Source: Pseudofrankia sp. DC12 (GTDB lineage: Bacteria; Actinomycetota; Actinomycetes; Frankiales; Frankiaceae). Taken from it: a stretch of 64,000 bases of DNA. The stretch covers positions 5,828,430-5,892,429 of the forward strand of contig NZ_KQ031391.1 of the NCBI RefSeq assembly GCF_000966285.1, given 5' to 3'. Below, piece by piece: positions 1 to 64,000 of this stretch (the stretch's first letter is position 1; the number at the start of each line of letters is the position of its first letter). A program made the position numbers and the translations under genes. The notes under the pieces are model-generated. The model made no database searches, had not been told where the DNA came from, and saw only the letters and a program-made list of their open reading frames with translations.

Positions 1-123
1 GTGCCGCAGTGCCGCCGTGGCGGTGCCGAAGACGACCGGACCTGCCAGCGTCGGGACGGCGCCGGCGAGCGCGGCACTGGCCCCGGTGGCGGCCCCGGAG
101 CCGGGTGACAGCGGGGCGCCCAT
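1..123 (-). CDS. N-terminal part of an unidentified protein (runs off the window)
   Basis: Only about 41 codons are visible, beginning MGAPLSPGSG and rich in Ala, Gly and Pro, with a moderately hydrophobic stretch after residue 15. I do not recognise a family. The start is chosen because a TAACGT box (positions 136-131 on this strand) lies exactly 7 nt upstream of the ATG, the spacing of a leaderless actinobacterial transcript; no Shine-Dalgarno sequence is present. A perfect inverted repeat overlaps that promoter. An in-frame GTG three codons upstream is an alternative start. The function cannot be stated from this fragment, and the reading frame itself is only moderately supported. Confidence 0.4.
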   Translation of the reverse strand, partial: MGAPLSPGSGAATGASAALAGAVPTLAGPVVFGTATAALRH

Positions 124-126
124 GGC

Positions 127-146
127 GGCCACGTTAGGACGTGGCC
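127..146. promoter_or_regulatory. Perfect 8-bp inverted repeat over a putative leaderless promoter
   Basis: GGCCACGT and ACGTGGCC are separated by TAGG. On the minus strand the palindrome contains the TAACGT -10-like box that sits 7 nt before the ATG at position 123. A dimeric repressor bound here would block transcription of the gene running off the left edge. The repeat is seen directly; the operator role is inferred. Confidence 0.4.
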
Positions 147-269
147 GCAGATCACGCTGACCGGACGCCGGAGCGTGCTGCTTCGGCCCCGCTGGGTACG
201 CCCAGTGCCCGCCGGCCCGGTGTGGCCCGCCGGATCCCTGATCGAACGGCTCCGGGGCCGGGTGCAGGC

Positions 270-674
270 TCACGCCAGGGACCGCGGGGTACGCCCGGCG
301 CCGACTCTGCGGCGCGTCTCAGGCTGCGGCGGCACGGTCTGCACCGGCTGGCTCTGCGCTGGATCGCTCTGTGTTCGCTGAGCGGGTGCCAGCTGGGCCT
401 GGGCCGCGTGCGCCGGAACTGGCTGGGCCGGTACACCGAGATCCGTGGCTGGGCGGACCACCCGCCGGCCGCGCCGGTCCGGGCCGGCCGCAGAAGCGCC
501 TTCGGGCTGGGTGAGGGGACCGGCCAGGACGGCGGCGCCGCACTCCACGCAGGCCCGTTCGGGGCAGTCCGCTCCGTGCCCGTCGAGGCACTCCGGCCGC
601 TCGAACGGCCGCTCGTCCGCGCACTGGGGGCAGAACATGCGAACGAGCTGATCAAGCTCGCCTCCGGGGAGCAT
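270..674 (-). CDS. Small zinc-ribbon protein of unknown function
   Basis: 134 residues. Cysteines cluster in the first 45 residues (C15-P-Q-C18, C29, C37, C42-V-E-C45), the pattern of a small zinc-binding ribbon. The remainder is a Pro/Gln/Ala-rich tail (PAQPVPAHAAQAQ and similar) that is probably disordered. The ATG start is well supported by GAGGAGGTG located 5 nt upstream. It is transcribed away from hemE, and the roughly 700-bp gap between the two contains a strong palindrome. No transmembrane segment is evident. The zinc binding is inferred from Cys spacing; I cannot name the family, and no partner is obvious apart from the adjacent haem genes. Confidence 0.7.
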   Translation of the reverse strand: MLPGGELDQLVRMFCPQCADERPFERPECLDGHGADCPERACVECGAAVLAGPLTQPEGASAAGPDRRGRRVVRPATDLGVPAQPVPAHAAQAQLAPAQRTQSDPAQSQPVQTVPPQPETRRRVGAGRTPRSLA

Positions 675-1379
675 GACCGCACCTCCTCGACATCGGGGGC
701 TGGGGCAGGTCCCCGGACAGTACGTACGGCTCCCGCGAAGCCGCCCGAGCCACGCACAAGCGAGGCCAGCTCGGACAACGCATGCCCTCTGGGGCCCTTT
801 CGGACGGCACAGACGGTGCCACGACGATGGCTCATCTCCACGCATTCCCCCCGGCGTGTCGGCACCCGCTTCGCGGGCCTGGCCGGGCTTCGGGCCCCTT
901 TGGCCGTCCGGTAGCGGGCCGGACGCGCTGGTGGTGCGCCGGGCACGGCCGCCAGCTGAGCCAGTGGGAGCTGGCGGGCCCCCGGCGTCGGCGCGGGGGT
1001 GTTTCGGGCGGTCGTGAGACCACGGCCGCTGCGACGAGGTCATCCGGGGAGTAATTTCTACGGAACGTAGAAATAGCTGCCGTGGTCCCTGGCCCGGGCC
1101 AGCCGCCGACTCGTCATGTGCCGGTACCGACTCCGGACAGGAAGCGGTTCGGCGCCCGACGGCGGCGCGTGTCACGATCGGAGCATGGGCGTGAGCCGAA
1201 CCTCCAGGATCGCCGACCTCCCGGATCGGCTTCGCCGGTCCGGCCGGGACGCTGCCGTCGATCCAGCCGGAGCCCCGGAACCGGGCGAGCGGAACGGCCG
1301 GCCGAGCCACACCTCCCGGACCGAGCCGGCCGTGACGACGGGGACCTCGCGCGCCGGTCTCGGTCAGGAGGCCTCGATC
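675..1379. other. Divergent intergenic region between the zinc-ribbon gene and hemE
   Basis: About 700 bases. No convincing gene is present; open frames here lack ribosome binding sites and domain signatures. The notable element is the AT-rich palindrome at 1054-1074. A longer in-frame hemE reading is open from 1116, but the sequence before 1380 does not resemble the hemE family. Confidence 0.6.
1054..1074. promoter_or_regulatory. Perfect 9-bp inverted repeat, probable operator
   Basis: ATTTCTACG and CGTAGAAAT are separated by GAA. This is the most AT-rich patch in a very GC-rich region and lies between two divergent genes, 306 bp before the hemE start. The symmetry fits a dimeric repressor such as a BlaI/MecI- or TetR-type protein. 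The palindrome is observed; the regulator and target are unknown. Confidence 0.5.
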
Positions 1380-2492
1380 GTGCGTGCGGCCACGGCCGGG
1401 GACGCGCCGCGCCAGCAGGCCGCGCCCGCCCGCGGCACCTCCGCCGCGGGCGTCGGGCCGCGCCGGCCTGGGCTGGCCGAGCGCGCGCCGCTGCTGCGTG
1501 CCGCCCGCGGCGAGCCGACCGACGTCGCGCCAGTGTGGTTCATGCGGCAGGCCGGCCGGGCGCTGCCCGAGTACCGGGCGCTGCGCGCCGGCGTCCCGAT
1601 GCTGGAGTCCTGCCAGGACGCCGCGCTGGTCACCGAGATCACCCTGCAGCCAGTCCGCCGCTTCGGCACCGACGCGGCGATCTTCTTCTCGGACATCGTC
1701 GTGCCGCTGGTGGCGATCGGCGTAGGCGTGGACATCGTCGCCGGCGTGGGCCCAGTGGTCGCCGAGCCGATCAGGGACTCCGCCGGCCTGGAGGCACTGC
1801 GGCCGGTCGAGCCCGACGACATCCCGTACATCCACGACGCGGTGCGGCTGCTGCTCGCCGAGCTCGGCGACACTCCGCTGATCGGCTTCGCCGGCGCGCC
1901 GTTCACGCTGGCCAGCTACCTCGTCGAGGGCGGCCCGAGCAAGACCCACGCCAAGACCAAGCGGCTCATGTACACCGCTCCGGGCCTCTGGCACAGCCTG
2001 CTCGACCGGCTCGCGGACGTGACGATCGGCTTCCTGCGGGTCCAGGTCGGCGCCGGTATCGACGCCCTGCAGCTGTTCGACTCCTGGGCCGGTGCGCTCG
2101 ACGAGGGCGACTACCGCCGCTACGTCGCCCCGCACTCGGCCAAGGTGCTGGCCGCGTTCGAGGGCGCAGGGGTGCCGCGCATCCACTTCGGCGTGAACAC
2201 CGGTGAGCTGCTCACCGCGATGGGGGAGGCCGGCGCGGACGTCGTCGGCGTCGACTGGCGGCTCGGGCTCGACGAGGCCGCGCGCCGGGTCGGGCCGGGC
2301 CGGGCACTGCAGGGCAACCTCGACCCGACCGCAGTGTTCGCCCCGCCGGACGTGCTGGCCGAGAAGGTCCGCGACGTGCTGCTGCGCGGGTCGAAGGCCG
2401 AGGGCCACATCTTCAACCTCGGCCACGGCGTGCTTCCCGAGACGGACCCGGGCGTGCTCGCCCACATCGTGGACCTCGTTCATGGCGCCTGA
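1380..2492 (+). CDS. hemE: Uroporphyrinogen decarboxylase
   Basis: HemE converts uroporphyrinogen III to coproporphyrinogen III in the cytoplasm by removing four acetate carboxyl groups. The 370-residue product carries the family signature [13 protein letters not shown] (residues 54-66; Arg56 and Arg60 bind substrate carboxylates) and a conserved FSDI motif with Asp105, proposed to be catalytic. The frame is open upstream to 1116, but GTG at 1380 is preferred because AGGAGG lies 8 nt before it and the length then approaches the usual 340-360 residues. About 40 residues precede the conserved core. It begins a haem operon with hemY and hemQ. A 15-bp tandem duplication covers the stop codon. Confidence 0.95.
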
Positions 2493-2513
2493 ATCCGGGG
2501 CGCCTGAATCCGG
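2484..2513 (+). repeat. Two tandem copies of a 15-bp unit across the hemE stop codon
   Basis: GGCGCCTGAATCCGG is repeated exactly, back to back. The first copy contains the hemE TGA stop; the second lies in the hemE-hemY gap. This looks like a recent slippage duplication with no coding effect. Confidence 0.8.
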
Positions 2514-2583
2514 CGCGCATGGCCGCTAGGCCGAGCGCAACAAGACCGGCCCGCACCGGGCCGGCGCGAAAGGGCGACGCGGC

Positions 2584-4017
2584 GTGCGAGTGGTGATCGT
2601 CGGTGGCGGCATCGCGGGCCTCGCCGCGGCGCACGCGCTGGCCGGCAAGGCCGAGGTGACCGTGCTGGAGGCCGCCGACCGGGTCGGCGGCAAGCTGCGT
2701 ACCACCCCGATCGAGGGGCTCCCGGTCGAGGAGGGCGCCGAGTCGTTCCTCGCCCGCGTCCCGGAGGGCCAGCGGCTGGCCCGGCAGGTCGGCCTCGGGC
2801 ACGACCTGGTCCACCCGGCGACCACGTCGGCCGCCCTGTGGATCAAAGGCCGGCTGCGGCCGATCCCGCCGAACACGCTGCTGGGCGTGCCGACCGACGC
2901 GCTCGGCCTGGTGCGCTCCCGGGTGCTGTCCCCGCTCGGCCTGCTGCGCGCCGCCGCCGACCTGGTGCTGCCACGGGCCGCGCTGCCCGAGGACCCGACC
3001 GTCGGTGACTTCGTCGGCGCCCGGGTCGGCCGCCAGATCGTCGACCGGCTGGTCGACCCGCTGCTCGGCGGCGTCTACGCCGGCCGGGCCGACGCGCTGT
3101 CGCTGCGGGCCACCGTCCCGCAGCTGGTGCCGATCCTGACCGAGGACCGCTCGCTGCTGCTCGGGGCCCACCGGGTGCGGGCGCGGACCGCCCCGGTCGC
3201 GTCGACGCCGCCAGCTCCGGTGTTCGCGACCGTGCGCGGCGGGCTGGGCGGGTTCGCCGCCAGGGTCGCCGAGGCCTCCGGGGCGGCCGTGCGCACCGGC
3301 GTGCTCGTGCGCCAGCTCACCCGCGTCGACGGCGGCTGGCGTGTCGACTTCGACGAGAAGGGCGCCGCCGGTGAGCCGGGTGAGGTGGTCACCGGGCCGC
3401 GCGGCAGCGGGTCGCTGGACGCCGACGCGGTGATCCTCGCCGTGCCGGCGGGAGCCGCGCGGGACCTGCTCAACCCGATCGCCCCGCACGCGGCCGCGCC
3501 GCTGGCGGGCGTGCCGTACGCGTCGATCGGCCTGGTCACGCTGGTCTTCCGGGACGTCGACCTGCCCGCGGGCAGCAGCGGCTTCCTGGTGCCGGCGCGG
3601 GAACGGGCCACCATCAAGGCCGTGACGTACCTGTCGTCGAAGTGGCCGCACGTGTCCGCCGGCAGTCCGCTGCGGGTGGTGCGCGCCAGTGTCGGGCGGG
3701 CCGGCGCCGACGAGGACCTGCGCCGGTCCGACACCGAGCTGACCGGCGTCGTCGCCGCCGAGCTCGCGCACGCGGCCGGGATCACCGCCCGCCCGGTCGC
3801 GAGCCGGGTCAGCCGCTGGGGTAGCGCGCTGCCGCAGTACCTTCCCGGCCACCTGGAGCGGGTCGCCTCGGTGCGCCGCGCGTTGCCGCCTGGCCTCGCG
3901 CTGGCCGGTGCCGGCTATGACGGTGTCGGCATCCCGGCCTGCATCCGCTCGGGGGAGGCGGCAGCCGCCGCCGTGCTCAGCGCGACCGACACCGTCGGCG
4001 CCGCCGGTCCGGTCTGA
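2584..4017 (+). CDS. hemY: Coproporphyrinogen III / protoporphyrinogen oxidase (HemY/CgoX)
   Basis: A 477-residue FAD enzyme of the HemY family. The N-terminus MRVVIVGGGIAGLAAAHAL is a classical FAD dinucleotide-binding fold (GGGIAG, residues 7-12), followed by a second conserved patch ending in GGKLRT. The C-terminus GAGYDGVGIPACIRSGE is the conserved FAD-contacting segment of the family. In Gram-positive bacteria HemY oxidises coproporphyrinogen III to coproporphyrin III before iron insertion, which fits the presence of hemQ downstream. The GTG start at 2584 places the FAD motif at the extreme N-terminus; no strong ribosome binding site is seen. It lies 91 nt after hemE and 73 nt before hemQ, on the same strand. 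Confidence 0.93.
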   Translation: MRVVIVGGGIAGLAAAHALAGKAEVTVLEAADRVGGKLRTTPIEGLPVEEGAESFLARVPEGQRLARQVGLGHDLVHPATTSAALWIKGRLRPIPPNTLLGVPTDALGLVRSRVLSPLGLLRAAADLVLPRAALPEDPTVGDFVGARVGRQIVDRLVDPLLGGVYAGRADALSLRATVPQLVPILTEDRSLLLGAHRVRARTAPVASTPPAPVFATVRGGLGGFAARVAEASGAAVRTGVLVRQLTRVDGGWRVDFDEKGAAGEPGEVVTGPRGSGSLDADAVILAVPAGAARDLLNPIAPHAAAPLAGVPYASIGLVTLVFRDVDLPAGSSGFLVPARERATIKAVTYLSSKWPHVSAGSPLRVVRASVGRAGADEDLRRSDTELTGVVAAELAHAAGITARPVASRVSRWGSALPQYLPGHLERVASVRRALPPGLALAGAGYDGVGIPACIRSGEAAAAAVLSATDTVGAAGPV

Positions 4018-4090
4018 CCCGGTCTGGCCCTGGTCAGACAGCGACCAATGGCATCCGTGACCCGCCCGTCCAGCGAGGAAGAATAGACGC

Positions 4091-4828
4091 ATGTCCGAGT
4101 CCCAGCCCGCCACCGAACGCCCCGCCGGCGATCCTTCAGCCGTCGAGCGGTCCGCCCGTGACCTCAACGCGGAGCTGCTCTACACCAGCTGGTCGGTGTT
4201 CGCGGCCCGCCGGCCGCTGCCCGCCGACAGGTCCGCCGTCGCCGCCGAGGTCGACGCGCTGCTCGACGGTGCCCTCGCCAAGGACGTCTACACCCGCGGC
4301 ATCTACGAGATTTCCGGCTACCGTGCCGACGCCGACCTGATGGTCTGGTGGACCAGCCCCGACCCGGATCTGCTGCAGGAGACCTACCAGCGCTTCCGGC
4401 AGACCGCCCTGGGCGCTCACCTGGAGCCGGTCTGGTCGGCCGTCGGCCTGCACCGGCCCGCGGAGTTCAACCGCAGCCACATCCCGGCCTACGTCCGGCG
4501 CGAGGACCCGCGCGGGTACGTCTGCGTCTACCCGTTCAACCGCTCGCTCGAGTGGTACCTGCTGCCCGACTACGAGCGGCGTGGCATGCTCGCCGAACAC
4601 GGGATTATGGGCCGCGAGTACGAGGACGTCCGGGCCAACACGGTCTCCGCCTTCGGCCTCGGCGACTACGAGTGGCTGCTTGCCTTCGAGGCCGACGAGC
4701 TGCACCGCATCGTCGACTGCATCCGTCACCTGCGCTCCAGCTCCGCCCGCCGGCACACCCGCCTGGAGACCCCGTTCTACACAGGCGCCCGCAAGCCCAT
4801 CGCGGACATCGTCGCCGCCCTGCCCTAA
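4091..4828 (+). CDS. hemQ: Coproheme decarboxylase HemQ (chlorite-dismutase family)
   Basis: The final enzyme of the coproporphyrin-dependent haem route: it decarboxylates two propionates of coproheme to give haem b. The 245-residue sequence is a typical actinobacterial HemQ. The WYLLP and YPFNRS segments (residues 144-160) contain Tyr147, in the position of the catalytic tyrosine of the Firmicutes enzymes, and MLAEHG contains His170, the expected proximal haem ligand. These residue assignments are by family comparison from memory. ATG at 4091 follows GAGGAAGAATAGACGC. With hemE and hemY it forms a coherent haem unit; the ferrochelatase gene hemH is not in this window and must be elsewhere. 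Confidence 0.92.
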   Translation: MSESQPATERPAGDPSAVERSARDLNAELLYTSWSVFAARRPLPADRSAVAAEVDALLDGALAKDVYTRGIYEISGYRADADLMVWWTSPDPDLLQETYQRFRQTALGAHLEPVWSAVGLHRPAEFNRSHIPAYVRREDPRGYVCVYPFNRSLEWYLLPDYERRGMLAEHGIMGREYEDVRANTVSAFGLGDYEWLLAFEADELHRIVDCIRHLRSSSARRHTRLETPFYTGARKPIADIVAALP

Positions 4829-4960
4829 GCCCGGGGACGGCCGCTGTTGATCGCGGTTTCGACCCGCTGGTGGCTGTCTTCCGGCCCCGATGACGACCAC
4901 GCGAGGGCGCAAACGGCGATCAGCACTCCTGTGAAGTGCCAGCCGACGGATCGCCAACGC

Positions 4961-5080
4961 ACCCAACTCGGCCATGATCCCGACACCGGTATGCGCGCGC
5001 CCCGCTGTTCGCGCCGTACCAAGAATCACGTTCGGAGGGCCCTTGGCGCCCGACAGGCAGCGCGGCCCGCGGGCGCTCCG
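4961..5080 (+). repeat. Diverged direct repeat, copy 1 of 2
   Basis: 120 bp, starting ACCCAACTCGGCC and ending GGGCGCTCCG. It matches 5133-5252 along its whole length with scattered substitutions, including a shared AATCACGTT and GGCGCCCGACAGG. The repeat period is 172 bp. Confidence 0.8.
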
Positions 5081-5132
5081 TAGGGGCCGGCCGGCCCGCG
5101 GGCGGACCCTGAGAGACCAGCGCCAGGGACCC

Positions 5133-5252
5133 ACCCAACTCGGCCGAGATCCCGACGCCGGTACGCGCTCGCCCCGGTCTTCGCGCCGCACCACGAATCA
5201 CGTTGGGAGGGCGCTTGGCGCCCGACAGGTGACGCGGCCGAAGGGCGCTCCG
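5133..5252 (+). repeat. Diverged direct repeat, copy 2 of 2
   Basis: The same 120-bp unit as 4961-5080, with the same ends and equal length. The differences are mostly substitutions, so the duplication is not recent or is kept under loose constraint. Confidence 0.8.
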
Positions 5253-5823
5253 CGCCCGGTTCCGGCCGCGTGCCGGGTGCGGTCGGCGTCCGCGCAGGCG
5301 CCCCCACCCGTCGGGCGGGCGCCGACCGGCCCGCGGCCCGGGGCGTTGGCCCCTGGGCTTTGGCGGACAGTAGCAGTTTGGTGGCGTCGTGTAACTCATT
5401 GATGAGAGAGCGACACGGCATGTGTTTGTTCGGGTCGGCCTCGGCGGTGAGGTGCGTGGGGTGAAACCGGTGCAATCGCGGTGGTGTTTCCAGCGGTTGT
5501 GCGGCGGTAGTGCGGGTTTGTGGGGAAGGTCTGGCGCGGGCTGCCTGTCGGAACTGTCGCGCAGGGGCGCTGGTCGTGCAATCGCCGGGTGCGGGTAAGT
5601 TTGCGCCCGTGGCCGTGGGTGCGGCCATCCCGCAGGGGAACCGGCACGGCATCGGTCGTGGCGGGAGCGGGGGCGCGGTCCGCGACGGCGTGCCGCTGGG
5701 ACTGCCCGTTCTGGGCGTGTTCCGCGCGAGGCACCGGGCGCGCGGGGGAGCGGGTGGCGTATCCACCGCGGAGGGGACCTTGCGGACGCTGCAGGTACGC
5801 GGCCGGCTCGGGGACGGAGCGCA

Positions 5824-7377
5824 GTGACGGCGACGGTGCCCGGCCGCGAGGCTCCAGGCCGAGCCGCGTCGCGTCGGGCTCGGGAGACACCAGAGCGGCC
5901 GGCGAGCCGCGCCATCGAGGTCGAAAACGATCTCTACCGGGCTCAGCTGCGCTGGGAGCGCCGTTACGTCAGGGTCCTGATCGCCTTCGACGCCGCGGCC
6001 TGCGTGCTCGCCGCGGGCGTCGCCTACGTGATCAGGTTCGGCCCGTTCGGGACCCGGCACTTCGACGCGGCCCGGGACACGTCGGAGTGGTACCTGCTGG
6101 CGCTGGTGCTGCTTCCGGTGGTCTGGGTCGTCTCGATGGCGCTGAACCGGGCCTACGAGCCGCGGTTCCTCGGCGGCGGGTCCGAGGAGTTCCGCCGGGT
6201 GATCAACGCCGCTGTCCGGGTCGTCGCCACCGTCTCCTACGCGACCAAGGCCGAGGTCGCCCGCGCCTACGTGCTCATCGTCTTCCCGGTCGCGATCCTG
6301 CTGTCGATGGTCGGCCGGATCGGTGGCCGGGGCATCCTGCACCGGCTGCGCAGACAGGGCCGGTGCATGCACCGGGTACTGGTCGTCGGTGCCGGCGAGT
6401 CGGCCGCGACCCTGGTCCGGCTCGCCCAGCGGGACCCGACCGCGGGCTGGTCGGTCGTCGGCGTCGTGCTGGACCGCCTGCCCGGCCGGCACAGCCACGA
6501 CCGCCCCGAACGCAGCGGCTTCGACCTGCTCGGCGTGCCGATCGTCGGCACCTCCGAGACCCTGCACACCTCGATCCGGGCGACCCGCGCCACCACCGTC
6601 GCGATCTCCCCGCAGATGGATGGCGAGACGCTGCAGCGAGTCCTGTGGAACCTGGAGGGTTCCGACGTCGACGTGCTGGTTTCCTCGGCGCTGACGGACG
6701 TCGTCGGGCCGCGGATCTCGATCCGTCCCGTCGCCGGCCTGCCGCTGCTGCACATCCGCGAGCCCGAGCTGACCGGCTCCCGGCGGGTCATGAAAATCCT
6801 GTTCGACCGCGCGGTGGCGCTCACCGTCGTCCTGCTGTTCTCCCCGCTGCTGATCGCACTGGCGCTCGCGGTCCGGCTCACCAGCCGAGGTCCGGCGATC
6901 TTCAAGCAGGTCCGGGTCGGCCGCGGCGGCGAGACGTTCAAGATGTACAAGTTCCGCTCGATGTACGTCGACGCCGAGGCCCGCCTCGCCGGTCTGCAGA
7001 CCAGCAACGAGGGCCAGGGGCTGCTGTTCAAGATGCGCGACGACCCTCGCGTCACCCGGGTCGGGAAGTTCCTGCGCAAGTGGTCGCTCGACGAGGTGCC
7101 ACAGCTGTTCAACGTGCTGAACGGCTCGATGTCGCTGGTCGGGCCGCGCCCGCCGCTGCCCCGCGAGGTCGCCCAGTACGAGGACGACGTGCACCGCCGG
7201 CTGATGGTCAAGCCCGGCCTGACCGGCCTGTGGCAGATCAGCGGGCGCTCCGACCTCAACTGGGACGAGTCGGTCCGCCTCGACCTGCGCTACGTCGAGA
7301 ACTGGACCCTGGCCATGGACTTCGTCATCCTCTGGCGCACCGTCTTCGCCGTCCTGCGCCGCGAAGGCGCCTACTAG
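5824..7377 (+). CDS. Exopolysaccharide polyprenyl-phosphate sugar-1-phosphate transferase
   Basis: This 517-residue membrane protein resembles WcaJ/CpsE enzymes, which start surface polysaccharide synthesis by moving a hexose-1-phosphate from a nucleotide sugar to undecaprenyl phosphate. The N-terminal half has several hydrophobic helices (about residues 45-70, 95-115 and 145-170) and a Rossmann-like segment, VLVVGAGESAATLVRLA. The C-terminal third is the bacterial sugar transferase domain: a membrane anchor (VALTVVLLFSPLLIALALA) followed by MYKFRSM, DEVPQLFNVL, SLVGPRP and KPGLTGLWQISGRS. GTG at 5824 follows GGACGGAG. No other polysaccharide genes are adjacent. Its stop shares the CTAG tetranucleotide with the stop of the convergent gene. 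Confidence 0.9.
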   Translation: MTATVPGREAPGRAASRRARETPERPASRAIEVENDLYRAQLRWERRYVRVLIAFDAAACVLAAGVAYVIRFGPFGTRHFDAARDTSEWYLLALVLLPVVWVVSMALNRAYEPRFLGGGSEEFRRVINAAVRVVATVSYATKAEVARAYVLIVFPVAILLSMVGRIGGRGILHRLRRQGRCMHRVLVVGAGESAATLVRLAQRDPTAGWSVVGVVLDRLPGRHSHDRPERSGFDLLGVPIVGTSETLHTSIRATRATTVAISPQMDGETLQRVLWNLEGSDVDVLVSSALTDVVGPRISIRPVAGLPLLHIREPELTGSRRVMKILFDRAVALTVVLLFSPLLIALALAVRLTSRGPAIFKQVRVGRGGETFKMYKFRSMYVDAEARLAGLQTSNEGQGLLFKMRDDPRVTRVGKFLRKWSLDEVPQLFNVLNGSMSLVGPRPPLPREVAQYEDDVHRRLMVKPGLTGLWQISGRSDLNWDESVRLDLRYVENWTLAMDFVILWRTVFAVLRREGAY

Positions 7378-8927
7378 TCCACCTGGGCGGCGGCTGTCTC
7401 GTAACGTCGCGTTGGTGATCGTGTCGCGCCGATGGCGGTGACCAGCCTCTGGTCGATCAGAGCCGTCAGCGCCGCCTTGACCCGGGCGCTGGTGAGCCCG
7501 GTCATGCTCTCGATTTCCCGGCGGGAAAGCGGCCGCCCGGCCGAACGAATCGACTCAAGGACGAACCAGTCTCGCTCGGCCGGAACCGTCGTGCGGGATA
7601 TCGATGCGGCGGCCGCGTTCGTGAGCGTCGCGTTGCCTCTGGCGGCCGCCGCGAGGTCGGCGCGCCGCGGGGGAGGCCCGCTGAGGGTCACCTCGAACCA
7701 GGAAATGTGGTCGGCGAACCGAGGTGCGGGCAGGCCGGCTGCCGACATCGCCCGGACCATGGTGCGAATGCCGGAGGCGCGGTTCTCGCAGACCGTTCTG
7801 CCTTCGCCCGGCACCTCGACGTCCTCCAGGAGCTTGAGCAGAAGGGCATTGCGCGCCGACGACAGGCCGGGATCGCCGAGCGAGCTCACGCGGACAGCAC
7901 CGAAGAGGCCCCCGGGGTTGCGCACAGTTATCCGGTCCGGGTAGACCTCGACCTGGACCTGCGTGCCAAGTGAGTACTGGCCGAGGTCACGGTGGACAAC
8001 CGCGTTCACGACCGCCTCCCGCAGTGCTTCCAGCGGGTACTCGTACACGGTTGACGCGCCGCCGCCCGGCGCGATGACCGTGCCGCGGCGGATCGCGCGG
8101 GCAAGCTGGACGAGGGTCTCGCGAACTTGGATCGGAACTGGGCCATCGAACGCCCGATTCTCGAGAAAACGCATGCCGGTCGCGATCTCGGCGCCGTCGA
8201 CAGTCGGGTACTCGACGAACGTGACCTCGACCTGCGGGAAGAAGTGCTGCGGGAACCGGCCGAAGCAGAGCAGGCCGGCCAGCGAGGGCACCGGACCGGT
8301 GTCGCCAGGCACCAGGACCCGGGTGGCCAGCAGAAGCTCACGATCGCCGAGATCTCGGAAAGCGAACGGGCGCTGCAGACGCAAGCGCTGAAGGTAGGGC
8401 CCGACGATCTCCGGCATCAGGTCGTCCGGTGTGGCGGACTGGACAGGGACGGTGTCGTCAACCGGCTGGCCGCGGGCCGCGACAAGAGCGTGGACCTCGG
8501 CTGGACCGAGCCGGTAGTCACCATCGCCTACCCGGACGTAGGAGCCGTTCGCCATACCGGCGCCGCGGTAGTAGCAGGGCTTGGCGCTCCGATCCAGCTC
8601 AGCGACCTCCGCTACGACGAGCTGGACTCCCTCGAACTCCATGATTTCGATCAGTGGCGCCAGCGGCGGCGCCATCTGGTCGCGCGCGAGATCGGCCAAG
8701 GAGTCTCGGACCTTCTTCGGGTCGGTCACGCCGGTCGAGGCGAAACCCTGACTCTCATCAAGTCCCAGCAGGATCACGCCGCCGCCCGGTGAGTTGGCAA
8801 ACGCTGACAGCGTCTCCCGTGTCGACTTCGGCAGCTCACGAGTAGCGCGCTTGGCCTCCACCCGCGCGAGATCCGTCCGCGAGTCGCGCAGCGTGCGGAC
8901 GAGCTCGGCGAGTTCGGCGGTCAGCAT
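7374..8927 (-). CDS. AlbA_2 (Schlafen-type) domain and GHKL-type ATPase, RecG-like regulator
   Basis: 517 residues. The N-terminus (about residues 15-150) fits an AlbA_2/divergent AAA_4 nucleic-acid-binding domain: a conserved acidic/basic start (VEAKRATRELPKS), then FANSPGGGVILLGLDE and YYRGAGMANGSYVRVGD. A second region (about 300-410) fits the HATPase_c_4 ATP-binding domain, with EALREAVVNAVVHRDL, DRITVRNPGGLFG and ENRASGIRTMV. The C-terminus looks like a winged helix (SRREIESMTGLTSARVKAALTAL). Proteins of this build are annotated as transcriptional regulators or RecG-like helicases; the actual function is unknown, and some occur in defence islands. No ribosome binding site is visible; TAAGCT lies 6 nt before the ATG, which suggests a leaderless message. 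Confidence 0.8.
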   Translation of the reverse strand: MLTAELAELVRTLRDSRTDLARVEAKRATRELPKSTRETLSAFANSPGGGVILLGLDESQGFASTGVTDPKKVRDSLADLARDQMAPPLAPLIEIMEFEGVQLVVAEVAELDRSAKPCYYRGAGMANGSYVRVGDGDYRLGPAEVHALVAARGQPVDDTVPVQSATPDDLMPEIVGPYLQRLRLQRPFAFRDLGDRELLLATRVLVPGDTGPVPSLAGLLCFGRFPQHFFPQVEVTFVEYPTVDGAEIATGMRFLENRAFDGPVPIQVRETLVQLARAIRRGTVIAPGGGASTVYEYPLEALREAVVNAVVHRDLGQYSLGTQVQVEVYPDRITVRNPGGLFGAVRVSSLGDPGLSSARNALLLKLLEDVEVPGEGRTVCENRASGIRTMVRAMSAAGLPAPRFADHISWFEVTLSGPPPRRADLAAAARGNATLTNAAAASISRTTVPAERDWFVLESIRSAGRPLSRREIESMTGLTSARVKAALTALIDQRLVTAIGATRSPTRRYETAAAQVD

Positions 8928-8933
8928 AGCGAG

Positions 8934-8939
8934 AGCTTA
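8934..8939 (-). promoter_or_regulatory. Putative -10 box of a leaderless promoter
   Basis: TAAGCT on the minus strand, 6 nt upstream of the ATG at 8927, where no Shine-Dalgarno sequence exists. No clear -35 element is visible. Confidence 0.35.
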
Positions 8940-8998
8940 GCTCTACTTGGCGAAGCTTGGCGACGTTCTGGGCAGCTTGGCGCCCGTTGACCCGTGGT

Positions 8999-9392
8999 TC
9001 AGGCCTGCGCACGGTCGGCTGGGCGGCCTGGCAGGCCGCGGCTGAGGACGAGCATCGCGACGGCCGCGGCGGCCAGCAGTCCGAACAGCCAGGTCAGCCG
9101 GTGTGCGCCGGCCCTCGCCTGAAGCAGGCCCAGCAGTGTGATGCCGAGCGAGGCCGAGAGCTGGACCGACATGAACACGGCCGTGGTCCCCTGCGGCTGC
9201 TCGACCGGCGTCAGCAGCCGGAACACGCTGGCGAACGTTGGCGCCGCCGTCGCGCCGATCCACTGCCAGTGGCCGCTCGCGAGCAGCAGGCCGCCGACCA
9301 CCGGGCCAGGGCCGGCGCGACGTTGATGATCATCGAGATTGTCCCAGGACCCGGCCGACCCGGTCCTGGTGAGCCAGCCGGGCCGCGAGCAT
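8999..9392 (-). pseudogene. Remnant of an MFS drug transporter
   Basis: Read on the minus strand, the region starts with a fragment like the MFS cytoplasmic loop (LAARLAHQDRVGRVL) that hits a stop. Another frame reads MIINVAPAL, and a further shift continues GPVVGGLLLASGHWQWIG. Restoring one G in the CTGGCCCGG run would join APAL to GPVVGG. The longest open piece (8999-9301) then jumps to sequence like the last helices (FMSVQLSASLGITLLGLLQ and TWLFGLLAAAAVAML). The 5' half of a normal 450-500 residue transporter is absent. I conclude that it is a truncated, frameshifted and internally deleted transporter. The divergent TetR gene is its probable former repressor. Confidence 0.65.
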
Positions 9393-9407
9393 CAGCGAGC
9401 TGGGTGA

Positions 9408-10046
9408 ATGGCGGTTGTGGACGCGAAGCGAGTGGCTCGCCCGGACAAACGACGCGTCATCCTCGACGCGGCGGCGCCGATCTTCGGCGACGAGGGGTAC
9501 GAGCGGGCGAGCGTCGACGCGATAGCCTTGGCCGCCGGCGTCTCCAAGCCGACGATCTACAGCTACTTCGGCGGCAAGGAGCAGCTGTTCCGCGCGTCGG
9601 TCGCCGACTCGGCCGTCGAGCTGAACGCCGACGCCCTCGACGTGATCCAGCGGCTCGACCTGTCGGCGGCCGGTTGGCGTGACAGCCTGCGGGAGCTGGG
9701 CCGCCGGCTCGTCGAGTGCCAGCGCAGCCCGTGCTCGCTGTTCCTCGCCCGCATGATCGCGGCGGAGACGGCCCGAGACCCCGAGGTCTACCGGCTGGTC
9801 CGCGCCAAGGCGGAGGCTCCGATCATGGAGGCGCTCGCGGGTCGGCTGGCGATGCTCGGCAACGCCGGCCACCTGGTGGTCCCCGACCCGGCGCTGGCCG
9901 CCCACCAGTTCCTCGCGCTGATCGGCGCCGAGATCCCGGCGCTCACCGAGCACGGCACCGCGGCTGTTCCGGACGCCCTCATCCGGGCCGCCGTCTCGGC
10001 GGGCGTGGACACGTTCCTGCGCGCGCACGCCCACCCGCCCCGGTAG
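9408..10046 (+). CDS. TetR/AcrR-family transcriptional regulator
   Basis: 212 residues. The N-terminal helix-turn-helix (about residues 15-62) reads ILDAAAPIFGDEGYERASVDAIALAAGVSKPTIYSYFGGKEQLF, split here by family conventions into helix 1, helix 2 and the recognition helix SKPTIYSYF; this is a textbook TetR DNA-binding domain. The remaining helical ligand domain, about 145 residues, has no recognisable specificity. The ATG start has a weak upstream GAGCTGGG. An inverted repeat (CCAGGACC at 9344 and GGTCCTGG at 9362) lies about 40 bp upstream and is a candidate autoregulatory operator. The divergent neighbour is a broken MFS transporter, so this regulator may have lost its original target. 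Confidence 0.88.
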   Translation: MAVVDAKRVARPDKRRVILDAAAPIFGDEGYERASVDAIALAAGVSKPTIYSYFGGKEQLFRASVADSAVELNADALDVIQRLDLSAAGWRDSLRELGRRLVECQRSPCSLFLARMIAAETARDPEVYRLVRAKAEAPIMEALAGRLAMLGNAGHLVVPDPALAAHQFLALIGAEIPALTEHGTAAVPDALIRAAVSAGVDTFLRAHAHPPR

Positions 10047-10136
10047 GGCGCGACGGCCCGGCCCAGCCGGGTGCGCGCCGGCAGGTGCGGCGTCGGCCCG
10101 GCCCTGGTAGGACCGAGCCGCGCGCCCCGTCGCGGG

Positions 10137-10910
10137 TCAGCCGGCGGACGACTTCCGGATCGCTCCCAGCACCGTCTCGGCCAGCTCGGGCCGGCAGATC
10201 ACCAGGTCGGGCAGCAGCGGGTCAGGCTGGTTGTACCGCAGCGGGGAACCGTCGATCCGGGTCGCGTGCAGGCCCGCGGCGAGGGCGACCGCGACCGGGG
10301 CCGCCGAGTCCCATTCGTACTGGCCGCCGGCATGCAGGTAGACGTCGGCCTCGCCACGGATCACCGCGGAGGCCTTGGCGCCGGCGGAGCCCATCGGTAT
10401 GACGACTCCGCCGATCTCCGCGGTCACGTCGGTGACGAGCCTGGGTGCCCTGGTGCGGCTCGCGACCAGCCGTACCGGCCCGGCCGGCCCGGCTGGCGGC
10501 GGGGTGATCGTCGCGCTCGACAGCGTCACCCCGACGGCCGGCAGCGCGACCGCCCCGGCGACCAGCGCGCCGGCCTGCCAGAGCGCGACGTGGACCGCCC
10601 AGTCGGTGCGGCCCTCCTCGGCGAACTCGCGGGTGCCGTCGAGTGGGTCGACGATCCACACCCGGTCGGCCCCTAGGCGGACCGGGTCGTCGACGGCCTC
10701 CTCGGACAGGACGGCGTCCTTCGGGCGGTGCTGGGCTAGCGCCGCGGCGAGCAACCGCTGGGACCCCGCGTCGCCCGCGTCCTTGAGCGCTGGCCCGTCC
10801 GCGAAGCCCAGCTTGGCCCGGATCTCCAGGAGCCGTCGTCCGGCCTCTTCGGCCAGGTGGCTCGCGAGCTCGGCGTCGGACGGCTTGGCGGTCGTGGTGT
10901 CGATGCTCAC
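10137..10910 (-). CDS. cysQ: 3'(2'),5'-bisphosphate nucleotidase / inositol-phosphatase family (CysQ-like)
   Basis: 257 residues with the lithium-sensitive phosphatase signature: Glu70 in LSEE, and D88-P-L-D91-G-T in IVDPLDGTREF bind the metal ions, and a later YEWDSAAP supplies the third Asp. CysQ hydrolyses 3'-phosphoadenosine-5'-phosphate, a by-product of sulfate assimilation, to AMP. An inositol-monophosphatase role cannot be excluded from motifs alone. The start is GTG at 10910, reading VSIDTTTAKPSD. An ATP-sulfurylase-like gene diverges from it, which supports a sulfate-metabolism context. It converges with the TetR gene across a 90-bp gap. Confidence 0.82.
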   Translation of the reverse strand: MSIDTTTAKPSDAELASHLAEEAGRRLLEIRAKLGFADGPALKDAGDAGSQRLLAAALAQHRPKDAVLSEEAVDDPVRLGADRVWIVDPLDGTREFAEEGRTDWAVHVALWQAGALVAGAVALPAVGVTLSSATITPPPAGPAGPVRLVASRTRAPRLVTDVTAEIGGVVIPMGSAGAKASAVIRGEADVYLHAGGQYEWDSAAPVAVALAAGLHATRIDGSPLRYNQPDPLLPDLVICRPELAETVLGAIRKSSAG

Positions 10911-11098
10911 CGTCCTGAGTCTATGGCAGAGGTCTGCCGCGAATCGCGAGAATGGCGCGGCCCGGCTGGACTGCGCGGTCGGGGCCATCCTGCCGCATGC
11001 GGGGAATCCGGCGCTGGGCAGTGGGCGGCGGCGGGCCGCGACGTCCGGCCGGCTGACGACGGCCCGGCATAGCTGATCAGGACGGCAGGCTGGTCGGC

Positions 11099-12337
11099 AT
11101 GGGGAGCTGGTCGGCACGGCGAGCCATCGTCGTCGGACGGGCCGTCCGGTTGCGGGACGGTTACGGTCCGAAGGTGCCCATCCGTTGCCCCGTGCTCGTC
11201 GACGAGGACCGCGCCGCCGAGCTGGCAGCCGCCTCGGCCGGCTGGCCGTCGGCCCGGCTGACCCGCGCGCAGCTCGCCGATCTGGAGCTGTTGCTGCTCG
11301 GCGCGTTCGGGCCGGCGCCGAGCTACCCGGAGGACACCCTGCGCGACGGCTTGCGGCTGCCGTCCCTGGTAGTGCCGGCGCGGGAGGCGGCGGGTCTTGG
11401 CGCGGGCGACGCGTTGGCATTGCGCGAGCCAACGGGTGAGCTCGTCGCGGCGCTCCGAGTCGCGGGCGTACGCCGCCGTGGTGGCCCGGTGGACGCCGAC
11501 AAGGAGCGCACGGCGGCGCTGGCGCGGACGGCGAGCCGGGTGGAGCCTGACCGGCAGCCGGAGCCCAGCGGCCGGGCCCGGCTGGTGGGCACGGTCGCCG
11601 GGCTCCGGCTGCCGAGCCACCCCGACTACCCGTCGCTGCGGCTGGGCCCCATCGAGCTGCGCGCGGCCCTCGCCGAGCTTGGCTGGCTGCGCCCCGGCCG
11701 GTCGGCACCCTGGGCGGTCTGGGCCGACGGCCTCCTGCACACGGCGGACATCGCCCGGATCCGTGCCCTCACCCGGCAGGGCAAGTACTGCGTCGTGCTC
11801 GCTCCCGTCGGCGGGGCCGACCCGGCGGACCGGCGTTACCAGCTACGGGTGCGCGCACTGCTCGCGGCCCTCGACGCGCTCGACGAGCCAGTCCGCCCGA
11901 CCGAGGCGACCCTGGCGGCCGCCCCCCTCGCGGCCGAGGCCACCGGCGCGCCGGTGGCGCCACCCACGCGCACACCGACTCGGGTCGGCTCGGGCCAACC
12001 GGCACACGCGCTGCTGGTCCTGGTCCCGGTGGTGCCGAGCCCCGAGCTGGCGGCGCCTCGGGAGCCGGGGCTGTCAGCGACCTCCCCGCGCGGGGCCGCG
12101 ACCGGTGACGACACCGGCACTGCGGCCCGGGCCGCCGAGCTGAGCGCGCTGCGGGCCCATCTGGCCGAGTTCTACGGTCTGGGCGGCAGCCTCACCGGCC
12201 CGGCGCTCGGTGCCCCAGGGCGCGGCGAGCTGGCCGCGCTGCTCACCGCGGGCAGGCCGATCCCCGCCGAGCTCACCCCGCCCGGGGTGGCCGCCGAGCT
12301 CGCCCGCGCCCACGCCGAGGGCTGGCTGCTCGGCTGA
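11099..12337 (+). CDS. Degenerate ATP-sulfurylase-like protein without catalytic motifs
   Basis: 412 residues. Residues 50-125 (LTRAQLADLELLLLGAF, LRLPSLVVP, GDALALREPTGELVAALRV) match the order of features in the PUA-like N-terminal domain of ATP sulfurylase. Residues 205-260 (AVWADGLLHTAD, VVLAPVGGADPADRRYQLRVRALLAAL) align with the catalytic-domain start, where active enzymes have QTRNPxHRAH and a PxxGxxKPGD motif. Here the Gln-x-Arg-Asn quartet is replaced by WADG and the second His by Asp217, and the later GRDHAG region is missing. No APS-kinase P-loop is present. It is probably catalytically dead, perhaps a regulatory or scaffold protein. A GTG start at 11174 is an alternative. The homology is recalled, not searched. 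Confidence 0.6.
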   Translation: MGSWSARRAIVVGRAVRLRDGYGPKVPIRCPVLVDEDRAAELAAASAGWPSARLTRAQLADLELLLLGAFGPAPSYPEDTLRDGLRLPSLVVPAREAAGLGAGDALALREPTGELVAALRVAGVRRRGGPVDADKERTAALARTASRVEPDRQPEPSGRARLVGTVAGLRLPSHPDYPSLRLGPIELRAALAELGWLRPGRSAPWAVWADGLLHTADIARIRALTRQGKYCVVLAPVGGADPADRRYQLRVRALLAALDALDEPVRPTEATLAAAPLAAEATGAPVAPPTRTPTRVGSGQPAHALLVLVPVVPSPELAAPREPGLSATSPRGAATGDDTGTAARAAELSALRAHLAEFYGLGGSLTGPALGAPGRGELAALLTAGRPIPAELTPPGVAAELARAHAEGWLLG

Positions 12338-12388
12338 CGTCGGGCCGTCGGACGAGCGGGCCCACGAGTCTGGCGAGGAGCGGCTTGG

Positions 12389-13471
12389 TCAGGCGCCGAG
12401 TCCGGGTACTAGGCCGTCGAGGGCGGAAGTGAGGGGCTGGTCGAGCTGCTCGTAGGTGCAGGACTCAGGGGTGCGGTCGTCGCGCCACCTGACGAAGTGG
12501 GCGAGGTGCCGGAAGCGGGTGCCCTCCATGTGCTCGTACTTGACCTCCAGCACCCGCTGCGGGCGTAGCGGGACGAAGGACTGGTCCTTGGTCGCGTTCC
12601 AGCGATTGACGTTGCCCGGGAGGCGCTGGGCCTGGTGCGCCTCGGCGGTGGCCCAGTCCTGCCACGGGTGGCCGTCGCCGTCGCGCAGCACCAGCGGACT
12701 GAGCTCGTCGACGAGCTCGGCGCGGCGCTTGGCCGTGAACGCGCCGACGGCTCCGACGTGCTGCAGCTGGTGGTCGTCGTTGTAGAGACCGAGCAGCAGC
12801 GAGCCGACGAGCCGCCGCGCCTCGGTGGAGGACTTGTGCCAGCGGAAACCGGCGAGCACGCAGTCGGCCGTGCGGACGTGCTTGATCTTGAACATGACGC
12901 GCTTGTCGGGCTGGTACATGCCCGCCAGCGGCTTGGCGATCACGCCGTCGAGGTGTGCGCCCTCGAGCTCGACGAGCCAGCGGCCGGCGACCTCAAGGTC
13001 CGTGGTGGCCGGGGTGAGGTGGATCGGGGCCTTCACGTCGGCGAGTGCCGTTTCGAGAGCGGCGCGCCGCTCGGTGAACGGACGTCCGGTGTGGTCCTCG
13101 TCGCCGAGGGCGAGCAGGTCGAACACGATGAACGACGCCGGTGTCTGCTCCGCCAGCAGGGTCACCCGGGAGACCGCGGGGTGGATGCGCTGCTGCAGTG
13201 CCTCGAAGTCCAGGCCGGCGCCGGTGGCGATGACGATCTCGCCGTCGAGTACGCACCTCTCGGGCAGCTCGGCCTTCACCGCCCTGACCAGCTCGGGGAA
13301 GTAGCGGGTCATCGGCTTCTCGTTGCGACTGCCGAACTCGACCTCGTCGCCGTCACGGAAACAGATGCACCTGAACCCATCCCACTTGGGCTCGTAGGAC
13401 GCACCGGGCGGGATGGTCTGGACCGACTTCGCCAGCATCGGCGCGACGGGCGGCATCACGGGCAGGTTCAT
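12389..13471 (-). CDS. ligC: ATP-dependent DNA ligase, LigC-type
   Basis: A 360-residue ligase in two expected parts. The adenylation domain has the nucleophile motif EPKWDGFR, where Lys29 would be adenylated; FGSRNEKP (motif Ia); LDGEIVI (motif III); FDLLAL (motif IIIa); LDGVIAKP (motif IV); and MFKIKHVRTADCVLAG (motif V). An OB-fold domain follows to the C-terminus. This is the size of the stand-alone mycobacterial LigC enzymes, which act in repair rather than replication. No Ku or LigD polymerase gene is next to it. The ATG at 13471 starts directly on the conserved N-terminus. It converges with the sulfurylase-like gene. Confidence 0.9.
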   Translation of the reverse strand: MNLPVMPPVAPMLAKSVQTIPPGASYEPKWDGFRCICFRDGDEVEFGSRNEKPMTRYFPELVRAVKAELPERCVLDGEIVIATGAGLDFEALQQRIHPAVSRVTLLAEQTPASFIVFDLLALGDEDHTGRPFTERRAALETALADVKAPIHLTPATTDLEVAGRWLVELEGAHLDGVIAKPLAGMYQPDKRVMFKIKHVRTADCVLAGFRWHKSSTEARRLVGSLLLGLYNDDHQLQHVGAVGAFTAKRRAELVDELSPLVLRDGDGHPWQDWATAEAHQAQRLPGNVNRWNATKDQSFVPLRPQRVLEVKYEHMEGTRFRHLAHFVRWRDDRTPESCTYEQLDQPLTSALDGLVPGLGA

Positions 13472-13501
13472 CGGCTCATTGTCACTTGTCCTCGGCGAAT
13501 G

Positions 13502-15808
13502 TCATCGCGGCTGGGGGAGCGCCGGGAGGGCGTCGTTGTTCGCGACGATCGCGGGGCTGGCGAGCCAGCGCAGGTAGGCCGATCGCCGGGCCGGGGACAT
13601 CCGCTCCGGCGCCAGCGGCCGGCCGTCGGCGTCGAGGAAGTCATCCGCCGGGCCGGTGATGAAGCCGTCGACGCCCGGATCCCCGGTGAAGGTCCGGCGG
13701 ACGCCGGCCGCATCGGTCACCTCGACCGGCAGGATCGGGTCGTCGCCGCGTCTCAGCCAGACGGCTGTCGCCGACGCCCGGTAGGCCTCCTGCCAGCCGG
13801 GCAGGACGGTCGCCGCGGCTGCCACCCCGGCGATCGTCGCGAGCGCGTCGGCTCCGGGCCGCCCGTCCGGTCTTACCGCGTCGACGGCGGCAGCGACCGT
13901 CACTCCGACGGTGACGCCATAGAGGGTGCCGACCAGGTCGTCGACCTTGATGGCCTTGGCGATGGCGGCGAGCTGGTCGACCGCCAGGGCCGTCCGGTCC
14001 GCCTCGTCCTCGGCCGCCAGTTCGGCGCGCAGCGTCAGATTGGCGGCGGTGCGGGCCAGCGCCGTGAGGAAGAACGACACCGTGGCGGCCTGCTGAAGGT
14101 GGACGAGCGCGCGCGGGCTGGCCGGATAGGCGATCTGGCCGTCGCCGCGGTAGCCCCGGGTCGCAGCCCATCCGGACTGTTCGAGGTCGCCCGCCTGCCG
14201 CAGTGCGTCCGAGCCCAGAGCTGCCGCCCGCGGGCCGCCCGCGGCCAGAGCCTCCCCGAGCAGCGCCGCCCACAGCTCGGCTGGAATCCGGGCCCCCGCC
14301 GCAGGCCCGGCCAGGTGCGTCGACCAGGGCCCGCCCGCGCCGCCGCCAGTCGCGCGCCCGCCGGCCATGGCCGGCCAGGCCACGACCAGGCCTCGGCCTG
14401 AGGGGTCCCGCAGCGCGTCACCGGCGGGCAGCAGTGCCACGGCCGACCCGTAGAGCTCCGAGCGCCAGACGTGCAGCAGGTCGCCGATGGCGGCCCGCAG
14501 GCCGGTCGGGAGCGGCCAGGAGGTGTCCCGCCGCTGTCTGGGGTCGCTGTGGGTCACCTGGTATCGGTAGATCGTGAAGCCCAGGCGGGCGACGAAGGTC
14601 GCGGCGCCGGCCGGGTCGGCCCGGCGGGCATCGACTCCGCCGGCCCGGCCGACCAGGTACTCCCAGGCAAGGGGCACCTGGGCCGGGACGCCCGGCCTGA
14701 TCGGCGCAGGCAGGGCCGACAGGCGTGCGCCGGAGATCATCGCCTCCACGTGGTCGGCGGCGAACCGCGCGGCGAGTGTCGGCTCGTCCGCGATGGCCCG
14801 CAGCAGAGCGGCCGCGTACGCGGCCCGGTGCCGCCCCGCTGGATCAGAGCCCAGTAGTCCGACATCCCGCACGACCGGCGGGTGGCTGCCGACGCGTGCG
14901 CCGGGACCAGTGAGCGGCCCGTCGTGGGTGCGGTAGCGGCCGCCGGTGACGTCTGTCGTCGCGAAGAGGGCGTCGCCGAGCAGGCGCAGCGTGGCTGGGG
15001 CGAACCGACCGTGCGCGAGCAGCGGACCGAGCAGCGCCGTCTCGGCCTGGCCAGGTACGTCGTGGGTGTTGAGCCGGCTCAGCCAGGCCGCGGTGAGCCG
15101 CCCGGACTGGCTGAACGCCGCCAGTGCGGCCCCGAGCGTGGCTGTCAGGTCGCTGGCCAGGGCGGTGGGAAACCACCGGCCTGGGGCATCGGCGCGGGTA
15201 CGGTCGCCCCCGCGCGCGGGACCGACTCGGTAGCCGTGGACCGTCTCGGTGACCACGAACCCGCTCGCGCCGACGTGCTCGGCCAGGTGCAGCACGACGG
15301 CCAGCCGCGCTGGTCCGACGGCGTCGAGGACTCCAGCGGCGAAGTCCGGGTCACTCGCGGACGGACGCAGTTGGGCGGCGACGTCGGACAGCGACGCCAG
15401 GTCCGGTACTGGCGCGAGCGCGGCGCCCGCGAGCGCCAGCCCGAGCCGGGCACCGGCCGCCCGCGCCGCGCGGCTGTCACCGCCGAACGGGTCGGGCCGC
15501 AGCGTTACCGCGAGCCGCCCTCCGCTGCCGAGCTGAGCGCGGGTCCCGCTGGCGGCCGGCGCGCCGAGGCTCGAGTCGGCGGCCTGGACCAGCGCGATGC
15601 GGCGGGTGAGCGTCGTGGCCGATGCGTCGGCCCAGCCCGAGCCCGCGCTGAGCGCCGCGGCGGGATTCGCCGGCCAGCCGAGTGGTCCGAGCAGCGACAC
15701 CACGGTCCGCGCCCATCGACCCAGCAGGTCACGTAGGTCCCGCAGCCGCTGCGCCAGCACACGCGCCAGGGCTGGGTCGAGGACGACTCGTTCACTGGGG
15801 CCGGGCAT
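13502..15808 (-). CDS. Large Ala/Gly-rich protein, possible type VII secretion substrate or partner
   Basis: 768 residues. The ATG at 15808 lies 4 nt after the stop of the WXG-like gene, so the two are probably translationally coupled. The start reads MPGPSERVVLDPALARVLAQRL. Patches such as DPDFAAGVLDAVGPARLAVVL and TSWPLPTGLRAAIGDLL resemble large proteins (DUF6571-like) that sit beside small WXG proteins in other actinomycetes; this is from memory and tentative. A hydrophobic Gly/Ala stretch occurs near residues 620-645 (GTLYGVTVGVTVAAAVDAV). No known enzymatic motif is visible. It is followed downstream by the ligase gene after 30 bp. The coding frame is well supported by length and tight spacing; the function is not known. 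Confidence 0.7.
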   Translation of the reverse strand: MPGPSERVVLDPALARVLAQRLRDLRDLLGRWARTVVSLLGPLGWPANPAAALSAGSGWADASATTLTRRIALVQAADSSLGAPAASGTRAQLGSGGRLAVTLRPDPFGGDSRAARAAGARLGLALAGAALAPVPDLASLSDVAAQLRPSASDPDFAAGVLDAVGPARLAVVLHLAEHVGASGFVVTETVHGYRVGPARGGDRTRADAPGRWFPTALASDLTATLGAALAAFSQSGRLTAAWLSRLNTHDVPGQAETALLGPLLAHGRFAPATLRLLGDALFATTDVTGGRYRTHDGPLTGPGARVGSHPPVVRDVGLLGSDPAGRHRAAYAAALLRAIADEPTLAARFAADHVEAMISGARLSALPAPIRPGVPAQVPLAWEYLVGRAGGVDARRADPAGAATFVARLGFTIYRYQVTHSDPRQRRDTSWPLPTGLRAAIGDLLHVWRSELYGSAVALLPAGDALRDPSGRGLVVAWPAMAGGRATGGGAGGPWSTHLAGPAAGARIPAELWAALLGEALAAGGPRAAALGSDALRQAGDLEQSGWAATRGYRGDGQIAYPASPRALVHLQQAATVSFFLTALARTAANLTLRAELAAEDEADRTALAVDQLAAIAKAIKVDDLVGTLYGVTVGVTVAAAVDAVRPDGRPGADALATIAGVAAAATVLPGWQEAYRASATAVWLRRGDDPILPVEVTDAAGVRRTFTGDPGVDGFITGPADDFLDADGRPLAPERMSPARRSAYLRWLASPAIVANNDALPALPQPR

Positions 15809-15812
15809 CGCC

Positions 15813-16199
15813 TCAACGCCCGTCGCGCAGGAAGCCGAACGCGGCGTGCGGCCGGATGGCTCGAGGGTCGTCCAGCGTGACCCATTCCGGCTGGGAGGCC
15901 GCCGCGGCGGCGCAGTCCAGCGCCGTCTCCGCGAGCGCCCTCCCGATGGTGGTCCCCGTGCGGGCGAGCTCACCGGCCCAGCTGTCGGCCGCCCGGCCCG
16001 CCCACGCGCCGGCGTCCAGCGTCGCCGTGAGCCCGCTGAAGGCTGTCGCGATCTCGGCCGCGCCGCGGTCGAGGATGGCCGCGGCGGTCAGCAGTGCGCC
16101 GCGGCGCGCGTTGACGACCAGCCCGGCTGGTGCCGTGACGCCGCTTGGGCCCGAGGCCGGCCCCGCTGCCGTCCGCCCCACCGCCATCTGGCCTGTCAT
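15813..16199 (-). CDS. WXG100-like small helical protein
   Basis: 128 residues. The central region (about 33-100) is predominantly helical with two Trp-Ala-Gly elements, W66-A-G and W74-A-G, in the stretch AWAGRAADSWAGEL. This recalls the W-x-G turn between the two helices of WXG100/ESX secreted proteins, although this protein is slightly longer and has an Ala/Gly/Pro-rich N-terminus. The ATG start at 16199 is preceded by GGAGAGGGCGG. Its stop is 4 nt before the start of the 768-residue gene, so a two-gene operon is likely. No ESX secretion machinery gene (EccC ATPase, EccD) is in the window. The T7SS link is a structural inference, not a demonstrated homology. Confidence 0.6.
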   Translation of the reverse strand: MTGQMAVGRTAAGPASGPSGVTAPAGLVVNARRGALLTAAAILDRGAAEIATAFSGLTATLDAGAWAGRAADSWAGELARTGTTIGRALAETALDCAAAAASQPEWVTLDDPRAIRPHAAFGFLRDGR

Positions 16200-16324
16200 G
16201 ATCCACCGCCCTCTCCGTCGGGAGCCAGCCGGCACGTTAGCCAGCTCGCCGCCGGCCAGGAAGGCGCCTGCGCCGTCCTGTGGATAGCGGTTGACCTGTG
16301 GATATAGCTGGCCGTAGCCGGCTG

Positions 16325-17077
16325 CTATCCCTTGTTCGGAACGTGGTAGCGCAGGAAGAGCGAGCCGTCGTCCTCCAGCAGGTGCGCGAGCTCCATGGGC
16401 TGGGCCATCGGCCAGGCGTCGCCGGCCACGATGCCGAGATGCCTCGGCCCGGCGAGCATCGGCGCGACCGTCAGGCACAGCTCGTCGAGCAGACCGGCGC
16501 CGGCCAGCTGGGCGTGCAGTGTCGGCCCGCCCTCGGTGAGCACCCGCTGCAGGCCGCGTTCGGCCAGCGCGCCGAGCACCTGCCCAAGCTCGACGTTCTC
16601 CTCGCCGCAGACGACGACGTCCGCGACCTCGCGCAGCGCCGCGGCGCGGTCGGCGGGGGCGCTCGCCGCGGTCAGCAGCACCGGCCGGACCGCCGCGCTG
16701 AACAGGCGGGCGCCCGGGTCGATCGCCAGCGACCCGGAGACCACCGCGATCGGCGGAACAGGCGCCAGGCCCGTGGCGATCCGCGCCTCCTGCCGCGCTG
16801 GCGGGACGACGGCCGGTCCGTAGTTCTCCGCACGGGCCGTGCCGGCCCCGACGAGCACGACGTCGGCCAGCCAACGCAGGGTACGGAAGATCTGCCGGTC
16901 GCCGGGCCCGCCGAGCGCCTCCGAGCGACCGCCGACCTCGGCCGCGCCGTCGGCAGCCGCCACGAAGTTCGCCCGAACGTGGGTCGTGCCCGCCGGTGGG
17001 ACGGGCAGGGCGTACGCCGCGTCGAGATCTTCCTGGATCAGGTCGTCTTGGCCCGGCGCGGGCAGAAGTCGGCGCAC
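16325..17077 (-). CDS. Pyrimidine reductase family protein (RibD C-terminal / DHFR-like fold)
   Basis: 250 residues. The DHFR-like fold of the RibD reductase domain is indicated by THVRANFVAAADGAAEVGGRS near residue 31, DRQIFRTLRWLADVVLVGAGTARAENYGP and, near residue 183, VLTEGGPTLHAQL, the family nucleotide-binding segment. Canonical members reduce the ribosylamino-pyrimidine intermediate of riboflavin synthesis with NADPH. The deaminase domain of full RibD is absent, and stand-alone proteins like this are common in actinomycetes with unproven substrates. The start is GTG at 17077. It lies 77 nt downstream of pheA on the same strand. Confidence 0.82.
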   Translation of the reverse strand: MRRLLPAPGQDDLIQEDLDAAYALPVPPAGTTHVRANFVAAADGAAEVGGRSEALGGPGDRQIFRTLRWLADVVLVGAGTARAENYGPAVVPPARQEARIATGLAPVPPIAVVSGSLAIDPGARLFSAAVRPVLLTAASAPADRAAALREVADVVVCGEENVELGQVLGALAERGLQRVLTEGGPTLHAQLAGAGLLDELCLTVAPMLAGPRHLGIVAGDAWPMAQPMELAHLLEDDGSLFLRYHVPNKG

Positions 17078-17154
17078 CGCCCCGACCCTATGCGAGCGGC
17101 TCGCCCCGCAGGCCTGGTGGGGCGAGCCGCCCGGAAAGCCAACCGCCGCCGGGT

Positions 17155-18033
17155 TCAGCCGGCCGCTGACCGTGTCCGGCCGGCGATCCGCTCGCGGTAA
17201 CGGCTGGCCCGGTAGACCCCGAGAATCCGGTAGTCGGCGAAGAAGGCAAGCTCCTCGAACGCCCGCGCGACCGCCGGCTCCTCCGGGCTGCCTTCGATGT
17301 CGGCCAGGAACTGGGTGGCGACGAACGCGCCGCCCACCATGAAGCTTTCCAGCTTCGTCATGTTGACGCCGTTGGTGGCGAACCCGCCGAGTGCCTTGTA
17401 AAGCGCCGACGGGCGGTTCTTCACCTTGAAGATGAATGTCGTCACGAGTTCGTGCACGCCGGCCGCCGCCCGCAGGTCCTCCGCCGAGAAGATGAGGAAG
17501 CGGGTGGTGTTGTGCTGCTCGTCCTCAAGGTCCTCGCGCAGGATCGTCAGCCCGTACACCTCGGCGGCCACCCGGGAGGCGATCGCGGCCCGGGACGGGT
17601 CGCCGGACTGGGCGAGCTCACGCGCCGCCCCGGCGGTGTCCGCGTCGGGCACCGCCCGCAGCCCGAGCGCCCGCAGCGCCTCGCGGCACTGGGCCAGCGC
17701 CTGCGGATGGCTGTGCACCGTCTTGAGGCCGGCCAGCGTCGTTCCCGGCAGCGCCATGAGCTGGTGGTGTACCGGCAGGAAGTACTCGCCGATGATGTGG
17801 GCCTTCGCGCCCGGCAGCAGGTGGTGGATGTCGGCGACGCGGCCGGCGGTGGAGTTCTCCACCGGGATCATCGCCAGCTGCACCGTGCCGTCGTCGATCG
17901 CGGCGAAGCACTCCTCGAACGTCTGGAACGGCACCGCGTCGAAGTCCGGGTAGACGTCGCGGCAGGCCAGGTGGGAGTTTGCCCCCGGCTCGCCCTGGTA
18001 GGCGATGCGCTGCCGGGAAGTCAGCACGGGCAC
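17155..18033 (-). CDS. pheA: Prephenate dehydratase with C-terminal ACT domain
   Basis: PheA converts prephenate to phenylpyruvate, the committed step to phenylalanine. In this 292-residue protein the catalytic domain begins IAYQGEPGANSHLACRD and contains PVENSTAGRVADIHHLL and the catalytic HNTTRF motif (T176-T177-R178-F179). The ACT domain follows (about 195-275), where phenylalanine normally binds. Instead of the ESRP motif usual in actinobacterial enzymes it has NMTKLESFMVGG. The whole sequence reads more like alphaproteobacterial PheA than the Streptomyces type, which hints at transfer or an old paralogue. The start is GTG at 18033. Three 16-bp tandem repeats lie just upstream. Confidence 0.92.
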   Translation of the reverse strand: MPVLTSRQRIAYQGEPGANSHLACRDVYPDFDAVPFQTFEECFAAIDDGTVQLAMIPVENSTAGRVADIHHLLPGAKAHIIGEYFLPVHHQLMALPGTTLAGLKTVHSHPQALAQCREALRALGLRAVPDADTAGAARELAQSGDPSRAAIASRVAAEVYGLTILREDLEDEQHNTTRFLIFSAEDLRAAAGVHELVTTFIFKVKNRPSALYKALGGFATNGVNMTKLESFMVGGAFVATQFLADIEGSPEEPAVARAFEELAFFADYRILGVYRASRYRERIAGRTRSAAG

Positions 18034-18054
18034 GATGTGGTCACGGTTCCTTGT

Positions 18055-18101
18055 CGCGTCGGTTCGGGGTCGCGTCGGTTCGGGGGCGCGTCGGTTCGGG
18101 G
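18055..18101 (-). repeat. Three tandem copies of a 16-bp unit upstream of pheA
   Basis: CGCGTCGGTTCGGGG recurs at 18055, 18071 and 18087 with one extra base between copies. On the coding strand of pheA it lies 22 to 68 nt before the start codon, within the leader or promoter. It could be a multi-site operator or simple slippage. Confidence 0.75.
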
Positions 18102-18242
18102 GCGCTCGGAACGGGCGCCGCCCACGTTACCGGTGCCGGCCGCGGCGATACCCCGGCTGGCCGGCGGGAGCCGCGGCGGCGCTGTTTCGGGGGAGTTGTC
18201 CGGTAGCCGATATGACCGCTCCGAAAGACGGGTGATCAGGCC

Positions 18243-18248
18243 TACGAT
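18243..18248 (+). promoter_or_regulatory. Putative -10 box of a leaderless promoter for nfeD
   Basis: TACGAT lies 6 nt before the GTG at 18255. The purine-rich GGAGG between them is only one base from the start codon, too close to act as a ribosome binding site, so a leaderless transcript is the simpler reading. Confidence 0.4.
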
Positions 18249-18254
18249 GGAGGT

Positions 18255-18722
18255 GTGCCGGCCGACCTAGTCTGGTTCATCGTCGCCGGAGGGCTCACCA
18301 TCGCGGAGCTGCTCACGGGTGGCTTGTACCTGCTCATGTTCGCCCTGGCGGCGGCGGTCGCCGGCATCGTGGCGCTGGTCGGTGGGGGCCTCGTCTGGGA
18401 ACTGCTCGCCTTCGTCCTCGCGGCGGGCGGACTCACCTTCGGCCTGCGGCCCATCGCCGCTCGCCACCTCAACACCGCGCCGCTGCTCGCCACCGGCGCG
18501 CAGGCGCTCGTCGGCGCCGAGGGTGTCGTCCTCGAACAGGTGGACCGGTACGACGGCCGCGTGAAGATCAAGGGCGAGATCTGGTCGGCGCGCGCCTACC
18601 CGGACGGCATTGTGATCGCTACGGGCAGCGAGGTTCGGGTGCTGCGGATCGACGGCGCGACCGCGATCGTCCACCAGGAAGAAGTCCCGGGACTGGACGT
18701 CCCACGGAGGGAGTTGCCATGA
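18255..18722 (+). CDS. NfeD-family membrane protein
   Basis: 155 residues. Two to three hydrophobic segments fill residues 5-70 (LVWFIVAGGLTIAELLTGGL, LLMFALAAAVAGIVALVGGG, LLAFVLAAGGLTFGL). A soluble OB-like domain follows, with ATGAQALVGAEGVVLEQVDRYDG and VKIKGEIWSARAY, the hallmark of NfeD C-terminal domains. NfeD proteins work with stomatin/flotillin-like partners in membrane-domain organisation or proteolysis. The next gene, encoding exactly such a partner, overlaps the stop codon by 4 nt (ATGA), so the two are translationally coupled. Confidence 0.88.
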   Translation: MPADLVWFIVAGGLTIAELLTGGLYLLMFALAAAVAGIVALVGGGLVWELLAFVLAAGGLTFGLRPIAARHLNTAPLLATGAQALVGAEGVVLEQVDRYDGRVKIKGEIWSARAYPDGIVIATGSEVRVLRIDGATAIVHQEEVPGLDVPRRELP

Positions 18723-19696
18723 CCGGTGGACTGATCGTGGTGGCGGTGCTCGCGTTCGTAGCCCTGGTCTTCGTGATGCGGTCGGTGAAGGTCGTCCCGC
18801 AGGCCCGCGCGGTGGTCGTGGAGCGGCTCGGCCGTTACCACCGCACGCTGGTGCCGGGTCTCGCCATCGTCCTGCCGTTCGTGGACCGGGTCCGGGAGCG
18901 GATCGACCTGCGCGAGCAGGTGGTGGCCTTCCCGCCCCAACCGGTGATCACCGAGGACAACCTGGTCGTTGGCATCGACACCGTCCTTTATTTCCAGGTG
19001 ACCGACCCGCGGGCGGCGACCTACGAGATCGCCAACTTCATCCAGGCGATCGAGCAGCTGACCGTCACGACCCTGCGCAACGTGATCGGCGGCCTGCACC
19101 TGGAGGGGGCGCTCACCTCCCGGGACCAGATCAACACTGCGTTGCGTGGCGTGCTCGACGAGGCGACCGGCAAGTGGGGGATCCGGGTGAACCGGGTCGA
19201 GATCAAGGCCATCGAACCGCCGCGCTCGGTGCAGGAGGCGATGGAGAAGCAGATGCGCGCCGAGCGGGACCGCCGGGCGGCGATCCTGACGGCCGAGGGC
19301 TTCCGGCAGAGCGAGATCCTCAAGGCCGAGGGCGAGAAGCAGGCGGCGATCCTCAAGGCCGAGGGAGACCGGCAGGCGCAGATCCTGCAGGCCGAGGGCG
19401 AGGCGAAGGCTATCGACACCGTCTTCTCGGCGATCCACGCCGGCGACGCCGACCCGAAGCTGCTCGCCTACCAGTACCTGCAGACCCTGCCCAAGATTGC
19501 CAACGGCCAGGCGAGCAAGGTGTGGATCATTCCCAGTGAGCTCAGCGGCGCGCTGGGCAGCGGAATCGGCGACCTGGCCAGCCTGATCGGCGGCGGGGGA
19601 GACGGCTCCCAGGCCGACCCGAACGAGACGCTGCGCCGCCCGAAGCTGACCAAGCCCATCGCCCCCACCCAGAACGGCGGCGGCACGACCGCTTGA
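18719..19696 (+). CDS. SPFH-domain (stomatin/prohibitin-like) membrane protein
   Basis: 325 residues. One N-terminal membrane anchor (residues 2-20) is followed by an SPFH/Band-7 domain: VPQARAVVVERLGRYHRTLVPGL, VDRVRERIDLREQ, YFQVTDPRAATYEI, LRNVIG. A long charged helical region follows with near-repeats of LKAEGEKQAAI/LKAEGDRQAQI (residues about 200-235), the coiled-coil that drives oligomerisation. The C-terminus is Gly- and Thr-rich and likely disordered. Such proteins form large ring or cage assemblies on the inner membrane and pair with NfeD, its overlapping upstream gene. The transcript ends at a 22-bp perfect hairpin. Confidence 0.92.
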   Translation: MTGGLIVVAVLAFVALVFVMRSVKVVPQARAVVVERLGRYHRTLVPGLAIVLPFVDRVRERIDLREQVVAFPPQPVITEDNLVVGIDTVLYFQVTDPRAATYEIANFIQAIEQLTVTTLRNVIGGLHLEGALTSRDQINTALRGVLDEATGKWGIRVNRVEIKAIEPPRSVQEAMEKQMRAERDRRAAILTAEGFRQSEILKAEGEKQAAILKAEGDRQAQILQAEGEAKAIDTVFSAIHAGDADPKLLAYQYLQTLPKIANGQASKVWIIPSELSGALGSGIGDLASLIGGGGDGSQADPNETLRRPKLTKPIAPTQNGGGTTA

Positions 19697-19772
19697 GCCG
19701 GACGAGCAGGCAGAGCCTGAGCACCTGACCCTGCCCGGATCCAGGTTGGGGAGGGCGTTCCACGCCCGACCC

Positions 19773-19819
19773 GGCTGGCGGGTGGACCGGGCGCGGAGCG
19801 CCCGGTCCACCCGCCAGCC
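19773..19819 (+). terminator. Very long perfect hairpin after the SPFH gene
   Basis: Two 22-nt arms (19773-19794 and 19798-19819) pair without mismatch around a GGA loop. The right arm is followed by TTACTATCTGCTTACT, moderately T-rich. It lies 77 nt after the stop codon and should end the nfeD-SPFH transcript. Confidence 0.85.
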
Positions 19820-19912
19820 TTACTATCTGCTTACTGACGGTTCTCAGGACATTTTCAGGCAGCCGGGTCAGGGCCAGAGATGATCTGAACGTCCCCGTGC
19901 CAGGAGGCTGTC

Positions 19913-20428
19913 GTGCCCGCAACGATTTCCGGGTTGCCCGCCCACGCCCTGATCGTGCACGCCACGGTCGTGCTGGTGCCGCTGGCGGCGTTGCTGCTCG
20001 CGCTGACCGCGCTCTGGCCCCGGGTGCGCCGCGCGCTCGGGCCGCTGCCGGCGCTCGCCTGCGCCGGCGCGCTGATTCTCGTCCCGATCACCACCTCGAC
20101 CGGTGAGAAGCTGCGCGACAAGCTCGGGGTGGACAACCCGCTGATCGCCCGGCACGCTGCGCTCGGCGAGGATCTCCTGCCCTGGGTGGCCGGGCTTTTC
20201 GTGGCCGCGCTGCTCCTGCTGTTCGTGCACGGCTGGCGGCCCACGGCGTGGTCCATGCCGGGCACGGTTCAGGCAGGCTCCGGCTCGTCGGTCCGGACCT
20301 TGCCACGGCTGCTGACGGCGGTCGTGTCCCTGATCGTCGTAGTGCTTGCCGTCATCGTGATCGTCGAGGTCGTCCGGATCGGGCACGCGGGGGCAGAGGC
20401 CGTCTGGCAGGGAGTCGGCAGCAGCTAG
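19913..20428 (+). CDS. DUF2231 membrane protein
   Basis: 171 residues with four predicted transmembrane helices at about 8-36, 45-60, 85-105 and 130-155. The opening, ISGLPAHALIVHATVVLVPLAALLLA, contains the conserved His residues in the first helix (HALIVH) typical of DUF2231 proteins, which suggests metal or haem coordination in the membrane. The function is unknown. GTG at 19913 is supported by AGGAGG with a 6-nt spacer. It is a single-gene unit between the SPFH hairpin and a further palindrome at 20468. Confidence 0.82.
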   Translation: MPATISGLPAHALIVHATVVLVPLAALLLALTALWPRVRRALGPLPALACAGALILVPITTSTGEKLRDKLGVDNPLIARHAALGEDLLPWVAGLFVAALLLLFVHGWRPTAWSMPGTVQAGSGSSVRTLPRLLTAVVSLIVVVLAVIVIVEVVRIGHAGAEAVWQGVGSS

Positions 20429-20467
20429 TGCTGCCCCCAGCAGGGTTGGTCGCGCTCCACCTGGGTC

Positions 20468-20494
20468 CGTGATCGCGATTTGCGTGCGATCACG
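20468..20494. repeat. Perfect 9-bp palindrome CGTGATCGC / GCGATCACG
   Basis: The arms are separated by 9 nt. It lies 40 bp after the DUF2231 stop and could be a weak terminator, but there is no T-run. Similar GTGATC-containing inverted sequences occur at about 32942-32990, so it may belong to a dispersed element. Confidence 0.5.
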
Positions 20495-20648
20495 CCACCG
20501 GCTGGCCTTGGGCTGGCGGGAAACAGATCGTGTCCTACCTGGTGCGGCGTCCTGGCGGGTGGCGTGACCGTTACCGTCGATCATTCGGCGACGCACCGAA
20601 TCCGATGCCGGATTTCCCGTCAGCAGACCGGGCGGCGACGATAGGCCC

Positions 20649-20756
20649 ATGGCAACGTACGTGATCCTGCTTGTGGTCGTCCTGTTCCTGGCGCTGGGTC
20701 TGCTCGGGCTGCTGTACTACATCCTCAACCGAGCCGAGCACGAACGACACCGGTAG
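20649..20756 (+). CDS. 35-residue single-pass membrane peptide
   Basis: An ATG-to-TAG frame of 35 codons encodes MATYVILLVVVLFLALGLL followed by a short linker and a charged tail (NRAEHERHR). One helix of about 22 hydrophobic residues with a positively charged C-terminus is the classic form of a small membrane protein. No strong ribosome binding site is visible, only a short AGG. It converges with treZ, whose stop is 34 bp away. Support is the non-random hydrophobic composition; it could be a chance frame. Confidence 0.5.
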   Translation: MATYVILLVVVLFLALGLLGLLYYILNRAEHERHR

Positions 20757-20789
20757 GCCCGCCCGTCGGGGCGGCCGGGCCTCGGCCGC

Positions 20790-22640
20790 CTAGGCATGCG
20801 TGCGCAATCGGCCGATCACCACCGACTCGCCGTCCACCTCGACGCTGCCCGGCCGGGCGCCGAACCCGGGCCGTGAGACCGCCAGCGGGTCCAGAGTCAC
20901 CCCGGCTGGCCGGCTGGCGGTGTGGTCCACCGCCTGGCCGGGGCCACCGCTGCTGGGCCACCCGACCGGGATGGACTGCCGGTCGGGGCCGAGGTTGCAC
21001 ACCACGGCGACCGCGTCCGCCGCGGCGCCCCGGTACAGCACGAACCAGCTGGCGTCCTCGTCGTAGGCGCAGCGCACCGAGGCCCAGTCCGGGTCGGTCA
21101 GCTCCGCCACCGTGTGCCGTAGTGCGATCAGCCGCTGGTACCAGCCGAGCAGGCCCTGGTGTGGCTCGGCCGCCGGCTGGGACCAGTCCAGCTTCGAGCT
21201 GGCGAACGTCTCCTCGGCCTGTGGGTCGGGCACGTTCTCGGGCCCCCAGCCGTGGGCGGCGAACTCGGCCCGCCGGCCGGTGCGTACCGCCTCCGCGAGC
21301 CAGTCCGCCACATGGTCGGTGAAGTACGCCCAGGGGGTTGTGGCCCCCCACTCCTCGCCCATGAAGAGCATCGGGGTGAACGGGCCGGTCAGCAGCAGCG
21401 CCGCGCCGATCCGCAGCAGCCCGTCGGACAGCGTCGCCGGGGCCCGGTCGCCGACCGCGCGGTTGCCGACCTGGTCGTGGTCCTGGAGGAACGTCACCAG
21501 CCGGAACGCCGGGACAGACGGCGGCACCGGCCGGCCGTGGGTGTGCCCCCGGAAGGCCGAATACGTGCCGTCGTGCACGAACCCGCTGGTGAAGGCCTTC
21601 GCCAGCGTCCCGAGCGACCCGAAGTCGACGTAGTAGCCCTGCCGATCGCCGGACAGCGCGGCCCACAGGGCGTGGTGGACGTCGTCGGCCCACTGGCCGT
21701 CCATCCCGAGCCCGCCCGCCTGGGCCGGGCTGATCATCCGGGGGTCGTTGAGGTCGGACTCCGCGACCAGGAACAACGGCCGGCGCTGGTGCGCCCCCAG
21801 CCGGTGGACGCTGGTCGTCAGCTCCTCCAGGACGTGGGTCGCCCGGCTGTCGCGCAGCGCGTGCACCGCGTCGACCCGCAGGCCGTCGCAGTGGTAGTCG
21901 CGCAGCCACATCAGCGCGTTCTCGACGATGAACGCCCGCACCTCGTCGGAGCCGGCGTCGTCGAGGTTGACCGCCGATCCCCAGGGCGTGGTGTACCGGT
22001 CGGTGAAGTACGGCCCGAACCGGCCCAGGTAGTTCCCGTCCGGGCCGAGGTGGTTGTAGACGACGTCCAGGACGACGCCGATCCCGTGGGCGTGGGCGGC
22101 GTCGACGAACCGCTTCAGCCCCTCCGGGCCGCCGTACGGGTCATGGGTCGCGTAGAGGCCCACCCCGTCGTAACCCCAGCCGTGCCGGCCCGGGAAGGCG
22201 TTGACCGGCAGCAGCTCCACGGCGTCGACCCCGAGGCGGACCAGGTGGTCGAGCCGGTCGATCGCGGCGTCGAACGTCCCCTCCGGGGTGAATGTGCCGA
22301 CGTGCAGCTCATAGAGCACCCCGCCGGCGAGCGACACCCCGCGCCAGCCGTGGTCGGTCCACCCGAACCGGCCGTGGTCGACGACCCGGGACCGGCCGTG
22401 CACCCCGTACGGCTGCCAGGACGACCGCGGGTCGGGCAGTTCCTCACCGGCATCGTCGAGCCGGAACGCGTAGTCGGTCCCATGCCCGGCCGCGGCCACC
22501 TCGCCCGACCACCACCCGTCCGGCGCCCCGACCAGCTCGGTCAGCTCGGTCAGCTCGTCCTGACCATCGGGACCCCCCGGGTCGCGGGTGACGACGGCAA
22601 CCGACTTCGCAAGGGGCGCCCACACCCGAAAGATGCTCAT
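20790..22640 (-). CDS. treZ: Malto-oligosyltrehalose trehalohydrolase
   Basis: TreZ releases trehalose from the maltooligosyl-trehalose made by TreY. In this 616-residue GH13 enzyme, an N-terminal E-set domain (MSIFRVWAP, residues 1-95) precedes the barrel. Conserved region DVVYNHLGPDGNY is at 192-204. The nucleophile is Asp257 in GLRVDAVHAL, the general acid Glu294 in LVAESDLND, and the third carboxylate Asp389 in LQDHDQVGN. The ATG at 22640 is placed by the conserved start MSIFRVW. It is the last gene of the glgX-treY-treZ set, but a 456-bp gap with repeats separates it from treY. Confidence 0.95.
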   Translation of the reverse strand: MSIFRVWAPLAKSVAVVTRDPGGPDGQDELTELTELVGAPDGWWSGEVAAAGHGTDYAFRLDDAGEELPDPRSSWQPYGVHGRSRVVDHGRFGWTDHGWRGVSLAGGVLYELHVGTFTPEGTFDAAIDRLDHLVRLGVDAVELLPVNAFPGRHGWGYDGVGLYATHDPYGGPEGLKRFVDAAHAHGIGVVLDVVYNHLGPDGNYLGRFGPYFTDRYTTPWGSAVNLDDAGSDEVRAFIVENALMWLRDYHCDGLRVDAVHALRDSRATHVLEELTTSVHRLGAHQRRPLFLVAESDLNDPRMISPAQAGGLGMDGQWADDVHHALWAALSGDRQGYYVDFGSLGTLAKAFTSGFVHDGTYSAFRGHTHGRPVPPSVPAFRLVTFLQDHDQVGNRAVGDRAPATLSDGLLRIGAALLLTGPFTPMLFMGEEWGATTPWAYFTDHVADWLAEAVRTGRRAEFAAHGWGPENVPDPQAEETFASSKLDWSQPAAEPHQGLLGWYQRLIALRHTVAELTDPDWASVRCAYDEDASWFVLYRGAAADAVAVVCNLGPDRQSIPVGWPSSGGPGQAVDHTASRPAGVTLDPLAVSRPGFGARPGSVEVDGESVVIGRLRTHA

Positions 22641-23096
22641 CGAGTCTGTCTTACCGTCAAAGCCCCCAGCTACTCGCGCCGGGTCGCCCGACCCGCGCCA
22701 CCCCCAGCCAGCAAGAACCCCGTACCACCCCAAGCCGCGCAGACCCAAAGCCACCCGAACGCCCCCACGTGACCCGCCGCCCCCAGGCTCCACGTAGCCC
22801 GGCGGGCCAGCAGCCGCGAGCGAAGCGAAGCGCCCCCCGATCAGCCTGTACGCGAAGGCTTCGCGTACTCCGGTGGGCCAGTAGGTCGCGAGCGAAGCGA
22901 GGCGAACCTCGATCAGGCTGTGCCCAAAGGCTTCGCGTAGTCCGGTGGGCCAGCAGGCGCGAGCGAAGCGAGCGCCTGACTGGCCCACCGGACGGAGCGA
23001 AGCCCGTTCGCGGCGGAGGACGCGGACCGGAGGTCCCAACCGGAGCGAAGCGGAGGTTGGGGCCGGAGGGCCGCGCCCGGACGCCGCGAACCAATG
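22641..23096 (-). other. 456-bp treY-treZ gap filled with GCGAGCGAAGC repeats
   Basis: No gene is visible. Three imperfect tandem copies of a roughly 73-bp unit (22800-22975) are followed by an inverted copy of the unit's CCGGTGGGCCAG, so the last copy can fold into a long hairpin (about 22941-22993). Further GCGAAGC motifs continue to about 23055. Such an array may attenuate or stabilise the treY-treZ message. Confidence 0.65.
22800..22993. repeat. Tandem 73-bp repeats ending in a hairpin
   Basis: GGGCCAGCAG or GGGCCAGTAG followed by CGCGAGCGAAGCGA begins each of three copies near 22803, 22876 and 22947. Copies 1 and 2 share GATCAGCCTGT/GATCAGGCTGT and AAGGCTTCGCGTA. CTGGCCCACCGG at 22979 is the reverse complement of CCGGTGGGCCAG. 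Confidence 0.8.
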
Positions 23097-25682
23097 TCAA
23101 GACACCCGGATCAGCATCGTCACCGGGAAGTCACGCAGCAGGCGCAGCACGTAGGCCGTGCCGCCGTCATGACGGCGGCCGGTGAGGACGTCGAGCCAAC
23201 GGCCGTCGGGCAGCGTCAGCGTCGTGTCGCGCCAGCCGCCGCCGCGGCGCAGCCCGAGGACGAGGCGCGGCACGACCGTCACCACCGACTCGGCCCGGGT
23301 GAACGCGACCAGGTGCTCGGCGGCCGAGCCGGACGCCCACAGCGGCCGGTAGGAGGCGCCGGGGCCGAACCACTCCGGGTGCTCCCGGCGGACCCGCAGC
23401 GCTCGGGACACTACCAGCAGCTTCGCCGCGCCCGTGTCGTCCAGCGCCGGCGGACGGCGGGGGATCGGGTCGGTGCCGAGCTCGCCGAGCAGCTTGGTGC
23501 GCTCACCGAAGTTCACCGGCCGGCGGTTGTCCGGGTCGGCCAGCGAGTGGTCCCAGAGCTCCTGGCCCTGGTAGACGTCGGGGATGCCCGGGGCGGTCAG
23601 CTGCACCAGCCGGGCTGCCAGCGAGTTCTGCCGGCCGAGCTCGACGATCGTGGAGACGTAGTTCTCCAGTGCGCCGACGAAGTCGGGATCCTCGAGGGCC
23701 GCGTCGATGTAGGTCGTGAGCGCGTTCTCGTAGGCGGAGTCCTGATCCGTCCAGGACGTGTGGATCTTCGCCTCGCGGACCGCCTTGATCATGTACTGGC
23801 GGGCCCGGTCGGCCGAGATCGGCCAGGCACCGGCGAGCGTCTGGACCAGGTGGTAGACGGTGACCGGGTCGGGCCAGCCCCGCTCGGCGTCGGTGTGCCG
23901 GTAGCCGAGCCGGCCGAGCTGGCGGACCACGTCGGCCCAGCCGCGCGGGTCCTCCGAGAGGACCGCGAGGCGTGCCCGGACGTCCTCCGAGCGCTTCGTG
24001 TCGTGGGTGGACAGCGTGGTCATCGTCAGCGGCCAGGTGCGGGCCGTCGTCACGTTGGCCTCGTGGAACTCGTGCACGGCGCTGCGCGGGTGGCCGGGCG
24101 GGAAGGCCGGGTACGCGCCCGGGTCGCCGCCGACCTCGTTGAGCGCGAGCAGCTGGCCGAACCGGTAGAACGCGGTGTCCTCGACGCCCTTGGCCATCAC
24201 CGGGCCGGTGGTCTGCTGGAAGCGGGTGACGAACTCCGCCGGGCCGCCCAGCGCCAGGTCCTCGATCAGGTCGATCTCGGTGGAGCGCCGGGGCAGCCGG
24301 CGGCGGGCGACCTCGCAGGCGCGCACGGCGTGCGAGCGGGCCTCCAGCGACGGGGTGCCGTCCGGGCGGACGTAGGCGCGGTAGACGCCGAAGCCGGCGA
24401 GCACCTCGCGCAGCGCCTCGCGCAGGCCGGTCCTGGTCAGGTCGGCGCGCTCCCGGCGCGCCTCGGTGAGCGCCAGCGTGGTGAGCCGGTCCAGCTCGGG
24501 GCGCAGCACGTTGTCCAGGACGTCCAGTTTGGCCAGGTGCGCGGTGTGGGCCCAGTCGGGGGCCTCGCCGGAGACCTCGGCGTAGAGCGCGGCCAGCGGG
24601 CGGGCCGCGACCGGGTCGAGGAACAGCCGGGTGACCCGGTTCAGCGACTCGTACCCGGTGGTGCCGTCGCAGGCCCACGCCTCGGGCAGCGCCTCGTCGC
24701 CCTCCAGCACCTTCTCGACCACGGTCCACACGCCGCCGGTGGCGTCGGACAGGCGGCGCAGGTACTCCTCCGGGTCGGCCAGGCCGTCCGGGTGGTCGAT
24801 GCGCAGGCCCTCGACGGTGCCGCCGCGGACCAGGTCGATGAGCAGCCGGTGGGTCGCGGCGAAGACGTCCGGGTCCTCCTGGCACAGCGCCGGGAGGGTG
24901 GTGATGTCGAAGAACCGGCGGTAGTTCAGCTCGGTGCCGGCGGTGCGCCACCAGCACAGCCGGTAGTACTGGGCGTCGAGGGTGCCGGCGAGGTCGTCCG
25001 GGTCGGCGGTGCCGGGGGCCACCGGGAGCACGTGGTCGTAGTACGTGATCACCCAGTCGTCGGCCTCGGCCGGGCCGCGGAGCGGGTCGTGGCCCAGGTT
25101 GTCGAAGGCGCCGAGTGGGTCGGTGCCGTCGGCGTCCGCCGACTTGACCAGCTGGATCTCGTCCGCCTCCAGGCAGTCGTGCAGCGGGTTGCCGAGCAGC
25201 GGCATCAGGACCTTGCCCGGGTTGTCCGGGGCGGCCCAGTCGATGTCGAACCAGTGGGCGTACGGCGAGTCCGGGCCCTCGCGCAGCACCGACCACCAGA
25301 CCGGGTTGGCGGTCTGCGGCGTCGGGATCGCCATGTGGTTGGGCACCACGTCGACGACCAGGCCGAGGCCGGCCCGCCGGCAGGCGGCGGTCAGCCGGCG
25401 CAGCCCGCCGGCGCCGCCCAGCTCGGGGCTGATCCGGCCGTGCTCGACGACGTCGTACCCGTGGGTCGAACCGGGCGCGGCCTCCAGCACCGGGGACAGA
25501 TACAGGTGGGAGACGCCGAGTGCCGCGAGATAGGGGACGATCACCGCTGCGTCGGTGAAGTTGAACTCGAGGTGCAGTTGCAGCCGGTAGGCCGAGGTCG
25601 GCACGACCCGGGTGCGCTCGTCCTGGATCGGGCCGTCGTTCATCGGCATGTTCCTACTCGGCGGATCGGTCGGCGGGCTCAC
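23097..25682 (-). CDS. treY: Maltooligosyl trehalose synthase
   Basis: TreY rearranges the reducing-end alpha-1,4 bond of maltodextrins to alpha-1,1, producing maltooligosyl-trehalose. The 861-residue sequence begins with the typical TSAYRLQLHLEFNFTDA and has HLYLSPVLEAAPGSTHGYDV. Asp296 in GLRIDHPDGLADP is the nucleophile and Glu323 in VVEKVLEGDE the general acid; THDTKRSEDVRARL supplies the third acid. Its GTG start overlaps the glgX stop by four bases (GTGA), so the two are coupled. An internal ATG 11 codons on (25649) is a possible alternative start, preceded by AGGA. Confidence 0.95.
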   Translation of the reverse strand: MSPPTDPPSRNMPMNDGPIQDERTRVVPTSAYRLQLHLEFNFTDAAVIVPYLAALGVSHLYLSPVLEAAPGSTHGYDVVEHGRISPELGGAGGLRRLTAACRRAGLGLVVDVVPNHMAIPTPQTANPVWWSVLREGPDSPYAHWFDIDWAAPDNPGKVLMPLLGNPLHDCLEADEIQLVKSADADGTDPLGAFDNLGHDPLRGPAEADDWVITYYDHVLPVAPGTADPDDLAGTLDAQYYRLCWWRTAGTELNYRRFFDITTLPALCQEDPDVFAATHRLLIDLVRGGTVEGLRIDHPDGLADPEEYLRRLSDATGGVWTVVEKVLEGDEALPEAWACDGTTGYESLNRVTRLFLDPVAARPLAALYAEVSGEAPDWAHTAHLAKLDVLDNVLRPELDRLTTLALTEARRERADLTRTGLREALREVLAGFGVYRAYVRPDGTPSLEARSHAVRACEVARRRLPRRSTEIDLIEDLALGGPAEFVTRFQQTTGPVMAKGVEDTAFYRFGQLLALNEVGGDPGAYPAFPPGHPRSAVHEFHEANVTTARTWPLTMTTLSTHDTKRSEDVRARLAVLSEDPRGWADVVRQLGRLGYRHTDAERGWPDPVTVYHLVQTLAGAWPISADRARQYMIKAVREAKIHTSWTDQDSAYENALTTYIDAALEDPDFVGALENYVSTIVELGRQNSLAARLVQLTAPGIPDVYQGQELWDHSLADPDNRRPVNFGERTKLLGELGTDPIPRRPPALDDTGAAKLLVVSRALRVRREHPEWFGPGASYRPLWASGSAAEHLVAFTRAESVVTVVPRLVLGLRRGGGWRDTTLTLPDGRWLDVLTGRRHDGGTAYVLRLLRDFPVTMLIRVS

Positions 25683-27862
25683 GAGACACGGCGCAGCACA
25701 ACCGTCGAGCGGGCGTCGAGCTGGACCGGGGCGCCGGCCTTGAGCTGCCCGGCCGTCGCCCGCGCGGCGGCGTCGCCGTCCTGGGCCGTCGTCGACCCAC
25801 GCGAGTCGACGACGGTCTCCCAGCTGTCGCCGAACTCGGCCGGCGGTACCTGGAAGACGACGGTCTCGCTGTGCGCGTTGAAGAACATCAGGAACGAGTC
25901 GTCGACGACCGCCTCGCCACGGGCGTCGGGGTCGGGGATGCCGGCGCCGTTGAGGAACACGGCGAGCATGCGGGCCGTCCCGGACTCCCAGTCCTGGTCG
26001 GACATCTCGGTGCCGTCCGGGCGCAGCCAGACGATGTCCTTCAGTGCGGTGCCGTCGCCGGCGTCCCCGGTGCCCCGGATGGGCGCGCCGTGGAAGAAAC
26101 GGCGGCGGCGGAACACCGGGTGCTCGCGGCGCAGCCGGGAGACCTCCTCGGTGAAACGGACCAGACCGGCGTGCTCGGAAAGGTCTGACCAGTCCAGCCA
26201 GGACGTCTCGTTGTCCTGGCAGTACGCATTGTTGTTGCCGTCCTGGGTGCGTGCCATCTCGTCACCGGCGACGAGCATGGGCACCCCCTGGGACAGGAAC
26301 AGCGTCGTGAGCAGGTTACGGCTCTGGGCGGCACGCAGGGCGCGTACGCCGGGATCTTCGGTGGGCCCTTCGACGCCGCAGTTCCACGAACGGTTGTCGT
26401 CCGAGCCGTCCCGGTTCTCCTCACCGTTCGCGTCGTTGTGCTTGCCGTTGTATGAAACCAGGTCGGCCAGCGTGAAGCCGTCATGCGCGGTCACGAAGTT
26501 GATCGAGGCGGACGGCCGGCGGCCGGTGAACTGGTAGAGGTCGCTGGAGCCGGTCAGGCGGGAGGCGAACTCGGCGATCCCGTGGTCCTGGCCGCGCCAG
26601 AAGTCCCGGACCGTGTCGCGGTACTTGCCGTTCCACTCGGTCCACAGCGGCGGGAAGTTGCCGACCTGGTAGCCGCCCTCGCCGACGTCCCAGGGCTCGG
26701 CGATGAGCTTGACCTGGGAGACGACCGGGTCCTGCTGGACGAGGTCGAAGAAGCTCGACAGCCGGTCGACGTCATAGAACTCACGGGCGAGCGTGGCGGC
26801 GAGGTCGAACCGGAAGCCGTCGACGTGCATCTCGAGCACCCAGTACCGCAGCGAGTCCATGATCAGCTGCAGCACGTGCGGGTGGCGGACGTGCAACGTG
26901 TTACCGGTGCCGGTGTAGTCCATGTAGTACTGGTTGTCGTCCTCCACCAACCGGTAGTAGGCCGCGTTGTCGATGCCGCGGAAGCACAGCATCGGGCCCA
27001 TGTGGTTGCCCTCGGCGGTGTGGTTGTAGACGACGTCGAGGATCACCTCGATCCCGGCGTTGTGCAGGTCCTTCACCATGCCCTTGAACTCCTGCACCTG
27101 CATGCCGAGACCGCCGGCCGAGGAGTAGGCGTTGTGCGGGGCGAGGAACGCGATCGAGTTGTAGCCCCAGTAGTTGCGCAGCCCACGGCGGACCAGGTGC
27201 TCGTCGTGCACGAACTGGTGAACGGGCATCAGCTCGACGGCGGTGACGCCCAGCTTCTGGTAGTGCTCGATCATGAGCGGGTGCGCGACGCCGGCGTAGG
27301 TGCCGCGGTACTCGGCCGGCAGGCCAGGATGGCGCATCGTCAGGCCGCGGACGTGCGCCTCGTAGATGACCGTCTCGTCGTACGGCGTGCGCGGCGGCCG
27401 GTCGCCGTTCCAGTCGAAGAACGGGCTGATCACCACGGACTTCATCATGTGCGGCGCCGAGTCGACGGTGTTCAGGCTGTCGGGCTCGCCGAACGTGTAG
27501 CCGAAGCAGGCCTGGTCCCAGTCGATCTCGCCGTCGACCGCCTTGGCGTACGGGTCGAGCAGCAGCTTGTGCGGGTTGCACCGCAGGCCACGGCCGGGGT
27601 CGTGCGGGCCGTGCACCCGGTACCCGTAGCGCTGGCCCGGCCCGACGCCGGGCAGGTAGCAGTGCCAGACGAAGGCGTCCTTCTCGTGCAGCTCGACCCG
27701 CCGCTCGACGTCGACCGGGTCACCGTCGCCCGCGTGGAGGTTGGCATCGAACAGGCACAGCTCGACCCTGCCGGCCACCTCCGAGAAGATCGCGAAATTG
27801 GTGCCGGACCCGTCATAGGTGGCGCCGAGGGGATAAGGGTGGCCGGGCCAGACCTGTGCCAT
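25679..27862 (-). CDS. glgX: Glycogen debranching enzyme
   Basis: GlgX hydrolyses alpha-1,6 branches of glycogen limit dextrins and releases linear maltodextrins for TreY. In this 727-residue GH13 enzyme an N-terminal CBM48-like domain (PYPLGATYDGSGTNFAIFS, residues 10-28) leads into the barrel. DVVYNHTAEGN is at 276-286. The nucleophile is Asp353 (GFRFDLA), the general acid Glu389 (IAEPWD), and the third Asp is D461 (TAHDGFTL). The ATG at 27862 gives the usual MAQVWPGHPYPLGAT start; an upstream in-frame extension lacks support. It is the first gene of the trehalose operon and diverges from the DUF3145 gene. Confidence 0.95.
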   Translation of the reverse strand: MAQVWPGHPYPLGATYDGSGTNFAIFSEVAGRVELCLFDANLHAGDGDPVDVERRVELHEKDAFVWHCYLPGVGPGQRYGYRVHGPHDPGRGLRCNPHKLLLDPYAKAVDGEIDWDQACFGYTFGEPDSLNTVDSAPHMMKSVVISPFFDWNGDRPPRTPYDETVIYEAHVRGLTMRHPGLPAEYRGTYAGVAHPLMIEHYQKLGVTAVELMPVHQFVHDEHLVRRGLRNYWGYNSIAFLAPHNAYSSAGGLGMQVQEFKGMVKDLHNAGIEVILDVVYNHTAEGNHMGPMLCFRGIDNAAYYRLVEDDNQYYMDYTGTGNTLHVRHPHVLQLIMDSLRYWVLEMHVDGFRFDLAATLAREFYDVDRLSSFFDLVQQDPVVSQVKLIAEPWDVGEGGYQVGNFPPLWTEWNGKYRDTVRDFWRGQDHGIAEFASRLTGSSDLYQFTGRRPSASINFVTAHDGFTLADLVSYNGKHNDANGEENRDGSDDNRSWNCGVEGPTEDPGVRALRAAQSRNLLTTLFLSQGVPMLVAGDEMARTQDGNNNAYCQDNETSWLDWSDLSEHAGLVRFTEEVSRLRREHPVFRRRRFFHGAPIRGTGDAGDGTALKDIVWLRPDGTEMSDQDWESGTARMLAVFLNGAGIPDPDARGEAVVDDSFLMFFNAHSETVVFQVPPAEFGDSWETVVDSRGSTTAQDGDAAARATAGQLKAGAPVQLDARSTVVLRRVS

Positions 27863-28208
27863 AGCAGCGAAGCCTACGGAAGAGCTGTTTCCAGTCGCGG
27901 CCGACTCGGCGGCGCGCCCCGGCGGATCTGGTCCGCGGATGACCAGGTCGGGCCCGGACAAACCCGCTCAGCGGGGGCGACTCCCAAGGTTCCGGCGGCT
28001 GCGGGGAGACACCGTCCGTTCATCGTCAGGTGACGTGTGCTACATCCGTGCTGGACGGCGGCGTCGTTTAGCGCTGAGATAGCTCGTTTGGGTGGTGCCT
28101 GGGGGTGGTCCCGCCGGCCCGGTCGTGACACGATCCAGGTGTACCCGGCATAGATCCGACGGCGGCGAGCCGCAAGGGGAAGGCGTTCTCGTCGACGGAG
28201 GGTTCCCC
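27863..28208. other. Divergent promoter region between glgX and the DUF3145 gene
   Basis: 346 bases without a recognisable gene. Promoters for both flanking genes should lie here, but I see no unambiguous -35/-10 pair or palindrome. Confidence 0.4.
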
Positions 28209-28745
28209 GTGGTCATGTCGTCAGCCCATGGGCTGTCATCCGGCTCGGCGTCGAACCTGGTGCCGGGCATGTTGTCGGTGCTCGCGTGCCCGCCCGCGCT
28301 GTGCCCGCACCTGGAGTTCGCGGTGTCCGGCGCGCTCTCGGCGACGGTGTCACTGACCTGGTCGCAGCAGCCGGCCCGGCCCGGCTCGTTGTATGCCGGG
28401 CTGGAATGGCGCGGTTCTCCCGCCACGGCCGGACGCCTGGCGACCCGGCTGCGCCGGCTCGGCCACGTCACCTTCGAGGTGGTCGAGGGCCCGTCGCCCG
28501 GCTGCGACGCCGAGCGCTACTCGTACACACCCGAACTCGGCCTGCACCGGGCCGGCATCGCGGCCAACGGTGACGTCGTCATCGGCGAGGCAGCCCTGCG
28601 GGCACTGCTGGAGCGCGGCGAGGGCCGGGACACTCTCTCTCGCGGCCTGCACCGCCTGCTCGGCACGGACTGGGACGACGCGCTCGAGCCGCTGCGCCGC
28701 GGCTCGCACGGCGCGCCGGTCACCTGGCTGCGCCGCACCGGTTGA
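28209..28745 (+). CDS. DUF3145 family protein
   Basis: A 178-residue protein of an actinobacteria-restricted family. Recognisable family segments are ACPPALCPHLEFAVSGAL near the N-terminus, GLEWRGSPATAGRLATRLR, HVTFEVVEGPSPGCDAERYSYTPELG split over residues about 85-115, and LGTDWDDALEPLRRG at the end. The function is unknown; it appears cytosolic, with no signal peptide. GTG at 28209 is chosen because GGAGGG lies 6 nt upstream. ATG at 28215 is an alternative with longer spacing, and the open frame extending to 28092 lacks support. It is a single-gene unit ended by a large hairpin immediately after the stop. Confidence 0.85.
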   Translation: MVMSSAHGLSSGSASNLVPGMLSVLACPPALCPHLEFAVSGALSATVSLTWSQQPARPGSLYAGLEWRGSPATAGRLATRLRRLGHVTFEVVEGPSPGCDAERYSYTPELGLHRAGIAANGDVVIGEAALRALLERGEGRDTLSRGLHRLLGTDWDDALEPLRRGSHGAPVTWLRRTG

Positions 28746-28827
28746 GGCGGATCGGCCAGGGACGGCGCTTCGCGCCTCTGGCCGATCCGCCGTCGGGCGC
28801 TGAGCGCCCTCCCAGCCTCTGGCTGGG
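28746..28827 (+). terminator. Cluster of three hairpins ending the DUF3145 transcript
   Basis: First, a perfect 14-bp stem (28746-28759 with 28778-28791), directly after the stop codon, containing an inner GGCGC-TTC-GCGCC stem. Second, GGGCGC-TGA-GCGCCC (28795-28809). Third, CCCAGCC-TCT-GGCTGGG (28811-28827). There is no T-run, as is common in high-GC actinomycetes. Confidence 0.75.
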
Positions 28828-29704
28828 CGGATGTCGACGACGTGGGCTCGTGCCTCTTGCCCTCGGCATCTCGGGTCCAGTCCCAGCGATGACTGACCGA
28901 TCGGGGCGCCGGGCTTGGGCGCCGGTCGAGCGGTTCGAGACCGCTGGCGCCTGTCGGATTGATGCCGACGGCGTGGGCTGGCGTCTGGTCCCGTCGGCAT
29001 CTCGGGTTCCGCGCGAGCGGTGACTGACCGATCATGGCCGAGAGCACGGATGTCGGTTGGGCGTTACGTGACTGCTGGTGGCTGGCCGGGCCGTGTGGCG
29101 GCCCCGGCACGGTGTGTCCTGGTGGTGTCTCGTCGGCAGGTCTCGCGAGGGCGGGGCGCTGGCGTAGTACTCTCCCCCGGATCTTGCACGACGGCGTGCG
29201 GAACCGAGCTGGCCGTCGAAACCACACACAGTGAGCGGTCGGCGTCCCAGTGGTGACCCGCGCGCGTACGTGATCGCCACAGCTGTGCGGAATGCGGAGA
29301 TGTCAGTTCTGCTTTGTCTTGTGTGCTCGTTTGCGCGGCGATCACCGCTGGCGGCCCGGTTCGGGCCCCGGCGGAGCCCGCCGGACAGCGCCCGCGGATC
29401 GGCAGCCATTTCTCGCCCGGTGGGTATCTGAAGGGAGGAACTGGGCAGAACGGCACCTGGGACAGCCCGTCCCGCCCACGACGCTCTGGCACTCCTGAGC
29501 CATCTGCCCCGATTGTTCGGGGTGAGCTGGACACACTGCGCAGCCACCCGATCCGTTCGTGTGGCGAACGCCACAGGGGAGTACCGGGGCTGAGGTGGGC
29601 ACATAGGCCGGCAGTCGTGCGTTGAGGGTTGGGCACGAGGAGCGCGACCTACGCAATCGGCTTCGCCGATTCCGGAGGAACCCCGACCATCTGGGAGAAA
29701 AGAA
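28828..29704 (+). other. Intergenic region before the DUF4193 gene, with a diverged tandem repeat
   Basis: About 880 bases. Overlapping open frames on both strands lack ribosome binding sites or domains. The left part contains a two-copy repeat with a 131-bp period (28831 and 28962). The stretch 29500-29704 probably carries the promoter and leader for the DUF4193 gene. Confidence 0.5.
28831..29033 (+). repeat. Two diverged direct repeats, period 131 bp
   Basis: Copy 1 is about 28831-28902 and copy 2 about 28962-29033. Shared blocks include ATGTCGACGACGTGGGCT / ATGCCGACGGCGTGGGCT, TCGGCATCTCGGGT and the identical TGACTGACCGATC. Confidence 0.75.
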
Positions 29705-29998
29705 GTGGCCACCGACTACGACACCCCCCGTACCGCAGATCTCGAGGACGCTCCTGAGCAGAGCCTGGAGGCCCTCAAGGCGCGGCGGGCGGATGCGGCG
29801 GCCGACCTCGGTGATGAAGTCGACCCGTTCGAGACCGAGCTCGACCTGCCCGGAGCTGACCTGTCCGGCGAGGAACTGAACCTGCGGGTGTTGCCGCGCC
29901 AGGCCGACGAGTTCACCTGCACCAGCTGCTACCTGGTTCACCACCGCAGCCAGCTGGTCGACGAGCGTCGGATGATCTGCCGCGACTGCGCCGCCTGA
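29705..29998 (+). CDS. DUF4193 family zinc-ribbon protein
   Basis: 97 residues. The acidic N-terminal half (DLEDAPEQSLEALKARR, VDPFETELDLPGADLSGEEL) is followed by a zinc-ribbon, with C-T-S-C near residue 72 and C-R-D-C at the end. This matches the short, highly conserved actinobacterial DUF4193 proteins. The function is unknown, although the architecture suggests a small nucleic-acid- or protein-binding factor. The GTG start is preceded by GGGAGAAAAGAA. The transcript probably ends at the T-tailed hairpin at 30209-30255. Confidence 0.85.
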   Translation: MATDYDTPRTADLEDAPEQSLEALKARRADAAADLGDEVDPFETELDLPGADLSGEELNLRVLPRQADEFTCTSCYLVHHRSQLVDERRMICRDCAA

Positions 29999-30208
29999 CA
30001 AGCCTGTTCGCCACCGATCGGCCGGACGACGTCCGGTCCGCCTGGTCCGGCCCAGCGATGGGACGGGCAGGCAGGTCGGCGGTGATCCTGGCGATTGCGT
30101 CCCTGTCGACCCTCTTGACCGTGCCTGTCGGGCTAAGGACACGGTGTCGAGGGTGACAGGGGGCAGCTGATCCCGGGTCCGCGGCGCCGCTGCCGCGAGC
30201 CCCCGACA

Positions 30209-30255
30209 GCCCACCTTCATCGCCGCCCACGGGCGGCGAGACAGGTGGGCTTTTT
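30209..30255 (+). terminator. Intrinsic terminator with T-run
   Basis: GCCCACCT (30209-30216) pairs with AGGTGGGC (30243-30250) and is followed by TTTTT. Inside is a nested CGCCGCCC/GGGCGGCG stem. It terminates plus-strand transcription from the DUF4193 gene and lies just beyond the convergent nicotinamidase stop. Confidence 0.88.
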
Positions 30256-30265
30256 GCCGTCGTCG

Positions 30266-30889
30266 TCAGCCCGCCGGCGGGCCCGGCTCGACCAGGACGC
30301 CGGCGGCGCGCAGCTCGGCCACCGCGGCGGCATCGTCACCCGGCCGGAGGTTCACGAACCGGGTCAGTGCCAGCGGGACGACGACGTCAAGGCCGAGGCG
30401 CCGGCCGTCCAGCGCTGTCTCCTTGACGCAGTAGTCACCCGCGAGGCCGATCACGACCACCGTGCGGACCTCCGCCGCCGCCAGCCGGTCGCCGAGGACG
30501 GTCGAGCTGCGCAGGCCCGACCGCGGGTCCCGGGTCGAGAACCCCGAGTACCCGTCGGCTCCGTCCACGCCCTTGCGGATCACCTCGCCGGTCACCCTGG
30601 CGTCAGGGTGGAAGTCGGCCCCGGGTGTCCCCGCGACGCAGTGCGGCGGCCAGATCCCGCCGGCGGTGACGAAATGCGGCGTGACCTCGGGATGCCAGTC
30701 CTGCGTCCAGAACACCGGCGAACCGGCGCCGACGGCGACCGCGGCCTGCGCGTTCACCGCGTCGACGATCTCCTCGCCGCCACGCACGTAGAGGCTGCCG
30801 CCGGGCGTCGCGAAGTCGTTCTGCAGGTCGATCACGAGCAGTGCCACCCCAGGCCCGTAGCCGGCCTCCACCGGTTGGGCTGTCGCCAT
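30266..30889 (-). CDS. pncA: Nicotinamidase / isochorismatase-family hydrolase
   Basis: 207 residues with the complete nicotinamidase active site: Asp21 in LVIDLQNDF, Lys106 in VIRKGVD and Cys154 in GDYCVKET form the catalytic triad, and Asp64, His66 and His72 in WTQDWHPEVTPHF bind the metal. It converts nicotinamide to nicotinate for NAD salvage, and homologues activate pyrazinamide. GAGGTC lies 8 nt before the ATG at 30889; an upstream in-frame extension is not needed. It is monocistronic, convergent with the DUF4193 gene and divergent from the DUF3097 gene. Confidence 0.93.
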   Translation of the reverse strand: MATAQPVEAGYGPGVALLVIDLQNDFATPGGSLYVRGGEEIVDAVNAQAAVAVGAGSPVFWTQDWHPEVTPHFVTAGGIWPPHCVAGTPGADFHPDARVTGEVIRKGVDGADGYSGFSTRDPRSGLRSSTVLGDRLAAAEVRTVVVIGLAGDYCVKETALDGRRLGLDVVVPLALTRFVNLRPGDDAAAVAELRAAGVLVEPGPPAG

Positions 30890-31063
30890 CGGCGAGACCT
30901 CGCTTCCGGGTCGTGGGCCGGGCACCTGCGTGGCGGCGGGACTCCCGGTCCAGCCGGGTGGTTCCGCGCGGCCCGCCGTCCGGCGACGGGGCGGCCTGTC
31001 CGGGTCGGCACCCGGCGCGCGTGTCCGCCCGTGGCCGCGTCCCCGGCATTGATGACCGAATCT

Positions 31064-31069
31064 TAGGCT
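31064..31069 (+). promoter_or_regulatory. Putative -10 box of a leaderless promoter for the DUF3097 gene
   Basis: TAGGCT lies 7 nt before the ATG at 31077, and no Shine-Dalgarno sequence is visible. No clear -35 element was found. Confidence 0.38.
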
Positions 31070-31076
31070 GTCCTGT

Positions 31077-31886
31077 ATGCGCAGCCGCGACTATGGCCGG
31101 GATGTTCTGGCGCCGTCCGCGAAGAAGGCGCCCGCACCGGTTCCCACCGTCGAGGTCGAGCCGGACCTCGTCGTCGAGGACCCGGTGAGCGGCTTCTGCG
31201 GCGCCGTCGTCGGCGTCGACGCCGACGGCGTCACGCTGGAGGACCGGTTCGGCATGCGGCGGCTCTTCCCGCTGGAGGAGGGCGCGTTCCTGCTCGAGGG
31301 CAGCCGGGTGACGCTGGTCCGGCCGCGCCGGGGCAGGTTCGCCGGCCCGACGCGGACCGCGTCCGGCTCGGTCGCGGTGCCGCGAGCGCCGGCCAGGGTC
31401 GCCCGGGCCAGCCGCATCTACGTCGAGGGGCTGCACGACGCGGCCCTCGTCGAGCGGGTCTGGGGTGACGACCTGCGGGTCGAGGGAGTCGTCGTCGAGC
31501 CGCTGGACGGCGTCGACGAGCTGCCCGCCATCGTGGCCGGCTTCCGGCCGGGCCCGGGCCGGCGGCTCGGGGTGCTCGTCGACCATCTGGTCCCCGGCTC
31601 AAAGGAGAGCCGGATCGCGGCGTCCGTCACGGGCGAGCACGTGCTGGTCACGGGCCACCCGTACATCGACATCTGGCAGGCGGTGAAGCCGGCCGCGGTC
31701 GGCATCCGCGCCTGGCCCGAGGTGCCGCGCGGCCAGCCGTGGAAGGAAGGCGTGTGCCGCGCACTCGGAGTGCGGGAGCCCGTCGAGATGTGGCGCCGGG
31801 TCCTCGCCAGCGTGGACAGCTACAGCGACCTTGAGGTAGGCCTGCTGCGGGCCGTTGAGGAGCTCATCGACTTTGTTACCGGATGA
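31077..31886 (+). CDS. DUF3097 family protein
   Basis: A 269-residue actinobacterial protein of unknown function. Recognisable segments are the start MRSRDYGRDVLAPS, the beta-rich N-terminal part (GAVVGVDADGVTLEDRFGMRR), ASRIYVEGLHDAALVERVWGDDLR, LGVLVDHLVPGSKESRIA and HPYIDIWQAVKP. The central LVDHL and VEGLHDA elements recall Toprim-like folds that bind metal and nucleic acid, which is a speculative reading. The ATG start lies 7 nt after a TAGGCT box, suggesting a leaderless message. The amidase gene follows after 51 bp on the same strand. Confidence 0.85.
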   Translation: MRSRDYGRDVLAPSAKKAPAPVPTVEVEPDLVVEDPVSGFCGAVVGVDADGVTLEDRFGMRRLFPLEEGAFLLEGSRVTLVRPRRGRFAGPTRTASGSVAVPRAPARVARASRIYVEGLHDAALVERVWGDDLRVEGVVVEPLDGVDELPAIVAGFRPGPGRRLGVLVDHLVPGSKESRIAASVTGEHVLVTGHPYIDIWQAVKPAAVGIRAWPEVPRGQPWKEGVCRALGVREPVEMWRRVLASVDSYSDLEVGLLRAVEELIDFVTG

Positions 31887-31937
31887 GCGGGTGAGCGTGC
31901 CCATGCCCTGGCGTGCGCGCGAGCCGCGGAGCGACGG

Positions 31938-32837
31938 ATGACGTCGGCCCGGCGCAGGTCGGCCCTCGCGGTTGTCCGTGGGGTCCCCCGGGTGGTGCTC
32001 GCCGCTGGCGTGGCAGTCGTCCTGCTCGCCGCCACCGTCGCCTGGCTGCTGGTCGGCCGGGCCTCGGGAGGTGCCGGGGTGACGGCCGGCGCCGGCCGGG
32101 CCACGCCGACCCCGGGCGTGGCCGTCGGATCGCTGCCACCGCCGCCGCCCTTGCCTTTGGTGGACGCCCGGGGCCGGGTCGTCGTCCTCGACCCCGGCCA
32201 CGACGGCGGCAACGGCGCGGCGCCGGCCGAGATCAACCGGAAGGTCGACGCCGGCGGCTTCTTGAAGGAGTGCGACACCGTCGGGGCCCAGACGGATGCC
32301 GGCTACCCGGAACACGCCTTCACCTTCGACGTCGCGAACCGGGCGGCGCAGCTGCTGCGCGCCAGGGGAGTGACCGTGGTGCTCACCCGCGACGACGACA
32401 CCGGCATCGGGCCCTGCGTCGACGCCCGGGCCAGGGCGGGCGCGGCCGCCCACGCGGACGTCTCGGTCTCCATCCACGCCGACGGCGGCCCGGCCGCAGG
32501 CTCCGGGTTCCACGTCATCGCGCCGGACCGGGCGCCCGACGGTGTGAACGAAAGGATTCTGACTTCCTCGGCGCGGCTCGCGACCGGGCTGCGGGACGCC
32601 TACGAGGCGGCGACCGGCGAGCAGCCGGCCAACTACGTCGCCAACCAGCAGGGCATCGTCGACCGGTCCGACCTCGGCGGTCTGAACCTCTCGACTGTGC
32701 CGAAGGTCTTCATCGAGTGCGCCAACATGCGAAACGCCGTCGACGCCGCCCGGGTCTCCGACCCCGGCTGGCGCCAGCGCGCGGCCGAGGGCATCGTCGC
32801 CGGCATCCTGCGCTACCTCGCGGCCCCGGCCGGCTGA
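31938..32837 (+). CDS. N-acetylmuramoyl-L-alanine amidase (Amidase_3, Rv3717-like)
   Basis: A 299-residue exported cell-wall hydrolase that cleaves the bond between MurNAc and the stem peptide. A basic start and a hydrophobic helix (residues 18-40) form a signal or anchor, followed by a Pro/Gly-rich linker (PPPPPLPL). The zinc site comprises His88 in LDPGHDGG, Glu125 in YPEHAF and His180 in VSIHADGG, and VFIECANMRN carries the catalytic Glu. It lacks SH3 or LysM cell-wall-binding domains, like the mycobacterial Rv3717 enzyme. It lies 51 bp after the DUF3097 gene and may be co-transcribed. Confidence 0.9.
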   Translation: MTSARRRSALAVVRGVPRVVLAAGVAVVLLAATVAWLLVGRASGGAGVTAGAGRATPTPGVAVGSLPPPPPLPLVDARGRVVVLDPGHDGGNGAAPAEINRKVDAGGFLKECDTVGAQTDAGYPEHAFTFDVANRAAQLLRARGVTVVLTRDDDTGIGPCVDARARAGAAAHADVSVSIHADGGPAAGSGFHVIAPDRAPDGVNERILTSSARLATGLRDAYEAATGEQPANYVANQQGIVDRSDLGGLNLSTVPKVFIECANMRNAVDAARVSDPGWRQRAAEGIVAGILRYLAAPAG

Positions 32838-33359
32838 GCCGGGCCCGTTGGCGCCGGTTCGCGCCCGCGTCGGACCGTTCACGTCGGCCGGTCCGCGCCG
32901 GGCGGCGTCAGTGCGTGACTCGCGCGGCCCCAGTCAGCCGGTGTGATCGTGATCTCCGCGTCCCGCGGAACGCGGAGATGATCACGTCCACGCTCTCGGC
33001 GGCGCCAGAGTCCGCGCAGGTCAGGGCTGGTGCGGGTCACTCGTGCCCCACCTCGCGACCCACGAGTGACCCATCGCGTTGACCGTCGCGCAACATCTGG
33101 ACGACGCTCGCGCGCTGTTCGACGGTCGGGCTCACGGTCCGCTAGAGTGCTACTTGTCGCCACGGCGAACGGCAACGGAGCAGCCGAGCACGACAACCGG
33201 GAGCACGACAACCGGGGAACGCGGCAAACCGGGGCCAAGCGGGCCGGAAGCCTTCTGGTACGCTGCCAAAGGCGAAGAACGAAGGCGCCACGGATCGCGG
33301 CCGAGCAACACCCGACCGCGGGAGGCGGGACGCGAGTCCTGTAGAGTGGGCGCACACAT
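32838..33359 (+). other. Intergenic region upstream of the tRNA cluster
   Basis: About 520 bases with no convincing gene. It contains an imperfect inverted repeat near 32942-32990 (ATCTCCGCGT and ACGCGGAGAT with flanking GTGATC/GATCAC). Two TAGAGT boxes are seen: one at 33143 with TTCGAC 19 bp upstream, and one at 33342, 13 nt before the tRNA-Gly. Either could drive the tRNA operon. Confidence 0.5.
33342..33347 (+). promoter_or_regulatory. Putative -10 box for the tRNA operon
   Basis: TAGAGT ends 12 nt before the first base of tRNA-Gly, so initiation would fall about 6 nt before the tRNA. An identical box occurs at 33143-33148. Neither has a canonical TTGACA at -35. Confidence 0.35.
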
Positions 33360-33432
33360 GCGGACGTGGCTCAGCTGGTAGAGCATCACCTTGCCAAGGT
33401 GAGGGTCGCGGGTTCGAATCCCGTCGTCCGCT
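33360..33432 (+). tRNA. tRNA-Gly (GCC)
   Basis: 73 nt. The acceptor GCGGACG pairs with CGTCCGC and the discriminator is T. The D arm is GCTCAGCTGGTAGAGC. The anticodon stem TCACC/GGTGA encloses TTGCCAA, giving anticodon GCC. The T arm is GCGGGTTCGAATCCCGT. It is the first of three adjacent tRNAs. Confidence 0.96.
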
Positions 33433-33478
33433 CGGAAGTAGCGAGGTCAAGAGGTCCAGCCAATCGCGGCCTCCCCCC

Positions 33479-33550
33479 GGCGGAGTGGCCGAGTGGCTTA
33501 GGCAAGGGCCTGCAAAGCCCTGTACGCGGGTTCGATTCCCGCCTCCGCCT
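33479..33550 (+). tRNA. tRNA-Cys (GCA)
   Basis: 72 nt. The acceptor GGCGGAG pairs with CTCCGCC, with discriminator T. The anticodon loop CTGCAAA in the stem AGGGC/GCCCT gives anticodon GCA. The T arm is GCGGGTTCGATTCCCGC. No CCA is encoded. Confidence 0.96.
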
Positions 33551-33591
33551 CGCACTTACCCACGTGCAGCATTCCCACGGTGCACAGTTGA

Positions 33592-33663
33592 GGGCGATTA
33601 GCTCAGTGGGAGAGCGCTACCTTGACACGGTAGAGGTCACTGGTTCAATCCCAGTATCGCCCA
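33592..33663 (+). tRNA. tRNA-Val (GAC)
   Basis: 72 nt. The acceptor GGGCGAT pairs with ATCGCCC, with discriminator A. The loop TTGACAC in the stem CTACC/GGTAG gives anticodon GAC. It is followed after about 70 nt by a repeat also found after the second tRNA-Val, then by a strong terminator. Confidence 0.96.
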
Positions 33664-33731
33664 CGAGCCGGGATTCCTATGCTCGTCGCCTTGGCGTGCC
33701 CGTTGCCTTGGCGCGACTTCATTTCGGCCGT

Positions 33732-33800
33732 GATGTCCGCCCAGGGGTGGCGACCCCCTGGAATCCCCGGGTCAGTCAGGGCTTCGTCCCCGACGCCCCC
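33732..33800 (+). repeat. Dispersed intergenic repeat, copy A (after tRNA-Val GAC)
   Basis: The core GATGTCCGCCCAGGGG then GCGACCCCCTGGAA, CCCCGGGTCAG and GGGCTTCGTCCCCGAC matches 36117-36180, which follows the other tRNA-Val. Copies C and D flank yebC. Confidence 0.8.
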
Positions 33801-33834
33801 AGGGCCGCCGCGCTTCGCGCGGGCGGCCCTTTTT
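33801..33834 (+). terminator. Intrinsic terminator of the tRNA cluster
   Basis: AGGGCCGCCGCGC pairs with GCGCGGGCGGCCCT (one bulged G) around a short TTC loop, and is followed by TTTTC. It lies 138 nt after tRNA-Val. Confidence 0.88.
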
Positions 33835-34145
33835 CATTTGGAGCGTCCTGGTCTCTGGGCGCAGGGTTGGGTCACTGGTTTCTGGCGGCTCTTGCCTTGG
33901 TCGTTGTTTCTGGCTCCGGGGTACGTCTGATGGCGTTCACTCGTTGGGAGCGGTGACCAGGTTCCGCCTTCGCGGATCCTGGGCGTCTTTCGTGTGAGTG
34001 GATTTCAGCGCGGTGGGTGTCGTGCGGTCGGTCGCTTTGTCTCCGGGTTTTGATGGTGGTGGCGTTTTGTCGTGGGTGTCACGTCCTGGCGGGGTGGGAC
34101 GGGTGGGGTATTTGCCGTGGCGGGGGAGCGCGATGAGGGCGGCGT

Positions 34146-34898
34146 GTGGCGTCAGCGATGATGGGACGTGTGGCTCGACTGAATGATCTGGGGCAGCCGG
34201 TCGGAGAGCCGGTCGACTGGTTCGGTGCCCGGGCGCCACGGGCGCGCGACCTTGTCGGCCGTTGGGTCCGGCTGGGCCCGTTGTCCGCCGCGGAACACGC
34301 GCGGCACGTGGTGGACCGACTGGGTGCGCACCCTGACCTGTGGACCTACCAGGCTGAGGACGCGCCCGCCGACGCCGCGACCGCGGGGCGCGCGATCGAC
34401 GCCATGACCGGACGGCCGGACACCTGTGCCTTCGCGATCGTGGACCGGGCCAGCGACGCGTTTCAGGGCCGGGTCGCGCTGTTGCGCAGCCAACCGAGCA
34501 TCGGTTCCATCGAGGTCGGCTGGATTCTCTACGCGCCGTCCCTGCAGCGAACCCGCGCCGCGACCGAGGTGCAGTACCTGCTCATGAGGTATGCCTTCGA
34601 CGAGCTGGGCTACCGCCGGTACGAATGGAAGTGCGACAGCCTGAACCAGCCCTCCCGGGCGGCCGCGGCCCGGCTGGGTTTCGTCGAGGAGGGCACCTGG
34701 CGTAACGCCCTGGTCGTGAAGGGGCGTAACCGGGACACCACCTGGTTCTCGATCACCGACCGGGAATGGCCTCTGGTCCGGCTGGGGTTCGAGGCCTGGC
34801 TGGCTGACGAGAACTTCGACGAGTCGGGCCGCCAGCGCCGGACCCTCGCCGAGCTCCGCGCGGCGTGCGCGCACCGGGCGGCCCGGGTCTCCGGCTGA
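34146..34898 (+). CDS. GNAT-family N-acetyltransferase (RimJ/RimL type)
   Basis: 250 residues. The start RVARLNDLGQPVGEPVDWF and the domain order match the RimJ/L-like acetyltransferases of actinomycetes: a beta-strand-rich N-terminus, FQGRVALLRSQPSIGSIEVGWI (strands around the acetyl-CoA site), TRAATEVQYLLMRYAFDELGYRRYEWKCDSLNQPSRAAAARLGF split over residues about 138-180, then a C-terminal extension. Such enzymes acetylate protein N-termini or small amines; the substrate is unknown. GTG at 34146 has GAGGG 6 nt upstream; ATG at 34158 or 34161 is also possible. It converges with the ssgB gene and shares a terminator with it. Confidence 0.85.
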   Translation: MASAMMGRVARLNDLGQPVGEPVDWFGARAPRARDLVGRWVRLGPLSAAEHARHVVDRLGAHPDLWTYQAEDAPADAATAGRAIDAMTGRPDTCAFAIVDRASDAFQGRVALLRSQPSIGSIEVGWILYAPSLQRTRAATEVQYLLMRYAFDELGYRRYEWKCDSLNQPSRAAAARLGFVEEGTWRNALVVKGRNRDTTWFSITDREWPLVRLGFEAWLADENFDESGRQRRTLAELRAACAHRAARVSG

Positions 34899-34923
34899 GA
34901 GCCGGAGCTTCACCATGAGAAAA

Positions 34924-34953
34924 GCCCGCCCGGTGGTTTCCCACCGGGCGGGC
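34924..34953. terminator. Bidirectional terminator between the GNAT gene and ssgB
   Basis: A perfect 13-bp stem (GCCCGCCCGGTGG with CCACCGGGCGGGC) around TTTC. Reading left to right it is followed by CTGGCGATTTTG; reading right to left it runs directly into TTTTCTC. It sits between two convergent genes and probably serves both. Confidence 0.88.
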
Positions 34954-35032
34954 CTGGCGATTTTGTCGTTCGCCGGACGGTGCCCGCACCGGATTCTCCG
35001 CGGGTCGGGCTGTACCGCCCGACCCGGGCGCA

Positions 35033-35464
35033 TCACCGGTCGGGGCCGCCCCAGATAAGCAGGGCCAGCTCGGCGTCGAGGTCGATCACGTCGCTCTCGC
35101 TTCCGAGCGGGACCGCCGCGTAGGTACGCCGCAGGAAGGCGAGTACCTCGGAACGCGGCATCTCGAACAGCGCGTGCCCAGACGGGCTGGACAGCGACAG
35201 GCAGACGATCCGTCCGCCTGACTGCGCGGCCGGCCAGACCTGGACGTCGCCGTCGCCCGCCGGGCGGCGCACACCGTCACTCAGGAGCTGGCGGGCGAAG
35301 GTCCACTCGACGACCTCGTCCGCTCCGGTGCGGAACCCGATGCTGACCGCGTATGGGTCATCGGGCTCGTACCGGACCGTCGCGGCGACGGGGACCGGGG
35401 CCCCTCCGGGTACGACGAGCCGGAGGGCGAGTTCTGCGGTGATCGAATCGTGACGAATAGTCAT
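35033..35464 (-). CDS. ssgB: SsgA-family sporulation/cell-division protein (SsgB type)
   Basis: 143 residues. Family features are the start MTIRHDSITAELALRLVVPG, VAATVRYEPDDPYAVSIGFRTG, VEWTFARQLLSDGVRRPAGDGDVQVWP split at residues about 50-80, and the C-terminal FLRRTYAAVPLGSE. SsgB localises FtsZ at sporulation septa in Streptomyces; its presence indicates a filamentous, sporangium- or spore-forming actinomycete. The ATG at 35464 is preceded by GAGAGG. The assignment to SsgB rather than another SsgA-like paralogue is based on general resemblance. Confidence 0.88.
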   Translation of the reverse strand: MTIRHDSITAELALRLVVPGGAPVPVAATVRYEPDDPYAVSIGFRTGADEVVEWTFARQLLSDGVRRPAGDGDVQVWPAAQSGGRIVCLSLSSPSGHALFEMPRSEVLAFLRRTYAAVPLGSESDVIDLDAELALLIWGGPDR

Positions 35465-35994
35465 CGGGCGGCCTCTCAGCGGTGCGGTGGTGCGGGCGAG
35501 CACCCGTGTAACGAGATGGTTCCCTCTCTGAGGCTCGTAGGAAACAAGATTATGCCAAGACAACATCCGTTACGGCCGTTCGGGCGACTTGCCCGGCCGG
35601 GGAGCGGTGCCCACCTTCGTGAGGCCCCCGAACCGGCCTGGCCCCGGTGTCAGACCGCGTCCTGAGAGATGACGACAGACCGAATCATGATCCATCGGTA
35701 GCCCCCAGACACGGGCCTCACTGCCGTGGCCGTGCGCAGACATCGTTCCCCGCGCAGCGGACCTCAACCCCGGCGAGAACCGTCCAACGCCCATGGGACC
35801 ACCAGCGGCCGGACATCGCAGAGACATCGGCCGGACATGCTCCCGACGCCGGCCTGGTCGTCGAACGAGACGCCACCGACACGGCGTTCCGCACCTCCCG
35901 TCAGGTTGTGTAAGCTGAGCCCGCAGCACGATCGACACGCGCCGGCCGGACCTGCTCTCTGGTCCCGCCCAGCCGGTCGAAGTGCCTGCGGCTC
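35465..35994 (-). other. Upstream region of ssgB and tRNA-Val
   Basis: 530 bases without a supportable gene. It is less GC-rich around 35535-35565 (AACAAGATTATGCCAAGACAAC), which is the likeliest site for the ssgB promoter. No palindrome or tandem repeat stood out. Confidence 0.4.
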
Positions 35995-36066
35995 GGGCGT
36001 ATAGCTCAGGGGTAGAGCGCTGCCTTCACACGGCAGAGGCCCGTGGTTCGAAACCACGTACGCCCA
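35995..36066 (+). tRNA. tRNA-Val (CAC)
   Basis: 72 nt. The acceptor GGGCGTA pairs with TACGCCC, with discriminator A. The loop TTCACAC in the stem CTGCC/GGCAG gives anticodon CAC. The T arm is CGTGGTTCGAAACCACG. It is a singleton and is followed, like tRNA-Val (GAC), by a copy of the GATGTC repeat. Confidence 0.96.
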
Positions 36067-36870
36067 CCGAGTCGGATCCTCCTGTTCGCCGCCTTTGGCG
36101 GCTCGCGGGGGACCGCGATGTCTGCCCAGGGGGGCGACCCCCTGGAACCCCCGGGTCAGGGGCTTCGCCCCCGACACCCCCGTTCGTTCGCCTTTGGCTC
36201 GCTTCGCCTTGTGGTTGGGTTTGCCGCCTTTGGCGGCTCCCCTGTGGTGGCTGTGTTCAGGGGGATCTCCGGACGTCGTGGGTGGGGGGCTTCGCTCCGA
36301 CACCCTGTTCGTTCGCCTTCGGCTCACGTCACTTTGGGTTACGGGGTCCTGCTCGCCGCTGTGGTGGCTGGCCGGTCGTGGGGTTTGGGGCTTGGGCGGT
36401 GGGGTGGAGGCGGCTGGGTCCTGGGGGCTCCCTTGCTGGTCCGGGGCGGGGTCGTGTGGGCGCCGGGTGGGTGGGGCGTCGTTTGGAGTCTCGTGGGTGG
36501 GGGGACTGCGGGCCACTGATCGGTGGGGGGAGTGTCCGGGGGCGGGGGGTACGGGGTGGGTGGGTCACCCTGGGTGGCGGCGTGGCGCGGGTTGGAGTCA
36601 CCCGGTGTGGCTGGCGACGGGGGCGTCAGGTGGTCCGGGGGTGGGGGCGGAGGACTGATCAAGGGGGGTGGTCGGGGGGTGGATTGGGCGGCGTTCGGGG
36701 CTGGGGGTGCTGGTACGGTCGGGGGCACGGTTCCCCGGGGCGCCGTCGGCGCGGCGTTGGACGGGCTCTTAGCTGATTTCACGGACTGTCATGTGACGTC
36801 AGGGCCGTCGGCGGGGGTGCCGTGGAACGGACATGAGGTAGAGGTTCTTGCGCAGCAAGCTGGACGGCCG
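36067..36870 (+). other. G-rich, repeat-containing region between tRNA-Val and the HIT gene
   Basis: About 800 bases. The left part has two GCCGCC-TTT-GGCGGC hairpins (the first at 36088) and repeat copy B. From about 36360 to 36720 the plus strand is extremely G-rich, with dozens of GGGG runs and few C runs, so G-quadruplexes are likely on that strand. Open frames here look composition-driven. The threonyl-tRNA synthetase gene often found before this HIT gene is absent. Confidence 0.6.
36117..36180 (+). repeat. Dispersed intergenic repeat, copy B (after tRNA-Val CAC)
   Basis: GATGTCTGCCCAGGGG then GCGACCCCCTGGAA, CCCCCGGGTCAGGGG and CTTCGCCCCCGACACCCC. It corresponds block by block to 33732-33800. 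Confidence 0.8.
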
Positions 36871-37482
36871 GTGACCGACACCACCACGCCCGCGGGGGTC
36901 CCCGGAGACCCACACCAGCTGGCTCCAGGCGGAGCGAAGGTTCCCCTCGACGAGCAGGCCGGCGTCGGCATGCGGGACGCGTTCCAGCGGCTGTACACCC
37001 CGCACCGGATGGCCTACATCAAGGGCGAGGGCCGCACCGACGAGAGCGCCTGCCCGTTCTGCGAGATCCCGGGCCTGAGCGACGAGGACGGCCTGGTCGT
37101 CGCCCGCGGCACCGACGTCTACGCCGTGCTGAACCTTTATCCGTACAACGCCGGTCATCTGATGGTCGTCCCGTACCGGCACGTGGCCGACTACGCCGAC
37201 CTCACCCCGGACGAGGCCGTCGAGATGGCCTTCTTCATGCAGAAGGCGCTGCGCGCGCTGCGGCTGGCCAGCGGCGCGCACGGCTTCAACACCGGGATGA
37301 ACCTCGGCACCATCGCCGGCGCGGGGATCGCCGGGCACGTCCACCAGCACGTCGTGCCGCGCTGGGGCGGGGACACGAACTTCATGCCGGTCGTCGGCGG
37401 CACCCGGGTCCTGCCCGCACTCCTTCCCGACACCCGCACCCTCATCGCCGAGGCCTGGCAGAAGATCGCAAGCGACAGCTGA
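36871..37482 (+). CDS. HIT-family hydrolase / Ap4A phosphorylase-like protein
   Basis: 203 residues. The histidine triad is GHVHQHVVPRW, with His156, His158 and His160, which forms the nucleotidyl-transfer active site. CPFC (Cys61, Cys64) begins a probable zinc-binding element, and AVLNLYPYNAGHLMVVPYRHV is the conserved core. The protein resembles mycobacterial Rv2613c, described as an AP4A phosphorylase. GTG at 36871 gives an N-terminus like that of relatives (the segment GVGMRDAFQRL follows about 30 residues in). A long open frame from 36523 is a compositional artefact. It converges with the EF-G2 gene. Confidence 0.9.
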   Translation: MTDTTTPAGVPGDPHQLAPGGAKVPLDEQAGVGMRDAFQRLYTPHRMAYIKGEGRTDESACPFCEIPGLSDEDGLVVARGTDVYAVLNLYPYNAGHLMVVPYRHVADYADLTPDEAVEMAFFMQKALRALRLASGAHGFNTGMNLGTIAGAGIAGHVHQHVVPRWGGDTNFMPVVGGTRVLPALLPDTRTLIAEAWQKIASDS

Positions 37483-37487
37483 GACGA

Positions 37488-37522
37488 CGGCTGGGACGGG
37501 CCGTCAGTGCCCGCCCCAGCCG
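37488..37522. terminator. Hairpin between convergent HIT and EF-G2 genes
   Basis: CGGCTGGGACGGG pairs with CCCGCCCCAGCCG with a single A-C mismatch around a 9-nt loop. It occupies nearly all of the 48-bp gap and probably ends both transcripts. Confidence 0.75.
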
Positions 37523-37530
37523 CCGGCGAC

Positions 37531-39645
37531 TCAGCCGGCCCGATCCTTGATGATGGTCGCGGCCAGGTGTTCGGGCATCGGCTCGTGGCGGCTGAGATGG
37601 CGGGTGAAGGTGCCCGTGCCCTGGGTGAGCGCGCGCAGTTCGACCGCGTACCGGAGCATCTCCAGCTCGGGGACCTCCGCCCGGACCACCGTGCGTCCCA
37701 CGTCGCCCGCGCCCAACGGCTCCATACCGATGACCCGGCCACGCCGGCTGGACAGGTCGCCCATCACGGCGCCGACGTGCTCGTCGGGCACGAGGACGGA
37801 CACGTCCAGCAGCGGCTCGAGCAGCGCCACGCCGGCCTTCGCGGCCGCGTCGCGCAGCGCGAGCCCGCCGGCCACCTGGAAGGCCAGGTCGGACGAGTCC
37901 ACGCTGTGCGCCTTCCCGTCGACGAGCCGGACCCGGATGTCCACCATCGGGTGGCCGGTGGCCACGCCCCTGGCCATCTGCGCGGCCAGCCCCTTCTGGA
38001 CTGAGGGGATGAACGCCCGTGGAACCGCGCCGCCGACGACCTCGTCGACGAACTCGAAGCCGGCCCCAGAGGGCAGCGGCTCCACCTCGATCTGGCAGAT
38101 GGCGTACTGACCGTGCCCGCCGGACTGCTTCACGAGCCGGCCCAGGCCGTGAGCCGGGCCGCGCACCGTCTCCCGCAGCGCGATCCGGGGCTCCTGCCGG
38201 TCCACGTCGACGCCGTACCGGCTGGCGAGCCGCTCGATCAGGACGTCGGCGTGCGCCTCACCCATGCACCACAGCAGCAGTTGGGCGGTCTCCGGGTCCG
38301 TGCGGACTGTCACCGTCGGGTCCTCGGCGGCCAGTCGTGCCAACGCCGTCGGCAGCTTGTCCTCGTCGGACTTCGTCCTGGCCGTGATCGCGACCGGCAG
38401 CAGCGGCTCCGGCATCATCCAGGGGGCCAGCAGCCGGGGGTCGTCCCGGTCCGAGATGGTGTCGCCGGTCTCGGCCGTGCCGAGCTTGGTCACCACGCAG
38501 ATCCCGCCCGCGGCGCAGGCGTCGACCGCGTGCAGCGCCGTGCCGTCCGGCGCCTGCAGCGCGCCGATCTTCTCATCGACGTCGTGGTCGGGATGGCCGG
38601 CGGCGGCCCGGCCGTGGCCGCTGACGCGCACGGTCGCGTCCGGGCGCAGCGTCCCGGAGAAGACCCGGACCAGGGACATCCGGCCGACGTACGGGTCGGT
38701 CGTCGTGCGGACGACCTCGGCGAGCAGCGGGCCGTCCGGGTCCGCCGCCATCCCCGGGCAGCCCGAGCCGTCGCACCGGGTCAGCGGCGGCAGCGGGTGC
38801 TCGGCCGGGGAAGGGAACGCGTCGACCATCAGGTCGAGCAGCTCGACCGAGCCGACCGGCAGGCCGGCGCCGCCGGCGGCCCGGGCGAACGGCAGCACCG
38901 GGTGGAAATGGCCGCGGGCGATCGCGGTCTCGGCGTCGTCCAGCAGCGTTCCCGGGTCGAGATCCTCGCCGCCGAGGTAGCGGTCGAGCAGGGTCTCGTC
39001 CTCGCTCTCGGCGATGATGCCCTCAATGAGGGCGCCTCGGGCGTCCTGGGCGGCGCCGTCGAGCTCCGCACGGTCGGCCAGGTCGCGCCGGTCCTTGCCG
39101 GCGTACTCGACGACGTGGCCGGTGAGCAGCCCGAACAGGCGGCTACCGGCCCCGGGCCGGGAGGACCCGTCCGGCAGGTAGACGGGGAGCACGCCGGCGC
39201 CGAACGCCTCCTGGCAGGCGGTGACGGCGGCGGCGAAGTCGGCCCGCGGGTGGTCGAGCCGGGTCACGACGACCGCGCGGGGCATGTCGACCGCCGCGCA
39301 CTCGGCCCACAGTGCCTTCGTCGCGCCATCGACCCCGTCGACCGCGCTCACGACGAACAGGGCGGCGTCGGCGGCCCGCAGGCCGGCGCGCAGCTCGCCG
39401 ACGAAGTCCGGGTAGCCCGGCGTGTCCAGCAGGTTGATCGTCATGTCGCGGTGGCGCAGCGCGGACAACGTCAGGCTGGTCCCGCGGGTCGATCGGTGTT
39501 CGGCATCCCCGTGGCGGCCCTGCTGGGCCGAGCCGGCGCCACCGGCACCGGCCACGGCCAGCAGGTCCTCGGCCAGCGCGGTCTTGCCCGCGCCGGTATG
39601 GCCCACGAGGACGACGTTGCGGACATCAGCCGCGGTAAACGGCAT
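37531..39645 (-). CDS. Elongation factor G-like GTPase (EF-G2)
   Basis: 704 residues with EF-G domain order. In the GTPase domain, G1 is GHTGAGKT (15-22) and G3 is DTPGYPDF. The G4 position reads TRLD in place of the NKxD of true EF-G, which is characteristic of the actinobacterial EF-G2 paralogue. Domain II has PYVGRMSLVRVFSGTL, domain IV GGHGQYAICQIEVEPL, and domain V ends AVELRALTQGTGTFTRHLSRHEPMPEHL. EF-G2 in mycobacteria binds GTP but does not support translocation; its role is unclear. GGAGGCC precedes the ATG at 39645. It is the only minus-strand gene inside the otherwise plus-strand block from 36.9 to 59.4 kb. Confidence 0.9.
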   Translation of the reverse strand: MPFTAADVRNVVLVGHTGAGKTALAEDLLAVAGAGGAGSAQQGRHGDAEHRSTRGTSLTLSALRHRDMTINLLDTPGYPDFVGELRAGLRAADAALFVVSAVDGVDGATKALWAECAAVDMPRAVVVTRLDHPRADFAAAVTACQEAFGAGVLPVYLPDGSSRPGAGSRLFGLLTGHVVEYAGKDRRDLADRAELDGAAQDARGALIEGIIAESEDETLLDRYLGGEDLDPGTLLDDAETAIARGHFHPVLPFARAAGGAGLPVGSVELLDLMVDAFPSPAEHPLPPLTRCDGSGCPGMAADPDGPLLAEVVRTTTDPYVGRMSLVRVFSGTLRPDATVRVSGHGRAAAGHPDHDVDEKIGALQAPDGTALHAVDACAAGGICVVTKLGTAETGDTISDRDDPRLLAPWMMPEPLLPVAITARTKSDEDKLPTALARLAAEDPTVTVRTDPETAQLLLWCMGEAHADVLIERLASRYGVDVDRQEPRIALRETVRGPAHGLGRLVKQSGGHGQYAICQIEVEPLPSGAGFEFVDEVVGGAVPRAFIPSVQKGLAAQMARGVATGHPMVDIRVRLVDGKAHSVDSSDLAFQVAGGLALRDAAAKAGVALLEPLLDVSVLVPDEHVGAVMGDLSSRRGRVIGMEPLGAGDVGRTVVRAEVPELEMLRYAVELRALTQGTGTFTRHLSRHEPMPEHLAATIIKDRAG

Positions 39646-40010
39646 CTCCGGCCTCCGTTCGGTCGTGCCGAACGCCGCCGGCGCGTCAGCGAACTGGCGC
39701 GTCAGTGGACAGAGGCCGCGACGGGCGCACTGGAGAAGCGCGTTCGGTTGCGTGCGCCCCTGGCGATCCGCGCCCGGCGGATCGCTGGGAGTCGGGCGGC
39801 CTCCCTCGCTCGGACGGTTGCGACGTCGCCGCCCAGCGTGCGCCCCTGTGATGTAACGCACAAGACCTCATCGGTTCCTCCTGTGTGGCATGCCGTCCAT
39901 CTGGGGCTCGCGACCCGTCCGGCGGCCCGGGTGTGGCGGGCGGCGCGGGCGGTGCCGCTGGGTAGGGTGAACCCGCGCGAACACCCCGCGCCGGACACGA
40001 CGGGACGGAC
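39646..40010. other. Divergent promoter region of the EF-G2 gene and pgsA
   Basis: 365 bases with no gene signal. Promoters for both directions should be here. No palindrome stood out. The last part (GGGTAGGGTGAACC) may include the pgsA promoter. Confidence 0.4.
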
Positions 40011-40736
40011 ATGCTCGCTAGCAAGGCGCGGCCGCAGATCAACCGGCTGCTGGCGCCGGTAAGCCGCTGGGCCGCGCGGACGTCGCTCTCGCCGGACCTG
40101 GTGACGATCATCGGCACCATCGGCGTGGTCGGCGGCGCGCTCGCGTTCTTCACCCGCGGCCAGTTCTTCGTCGGCACCGTCGTGATCACCGTGTTCGTCT
40201 TCTCGGACCTGATCGACGGGGTGATCGCGCGGGCGCGCGGCATCTCGTCGAAGTGGGGTGCCTTCCTCGACTCCACCTCCGACCGGCTCGGCGACGGCGC
40301 GGTCTTCGGCTCGCTGGTCCTCTGGTACGCGGGCGACGGCCATTCGCTGCCGCTGGCCGGCGCGACGCTGATCAGCCTGGTCGCCGCGGCCGTCACCTCG
40401 TACGTCAAGGCGCGCGCCGAGAGCCTCGGCTTCGACTGCAACGTCGGGATCGCCGAGCGGGGCGAGCGGCTGCTGATCCTGCTGGTCGCCGCCGGGCTCT
40501 ATGGCCTGGGCGTGCCGTACCTGCTGCCGATCGCGCTGTGGCTGCTGGCCGCGCTGACAGTGATCACGGTCTGCCAGCGGATCTGGCATGTCTACCGGCA
40601 GTTCCAGAGCTCCGGCGGCGCCGGCGCGGTGGCGGCGGCCACGGCGCCCGTGCCGGCCGCCGCCGAACCGACCGTCGGCGGCGTCGACGGCCCGACCGCC
40701 ATGGCCGGGCCGGTCAGCGCGGCCGCGGCCGGCTGA
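40011..40736 (+). CDS. pgsA: CDP-alcohol phosphatidyltransferase (phosphatidylinositol phosphate synthase)
   Basis: A 241-residue membrane enzyme with the complete CDP-alcohol motif D66-x2-D69-G-x2-A-R-x8-G-x3-D87-x3-D91 (SDLIDGVIARARG, KWGAFLDSTSDRLGDG). These Asp positions coincide with those of mycobacterial PgsA1. It couples CDP-diacylglycerol and inositol-1-phosphate to make phosphatidylinositol phosphate, the precursor of PIMs. Five or six helices lie between residues 25 and 195. An Ala/Pro-rich tail (about 200-241) is an extension of unknown role. patA and pimA follow directly, giving a PIM biosynthesis operon. Confidence 0.93.
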   Translation: MLASKARPQINRLLAPVSRWAARTSLSPDLVTIIGTIGVVGGALAFFTRGQFFVGTVVITVFVFSDLIDGVIARARGISSKWGAFLDSTSDRLGDGAVFGSLVLWYAGDGHSLPLAGATLISLVAAAVTSYVKARAESLGFDCNVGIAERGERLLILLVAAGLYGLGVPYLLPIALWLLAALTVITVCQRIWHVYRQFQSSGGAGAVAAATAPVPAAAEPTVGGVDGPTAMAGPVSAAAAG

Positions 40737-40757
40737 GCGCGCCGATCCGGCAGCCCG

Positions 40758-41654
40758 ATGTCCAGCAGGACCACCGATCTGAGCTATGCCCTCGGCTGGC
40801 GGGTCGTGCGCGTGCTGCCCGAGCGGCTGGCCGCCCGCTGCTTTGACGCCGCCGCGGACTGGGCCACCCGCCGCGGCGGCAAGGGCGTCCGGCGGCTGCG
40901 GGCGAACCTGGCCAGGGTGGTGCCCGAGGGAACCGACCTCGACGCGCTCACCCGCGCCGCGATGCGGTCCTACGCCCGCTACTGGCTGGAGGTGTTCCGG
41001 CTCCAGGACATGCCGCGGGAGCGCTACGTCAGTGACCAGTTCTTCCTCAACGACGAGTTCCACCTGCGTGACGCGTACGCCGCCGGCAAGGGCCTGATCC
41101 TCGCGCTGCCGCACATGGGGAGCTGGGAGCTGGCCGGCGCCTGGCTGGTCGCCACCGGAATCCCGTTCACCACCGTCGCGGAGCGGCTGAAGCCCGAGTC
41201 GCTGTTCGACCGGTTCGTGGCCTTCCGCGAGTCGCTCGGTATGGAGGTCATCCCGCTGACCGGTGGCGCCGAGCCGCCGTCCGCGCTGCTCGCCGAGCGG
41301 CTGCTCGCCGGCGGCTGCCTGTGCCTGCTGGCCGACCGGGACCTGTCGGCCAGCGGCGTGCCGGTGGACTTCTTCGGCGCGCGGGCGCGGATGGCCGCCG
41401 GGCCCGCCGCCCTCGCGCTGCGAACCGGGGCCGCTCTGGTGCCGACCGCGCTGTGGTTCGACGGCAAGGGCTGGGGGGGCCAGATCTACCCACCTGTCGA
41501 GCACACCGACGTCGCCACGATGACCCAGGAGATGGCGGACGCGTTCGCCGACTCGATCGCGTCGCATCCGGTCGACTGGCATATGCTGCAGCGCATCTGG
41601 CCCGACCCGCCGGCACCGGCCGAGGACCGGGTCGAGGTGGGCCCGACCCGGTGA
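40758..41654 (+). CDS. patA: Phosphatidylinositol mannoside acyltransferase (PatA, LpxL-like)
   Basis: 298 residues of the LpxL/HtrB-type lysophospholipid acyltransferase family. The catalytic HX4E motif is His119-MGSW-Glu124 in LALPHMGSWELAG. FFGARARMAAGPAALALRTGAALVP is the substrate-binding region typical of the family. PatA transfers a palmitoyl group to the 6-position of mannose on PIM1 or PIM2 at the inner membrane face. It follows pgsA by 21 bp and overlaps the pimA start by four bases (GTGA), so the three genes form one operon. Confidence 0.93.
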   Translation: MSSRTTDLSYALGWRVVRVLPERLAARCFDAAADWATRRGGKGVRRLRANLARVVPEGTDLDALTRAAMRSYARYWLEVFRLQDMPRERYVSDQFFLNDEFHLRDAYAAGKGLILALPHMGSWELAGAWLVATGIPFTTVAERLKPESLFDRFVAFRESLGMEVIPLTGGAEPPSALLAERLLAGGCLCLLADRDLSASGVPVDFFGARARMAAGPAALALRTGAALVPTALWFDGKGWGGQIYPPVEHTDVATMTQEMADAFADSIASHPVDWHMLQRIWPDPPAPAEDRVEVGPTR

Positions 41655-42793
41655 GGATCGGCCTCGCCTGCCCCTACACCTGGGATGTCCCAGGTGGCGT
41701 GCAGGTCCACGTCCGCGACCTGGCCGAGACGTTGATCGCGGCCGGTCACGACGTCTCGGTCATAACCCCGGCCGATGACTCCGACACGCTGCCTGGCTAC
41801 GCCGTCGACGCTGGCCGGGCGCTGCCAGTGCCGTACAACGGCTCGGTCTCCAGGGTGCTGATGGGCCCGGTCTCCGCGACCCGGGTGCGCCGCTGGCTGC
41901 GCGAGAACGCGTTCGACGTGCTGCACGTGCACGAGCCCACCGCGCCGAGTGTCGGGCTGCTCGCCTGCATGCTCGCCGACGGCCCGATCGTCGCGACCTT
42001 CCACACGGCCAACCCTCGGTCGAAGATCCTCACGGCGGCCCAGGGCGCGCTGCAGCCGTCGCTGGAGAAGCTGCGGGCCCGGATCGCGGTCTCCGAGGCC
42101 GCCCGGCGCACCATCGTCGAGCATCTGGGCACTTCGGCGGTGCTGATCCCGAACGGGGTGCGGGTCGCCGCCTTCGCCGGGGCCAGGCCGATGCCTGGCT
42201 ACGAGCCGCCCCGGCACACGGTCTGCTTCCTGGGGCGGATCGACGAGCCCCGTAAGGGCCTGGACGTGCTGCTCGCGGCGCTGCCGGAGCTGGCCCGCCG
42301 GGTCCCCGACGTCCGGCTGCTGGTCGCCGGGCCCGGCGACGTCGCGGCGGTCCGCTCCCGGCTGGACCCGGCGCTGCGGGACCGGGTCGAGCTGGTCGGC
42401 CTGGTGCCGAACGAGGAGAAGGCCAGGGTCTTCGCCTCCGGCGACGTCTACTGTGCGCCGAACACCGGCCAGGAGAGTTTCGGCATCGTGCTGCTGGAGG
42501 CGATGGCCTCTGGTATCCCGGTGATGGCCAGCGACCTCGACGCGTTCCGCCGGGTGCTCGACGACGGCCGGGCCGGCCGGCTGTTCGGCGTCGGCGAGCC
42601 GGCCCAGCTCGCCGACGGCCTAGCCGAGCTGCTGCTTGACGCCGCCGCCCGGGCCACGATCGCCGCGCGCGGCCGGGCCGTCGTCGCCGGCTACGACTGG
42701 CCGGTGATCGCCGAGTCGATCGTCGACCTCTACCGGATGGTCAGCGAGGGCGCCGGCCCTGTGTCCCTCGTCTCCTCCCCTCCCGACGTTTGA
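41651..42793 (+). CDS. pimA: Phosphatidylinositol mannosyltransferase
   Basis: A 380-residue GT4 glycosyltransferase (GT-B fold) that transfers mannose from GDP-mannose to phosphatidylinositol, the first PIM step. The N-terminal domain starts IGLACPYTWDVPGGVQVHV; His118 in ATFHTAN and Arg196/Lys202 in LGRIDEPRKG coincide with catalytic residues of the mycobacterial enzyme, and the donor-binding EX7E motif is Glu275-SFGIVLL-Glu283. GTG at 41651 overlaps the patA stop. An 8-bp inverted repeat (TGAGGCGA/TCGCCTCA) begins at the stop codon and may end the operon. Confidence 0.94.
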   Translation: MRIGLACPYTWDVPGGVQVHVRDLAETLIAAGHDVSVITPADDSDTLPGYAVDAGRALPVPYNGSVSRVLMGPVSATRVRRWLRENAFDVLHVHEPTAPSVGLLACMLADGPIVATFHTANPRSKILTAAQGALQPSLEKLRARIAVSEAARRTIVEHLGTSAVLIPNGVRVAAFAGARPMPGYEPPRHTVCFLGRIDEPRKGLDVLLAALPELARRVPDVRLLVAGPGDVAAVRSRLDPALRDRVELVGLVPNEEKARVFASGDVYCAPNTGQESFGIVLLEAMASGIPVMASDLDAFRRVLDDGRAGRLFGVGEPAQLADGLAELLLDAAARATIAARGRAVVAGYDWPVIAESIVDLYRMVSEGAGPVSLVSSPPDV

Positions 42794-42829
42794 GGCGATC
42801 GTCCGGACCGGGCGCTGAGCGTCGCCTCA
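42791..42829 (+). terminator. Possible weak terminator after pimA
   Basis: TGAGGCGA (overlapping the pimA stop) and TCGCCTCA can pair, with GTCCGGACC inside the loop, which is itself self-complementary. There is no T-run. The following gene appears to have its own promoter. Confidence 0.4.
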
Positions 42830-42961
42830 ACGGCTGCCGATCCATGACCTGGAGGCCGGTGGTCTGGGCTGCTCCGGGGCCGGCTTCGACACCGGGCCGG
42901 ATGGCGTGTCGATCGCGCGACGCTTTTGGGGGCGGCGCGGTCGGATCGACCAGGCGTTCAT

Positions 42962-42967
42962 TACGCT
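42962..42967 (+). promoter_or_regulatory. Putative -10 box of a leaderless promoter for the LemA-like gene
   Basis: TACGCT lies 7 nt before the ATG at 42975. GAGG touches the start codon and is too close to be a functional ribosome binding site. Confidence 0.38.
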
Positions 42968-42974
42968 GCCGAGG

Positions 42975-43598
42975 ATGACTCTCGTCGTGGTCGTGGTCGC
43001 CGCGGTCGTGGCGGTCGCGACCTACCTCACCTGGCTGGCCCGCCGCCTCGACCGGCTGGGAGTGCGGGTGGATGCGGCGCGAGCCGGGCTGCTCACCCAA
43101 CTGGTGGCCAGGGCGACGGCCGCCGCCGCGCTGGCCGAGAGCCGTGGCCTCGCGCCACTGGCGGCGGTGGCCGAGCAGGCGGCGGCTGGGCATCTCGCGC
43201 CGCGTGCCGGGGCGCCGCTGGACACGGTGGTCGAGGACACGGAGAACCAGCTCAGCCGGGCGCTGCGGGCGCCTGAGGTGGCCTCCAGCGGGCAGGGCGC
43301 CCCGGATCTGCTGCACGCCGTCGACTCGGCGGCCGCTCGGGTGGCGCTCGCCCGGCAGTTGCACAACGACGCGGTCCGGGACCTGCGCGCGCTGCGTGGC
43401 CGACGGCTGGTGCGGGTGCTGCGGCTGGGGGGCCGCCGGCCGCTGCCGGCCTACTTCGAGATCGACGACGCGCTGCCTGTCTGGGTCGAGACGCCGGGTG
43501 CGCCGGCCGCCGAGGGCGTCCCGCTCCGGCGCCTGGCGGCCGACGCCGCGACGGCCCGCGGCGATGTGCCCGACACCCTGCCCGAGGCAGCCCCGTAG
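42975..43598 (+). CDS. LemA-like single-pass membrane protein
   Basis: 207 residues. An N-terminal hydrophobic helix (MTLVVVVVAAVVAVATYLTWL) is followed by a helical soluble part. Segments such as RLDRLGVRVDAARAGLLTQLV, ENQLSRALRAPE, ARQLHNDAVRDLRALRG and LPAYFEIDDALP follow the pattern of LemA proteins (R-L-V-D, N-x-L, Y-N-x-A-V, Y-F). The function is unknown; it presumably scaffolds something at the membrane. The ATG at 42975 is preferred over an upstream ATG at 42906 because a TACGCT box lies 7 nt before it and the helix then begins at the N-terminus. It occupies the same place downstream of pimA as uncharacterised genes in related genomes (from memory). Confidence 0.7.
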   Translation: MTLVVVVVAAVVAVATYLTWLARRLDRLGVRVDAARAGLLTQLVARATAAAALAESRGLAPLAAVAEQAAAGHLAPRAGAPLDTVVEDTENQLSRALRAPEVASSGQGAPDLLHAVDSAAARVALARQLHNDAVRDLRALRGRRLVRVLRLGGRRPLPAYFEIDDALPVWVETPGAPAAEGVPLRRLAADAATARGDVPDTLPEAAP

Positions 43599-43750
43599 GA
43601 CCGCGATAGCGCTACTCATCGGTTACCTGGAGTGGTACCTGCTGGGCTTCTTGGGGAGAAGGCGGGTCCGGCCGGCCGTACCATGGTGGAACAGGGGCAA
43701 GTGCCACCACCGAAGTCACACCAGTTGAGAGTCACAGCAGTTGAGCCACA

Positions 43751-43784
43751 GCACCTGAAGGCTCAGCACCTGAAGGCTCAGCAC
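43751..43784 (+). repeat. Tandem 15-bp repeat upstream of pdxS
   Basis: GCACCTGAAGGCTCA occurs twice in succession, followed by GCAC. Related degenerate copies (CAGTTGAGAGTCACAG, CAGTTGAGCCACAG) lie just before. The array sits 60-90 bp before the pdxS ATG, in its leader or promoter. Confidence 0.75.
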
Positions 43785-43840
43785 TAACTGATCGCTGACG
43801 AGACTGCCCGCCGTTGTCGATGTGAGAGAGACGGACCGCT

Positions 43841-44800
43841 ATGTCTGCCGGAGTCACGCCCGCTGGAACGCCCACCGGAGCCACCGGGGCAGTGCCCGGC
43901 GGGCGACCCGGGCCGGCGCGAGAGGCCGGCACCGCGCGGGTGAAGCGGGGCATGGCCGAGATGCTCAAGGGCGGCGTCATCATGGACGTCGTCACCCCGG
44001 ATCAGGCCAAGATCGCCGAGGATGCCGGCGCTGTCGCCGTGATGGCGCTGGAGCGCGTCCCGGCCGACATCCGGGCCCAGGGCGGCGTCTCCCGGATGAG
44101 CGACCCGGACATGATCCAGGGGATCATCGAGGCGGTCTCCATCCCGGTCATGGCCAAGGCCCGGATCGGCCACTTCGTCGAGGCCCAGGTGCTGCAGGCG
44201 CTCGGCGTGGACTACGTCGACGAGTCCGAGGTGCTCACCCCGGCCGACCCGCACCACCACATCGACAAGTGGGGCTTCACGGTCCCCTTCGTCTGTGGTG
44301 CCACCAACCTGGGCGAGGCGCTCCGGCGGATCTCCGAGGGCGCGGCGATGATCCGCTCGAAGGGTGAGGCGGGCACCGGCGAGGTCTCCAACGCCGTCGT
44401 GCACATGCGCACCATCCGAGGCGAGATCGCCCGGCTGTCCACGCTGCCGGCCGACGAGCTCTACTCGGCGGCGAAGGAGCTGCGCGCCCCGTATGACCTG
44501 GTGGCCGAGGTCGCCGCGCTCGGGACGCTGCCCGTCGTGCTCTTCACGGCCGGCGGCATCGCCACCCCGGCCGACGCGGCACTGATGATGCAGCTCGGCG
44601 CGGACGGTGTCTTCGTCGGCTCCGGCATCTTCAAGTCCGGCGACCCGGCGAAGCGGGCGCGGGCGATCGTCGAGGCCACGACGATGTACAACGACCCGGG
44701 CGTCATCGCCAAGGTCTCCCGGGGCCTCGGCGAGGCGATGGTCGGCATCAACGTCTTCGAGACCCCGAACGCCGCCCGGTTCGCGGACCGCGGCTGGTGA
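43841..44800 (+). CDS. pdxS: Pyridoxal 5'-phosphate synthase, synthase subunit
   Basis: A 319-residue PdxS (PLP synthase beta-alpha barrel). With PdxT it makes PLP from ribose-5-phosphate, glyceraldehyde-3-phosphate and glutamine-derived ammonia. Asp49 (GVIMDVV), Lys106 (VMAKARIGH; forms the Schiff base with the pentose) and Lys174 ([10 protein letters not shown]) are the expected active-site residues. The first about 30 residues are a Pro/Gly/Ala-rich extension before [15 protein letters not shown], where most relatives start. pdxT follows after 46 bp, and the pair forms the usual 12+12 complex. Confidence 0.96.
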
Positions 44801-44846
44801 CGGCGGGCGTGACGGCACGCCGCGCGCACCGCTCGGGGGTGGGTAC

Positions 44847-45449
44847 ATGACCTCGTGGCATCCCCGGGTTGGGGTGCTCGCGTTGCAGGGTGACGTGCGG
44901 GAGCACTCCCGGGCGCTGGCCGCGGTGGGCGCCGAGGCCGTGGAGGTACGGCGGCCGGCCGAGCTGGCCGCCGTCGACGGCCTGGTGCTGCCGGGTGGTG
45001 AGTCGACCACCATCGGCCGGCTGCTGAAGATCTTCGAGCTGCTCGAGCCGCTCCGGGATGCCGTCACGGATGGTCTTCCGGTGTACGGTTCGTGCGCTGG
45101 CATGATCCTGCTCGCGCGGGACGTGCTGGACGGCCGGCCCGACCAGCCGCTGATCGGTGGGCTCGACGTGGTCGTGCGGCGCAACGCCTTCGGGCGTCAG
45201 GTCGACTCGTTCGAGGCCGACCTCGACGTCGCCGGGGTCGACGGCCCGCCCGTGCACGCCGTGTTCATCCGCGCTCCGTGGGTGGAGAAGGCCGGCGACG
45301 CGGTGACGGTCCTGGCCCGGGTCGGAGAGCATCCGGTGGCCGTGCGGCAGGGGCACCTGCTGGCCACCTCGTTCCACCCCGAGCTGACCGGGGACACCCG
45401 GATGCACGAGCTGTTCGTCGAGATGGTTCAGGAGTCGGCGGCCGGCTAG
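44847..45449 (+). CDS. pdxT: Pyridoxal 5'-phosphate synthase, glutaminase subunit
   Basis: A 200-residue class I glutamine amidotransferase that hydrolyses glutamine and channels ammonia to PdxS. The catalytic triad is Cys83 (GSCAGM), His177 and Glu179 (SFHPEL), and LPGGESTT is the family signature. The start at 44847 is supported by GGGGGTGGG just upstream. After its stop comes repeat copy C and then yebC. Confidence 0.95.
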
Positions 45450-45454
45450 CCGTG

Positions 45455-45585
45455 TTCGCTGCCCTTCGGGCAGCTTCCCGGTGGGCCGTCGCCAGATGTC
45501 TGCTCCGGGGGGCACCTCCCCCGACTGTCCGCCAGCGCGGCCAGGCGGGGACTCCGGTGTCGAGCTTCGCTCGACCAAGGGGTGC
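45455..45585 (+). repeat. Dispersed intergenic repeat, copy C (between pdxT and yebC)
   Basis: TTCGCTGCCC, then CAGCTTCCCG, GATGTCTGCTCCGGGGGG, CACCTCCCCCGACTG, CCGCCAGCGCGGCCAG and a final CTCGACC. It corresponds block by block to 46501-46633 on the other side of yebC. Confidence 0.85.
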
Positions 45586-45642
45586 GATCATGAAGTCTCC
45601 CGCGCCGCGTACGGGCCGGGCCACGAAGTAGAGGGGCAGGGC

Positions 45643-46398
45643 ATGAGCGGTCACTCCAAGTGGGCGACCACGAAGCACCAGAAGGCGGTCAAGGACGCCC
45701 GTCGGGGCAAGCTGTTCGCCAAACTGATCAAGACGATCGAGGTCGCGGCGAAGACCGGCGGCGGCGACCCCGCGGGCAACCCGACGCTCGCGGACGCGAT
45801 CGCGAAGGCGAAGTCGCAGTCGGTGCCGAATGAGAACATCGACCGCGCCGTCAAGCGCGGCTCCGGTGAGCTCGGCGACGCCGTCAACTACGAGTCGATC
45901 ACCTACGAGGCCTACGGCCCGAACGGGGTCGCGGTGATGGTCGAGTGCCTGACCGACAACCGCAACCGGGCCGCCTCGGACGTCCGGGTAGCGATCACCC
46001 GTAACGGCGGCACGGTCGCCGACCCGGGCTCGGTCGCCTACCTGTTCAACCGCAAGGGCGTCCTGCTGGTCACCAAGACCAAGGACCTGACCGAGGACGA
46101 CGTGCTGCTGGCCGTGCTCGACGCCGGCGCCGACGAGGTCAACGACCTCGGCGAGGCGTTCGAGGTCATCTCCGAGGCGACCGACCTGCACGCGGTCCGG
46201 GTCGCGGCGACCGACGCCGGCCTGGTGATCGACTCGGCCGACATCTCGTGGCTGCCGAGCGTCAGCGTGCCGCTGGGGGCCGAGCCGGCCCGCAAGGTGC
46301 TCAAGCTCGTCGACGCGCTGGAGGACCTGGACGACGTCCAGTCCGTCTGGTTCAACGCCGACATCTCGGACGAGATCATGGAGCTGGTGGCCGGTTAG
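45643..46398 (+). CDS. yebC: YebC/PmpR family translation or transcription regulator
   Basis: A 251-residue protein with the canonical start [21 protein letters not shown], the middle domain [21 protein letters not shown], and AYLFNRKGV. YebC proteins were long annotated as transcriptional regulators and more recently linked to ribosome pausing at proline stretches. GAGGGGCAGGG precedes the ATG. The gene is flanked on both sides by copies of the same intergenic repeat. Order pdxT - yebC - ruvC is conserved in actinobacteria. Confidence 0.95.
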
Positions 46399-46500
46399 CC
46401 GCGTGTCGCGGATGTCCTGATGCGCCCCCCTCCTACACTCCGAACAGGCGTTCGTGTTGGCGGAGATGGGCGGTCATGCGGTCCGAGCTGGTGTGCCCCG

Positions 46501-46633
46501 TTCGCTGCCCTGGTCAGCTTCCCGAGGGCCGCGATGTCTGCCCGGGGGGCACCTCCCCCGACTGCCCGCCAGCGCGGCCAGCCGGGGATCCCGGGTTCCG
46601 GACCCCGATGTCGGAGTGCGCTCGACTGGTCCG
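46501..46633 (+). repeat. Dispersed intergenic repeat, copy D (between yebC and ruvC)
   Basis: TTCGCTGCCC, CAGCTTCCCGAGG, GATGTCTGCCCGGGGGG, CACCTCCCCCGACTG, CCGCCAGCGCGGCCAG and CTCGACTGG. It lies about 1,046 bp after copy C in the same orientation and ends 16 bp before ruvC. Confidence 0.85.
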
Positions 46634-46648
46634 GGAGGCTGAGGGGTC

Positions 46649-47173
46649 ATGCGGGTACTAGGTGTCGATCCCGGGCTGACGAGATGTGGGCTCGGGGTGG
46701 TCGACGGTGGGGGTGCCGGGCGGCGGGCGACGCTCGTCGAGGTCGGGGTCGCGCGCACCCCGGCGGCCGACGACGTCGCCATCCGGCTGCGGGACATCTC
46801 GGTGGAGATCGAGGCGTGGCTCGACCGGCACCAGCCCCAGGCGGTCGCCGTCGAGCGGGTGTTCAGCCAGGCGAACGTGCGCACGGTGATGGGCACCGCC
46901 CAGGTCGGGGCCGTCGCGATCGTGCTCGCGGCGCGCCGCGGCCTGCCGGTCGCGCTCTACACCCCCAGCGAGGTCAAGGCCGCCGTCACCGGCAGCGGCC
47001 GTGCGGAGAAGGCCCAGGTGACCTTCATGATCTCCAGGCTGCTCGACCTGGACACCCCGCCACGACCGGCCGACGCCGCGGACGCGCTCGCTCTCGCGCT
47101 GTGCCACATCTGGCGTGGCCCAGCCCTCGCCCGGGTACGCGCCGCGGTGGCCGGCGGGGGAGCGCAGGCATGA
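46649..47173 (+). CDS. ruvC: Holliday junction resolvase RuvC
   Basis: A 174-residue endonuclease that cuts Holliday junctions in the RuvABC resolvasome. The four acidic metal ligands are Asp7 ([12 protein letters not shown]), Glu69 (VAVERVFSQ), Asp142 and Asp145 ([14 protein letters not shown]). GAGGGGTC precedes the ATG. The ruvA start overlaps its stop (ATGA), and ruvB follows. Confidence 0.96.
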
Positions 47174-47787
47174 TCGCGTCGGTTGCGGGGACGGTGCTGT
47201 CGGTGTCGCCGACGGCGGCCGTCGTCGAGGTCGGCGGGGTGGGGCTGCTGGTCCAGTGCACCCCGGCGACGCTGGCCGGTCTCGCCGTCGGCGAGCCGGC
47301 CCGGCTCGCGACCGCGCTGGTCGTCAGGGAGACCGAGCTGACCCTCTACGGCTTCGCCGACGCGGACGAGCGTGACGTCTACGAGACCCTGCAGGGCGCG
47401 GCCGGCGTGGGCCCCAAGCTCGCCCAGGCGGTACTGGGCGTGCTCGCCCCGGACGAGGTGCGCCGGGCCGTGGCGGACGAGGACCTGGCGGCGCTGACCA
47501 GGGTGCCGGGCGTCGGCCGCAAGGGCGCTCAGCGCATCGTGCTCGACCTCAAGGACAAGCTCGGCCCGCCCGTCGGCGGCGGGCCCGCGCGCCCGGCCGC
47601 CGGGGGCCGGGTCCTGCCCTCGCCGCGCACTGCCCCCGAGCAGGTCACCGACGCGCTGGGCGGTCTCGGATACTCGACCCGGGAGGCCGAGGACGCCGTG
47701 GCGGCGGTGCTCGCCGGCGACGGCACCGACACCGACGACGTGTCGGCCCTGCTGCGCGCCGCGCTCGCCGTGCTGCGGCCCCGGTAG
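47170..47787 (+). CDS. ruvA: Holliday junction DNA helicase subunit RuvA
   Basis: A 205-residue junction-binding subunit. Domain I (residues 1-62) is an OB fold starting [21 protein letters not shown] and ending [11 protein letters not shown]. Domain II has two helix-hairpin-helix motifs ([30 protein letters not shown]). The C-terminal domain III that contacts RuvB follows a Pro/Gly-rich linker ([19 protein letters not shown]). The ATG overlaps the ruvC stop by four bases. Confidence 0.96.
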
Positions 47788-47820
47788 CCGGGACCACGGA
47801 CCGGGACAACGAGCTGACGG

Positions 47821-48918
47821 GTGGCACGGATGGGTGAGGACGGGCTGGTCGCGGCGGCCGCCGACGCCGAGGAGCGTGCCTTCGAGGCGGGGCTGCGCCC
47901 GCGGACACTGGCGGAGTTCGTCGGTCAGCGCAAGGCCCGGGAGCAGCTTTCGATCATGCTGGCCGGGGCGCGCGGGCGAGGGCGACCGCCGGACCACGTG
48001 CTGCTGTCCGGGCCTCCTGGGCTCGGCAAGACCAGCCTCGCGATGATCATCGCGCAGGAGCTGGCGGTGCCGTTGCGGCTGACCAGCGGCCCGGCGATCG
48101 AGCGGGCGGGGGACCTGGTCGCGATCCTCACCGCGCTCGCCCCCGGCGAGGTGCTCTTCATCGACGAGATCCACCGGATCGCCCGGCCGGCCGAGGAGCT
48201 TCTCTACTCGGCGATGGAGGACTTCCGCGTCGACGTGGTGCTCGGCAAGGGGCCCGGCGCGACCGCGATCCCGCTCGCCGTCGCGCCGTTCACGCTGGTC
48301 GGGGCGACCACCCGGGCCGGCCTGCTGACCGGGCCGATGCGGGACCGGTTCGGCTTCACCGCGCACCTGGACTTCTACGACCCGGACGAGCTGGTCGCGG
48401 TGCTCGCCCGCTCGGCCCGGCTGCTGGGGGTGGAGCTCACGCCAGCGGGTGCCACCGAGGTCGCAGGGCGCTCCCGCGGCACCCCCCGCATCGCCAACCG
48501 GCTGCTGCGCCGGGTTCGCGACTATGCCGAGGTGCGCGCCGACGGCGTGGTCACCCTCGACGTCGCCCAGGCGGCGCTGCGGGTCTACGACGTCGACTCG
48601 CTCGGTCTCGACCGGCTCGACCGCGCGGTGCTCACCGCCCTGGTGAAGCGGTTCGGTGGCGGGCCGGTCGGGCTCACCACGCTGGCCGTGTCGGTCGGCG
48701 AGGAGCCGGAGACCGTCGAGGACGTCGCGGAGCCGTTCCTCCTGCGGGCCGGTCTGCTGGTGCGGACCGCGCGTGGGCGGATGGCCACGCCGGCGGCCTT
48801 CACCCACCTCGGCTTCGACCCTCCGGACCAGGAGCTCGGCCGGGCGCAGGTGCCACCGGCTCAGGCGGCTCTGTTCTCGGAACCGGGATTCCGGGCGGAC
48901 GCCCGGCCGGAGACCTGA
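47821..48918 (+). CDS. ruvB: Holliday junction DNA helicase motor RuvB
   Basis: A 365-residue AAA+ ATPase that drives branch migration. Walker A is GPPGLGKT (64-71), Walker B LFIDEIHR, sensor 1 LVGATTRAG, and sensor 2 lies in [17 protein letters not shown]; the C-terminal winged helix ends [16 protein letters not shown]. Translation may start at GTG 47821 or at the ATG three codons later. It completes the ruvCAB operon, 33 bp after ruvA. Confidence 0.96.
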
Positions 48919-49232
48919 CGGGCGGCGCCTGGGACCGGACGGGGTCGTGGGTCCGGCGGAAGTCCCTGTGGACGGACACCGCTCATCCACAGATCGTTGT
49001 GCGGGCCTGACACGCAGCGCATTCAGGCACACGCTATGAGCACAGACCGTCGTGCGCTCGTGATCAGAGCACTCGCTGTGACCGTAATGATGGCATCCCG
49101 CTGGCCGAGGACGAGTCGCCACGGCGGAAACGGGGCCGACCCGGTGGCGAAACCGGCGCGTCTTGGTGCCCTCCCGTCGAGTCCCGTGGCCTGATACGTA
49201 CGATCGGCCGCGACACCGAGGAGGAACAGGAC
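48919..49232 (+). other. Intergenic region between ruvB and yajC
   Basis: 314 bases. No gene is visible. A TACGTACGATCG stretch around 49196-49207 contains TACGAT and is the best candidate for the yajC promoter, with initiation near 49212 and a 20-nt leader carrying GAGGAGGAA. Confidence 0.45.
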
Positions 49233-49706
49233 GTGCACCTATTCGCGGCCGCGGCGATCGCGGCCAATGACGAGGCCGCCAGCAAGTCGAGTGGCGGCTT
49301 CGGGAGCTGGCTGCTCCCGCTCCTGATCGTCCTGGTCGGGGTCTACTTCTTCACGATGCAGCGTCGGCGGCAGCGCGCGGCTCAGAGCGAGCAGTCGAAG
49401 CTCGGCCCCGGCACGCTCGTCATGACGCGCAGTGGCCTCTACGGGACGATCGTCGAGACCGACGGCGAGGACATCCTGCTGGAGATCGCGCCGGACGTGG
49501 TCTGCCGGTTCAACCGTGGCGCGGTCGGCCGGGTCATCAGCTCCCCGGACACCGCTGGTGTCCCGGAGGAGGACACCGCCGTGTCGTTCGAGAAGGACGC
49601 CGAATCCCCGGCGGACGACGCGCCAGCCGCCGAGACGCCGGCCGACGAGCAGGCTGTGACTCCGGAAGCGCCGGAGGCCAGTAAGCCCCCGAAGAAGGAC
49701 CTGTAG
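49233..49706 (+). CDS. yajC: Preprotein translocase subunit YajC
   Basis: 157 residues. A single transmembrane helix (residues about 24-42, GSWLLPLLIVLVGVYFFTM) is followed by a basic stretch (QRRRQRAAQ) and the small soluble domain LGPGTLVMTRSGLYGTIVE, the family core. The C-terminus from residue 108 is an acidic Pro/Ala-rich tail. YajC associates with SecDF and assists protein export. GTG at 49233 has GAGGAGGAACAGGAC upstream. It lies 203 bp before secD. Confidence 0.93.
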   Translation: MHLFAAAAIAANDEAASKSSGGFGSWLLPLLIVLVGVYFFTMQRRRQRAAQSEQSKLGPGTLVMTRSGLYGTIVETDGEDILLEIAPDVVCRFNRGAVGRVISSPDTAGVPEEDTAVSFEKDAESPADDAPAAETPADEQAVTPEAPEASKPPKKDL

Positions 49707-49909
49707 GCGCGGCACCGGCGCGGGCAGCCTCTTCGTGCGTGAAGCGGGCCTGGCCGTCGGTGGCGAGTCGGAATCGGCTCCCCAGCGCCTGGTAGACAGA
49801 ACGACTCGTCGGGTCCTCGCGGGGCGATGGAACGTCCCAAGGCCTGCGCCCGTCGGATAGTTTGGCTCCGGTCGGGATCATCCGATCCGGTGGGCAGAAG
49901 GGAAATCCG

Positions 49910-51805
49910 TTGGCACGACGGTCGACGCGAGCGCGGGAGACCCGCTCGTCATGGCTCCGGCTGGGGTTCCTCGCCGGTGTGCTCGCGGTGCTCTACGCGG
50001 TCATGGCTCTCACCGGGACGTTGACGCCTCGGCTCGGCCTGGACCTGCAGGGCGGCACGAGCGTCATCCTCACGCCGCGCGCCACGCAGGCCGGCCAGAA
50101 GGTCAACAGCGGCGCGGTCGACAAGGCGGTCGACATCATCCGGCAGCGGGTCGACGGCCTCGGTGTCGCCGAGTCCGAGGTGAAGCGCAACGGCAACCAG
50201 ATCGAGATCTCGGTACCCGGCCGTGGCCGCTCCGACGTCGTGAACCTGGTAGGCCAGACCGCCGAGCTGCGCTTCCGCACGGTCTACACGTCCGGCGCCG
50301 GCACCGCGGTCGCCCCGTCCCCGACGGCCACTGCCCCGGTGGCGCCGTCCGCGTCGCCGTCGGCGGGCAGCACGCTCGCACCGGCGAGCGCGACGCCGAC
50401 CGCGGCCGGCGCGACCACGCCGGCCAGCCCCAAGCCCACGGCGGGCGGCGCCGCGACTCCGACGGCCGGGGCTACCTCGACAGCGCGGGCCGACGCGGTC
50501 GGTTCGGCCCTGCTGGCCGCCGGCGCGGCGACCCCGGCGGCGACCAAGGCGCCGTCCGCGACGCCTACGCCGGCTGCCTCGGCGAGCGCCGCCGTGGCCG
50601 CGACCGCCTCGCCCACTCCGGCGGCGACCGCCAGCCCCTCGGCGAGCGCGGCGACGCCACCCGCCGACGTGCAGAAGAAGTACGATGCGCTGGTCTGCCC
50701 GGAGAAGGTGCGCACCACGGACGCCCCCGGTGACTGGACCGCGGCCTGCTCGAAGGACAACACCACCAAGTATCTGCTGATGCCCGCGTCCGTCGTCGGA
50801 ACGGACGTCAAGACCGCCCAGGCACAGCTGCAGACCACCGGCGGCACCTCGAACGTCTCCACCGGCCAGTGGGTCGTCTCCGTCAGCTTCACCGGCTCCG
50901 GCCAGAAGAAGTTCACCAAGCTGACCGAGGAAACGATCAACAAGCCGGTGGCGATCGTCCTCGACGGCATCGTGCAGTCGGCCCCGGTCACCAACGAGCG
51001 CATCCCCGGCGACGCGAGCATCTCGGGCAACTTCACGCAGTCGTCGGCCAACGACCTGGCGAACGTCCTGAAGTACGGTGCCCTCCCGCTGGCGTTCGAG
51101 AAGTCGCAGGCGGAGTCCATCTCCCCGACGCTCGGCCACAGCGAGCTGCGCGGCGGCATGCTCGCGCTCGCCATCGGCCTCGGGCTGGTCATCCTGTACT
51201 CGTTCTTCTACTACCGGCTGCTGGGCGTGGTCGTGATCGCGTCGCTCGTGGTCAGCGGGCTGCTGGTCTACGCGACGGTCTGCCTGCTCGGCTCGGCTAT
51301 CGGCTTCACCCTGACGCTCGCCGGCATCGCCGGCCTCATCCTGTCCGTCGGTGTCACCGCCGACTCGTTCGTCGTCTACTTCGAACGAATCAAGGACGAG
51401 GTGCGTGAGGGCCGAACGATCGGCCACGCGGTCGAGCGGGCCTGGCCAGCGGCCCGGCGCACCATCCTGTCCGCGGACACGGTCTCGTTCCTCGCCGCGG
51501 CGGTCCTCTACATCGTGTCCATCGGCTCCGTTCGCGGCTTCGCGTTCACCCTCGGCCTGTCGACCCTGTCTGACGTGGTGCTCGTGTTCATCTTCACCCG
51601 GCCGCTCGTGACGCTCCTGGTCCGGCTGCGGCTGTTCACGTCGCCGCGGTGGTCGGGGCTGAACCCGTCGAACCGGGGCGGGCCGCTGGCCGCGGCGCGC
51701 CCCCGGCTCGCTCGGCGGGCAGCGCCGGCCGACGGGCCCGGCTCGCCACCTGGCACCGCGACCGCGCGGGTCGGCGGGTCATCCGGACAGAAGCGGGAGT
51801 CCTGA
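49910..51805 (+). CDS. secD: Protein-export membrane protein SecD
   Basis: 631 residues. SecD uses the proton gradient to pull exported proteins through SecYEG. The first helix (LGFLAGVLAVLYAVMALTG) is followed by the D1 motif LGLDLQGGTSVIL. The periplasmic part contains a low-complexity insert of about 140 residues, rich in Ala, Pro, Thr and Ser (residues about 127-265), before CPEKVRTTDAPGDW. Five C-terminal helices carry the D4-like ALAIGLGLVILYSFFYYR and VGVTADSFVVYFERIKDE with the functional Asp. TTG at 49910 is chosen because AGAAGGGAAA lies upstream and the protein then starts MARRSTRARETRSSW. Confidence 0.92.
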   Translation: MARRSTRARETRSSWLRLGFLAGVLAVLYAVMALTGTLTPRLGLDLQGGTSVILTPRATQAGQKVNSGAVDKAVDIIRQRVDGLGVAESEVKRNGNQIEISVPGRGRSDVVNLVGQTAELRFRTVYTSGAGTAVAPSPTATAPVAPSASPSAGSTLAPASATPTAAGATTPASPKPTAGGAATPTAGATSTARADAVGSALLAAGAATPAATKAPSATPTPAASASAAVAATASPTPAATASPSASAATPPADVQKKYDALVCPEKVRTTDAPGDWTAACSKDNTTKYLLMPASVVGTDVKTAQAQLQTTGGTSNVSTGQWVVSVSFTGSGQKKFTKLTEETINKPVAIVLDGIVQSAPVTNERIPGDASISGNFTQSSANDLANVLKYGALPLAFEKSQAESISPTLGHSELRGGMLALAIGLGLVILYSFFYYRLLGVVVIASLVVSGLLVYATVCLLGSAIGFTLTLAGIAGLILSVGVTADSFVVYFERIKDEVREGRTIGHAVERAWPAARRTILSADTVSFLAAAVLYIVSIGSVRGFAFTLGLSTLSDVVLVFIFTRPLVTLLVRLRLFTSPRWSGLNPSNRGGPLAAARPRLARRAAPADGPGSPPGTATARVGGSSGQKRES

Positions 51806-51808
51806 GAG

Positions 51809-53023
51809 ATGTCTTCGGCGATCACCCGGTTCCTGCGCGGCCAACACTCCTTCGACTTCATCGGCCGACGCCGGGTCTGGTACATCATCTCGGGCACGCT
51901 GCTCGTGATCTGCATCATCAGCATGATCGTGCGTGGCTTCTCGCTGGGCATCGACTTCTCCGGTGGCGCGGTCTTCCAGTTCCCGTCGAAGGGCCACTCG
52001 ATCGAGGACGCTCGCGGCGCGCTGCACGAGGCGGGCGTCAACGCGGACGACGCGGTCATCCAGGAGCTGCAGACCAGCAAGCAGCTGCGCGTGCAGACCC
52101 CGGTCCTCACCGACGCCCAGACGACGAAGGTCGCGACCGCGATCGAGAAGGACTTCGGGGCGAAGTCCACCGAGATCGACATCTCGACGGTCGGCGCCTC
52201 GTGGGGCTCGACCATCACCAGCAAGGCCATCGAAGGACTTGTGATCTTCCTGGTCCTGGTGATGATCTACCTGTCGGTCCGGTTCGAGTGGAAGATGGCG
52301 GCCGCCGCGATGGCGGCGTTGATCCATGACCTCGTGGTCACGCTCGGCGTCTATTCGCTGATCGGGTTCGAGGTCACCCCGGACACGGTCATCGCGGTTC
52401 TCGCGATCCTCGGTTTCTCGCTGTACGACACCGTCGTCGTGTTCGACCGGATACGCGAGAACACGGCCGGCATGGCGACCTCCAGCAAGCGGACGTACGC
52501 CGAGGCCACGAACGACTCGCTCAACGAGACCCTGGTCCGGTCGCTGAACACGTCGTTCATCGCCCTGATCCCGGTCGCGTCCCTGCTGTTCGTCGGCGCC
52601 GGGCTGCTGGGCGCCGGCACGCTGAAGGACCTCGCCCTGGCCCAGTTCGTCGGCATCGCCTCCGGCACCTACTCGTCGATCTTCTTCGCGGCGCCGCTGC
52701 TGGTGGACCTGAAGCGCAACGAGCAGGCGGTCAAGGCCCTCGACGCGCGGGTTACCCGGGCGCGGACGAATGCCGCCCGGTCCGCCGCCGCCGAGACGGC
52801 CAAGGCCGGGTCGGGATCGGCGCCGGCCGGGCGCTCCGCGCCCTACGCCGTCGCCTACGCCGCCGACGGTCCGGATGTGGGAGACGACCGGACGCCGGCG
52901 CCGGCCGGGGCGACGCCCCGCCGGCCCGGAGCCCGCCCCGGGCAGCCGGCGGCGGGGCGCGGACCCGCTGCGGCGCGCCGAGATGGCGGACGCGGTCGCT
53001 CCGGCGGCAGGAAGCGGCGGTAA
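51809..53023 (+). CDS. secF: Protein-export membrane protein SecF
   Basis: A 404-residue partner of SecD. The first helix (IISGTLLVICIISMIVRGF) precedes SLGIDFSGGAVFQF, the SecF counterpart of the D1 motif. The C-terminal helices include MAALIHDLVVTLGVYSLIGFEV and AILGFSLYDTVVVFDRIREN, with the conserved Asp residues for proton movement. A Gly/Pro/Ala/Arg-rich cytoplasmic tail (about 315-404) ends in basic residues. It starts 3 nt after the secD stop. Confidence 0.95.
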   Translation: MSSAITRFLRGQHSFDFIGRRRVWYIISGTLLVICIISMIVRGFSLGIDFSGGAVFQFPSKGHSIEDARGALHEAGVNADDAVIQELQTSKQLRVQTPVLTDAQTTKVATAIEKDFGAKSTEIDISTVGASWGSTITSKAIEGLVIFLVLVMIYLSVRFEWKMAAAAMAALIHDLVVTLGVYSLIGFEVTPDTVIAVLAILGFSLYDTVVVFDRIRENTAGMATSSKRTYAEATNDSLNETLVRSLNTSFIALIPVASLLFVGAGLLGAGTLKDLALAQFVGIASGTYSSIFFAAPLLVDLKRNEQAVKALDARVTRARTNAARSAAAETAKAGSGSAPAGRSAPYAVAYAADGPDVGDDRTPAPAGATPRRPGARPGQPAAGRGPAAARRDGGRGRSGGRKRR

Positions 53024-53032
53024 GAAGGCGCC

Positions 53033-53593
53033 ATGACGAGCATCGACACCCCGCAGGACGCGGCGCTGGCCGCGGCCACCGAGGCGCTGCGCACACATGT
53101 GCGCGACGTCCACGACTTCCCGCAGCCCGGGGTCGTGTTCAAGGACATCACCCCGCTGCTGGCCACCCCGGCCGCGTTCGGAGCCGTCATCGGGGCGCTC
53201 GCCGAGACCGCCCGGCGGGTCGGCGCGACCGTCATCGCCGGGATCGAAGCCCGCGGCTTCCTGCTGGCTGCGCCGGTCGCGGACCGGGTCGGCGCCGGGA
53301 TCGTGCCGATCCGCAAGCAGGGCAAGCTGCCCGGACGCACCGTCGCCGAGTCCTACGCGCTGGAGTACGGCACCGCAACGCTGGAGATCCACCACGACGC
53401 GGTCGGCCCTGGTGAACGGGTGCTCATCGTCGATGATGTGCTGGCCACCGGGGGTACCGCCGCCGCGGCCGCGAACCTGATCTGCCACGGCGGCGCCGAG
53501 GTACTCGGTCTCGCCGTGCTGATGGAGCTCACGTTCCTGGCCGGCCGGGAGCGGATCCCGTCACTGGACGTGACCGCCCTTCTGACGGTCTGA
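53033..53593 (+). CDS. apt: Adenine phosphoribosyltransferase
   Basis: A 186-residue enzyme that salvages adenine to AMP using PRPP. The phosphoribosyl-binding motif is VLIVDDVLATGGT (130-142); FKDITPLL and GIEARGFLLAAPVA are the other conserved segments, and RKQGKLPG is the flexible catalytic loop. It lies 9 bp after secF and upstream of rel, the usual actinobacterial arrangement that ties purine salvage to (p)ppGpp control. Confidence 0.96.
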   Translation: MTSIDTPQDAALAAATEALRTHVRDVHDFPQPGVVFKDITPLLATPAAFGAVIGALAETARRVGATVIAGIEARGFLLAAPVADRVGAGIVPIRKQGKLPGRTVAESYALEYGTATLEIHHDAVGPGERVLIVDDVLATGGTAAAAANLICHGGAEVLGLAVLMELTFLAGRERIPSLDVTALLTV

Positions 53594-53890
53594 CCGTTGC
53601 TCGCCGACTCCCGCTGATGCGTCTCGGTGGCCTGTGACGCTGGGGAGCGACCTCCTGGAGGCGGACCGGGCCGAGCCGCTCGCGGACGGCTGGGTGGCGG
53701 CGAGCGTTCCCGCGCGACCAGCCCGACTGTTCCGGACCCCCCGGCAGGCGGCAACCGTCCGCGGCGTGGGCACGTTTGAGTGGGCAGGCCGGTCTGCCAT
53801 CGGGATCACGTCGTGACGGCCCGGGTTGCGGAAGGACGGCGGCTAACCCAGCGTTAGTCTCGAAGTCAGACTTTCCGGCAGGAGCAACCC

Positions 53891-56584
53891 GTGCCCGACG
53901 CAGTCCCGGTGACCACCGGCGCCACGCTCCCGGCGTCCGGGCCCGCCAAGGGCCCGGCGCCGGAGCGACGCCGTGTGCCGCCCGGGACCGGCGCCGGCGC
54001 CGTGGCGGACGGGTCCGCCGCCGCGCGACCCGCCGAGGCAGCCGAGCAGGAGCACGCCCCCGAGCCCGCCACAGGCGCCCCGGCGAACGGCGGGAAGACA
54101 CTGGTCACGCCGTTGAACGGCGGCCCGGGTGGAGCCACTCCAGGTGCCCTGGCGGACGGCGGGCCGAGCCCCGAGTCACCCAGCTCCGGCAACGGTGCGG
54201 CCGGGCCCTCGGTGGTCGCCATCGGCGGCGGGCTGCTCGCGGGCGGCGGGGTGCTCGCCGCGGGCCGGCTGGCCGGGCCGGGGGAGCTTCCCGAGGACGG
54301 CTCCCCGGTGCCACCCCGCCTGGGCCACGAGTCGCCGCCGGTGCCGCGGCGGCTGCGGGCCCGGCTCTCCCGGCTCTCGGCGCACCGCGCCACCCCGCCG
54401 TCGGCGCTCGACCCGGTGATCCGCGGCCTGGTCGCCAACCACCCGAAGGCTGACACCGGCCCCGTCCAGCTGGCCTTCCAGGTCGCCGACGCCGCGCACG
54501 CCGGCCAGGTCCGGGCCTCCGGCCACCCCTACATCACGCATCCGATCGCCGTCGCCGGCATCCTCGCCGACCTGGGCATGGACATCCCCACCCTGTGCGC
54601 CGCGCTGCTGCACGACACCCTCGAGCAGACGACGCTCACCGTCGAGCAGATCAGCGAGCAGTTCGGCGACCAGGTCGCGCTCATCGTCGACGCGGTCAGC
54701 CGGTTGCAGAAGGTCAACGCCGGCGAGATGGCCCAGGCGGAGATGATCCGCCGCATGGTGATCGCGATGGCCCGCGACCCGCGCGCGCTCGTCGTCAAGC
54801 TCGCCGACCGGCTGCACAACATGCGCACACTGCGCTTCCTGCCCGAGCACCGGCAGGAGCGCAAGGCCCGCCAGACCCTCGAGGTGTACGCGCCGCTGGC
54901 GCACCGGCTCGGGATGAACTCACTGAAGTGGGAGCTGGAGGATCTCTCGTTCGCCGCGCTCTACCCGAAGCGCTACGACGAGATCGTCCGGCTCGTCGCC
55001 GACCGGGCGCCCAGCAGGGACGTCTACCTCGACGACGTCACCGCGCACGTGCAGGGCTACCTGGCGGCGGCCGGGATCGAGTCGGTCGTGTCCGGCCGGC
55101 CCAAGCACTACTACTCGATCTACCAGAAGATGGTCGTGCGCGGCCGGTCCTTCGACGACATCTACGACCTGGTCGGCATCAGGGTGCTGGTCGACTCGGT
55201 CCGGGACTGCTACGCGGCGCTGGGCACCGTCCACGCGAACTGGAAGCCGATCCCGGGCCGGTTCAAGGATTACATCGCGATGCCCAAGTACAACATGTAC
55301 CAGTCGCTGCACACGACCGTGATCGGCCCGGAGGGCAAGCCGGTCGAGCTGCAGATCCGCACGCACGGGATGCACAACCGGGCCGAGTACGGCATCGCCG
55401 CCCACTGGAAGTACAAGGAGGACGGCCGCACCGCCGGCCGCCGCCGCGCCGCCGACCCGGACCTGGCCAGCTGGCTGCGCCAGATCCTCGACTGGCAGCG
55501 CGAGTCCGCCGACCCGGGCGAGTTCCTCGACAGCCTGCGCTTCGAGGCGCCGGCCGACGAGGTCTTCGTGTTCACCCCGAAGGGCGACGTCATCCCGCTG
55601 CCCGCCGGCTCGACCCCGGTCGACTTCGCCTACGCGGTCCACACCGACGTCGGCAACCAGTGCGTCGGCGCGCGGATCAACGGGCGGCTCGTCGCCCTGG
55701 ACACCGCGCTCGACAACGGCGACACCGTGGAGATCTTCACGTCGCGGGCGCAGTCCGCCGGTCCCAGCGAGGACTGGCTGACCTTCGTCCGGTCGTCCCG
55801 GGCCCGCTCGAAGATCCGCCAGTGGCACGCGCGGGAGCGCCGCGAGGACGCCGTCGTCGCCGGCCGGGACGCCATCGCGCGCACCCTGCGCCGCCACGGC
55901 CTGCCGCTGACCAGGCTGATGACCGGTGAGGGCCTGCTGACGCTGGCCAAGGAGCTCGGCTACACCGACGTCAGCGCGCTGTACGCCGGGGTGGGGGAGA
56001 ACAACCTCAGCGCGCAGGCCGTGGTGAACCGGCTGCTGACCGCGATGGGCAGCCCGGAGGCGACCGAGGAGGACGTCGCCGACGTCGTCCTGCCGATCCG
56101 CCCGCTGCGCCGCTCCACCGGCGACCCGGGCGTGCTGGTCTCCGGAACCGCCGACATCTGGGTGAAGCTGGCCAGGTGCTGTACGCCGATGCCGGGCGAC
56201 GAGATCGCCGGCCTGGTGACGAGGGGCCGGGGCGTGTCGGTGCACCGCGCGGACTGCGCCAACGTCGGCGACGTCAGCTCGCCGGTGGCCGACCGCTTCG
56301 TCGACGTCGAATGGGCCCCGTCGTCCGGCTCGGTATTCCTGGTGGTGATCCAGGTCGAGGCGATGGACCGGGCGAAGCTGCTGTCGGACGTGACCCGGGT
56401 GCTGTCCGATCATCACGTCAACATCCTGTCCGCGTCGGTGACGACGAACCGCGAGCAGGTGGCGATCAGCCGGTTCACCTTCGAGATGGGGGACGCCAAG
56501 CACCTCGGCCAGGTTCTGGCCGCGGTCCGGCGGATCGACGGTGTCTATGACTGTTTCCGTGTCACGTCTGGCATACAGGGCTAG
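53891..56584 (+). CDS. rel: RelA/SpoT homologue 1: (p)ppGpp synthetase with altered hydrolase motif
   Basis: 897 residues. After a disordered N-terminus (1-180) come the HD domain (about 188-340), synthetase (about 395-510), TGS (about 552-615), a zinc-finger-like CCTPMPGD region and a C-terminal ACT domain. The synthetase motifs are complete: R403-P-K-H, S409, [13 protein letters not shown] with Asp426, YQSLHTT, Glu486 in VELQIRT and [12 protein letters not shown]. In the HD domain, the usual HDTVEDT is HDTLEQT (241-247), so the Asp of the catalytic Glu-Asp pair is Gln246; LVDGVTKL has also become IVDAVSRL. This predicts a synthetase with weak or no hydrolase. GTG at 53891 follows AGGAG. Placement after apt marks it as the ancestral rel position. 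Confidence 0.95.
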
Positions 56585-56609
56585 GCGGGCCATGACCGAG
56601 GGAGGTGCG

Positions 56610-56648
56610 ATGAAACTACAGCCGAGTCGCGCCTCCTTCGGCTTTTAG
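56610..56648 (+). CDS. 12-residue leader peptide before the second rel gene
   Basis: ATG AAA CTA ... TTT TAG encodes MKLQPSRASFGF. GGGAGGTG lies 4 nt upstream, matching the 16S anti-Shine-Dalgarno as well as any gene in the window. An in-frame ATG at 56592 could add six residues. The frame overlaps a hairpin that ends in TTTT, so ribosome position on it could influence the hairpin. It lies between the stop of the first rel and the start of the second. The coding claim rests on the ribosome binding site and position only; the peptide is too short for family evidence. Confidence 0.45.
   Translation: MKLQPSRASFGF
56620..56646 (+). terminator. Hairpin with T-run in the rel1-rel2 gap, possible attenuator
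   Basis: AGCCGA (56620-56625) pairs with TCGGCT (56638-56643) and is followed directly by TTT. The stem is short (6 bp, 12-nt loop), so it is a weak terminator by itself. It lies wholly inside the 12-codon frame. Confidence 0.45.
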
Positions 56649-56672
56649 GGATAAACGGAGGGCAGGGGCGCG

Positions 56673-59372
56673 ATGGACGCTGGGGCGCGGGCAGCACTGC
56701 CAGCCGGTGGCAGTCTCTCGCCGGACGTCGCGGCCCAGCAGGCCGTCGGTGACGAGGCCCGTCCGCTCGGCGCCGCCCGGACGGCCAGCCACCGGCTCGC
56801 CCATCTCGCCCGGCGGGTCGCCTCGTCCCGCGGCGGCCAGATCCCGCCGGAGCTGCGCGGCATCGTCGAGGCGCACCGCGACTTCCACCCGAAGGCCGAG
56901 ATCGGCGTGGTCATCCAGGCCTACCAGGCCGCCGAGCGGTACCACCACGGCCAGATGCGCCGCAGCGGAGACCCGTACATCGTCCATCCGCTGGGCGTCG
57001 CCGAGATCCTCGCCGAGCTCGGCGTCGACACCACGACGCTGATGGCGAGCCTGCTGCACGACACCGTCGAGGACACCGGGGCGACGCTCGACGGGCTGGC
57101 CGACGAGTTCGGCACCGAGGTCGCGAACCTGGTCGACGGCGTCACCAAGCTGGACAAGATGCGTTTCGGTGACGCCGCCGAGGCCGAGACGCTGCGCAAG
57201 CTGATCGTGGCGCTGGCCAAGGACTACCGGGTGCTGGTCATCAAGATCGCCGACCGGCTGCACAACATGCGCACCCTCGAGTTCATGTCGCCGCCGAAGC
57301 AGGCCAAGATCTCCCAGGTCACGCTGGAGATCCTCGCGCCGCTCGCGCACCGCCTCGGGGTCAGCGTGATCAAGCGTGAGCTGGAGGACCGGGCGTTCGC
57401 CGTCCTCGACCCGGACCAGTACCGCCGGACCCAGGAGCTCGTCGACGACCTGACCGCCGCCGAGCGGGAGAGCGGCCAGCTCGCGGCCGTCGTCGCCCGG
57501 CTGCGCGTCGGCCTCGCCGAGGCGAAGATCGACGGTACGGTGTCGGTCCGGCTCAGCCACCTGTTCTCGATCTACAAGCGGGCCCAGGACCGCGGCCGGC
57601 CGCCGCGGGACTACTACGACGTCGTCCGGGTGCTGGTCCTCGTCGAGGACGTCCGGGACTGCTACGCCGCCCTCGGCGTGATCCACGGCCTGTGGCGCCC
57701 GGTACCCGGCCGGCTGCGCGACTTCGTCGCGACTCCGAAGTTCAACATGTACCAGTCGCTGCACACCACGGTCACCGACAGCACCGGGCACGCCGTCGAC
57801 ATCCAGATCCGCACCCCGCAGATGCACCTGCTGGCCGAGACCGGCATCGTCGCCCGCCCGGTTGGCGAGGGCGCGGACGGTGCCCGGCTGGAGGGGCTGT
57901 CGTGGCTGCACAGCCTGCTGGACTGGGAGGGCGACGCGAAGGACCCCGGCGAGTTCCTGGAGTCGCTGTCGAGCGACCTGGACTCCGACGAGGTGCTGGC
58001 GTTCACCCCGAAGGGCAAGGCGATCGCGCTGCCGGCCCGGTCGTCGCCGGTCGACGTGGCCTACGCGGTGCACACCGACGTCGGCCACCGGGCGATCGGA
58101 GCCCGGGTCAACGGCCGTCTGGTGCCGTTGCACACGCGCCTGCGCAACGGTGACGTGGTCGAGATCCTCACCTCGAACCTGCCGCACGCCGGGCCGTCGG
58201 AGGACTGGCTGTCGTTCGTGAAGACGGCGCGGGCCCGGGTACGGATTCGCCGCCGCCTCGCCCGCGGCCGGCGCGAGCCGGTCGAGCCGGCCACCGGCAC
58301 CCGGCCCAGCCCCGCGCCGGAGGCCGCCCTGTCGGAGGGCGCGGCGCCCGCGCGGCGCTCGGCCGAGACCGCGGCGGCCGCGGAGGTGAATACCACGGCA
58401 CCGGAGGCGTCCGCCGACACGAGCGGCCAGCCGGATGGCGCCGCCCCAGCGGAACGCGCCGGCACACGCGAGCTGGCCGCGACCGATGCCGCCCCGACGG
58501 CCTCCACGGTCAGCCTCGGGGCCTCGGGTGCCGCCGGAGGCGAACCCGTGGTCAGCCTGTCCGCCGACCCGGCAGCGCCGGCCTCCGGGCCTCCCAGGGA
58601 CGGTAGGGCGGTCGCGGACGGCCGTAGGACAGCCACGTCGTGCCTGGCCGCCGGGACGCCGTCGGTCGATGTCCGGGCCCAACTGGCCGAGCTCGGCGCG
58701 GCGGGTACGAGCCACGCGGCCCCCGCGACGACGGCCGCGCGGCTGGCCGCGGAAGCCGGTCCGGCCGTCGCCGGCGGGGCGGCGACGGCCCAGCTGGGAG
58801 CCGAGACCACGAGGCCACCGGCGCCGGGCGCCGGTGGGCGCCGGTCAAGGCCGGCCCCGGCCTCGGAGGTGGGCCGCCGACCGACACCGGCATGGGCCGG
58901 TGTGGCGTCGCTGGACGGGCGCCCGGATGCCCCGGTACGGATCGCCCGCTGCTGTCTTCCGCTGCCCGGCGACGAGCTCATCGGCTTCGTGACCCACCAC
59001 GGCGCCCACCATCCGGCGGTGACGCTGCATCGCCAGGAGTGCGCGAACGCCCGGCCGGGCGGGACGGCGGGGCCGGTACGGGAGCCGGTCGGGGTCCTGC
59101 ACTGGGACGTGCCGCTCGCGCACTCCTTCCCGGCGGAGATCGCCGTCGAGGCGTTCGACCGGTACGGCCTGCTCGCCGATATCACCGAGGTGCTCTCGGA
59201 CACCGCCGCCGGCCTGCGCGCCGCGTCGACCTCGACCTCCGAGGACCGGGTCGCGCACGCCCGTTTCACCGTCGAGGTGACCGGGCCGCGCCAGCTCGAC
59301 GAGGTGCTGGCCGCCGTCCGCGGGGTCGGCGGCGTCTACGACTGTTATCGAGCCTGTCAGACGGCCTCGTAG
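56673..59372 (+). CDS. RelA/SpoT homologue 2: intact hydrolase, degenerate synthetase
   Basis: 899 residues. The HD domain (about 78-230) is canonical: HHGQMRRSGDPYIVHP, H129-D-T-V-E133-D134-T, VDGVTKLDKM and IADRLHNMR. The synthetase domain is eroded: the RPKH motif is R293-L-S-H, so the catalytic Lys is Ser295; the GIR of DLVGIRVL is replaced by RVL; Glu of the QIRT motif is Asp376; and [12 protein letters not shown] is now AETGIVARPVGE. TGS follows (about 444-505), then about 200 residues of low-complexity Ala/Pro/Glu sequence, then CCLPLPGDELIGFV and an ACT domain. This predicts a dedicated (p)ppGpp hydrolase. ATG at 56673 is preceded by CGGAGGGCAGGGG. It is separated from rel1 by an 88-bp leader region. 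Confidence 0.92.
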   Translation: MDAGARAALPAGGSLSPDVAAQQAVGDEARPLGAARTASHRLAHLARRVASSRGGQIPPELRGIVEAHRDFHPKAEIGVVIQAYQAAERYHHGQMRRSGDPYIVHPLGVAEILAELGVDTTTLMASLLHDTVEDTGATLDGLADEFGTEVANLVDGVTKLDKMRFGDAAEAETLRKLIVALAKDYRVLVIKIADRLHNMRTLEFMSPPKQAKISQVTLEILAPLAHRLGVSVIKRELEDRAFAVLDPDQYRRTQELVDDLTAAERESGQLAAVVARLRVGLAEAKIDGTVSVRLSHLFSIYKRAQDRGRPPRDYYDVVRVLVLVEDVRDCYAALGVIHGLWRPVPGRLRDFVATPKFNMYQSLHTTVTDSTGHAVDIQIRTPQMHLLAETGIVARPVGEGADGARLEGLSWLHSLLDWEGDAKDPGEFLESLSSDLDSDEVLAFTPKGKAIALPARSSPVDVAYAVHTDVGHRAIGARVNGRLVPLHTRLRNGDVVEILTSNLPHAGPSEDWLSFVKTARARVRIRRRLARGRREPVEPATGTRPSPAPEAALSEGAAPARRSAETAAAAEVNTTAPEASADTSGQPDGAAPAERAGTRELAATDAAPTASTVSLGASGAAGGEPVVSLSADPAAPASGPPRDGRAVADGRRTATSCLAAGTPSVDVRAQLAELGAAGTSHAAPATTAARLAAEAGPAVAGGAATAQLGAETTRPPAPGAGGRRSRPAPASEVGRRPTPAWAGVASLDGRPDAPVRIARCCLPLPGDELIGFVTHHGAHHPAVTLHRQECANARPGGTAGPVREPVGVLHWDVPLAHSFPAEIAVEAFDRYGLLADITEVLSDTAAGLRAASTSTSEDRVAHARFTVEVTGPRQLDEVLAAVRGVGGVYDCYRACQTAS

Positions 59373-59657
59373 TCCTGGTCCGGCGCGCGGTTGACGGACC
59401 GGGCATTGTCTGGAAGCGACGGCTCCCCCGCGCGGCTCGGCGCAATTGCATATGCACGGGCGAAATGCGGATCGGCGCGGCGCGCGGAGCCCGCCCGGAG
59501 CGGGCGCGCATTGTCTGAGAGGTCTGAATTCCCGGTACCGGAAACGGGATTCCGGCTACCGGCCGGGCGCAGACCGGGCGAACATCAGGCCAAGCCGCCT
59601 GTGGGCGAGCTGACGAGCCGCGCGATGATTCGCGCGGCGGGGCGGTTCGGGCGGAAC
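59373..59657. other. Gap between rel2 and the convergent regulator
   Basis: 285 bases. No gene or strong hairpin is seen. A short less GC-rich patch, AATTGCATATGCACGG near 59441, is the only distinctive feature. Confidence 0.4.
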
Positions 59658-61301
59658 TCAGGCGAGTACGCGCAGCTGCTCGTCGAGGTCGCGCACCGGC
59701 TGCGAGGACTGCCACGGCACCAGCCGTTCACGAACCCGCTGCACCCGGGCGAAGCCGAGCGAGAAGTCCGTCTGCGCGACGACGGCCAGCGCGTCGGCGG
59801 CGAACCGGCAGGCGGCGTCGATGTCGCGCCGGGCCAGGTGCACGTCGGCGATGTCGCCGAGCAGCAGCGAGCGCTTCTTGGTCGCCGCCGGGCCGGCGGC
59901 CCGCAGCGCCTCGGTCGCGGCGGCGTAGGCCGCGGTCGGCCGGCGCAGCCGCGTGAACGTGGTCACCCGCAGGCCGTCGAGCCGGCCGCGGTCGAAGAAC
60001 CCGGTCCAGACCCGGTCGCTCGGCTCCGCCTTGTCGAACGACTCCTGAGCTCGGTCCAGCGCGGCCATGGCGGCCCGGCCGTCGCCGCGCGCGGCCTGCT
60101 CCTCGGCCTCCCGGGCGGCCAGCCAGGCCCTGGTGAGCGGGCTCGCGCTCGCGCCGAGCCGGCGCTGCGCCTCGGCCAGCAGCGCGCAGGCCTGGTCGTG
60201 CCGGCCGACGCCGCCCGGCTGGTAGCTCTCGTAGCCGAGCACACAGGCCCACAGGGCGGGGTCGTCGGCCTCCCGGGCCGCCTCGATGGCCACCCGGTAG
60301 TAGGCCAGAGCCGAGGCGTTGTCGCCCAGGTCGAACGCGAGCCAGCCGGCCAGCGCCGCCGTCTCGCCCGCGGTGCTGGCGAGCTGGCGGCGGGCCGGCG
60401 TGCGGGTCGTCGACTCGAGCAGTTGGGCGAGCGTGGCGAGGTGGCGGGTGACCCGGCCCATCAGGGTGCGCGCGGGTACCCGTTCCTCCAGGCCGAAGAG
60501 GCCGGCGGTGTGCTGGGAGAGCTGGTGGGCCAGCTCCGGAGTGGCCGGGCTGCGCTGGCGCAGCGCGGCGGACAGCCGGTCCCACGGCGGCTCGTCGCTC
60601 GCGCCGGCGGCAGTCGTGACCACCGCGGCGACCGGCACGGCGCCGCCACCAGCCGCCACCACGCGCAGGAACTCGCGCCCCTCAGCCGGAATACCGCGCA
60701 GTTCCGTCGCCTCGTCCGTGCCCAGGACGCGAGGCGCAATGGCGTCGACCAAATTTCCAGGAGCGCCGGAGAGAAGATTTCCGGCCAAGGATTCCACGCC
60801 ATCGAGAATGGACGGGAAAGCGCTCGGAATTCCGATCGCCGCCATTCCCGTCATCGGGTCGTCCTCGATGAAACCGAGTTCGGCGGACGAGCGGTGGAAA
60901 AGCGCGCGCAGGAGCCGCTGGTAACGCAGGCTTGGCTTCTTGTCGCCCTTCTCCCACTTGCAGATCATGTTTCCGGTGACGCCGGCCTCGCGGCCCTCAT
61001 GCAGTACCGCGAAGCGGCGCAGCTCGACGGCGAGGCGTTCCTGTGACCACCCCTTCTCCTCCCGGCACAGCCGCAGCCGGCCGTTCGGCGTCCGGCACGG
61101 GCCGGAGCCGGGGGCGAGGTCCACGTCGGCCGGGGGCCTGGCCGGAGGTGGGGTGTGACCAGCGCCACTGCCGCCGACGCCGCGGGAGTGGGTGGTGGAA
61201 CGGCCGTGGTCGCCGGTGGCGCCGGCCAGGCCGCGGCGCGGTGACGCCGTCGCCGGACGGATCGCGCCCGCGCGCGCCGCCGCCCCGAGCGATGTCGGCA
61301 T
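59658..61301 (-). CDS. Helix-turn-helix (XRE-like) regulator with TPR-type C-terminus
   Basis: 547 residues. After a disordered N-terminus of about 80 residues comes an HTH domain: RLRLCREEKGWSQERLAVEL, then GVTGNMICKWEKGDKKPSLRYQRLLRALF, a Cro/CI-like recognition helix. The C-terminal 300 residues are helical repeats (TAALAGWLAFDLGDNASALAYYRVA, ACALLAEAQRRLGA, AMAALDRAQESFDKAEP, LLGDIADVHLARRDIDAACRF) of TPR type, typical of quorum- or peptide-responsive actinomycete regulators. The start at 61301 is supported by GGAGGTTGG 6 nt upstream. It diverges from the helicase gene. The target genes and ligand are unknown. Confidence 0.82.
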   Translation of the reverse strand: MPTSLGAAARAGAIRPATASPRRGLAGATGDHGRSTTHSRGVGGSGAGHTPPPARPPADVDLAPGSGPCRTPNGRLRLCREEKGWSQERLAVELRRFAVLHEGREAGVTGNMICKWEKGDKKPSLRYQRLLRALFHRSSAELGFIEDDPMTGMAAIGIPSAFPSILDGVESLAGNLLSGAPGNLVDAIAPRVLGTDEATELRGIPAEGREFLRVVAAGGGAVPVAAVVTTAAGASDEPPWDRLSAALRQRSPATPELAHQLSQHTAGLFGLEERVPARTLMGRVTRHLATLAQLLESTTRTPARRQLASTAGETAALAGWLAFDLGDNASALAYYRVAIEAAREADDPALWACVLGYESYQPGGVGRHDQACALLAEAQRRLGASASPLTRAWLAAREAEEQAARGDGRAAMAALDRAQESFDKAEPSDRVWTGFFDRGRLDGLRVTTFTRLRRPTAAYAAATEALRAAGPAATKKRSLLLGDIADVHLARRDIDAACRFAADALAVVAQTDFSLGFARVQRVRERLVPWQSSQPVRDLDEQLRVLA

Positions 61302-61848
61302 GGCCAACCTCCAGTCAGCGCTGCTCCGCCGCTTTCCGCTGAACGCGTCCGTGTATTCAGCGCCGGCCGCGGTGACGGGCATCGGAATCCGTGCTGACTC
61401 CGGCCCGACCCAGGCTGGCGGCGAAGGGTGACAGGGATCAGGGTAGCCGGTCGCTGTGACGGTTATGGGCGGTCCCCCAACGCGCTTGTTCACCGTCCGT
61501 GCAGAGCTGGGTCTGTCGGAACGGAAGGTGGCAGCTCGTGCGGTCGCCCAAAACTCGTAACGTGCTCTGAGGGTGGCGGCAGGTAACCGCAGGTGCATCG
61601 GGACGTGCAACTGGTCGCCACAACGGCCGTGCCCCCTACCGTGCGGATCTGGCATGACCGCTCACCGGTGCCCGGGAAGCCGCACATCGCGATCACGGGT
61701 TCGGAATTGTTGTGCGTCACATGTGTCTGCATTGGCCTAACGAAGGAGCGGGTGGGTGGTGCGGGGCGGCGGATCGCCCGGCGGCGCGCGGCCGGGCGGA
61801 TGGGCCAACGGGGCCGGTTGTCGGTGCTGCCTCATAGAGTCAGCAACC
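61302..61848. other. Divergent promoter region of the HTH/TPR regulator and helicase genes
   Basis: 547 bases with no supported gene. The stretch 61700-61745 is less GC-rich and contains the short palindrome CACATGTG (61718-61725), which could be a regulator site. TAGAGT lies 8 nt before the helicase GTG. Confidence 0.45.
61835..61840 (+). promoter_or_regulatory. Putative -10 box of a leaderless promoter for the helicase gene
   Basis: TAGAGT lies 8 nt before the GTG at 61849, and no Shine-Dalgarno sequence is visible. TTGTCG is 11 nt upstream, too close for a standard -35. Confidence 0.35.
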
Positions 61849-63663
61849 GTGAGCGTCAGCCCCCAACAACTTCGCCCGCACCAGCTCGGCGCCCCGCTGG
61901 TTCCTGCCCCAAGCCCCGCCGCCCGCCCGCTGCGGGCCTGGCAGCGAGCGGCGCTCGACCGTTACCGCGCCGCCTCGGGAGCCGGCGGCCGCGATTTCCT
62001 CGCGGTCGCGACGCCGGGCGCCGGAAAGACGACCTTCGCTCTGACTGTGGCCGCTGAACTGTTGGCCGCGGGCATTGTGACGGCGGTCTCGGTGGTCGCG
62101 CCGACCGAGCACCTCAAGCGGCAGTGGGCGGACGCTGCGACCGGCCTCGGCATCTCGCTCGACCCGAACTTCCGGAACTCGGCTGGCGCGACGTCACGCG
62201 ACTACACCGGCGTGGCGCTCACCTACGCCCAGGTCGCCGCGCACCCCGCGCTGCACCTGGCCCGCACCAAGGCCCGCCGCACACTCGTCATCCTCGACGA
62301 GGTGCACCACGCGGGCGACGCCCTGTCGTGGGGCGAGGCGGTCCGGGAGGCCTTCGGCCCGGCCACCCGCCGGCTCGCCCTCACCGGTACGCCCTTCCGC
62401 TCGGACGTCAACCCGATCCCGTTCGTCACCTATCTCCCCGGTGCCGACGGGGTGACCCGCAGCGTCTCCGACTCGTCCTACGGCTACGCCGAGGCGCTGC
62501 GGGACGGCGTCGTCCGCCCGGTGATCTTCCTGGCGTACTCCGGCGAGATGAGCTGGCGGACCAGCGCGGGGGCGGAGCTGACGGCCCGGCTCGGCGAGCC
62601 GCTGACGACCGAGCAGACGGCCCACGCCTGGCGCACCGCGCTGGACCCGAAGGGCAACTGGATGCCGGCCGTCCTCGCCGCCGCGGACACCAGGCTGTCC
62701 CAGGTGCGCCGGGGCGGCATGCCGGACGCGGGCGGTCTGGTGATCGCCAGCGACCATGCCAACGCCCGCGCCTACGCGGCGCTGCTGCGCCGGATCAGCA
62801 ATACCGAGCCGACGGTTGTGCTGTCGGACGACCCGACCGCGTCCGACCGGATCGAGGCGTTCCGGCGCTCCGACGCCCGGTGGATGGTCGCCGTCCGGAT
62901 GGTCTCGGAGGGCGTGGACGTGCCGCGGCTCGCGGTCGGCGTCTACGCCACGTCGGTCGCGACGCCGCTGTTCTTCGCCCAGGCCGTCGGCCGGTTCGTC
63001 CGTGGCCGCGGCCGGGCCGAGACGGCGTCGGTGTTCCTGCCCAGTGTCCCGGTGCTGCTGGACCTCGCCGGCCAGATGGAGGTGCAGCGCGACCACGCGC
63101 TGGACAAGCCGCTGCGCGAGCCGGAGGGGTTCGACGACGACGCGCTGCGCGAGGCCAACCGGCGCCGCGACACCGCGGACAAGCCGGACTCGCCCTTCAC
63201 CGCCCTCGAATCGAGCGCGGAGCTGGACCGGGTCATCTTCGACGGCGGCGAGTTCGGCGCGCCGGCCGCCGCGGGCTCCGCGGAGGAGGAGGACTTCCTC
63301 GGGCTGCCGGGCCTGCTGGAGCCCGACCAGGTCGCGACGCTGCTGCGCCAACGCCAGGCGTCCCAGCTCGCCGCCGAGCGCGGTCGCAAGGCGAAGGCCG
63401 CGCGGCAGGCCGAGGCCGCCGGTCCGGTGCCCGCCCAGGCCGGCCCGCAGCCGGTCGAGGAAGGCCGTCCGGTCCACGAGGTGATCGGCGACCTGCGCCG
63501 CGAGCTCAACCGGCTGGTCGCGGCGAACAACCACCGCACCGGCCGCCCGCACGGCATGATTCACGCCGAGCTCCGCCGGGCCTGCGGCGGGCCGCCGAGC
63601 GGACAGGCCACCGCCGCCCAGCTGCAGGCCCGGATCGACACGCTCCGCAAGTGGAACTCCTAG
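61849..63663 (+). CDS. DEAD/DEAH-box superfamily 2 helicase
   Basis: 604 residues. The N-terminal RecA-like domain has LRAWQRAALDRY (Q-motif-like region), Walker A ATPGAGKTT near residue 57, VVAPTEHLKRQW (Ia), LVILDEVHH (Walker B, motif II) and LALTGTPFRSD (III). The second domain has LVIASDHANARAYAALL (IV), MVSEGVDVPRLAVGVYAT (V) and QAVGRFVRGRG (VI). The last about 180 residues are an Ala/Glu/Arg-rich extension ending in a helical HELR-like segment. It resembles the stand-alone actinobacterial helicases annotated as DNA repair ATP-dependent helicases; the substrate is unknown. GTG at 61849 starts VSVSPQQLRPHQLG. Confidence 0.88.
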   Translation: MSVSPQQLRPHQLGAPLVPAPSPAARPLRAWQRAALDRYRAASGAGGRDFLAVATPGAGKTTFALTVAAELLAAGIVTAVSVVAPTEHLKRQWADAATGLGISLDPNFRNSAGATSRDYTGVALTYAQVAAHPALHLARTKARRTLVILDEVHHAGDALSWGEAVREAFGPATRRLALTGTPFRSDVNPIPFVTYLPGADGVTRSVSDSSYGYAEALRDGVVRPVIFLAYSGEMSWRTSAGAELTARLGEPLTTEQTAHAWRTALDPKGNWMPAVLAAADTRLSQVRRGGMPDAGGLVIASDHANARAYAALLRRISNTEPTVVLSDDPTASDRIEAFRRSDARWMVAVRMVSEGVDVPRLAVGVYATSVATPLFFAQAVGRFVRGRGRAETASVFLPSVPVLLDLAGQMEVQRDHALDKPLREPEGFDDDALREANRRRDTADKPDSPFTALESSAELDRVIFDGGEFGAPAAAGSAEEEDFLGLPGLLEPDQVATLLRQRQASQLAAERGRKAKAARQAEAAGPVPAQAGPQPVEEGRPVHEVIGDLRRELNRLVAANNHRTGRPHGMIHAELRRACGGPPSGQATAAQLQARIDTLRKWNS

Positions 63664-63701
63664 CGGTCGCTCCCGCCGCTCTCGGGCCTGGGAAACGCCA
63701 T

Positions 63702-63737
63702 GGGGCTGGTCCGCGCTGGAAGGCGCGGACCAGCCCC
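63702..63737. terminator. Perfect 15-bp hairpin between the helicase and cyclophilin genes
   Basis: GGGGCTGGTCCGCGC pairs exactly with GCGCGGACCAGCCCC around a TGGAAG loop. It lies between two convergent stop codons. There is no T-run in either direction. Confidence 0.8.
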
Positions 63738-63746
63738 ACTGGCATG

Positions 63747-63780
63747 GTCAGCCGGTCAGCCGGTCAGCCGGTCAGCCGGT
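63747..63780. repeat. Four tandem copies of GTCAGCCG
   Basis: The 8-bp unit repeats at 63747, 63755, 63763 and 63771. The last copy contains the stop codon of the minus-strand cyclophilin gene; each copy would supply another stop in frame-shifted versions. Confidence 0.85.
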
Positions 63781-64000
63781 CGGGCTGGCGGTTGCCTTGG
63801 CCGTCGCGGACGCGGTCGTCGCCGGCGTGCTGGCCGCGGACGAGGTCGCGGTCGCCGTGGCTGCCGGCGGCTGCTCCTGGTCGATCGTGATCGACGTGAT
63901 CTGTGGCTTGCTGACCGGCGCGCCGTCATCGCCGCCCTCGACCACACCCGGCCCGGTGATCTTGTCGAGCACGTCGAGGCCCTTGGTGATCTGTCCGAAG
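63772..64000 (-). CDS. C-terminal part of a cyclophilin-type peptidyl-prolyl isomerase
   Basis: About 75 codons are visible; the start lies beyond the window. The first residues FGQITKGLDVLDKITGPGV match the conserved end of the cyclophilin domain (VFGxVxxGxDVVDKI), where the fold closes. After PQITSITIDQEQPP there is a Thr/Ala/Ser-rich low-complexity tail ending ATASPTG. A peptidyl-prolyl isomerase gene is commonly found just downstream of rel in actinobacteria, which fits the position, although two other genes are interposed here. Confidence 0.85.
   Translation of the reverse strand, partial: FGQITKGLDVLDKITGPGVVEGGDDGAPVSKPQITSITIDQEQPPAATATATSSAASTPATTASATAKATASPTG

Follow-up and report, generated by a model that had tools for sequence, protein, structure and literature searches.

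The window, by which we mean the whole stretch of 64,000 nucleotides analysed here, contains an open reading frame on the plus strand (11099-12337) which represents a real gene, with an orthologue in each of the eight genomes of the window's genus (Pseudofrankia, judged by its named members) and in most of the family Frankiaceae. It is oriented divergently from a gene for a cysQ-type 3'(2'),5'-bisphosphate nucleotidase (Table 1), which confirms the phosphatase neighbour named in an earlier description of this DNA made from its letters alone (hereafter the sequence-only reading). The proposed search for the same pairing in other genomes showed it to be present in nearly all members, the exceptions being two Parafrankia loci without a cysQ match in the stretch examined. 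The frame had previously been taken to begin with the ATG at 11099. Because a TACGGT motif is conserved ahead of a GTG codon in the relatives, and because the ATG lies inside a segment without a counterpart in either of the two closest relatives (locus L031 of genome G002 and locus L077 of genome G001), we rejected this start after comparing the upstream DNA and regard the GTG at 11174 as the probable start. The TACGGT motif looks like the -10 box of a leaderless transcript and may act as part of a promoter. Throughout the eight genomes of the genus, the gene has neither stops nor frameshifts.

Table 1. Features of the pseudo-sulfurylase locus, in positions of the window.
Feature	Position	Strand	Evidence or remark
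Divergent cysQ-type 3'(2'),5'-bisphosphate nucleotidase gene, putative GTG start	10137..10910	-	TIGR01331 E 3.7e-27 (below cut-off), Pfam Inositol_P, conserved pairing
Window-specific segment of 119 nt, contains ATG 11099	10996..11114	+	Intergenic alignment with L031 and L077, which lack it; edges approximate
TACGGT, starts 12 nt upstream of GTG 11174	11162..11167	+	Conserved in Pseudofrankia, Frankia and related genera (upstream DNA compared)
Pseudo-sulfurylase gene, 387 aa from the probable start GTG 11174	11174..12337	+	Homology and start context conserved in relatives, NF004040 match, fold match to 3cr8
PUA-like N-terminal domain of sulfurylase, residues 33-123	11195..11467	+	Sub-threshold Pfam PUA_2; TIGR00339/NF004040
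Former active-site loop WAVWADGLLHTAD, residues 205-217	11711..11749	+	QTRN-P-L-H-R-A-H in active enzymes; alignment to L059
VVLAPVGGADPADRRYQLRVR block, residues 232-252	11792..11854	+	Matches corresponding block of active enzymes (alignment to L059)
C-terminal end of sulfurylase domain, ...TGPALGAPGRGELAALLTAGRPIPAELTPPGVAAELARA	12152..12310	+	Orthologue comparison, alignment to L059
HAEGWLLG, last eight residues of the former APS kinase	12311..12334	+	Compare L004 ...YLHAEGWLLP, L005 ...HLRAEGWLLA

Some further genes of the window were recorded in their own right. A bacterial sugar transferase gene of the exopolysaccharide-initiating type (5824-7377) lies near the pseudo-sulfurylase gene, and in many genomes (L036-L048, L062, L068, L071 and the distant, intact locus L059) such a gene adjoins the sulfurylase-like/APS-kinase gene or lies close to it; the two may be linked by PAPS supply for a sulfated polysaccharide. 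The sugar transferase gene is adjoined by one for a Schlafen/AlbA_2 and RecG-C-like ATP-binding protein (7374-8927). The stretch at 13502-15973 codes for a fast-evolving protein of about 800 aa without Pfam match, which is conserved beside a DNA ligase gene in Frankiaceae. Two genes of the RelA/SpoT family stand in tandem (53891-56584 and 56673-59372), the second of which fits the model much less well in its synthetase region (1.6e-23 vs. 1.6e-43) and may have specialised or degenerated.

The Pfam and NCBIfam models alone gave sub-threshold matches that would have left the pseudo-sulfurylase unnamed, and the comparison with orthologues was therefore needed. The match to NCBIfam NF004040 (bifunctional Sat/APS kinase; residues 32-283, E 2.9e-14) reached 52.5 bits against a curated cut-off of 669 bits, those to PF01747 (16.4 vs. 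24.3 bits) and TIGR00339 (19.8 vs. 323 bits) likewise fell short, and the Pfam matches to PUA_2 (E 1.2e-4) and ATP-sulfurylase (E 6e-3) were both under their cut-offs. Solved structures were also matched by sequence (PDB 3cr8, E 1.8e-6; 1i2d, E 4.5e-7), and together with the NF004040 match these values place the two blocks that had been noticed in ATP sulfurylase order far beyond chance. We built an AlphaFold2 model from the family alignment, which is of moderate confidence (pLDDT 69, pTM 0.71) and has the APS kinase of T. denitrificans, 3cr8, as its best match (Foldseek 1.7e-14; Z 23.0, rmsd 3.5 over 278 residues). ATP sulfurylases match the model at Z 17-23 and unrelated folds at Z 8 or less, indicating a sulfurylase fold with the corresponding domain order. 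The profile and structure searches, which had been named beforehand as the way to refute a relation to ATP sulfurylase, thus found that relation.

We compared the active site with that of L059, an intact Sat-APSK of a different actinobacterial family. The QTRN-PLHRAH of this enzyme reads WADG-LLHTAD in the window protein, in which the catalytic Gln, Arg and Asn of QTRN are replaced and the second His has become Asp217 (HxxH to HxxD), exactly as the sequence-only reading had stated. No Frankiaceae member retains QxRN or the second His, and His214, the first His of HxxH, hardly varies across the family. The GRDHAG motif, whose region had been described as missing, is indeed absent from the window protein; GPALGA(PG) stands at residues 367-374 where the motif might have been, and the alignment is ambiguous between a deletion of GRDHAG and its change into this stretch. 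The family retains the very end of the sulfurylase domain, where LLTAGRPIPAELTPPGVAAEL matches the block ..L..G..iPewftpP.V..eLrr. Judged by its homology and its lost motifs, the protein is a catalytically dead ATP-sulfurylase homologue, and its first designation as such was right. The rewritten loop WAVWADGLLHTAD is the most conserved 13-residue window of the sulfurylase-like domain family-wide, which argues that the site has been repurposed, either structurally or functionally.

Most orthologues extend well over a hundred residues beyond the end of the window protein, and this extra part is an APS kinase. In Frankia, Parafrankia and one further Frankiaceae genus the gene has an intact kinase at its C-terminal end, and each of the 21 fusions that could be read outside the window's genus keeps the motifs that we scored (P-loop GLSGSGKST, DGDxxR, DRxxNxRRIG, RDRKGLYAKAR and FTGVSDPYE), except for one D-to-E exchange in L012. 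Within the genus the kinase is altered in all eight genomes. Binding residues are lost in G004, G005 and G006, all three of which have EGLY in place of KGLY and two of which have DDD in place of DGD. The P-loop is destroyed in F. nepalensis (L004) and in MAG HOG45C (L008), and no kinase at all is present in the window genome, G001 and G002 (loci including L002, L003 and L031). The E-values of the Pfam APS_kinase model run from 2e-55 in Frankia (L048) and 8e-52 in L005 to 4e-23 in L004 and 4e-8 in L008. Only the last eight residues of the domain, without a P-loop, are left in the window clade: the end of the sulfurylase domain (...ELARA in the window, ELDRA in G001 and G002) runs in frame into HAEGWLLG, with the junction of a deletion of about 180 residues lying just before the latter. 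The three genomes with the deletion form a single branch of the tree with 100/100 support. The window protein is 66-72% identical to the full-length members of its genus, which together with the shared cysQ pairing and the tree establishes orthology.

Relatives with a kinase, half-decayed intermediates and a deletion junction were thus all found, and they strongly support what had been offered earlier as one option among several, a remnant of a sulfurylase/APS-kinase fusion. Descent from a fusion of a dead sulfurylase with an APS kinase, followed by excision of the kinase, is almost certain from these sequence comparisons. The comparison shows that the gene of the Frankiaceae ancestor, divergent from cysQ, joined a dead ATP-sulfurylase domain to an APS kinase that still worked. 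The kinase of the window's genus, which has CysN-CysC fusions elsewhere in the genome, first lost substrate-binding residues and then, in some species, the P-loop, and the whole kinase was removed in frame in the window's clade, leaving a free-standing pseudo-sulfurylase of 387 residues.

The Frankia locus is a sulfate-activation cluster, in which the sat-like/apsK gene is divergent from cysQ-cysD-cysN (in L074, 4226-6112 on the minus strand and 6130-6960, 7148-8062 and 8062-9306 on the plus strand). No APS kinase other than the fusion kinase was found in Frankia (twelve matching genomes of genus g6). The CysN open frames examined in genus g6 are short (420-467 aa) and lack a kinase domain. 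The window's genus has lost cysD and cysN from the locus and contains CysNC fusions elsewhere, with one to five CysN copies per genome. One APS kinase over the cut-off was found in the window genome, located within a CysNC (1167230-1167778) directly after CysD, and no leftover kinase was detected elsewhere in this genome beyond the CysNC and one weak P-loop match. CysNC redundancy permitted the loss of the fusion kinase but does not by itself explain it, because Parafrankia also contains CysNC and still keeps intact fusion kinases; we therefore rejected the second kinase as the only cause. The family member G011 contains CysNC without any pseudo-sulfurylase or fusion gene, indicating that CysNC does not generally need a pseudo-sulfurylase. 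The genomes G001, G002, G003, G005 and G006 of the window's genus carry three to five CysN copies each (in G001, three with identical scores), which is an unusually high number for sulfate-activating enzymes.

The window, L031 and L077 share the deletion, and all their divergence from one another came later. Pairwise dN/dS values of the window against L031 and L077, which come from three genomes, a simple method and very GC-rich DNA, were 0.147 and 0.147 for the pseudo-sulfurylase, 0.156 and 0.152 for cysQ, 0.18 and 0.19 for the TetR gene and 0.22 and 0.23 for the ligase gene; we quote NG86 rates because YN00 failed for distant pairs through saturation. The values for the pseudo-sulfurylase within the deletion clade lie at 0.13-0.15, on par with the adjacent cysQ, with a codon bootstrap interval of 0.09-0.23, and the substitutions at codon positions 1/2/3 number 23/12/88 against L031 and 23/14/84 against L077. 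The sulfurylase domain of full-length members shows 0.15-0.32, and the protein of the window clade is thus held at least as tightly. The decayed kinases reach 0.5-0.7 in pairs with L004 or L008, versus 0.1-0.2 for most intact kinases. Such a low dN/dS after the deletion indicates that the protein still does something, and it is very probable from these rates that the doubly dead protein has been under purifying selection since the deletion and has retained a function. This would probably be a non-catalytic job, e.g., helping or tuning a partner enzyme, and the sensor or scaffold suggested in the sequence-only reading may be of this kind.

The best explanation overall, to which we assign a probability of roughly 0.6, is a fusion remnant stripped of its kinase, maintained by selection and acting by protein contact in trans. 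That the gene is instead a slowly decaying leftover without present function, open only for lack of time since the kinase was lost, might be suggested by the missing kinase of the window clade, the clearly decayed ones of L004 and L008 and the lack of any remaining catalytic residue. This is nevertheless very unlikely, since the post-deletion dN/dS equals that of cysQ, the frame is undamaged throughout the genus, and the synonymous divergence within the deletion clade (0.3 with NG86 and about 0.6 with YN00) suffices to break an unconstrained frame of 387 codons. An ATP sulfurylase or other nucleotidyltransferase that still works with an altered active site is extremely improbable. The model retains a nucleotidyltransferase-like fold and His214 is conserved, but the family-wide loss of QxRN and the second His, the absence of GRDHAG from the window protein, the presence of CysD and CysNC in the genome, and the lost activity that goes with similar motif losses in the T. 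denitrificans and Entamoeba proteins all speak against catalysis.

The main alternative to protein contact is a sulfonucleotide sensor, in which the rewritten pocket would bind APS, PAPS or PAP and report the pool to cysQ or to CysD/CysNC. Fungal ATP sulfurylase offers a parallel, as its PAPS-binding kinase-like domain reports in cis, and both the constant pairing with a PAP phosphatase gene and the exceptional conservation of the former active-site loop would fit such a role. However, active enzymes bind ATP and sulfate through residues that are replaced here, namely Gln, Arg and Asn of QxRN, the second His and GRDHAG. In addition, no DNA-binding or output domain was detected in the window protein, and the loop is equally conserved in members that are still kinase fusions, so that its conservation may be structural; we consider a sensor unlikely. 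We favour a role by protein contact because the dead domain contacts APS kinase domains in both characterised relatives. In EhAPSK of E. histolytica the domain raises kinase activity by touching the opposite protomer transiently (PMC13213808), and it contacts the kinase of neighbouring protomers in TdAPSK of T. denitrificans, where it is proposed to stabilise the hexamer, according to the account of that enzyme in PMC13213808. By analogy, we tentatively propose that the freed domain may stabilise or stimulate the APS kinase domain of CysNC in trans. Whether the pseudo-sulfurylase freed by the in-frame deletion has become a regulatory or scaffold subunit in trans of the unrelated CysN-CysC complex is doubtful; if true, a domain fusion would have been turned into a separate regulator by deletion.

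Among known systems, the two-domain APS kinase of T. denitrificans (3cr8; Gay et al. 2009, cited in PMC13213808) contains a dead sulfurylase-like domain of the same fold and is the best match of the window protein by sequence profile (3e-103) as well as by structure. Its architecture matches that of the Frankia and Parafrankia orthologues, and, as cited there, it keeps a working APS kinase domain, unlike the window protein. EhAPSK (PMC13213808) likewise has an N-terminal sulfurylase-like domain without sulfurylase activity, but this is fused to an APS kinase in a eukaryotic, mitosomal enzyme and has lost different motifs. Of the 30 actinomycete loci read, 27 code for an APS kinase preceded by a vestigial, dead PUA-like/sulfurylase domain; all 27 keep the P-loop and, unlike the window protein, none is kinase-less. 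Such enzymes, which lack QxRN and GRDHAG and have an intact P-loop (L065, L082-L108), occur widely across the class, and a fully intact bifunctional enzyme occurs in one sampled actinobacterial genome (L059). The bifunctional Sat/APS kinases of the NF004040 type (L059; Aquifex 2gks) share their domain order with the window protein and are the probable ancestor type, with both active sites intact where the window protein has lost both. Fungal ATP sulfurylase (1i2d, 1m8p) represents the reverse of the window protein's dead sulfurylase, combining an active sulfurylase with a dead kinase-like half, and there too a non-catalytic domain has been kept after losing its activity. The literature searched contained no mention of Pseudofrankia together with sulfate adenylyltransferase and no description of a lost kinase whose dead partner domain was kept under selection, and the papers found on a sulfurylase-like domain on APS kinase concerned Entamoeba throughout. 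Dead-sulfurylase APS kinases are known, and the conserved, free-standing version without a kinase appears to be new. The intermediates surviving in one family lead from a bifunctional over a monofunctional to a non-catalytic yet selected protein. The T. denitrificans and Entamoeba enzymes raise the question of what a dead sulfurylase domain is used for, and here the kinase has been removed naturally, so that the domain can be tested alone.
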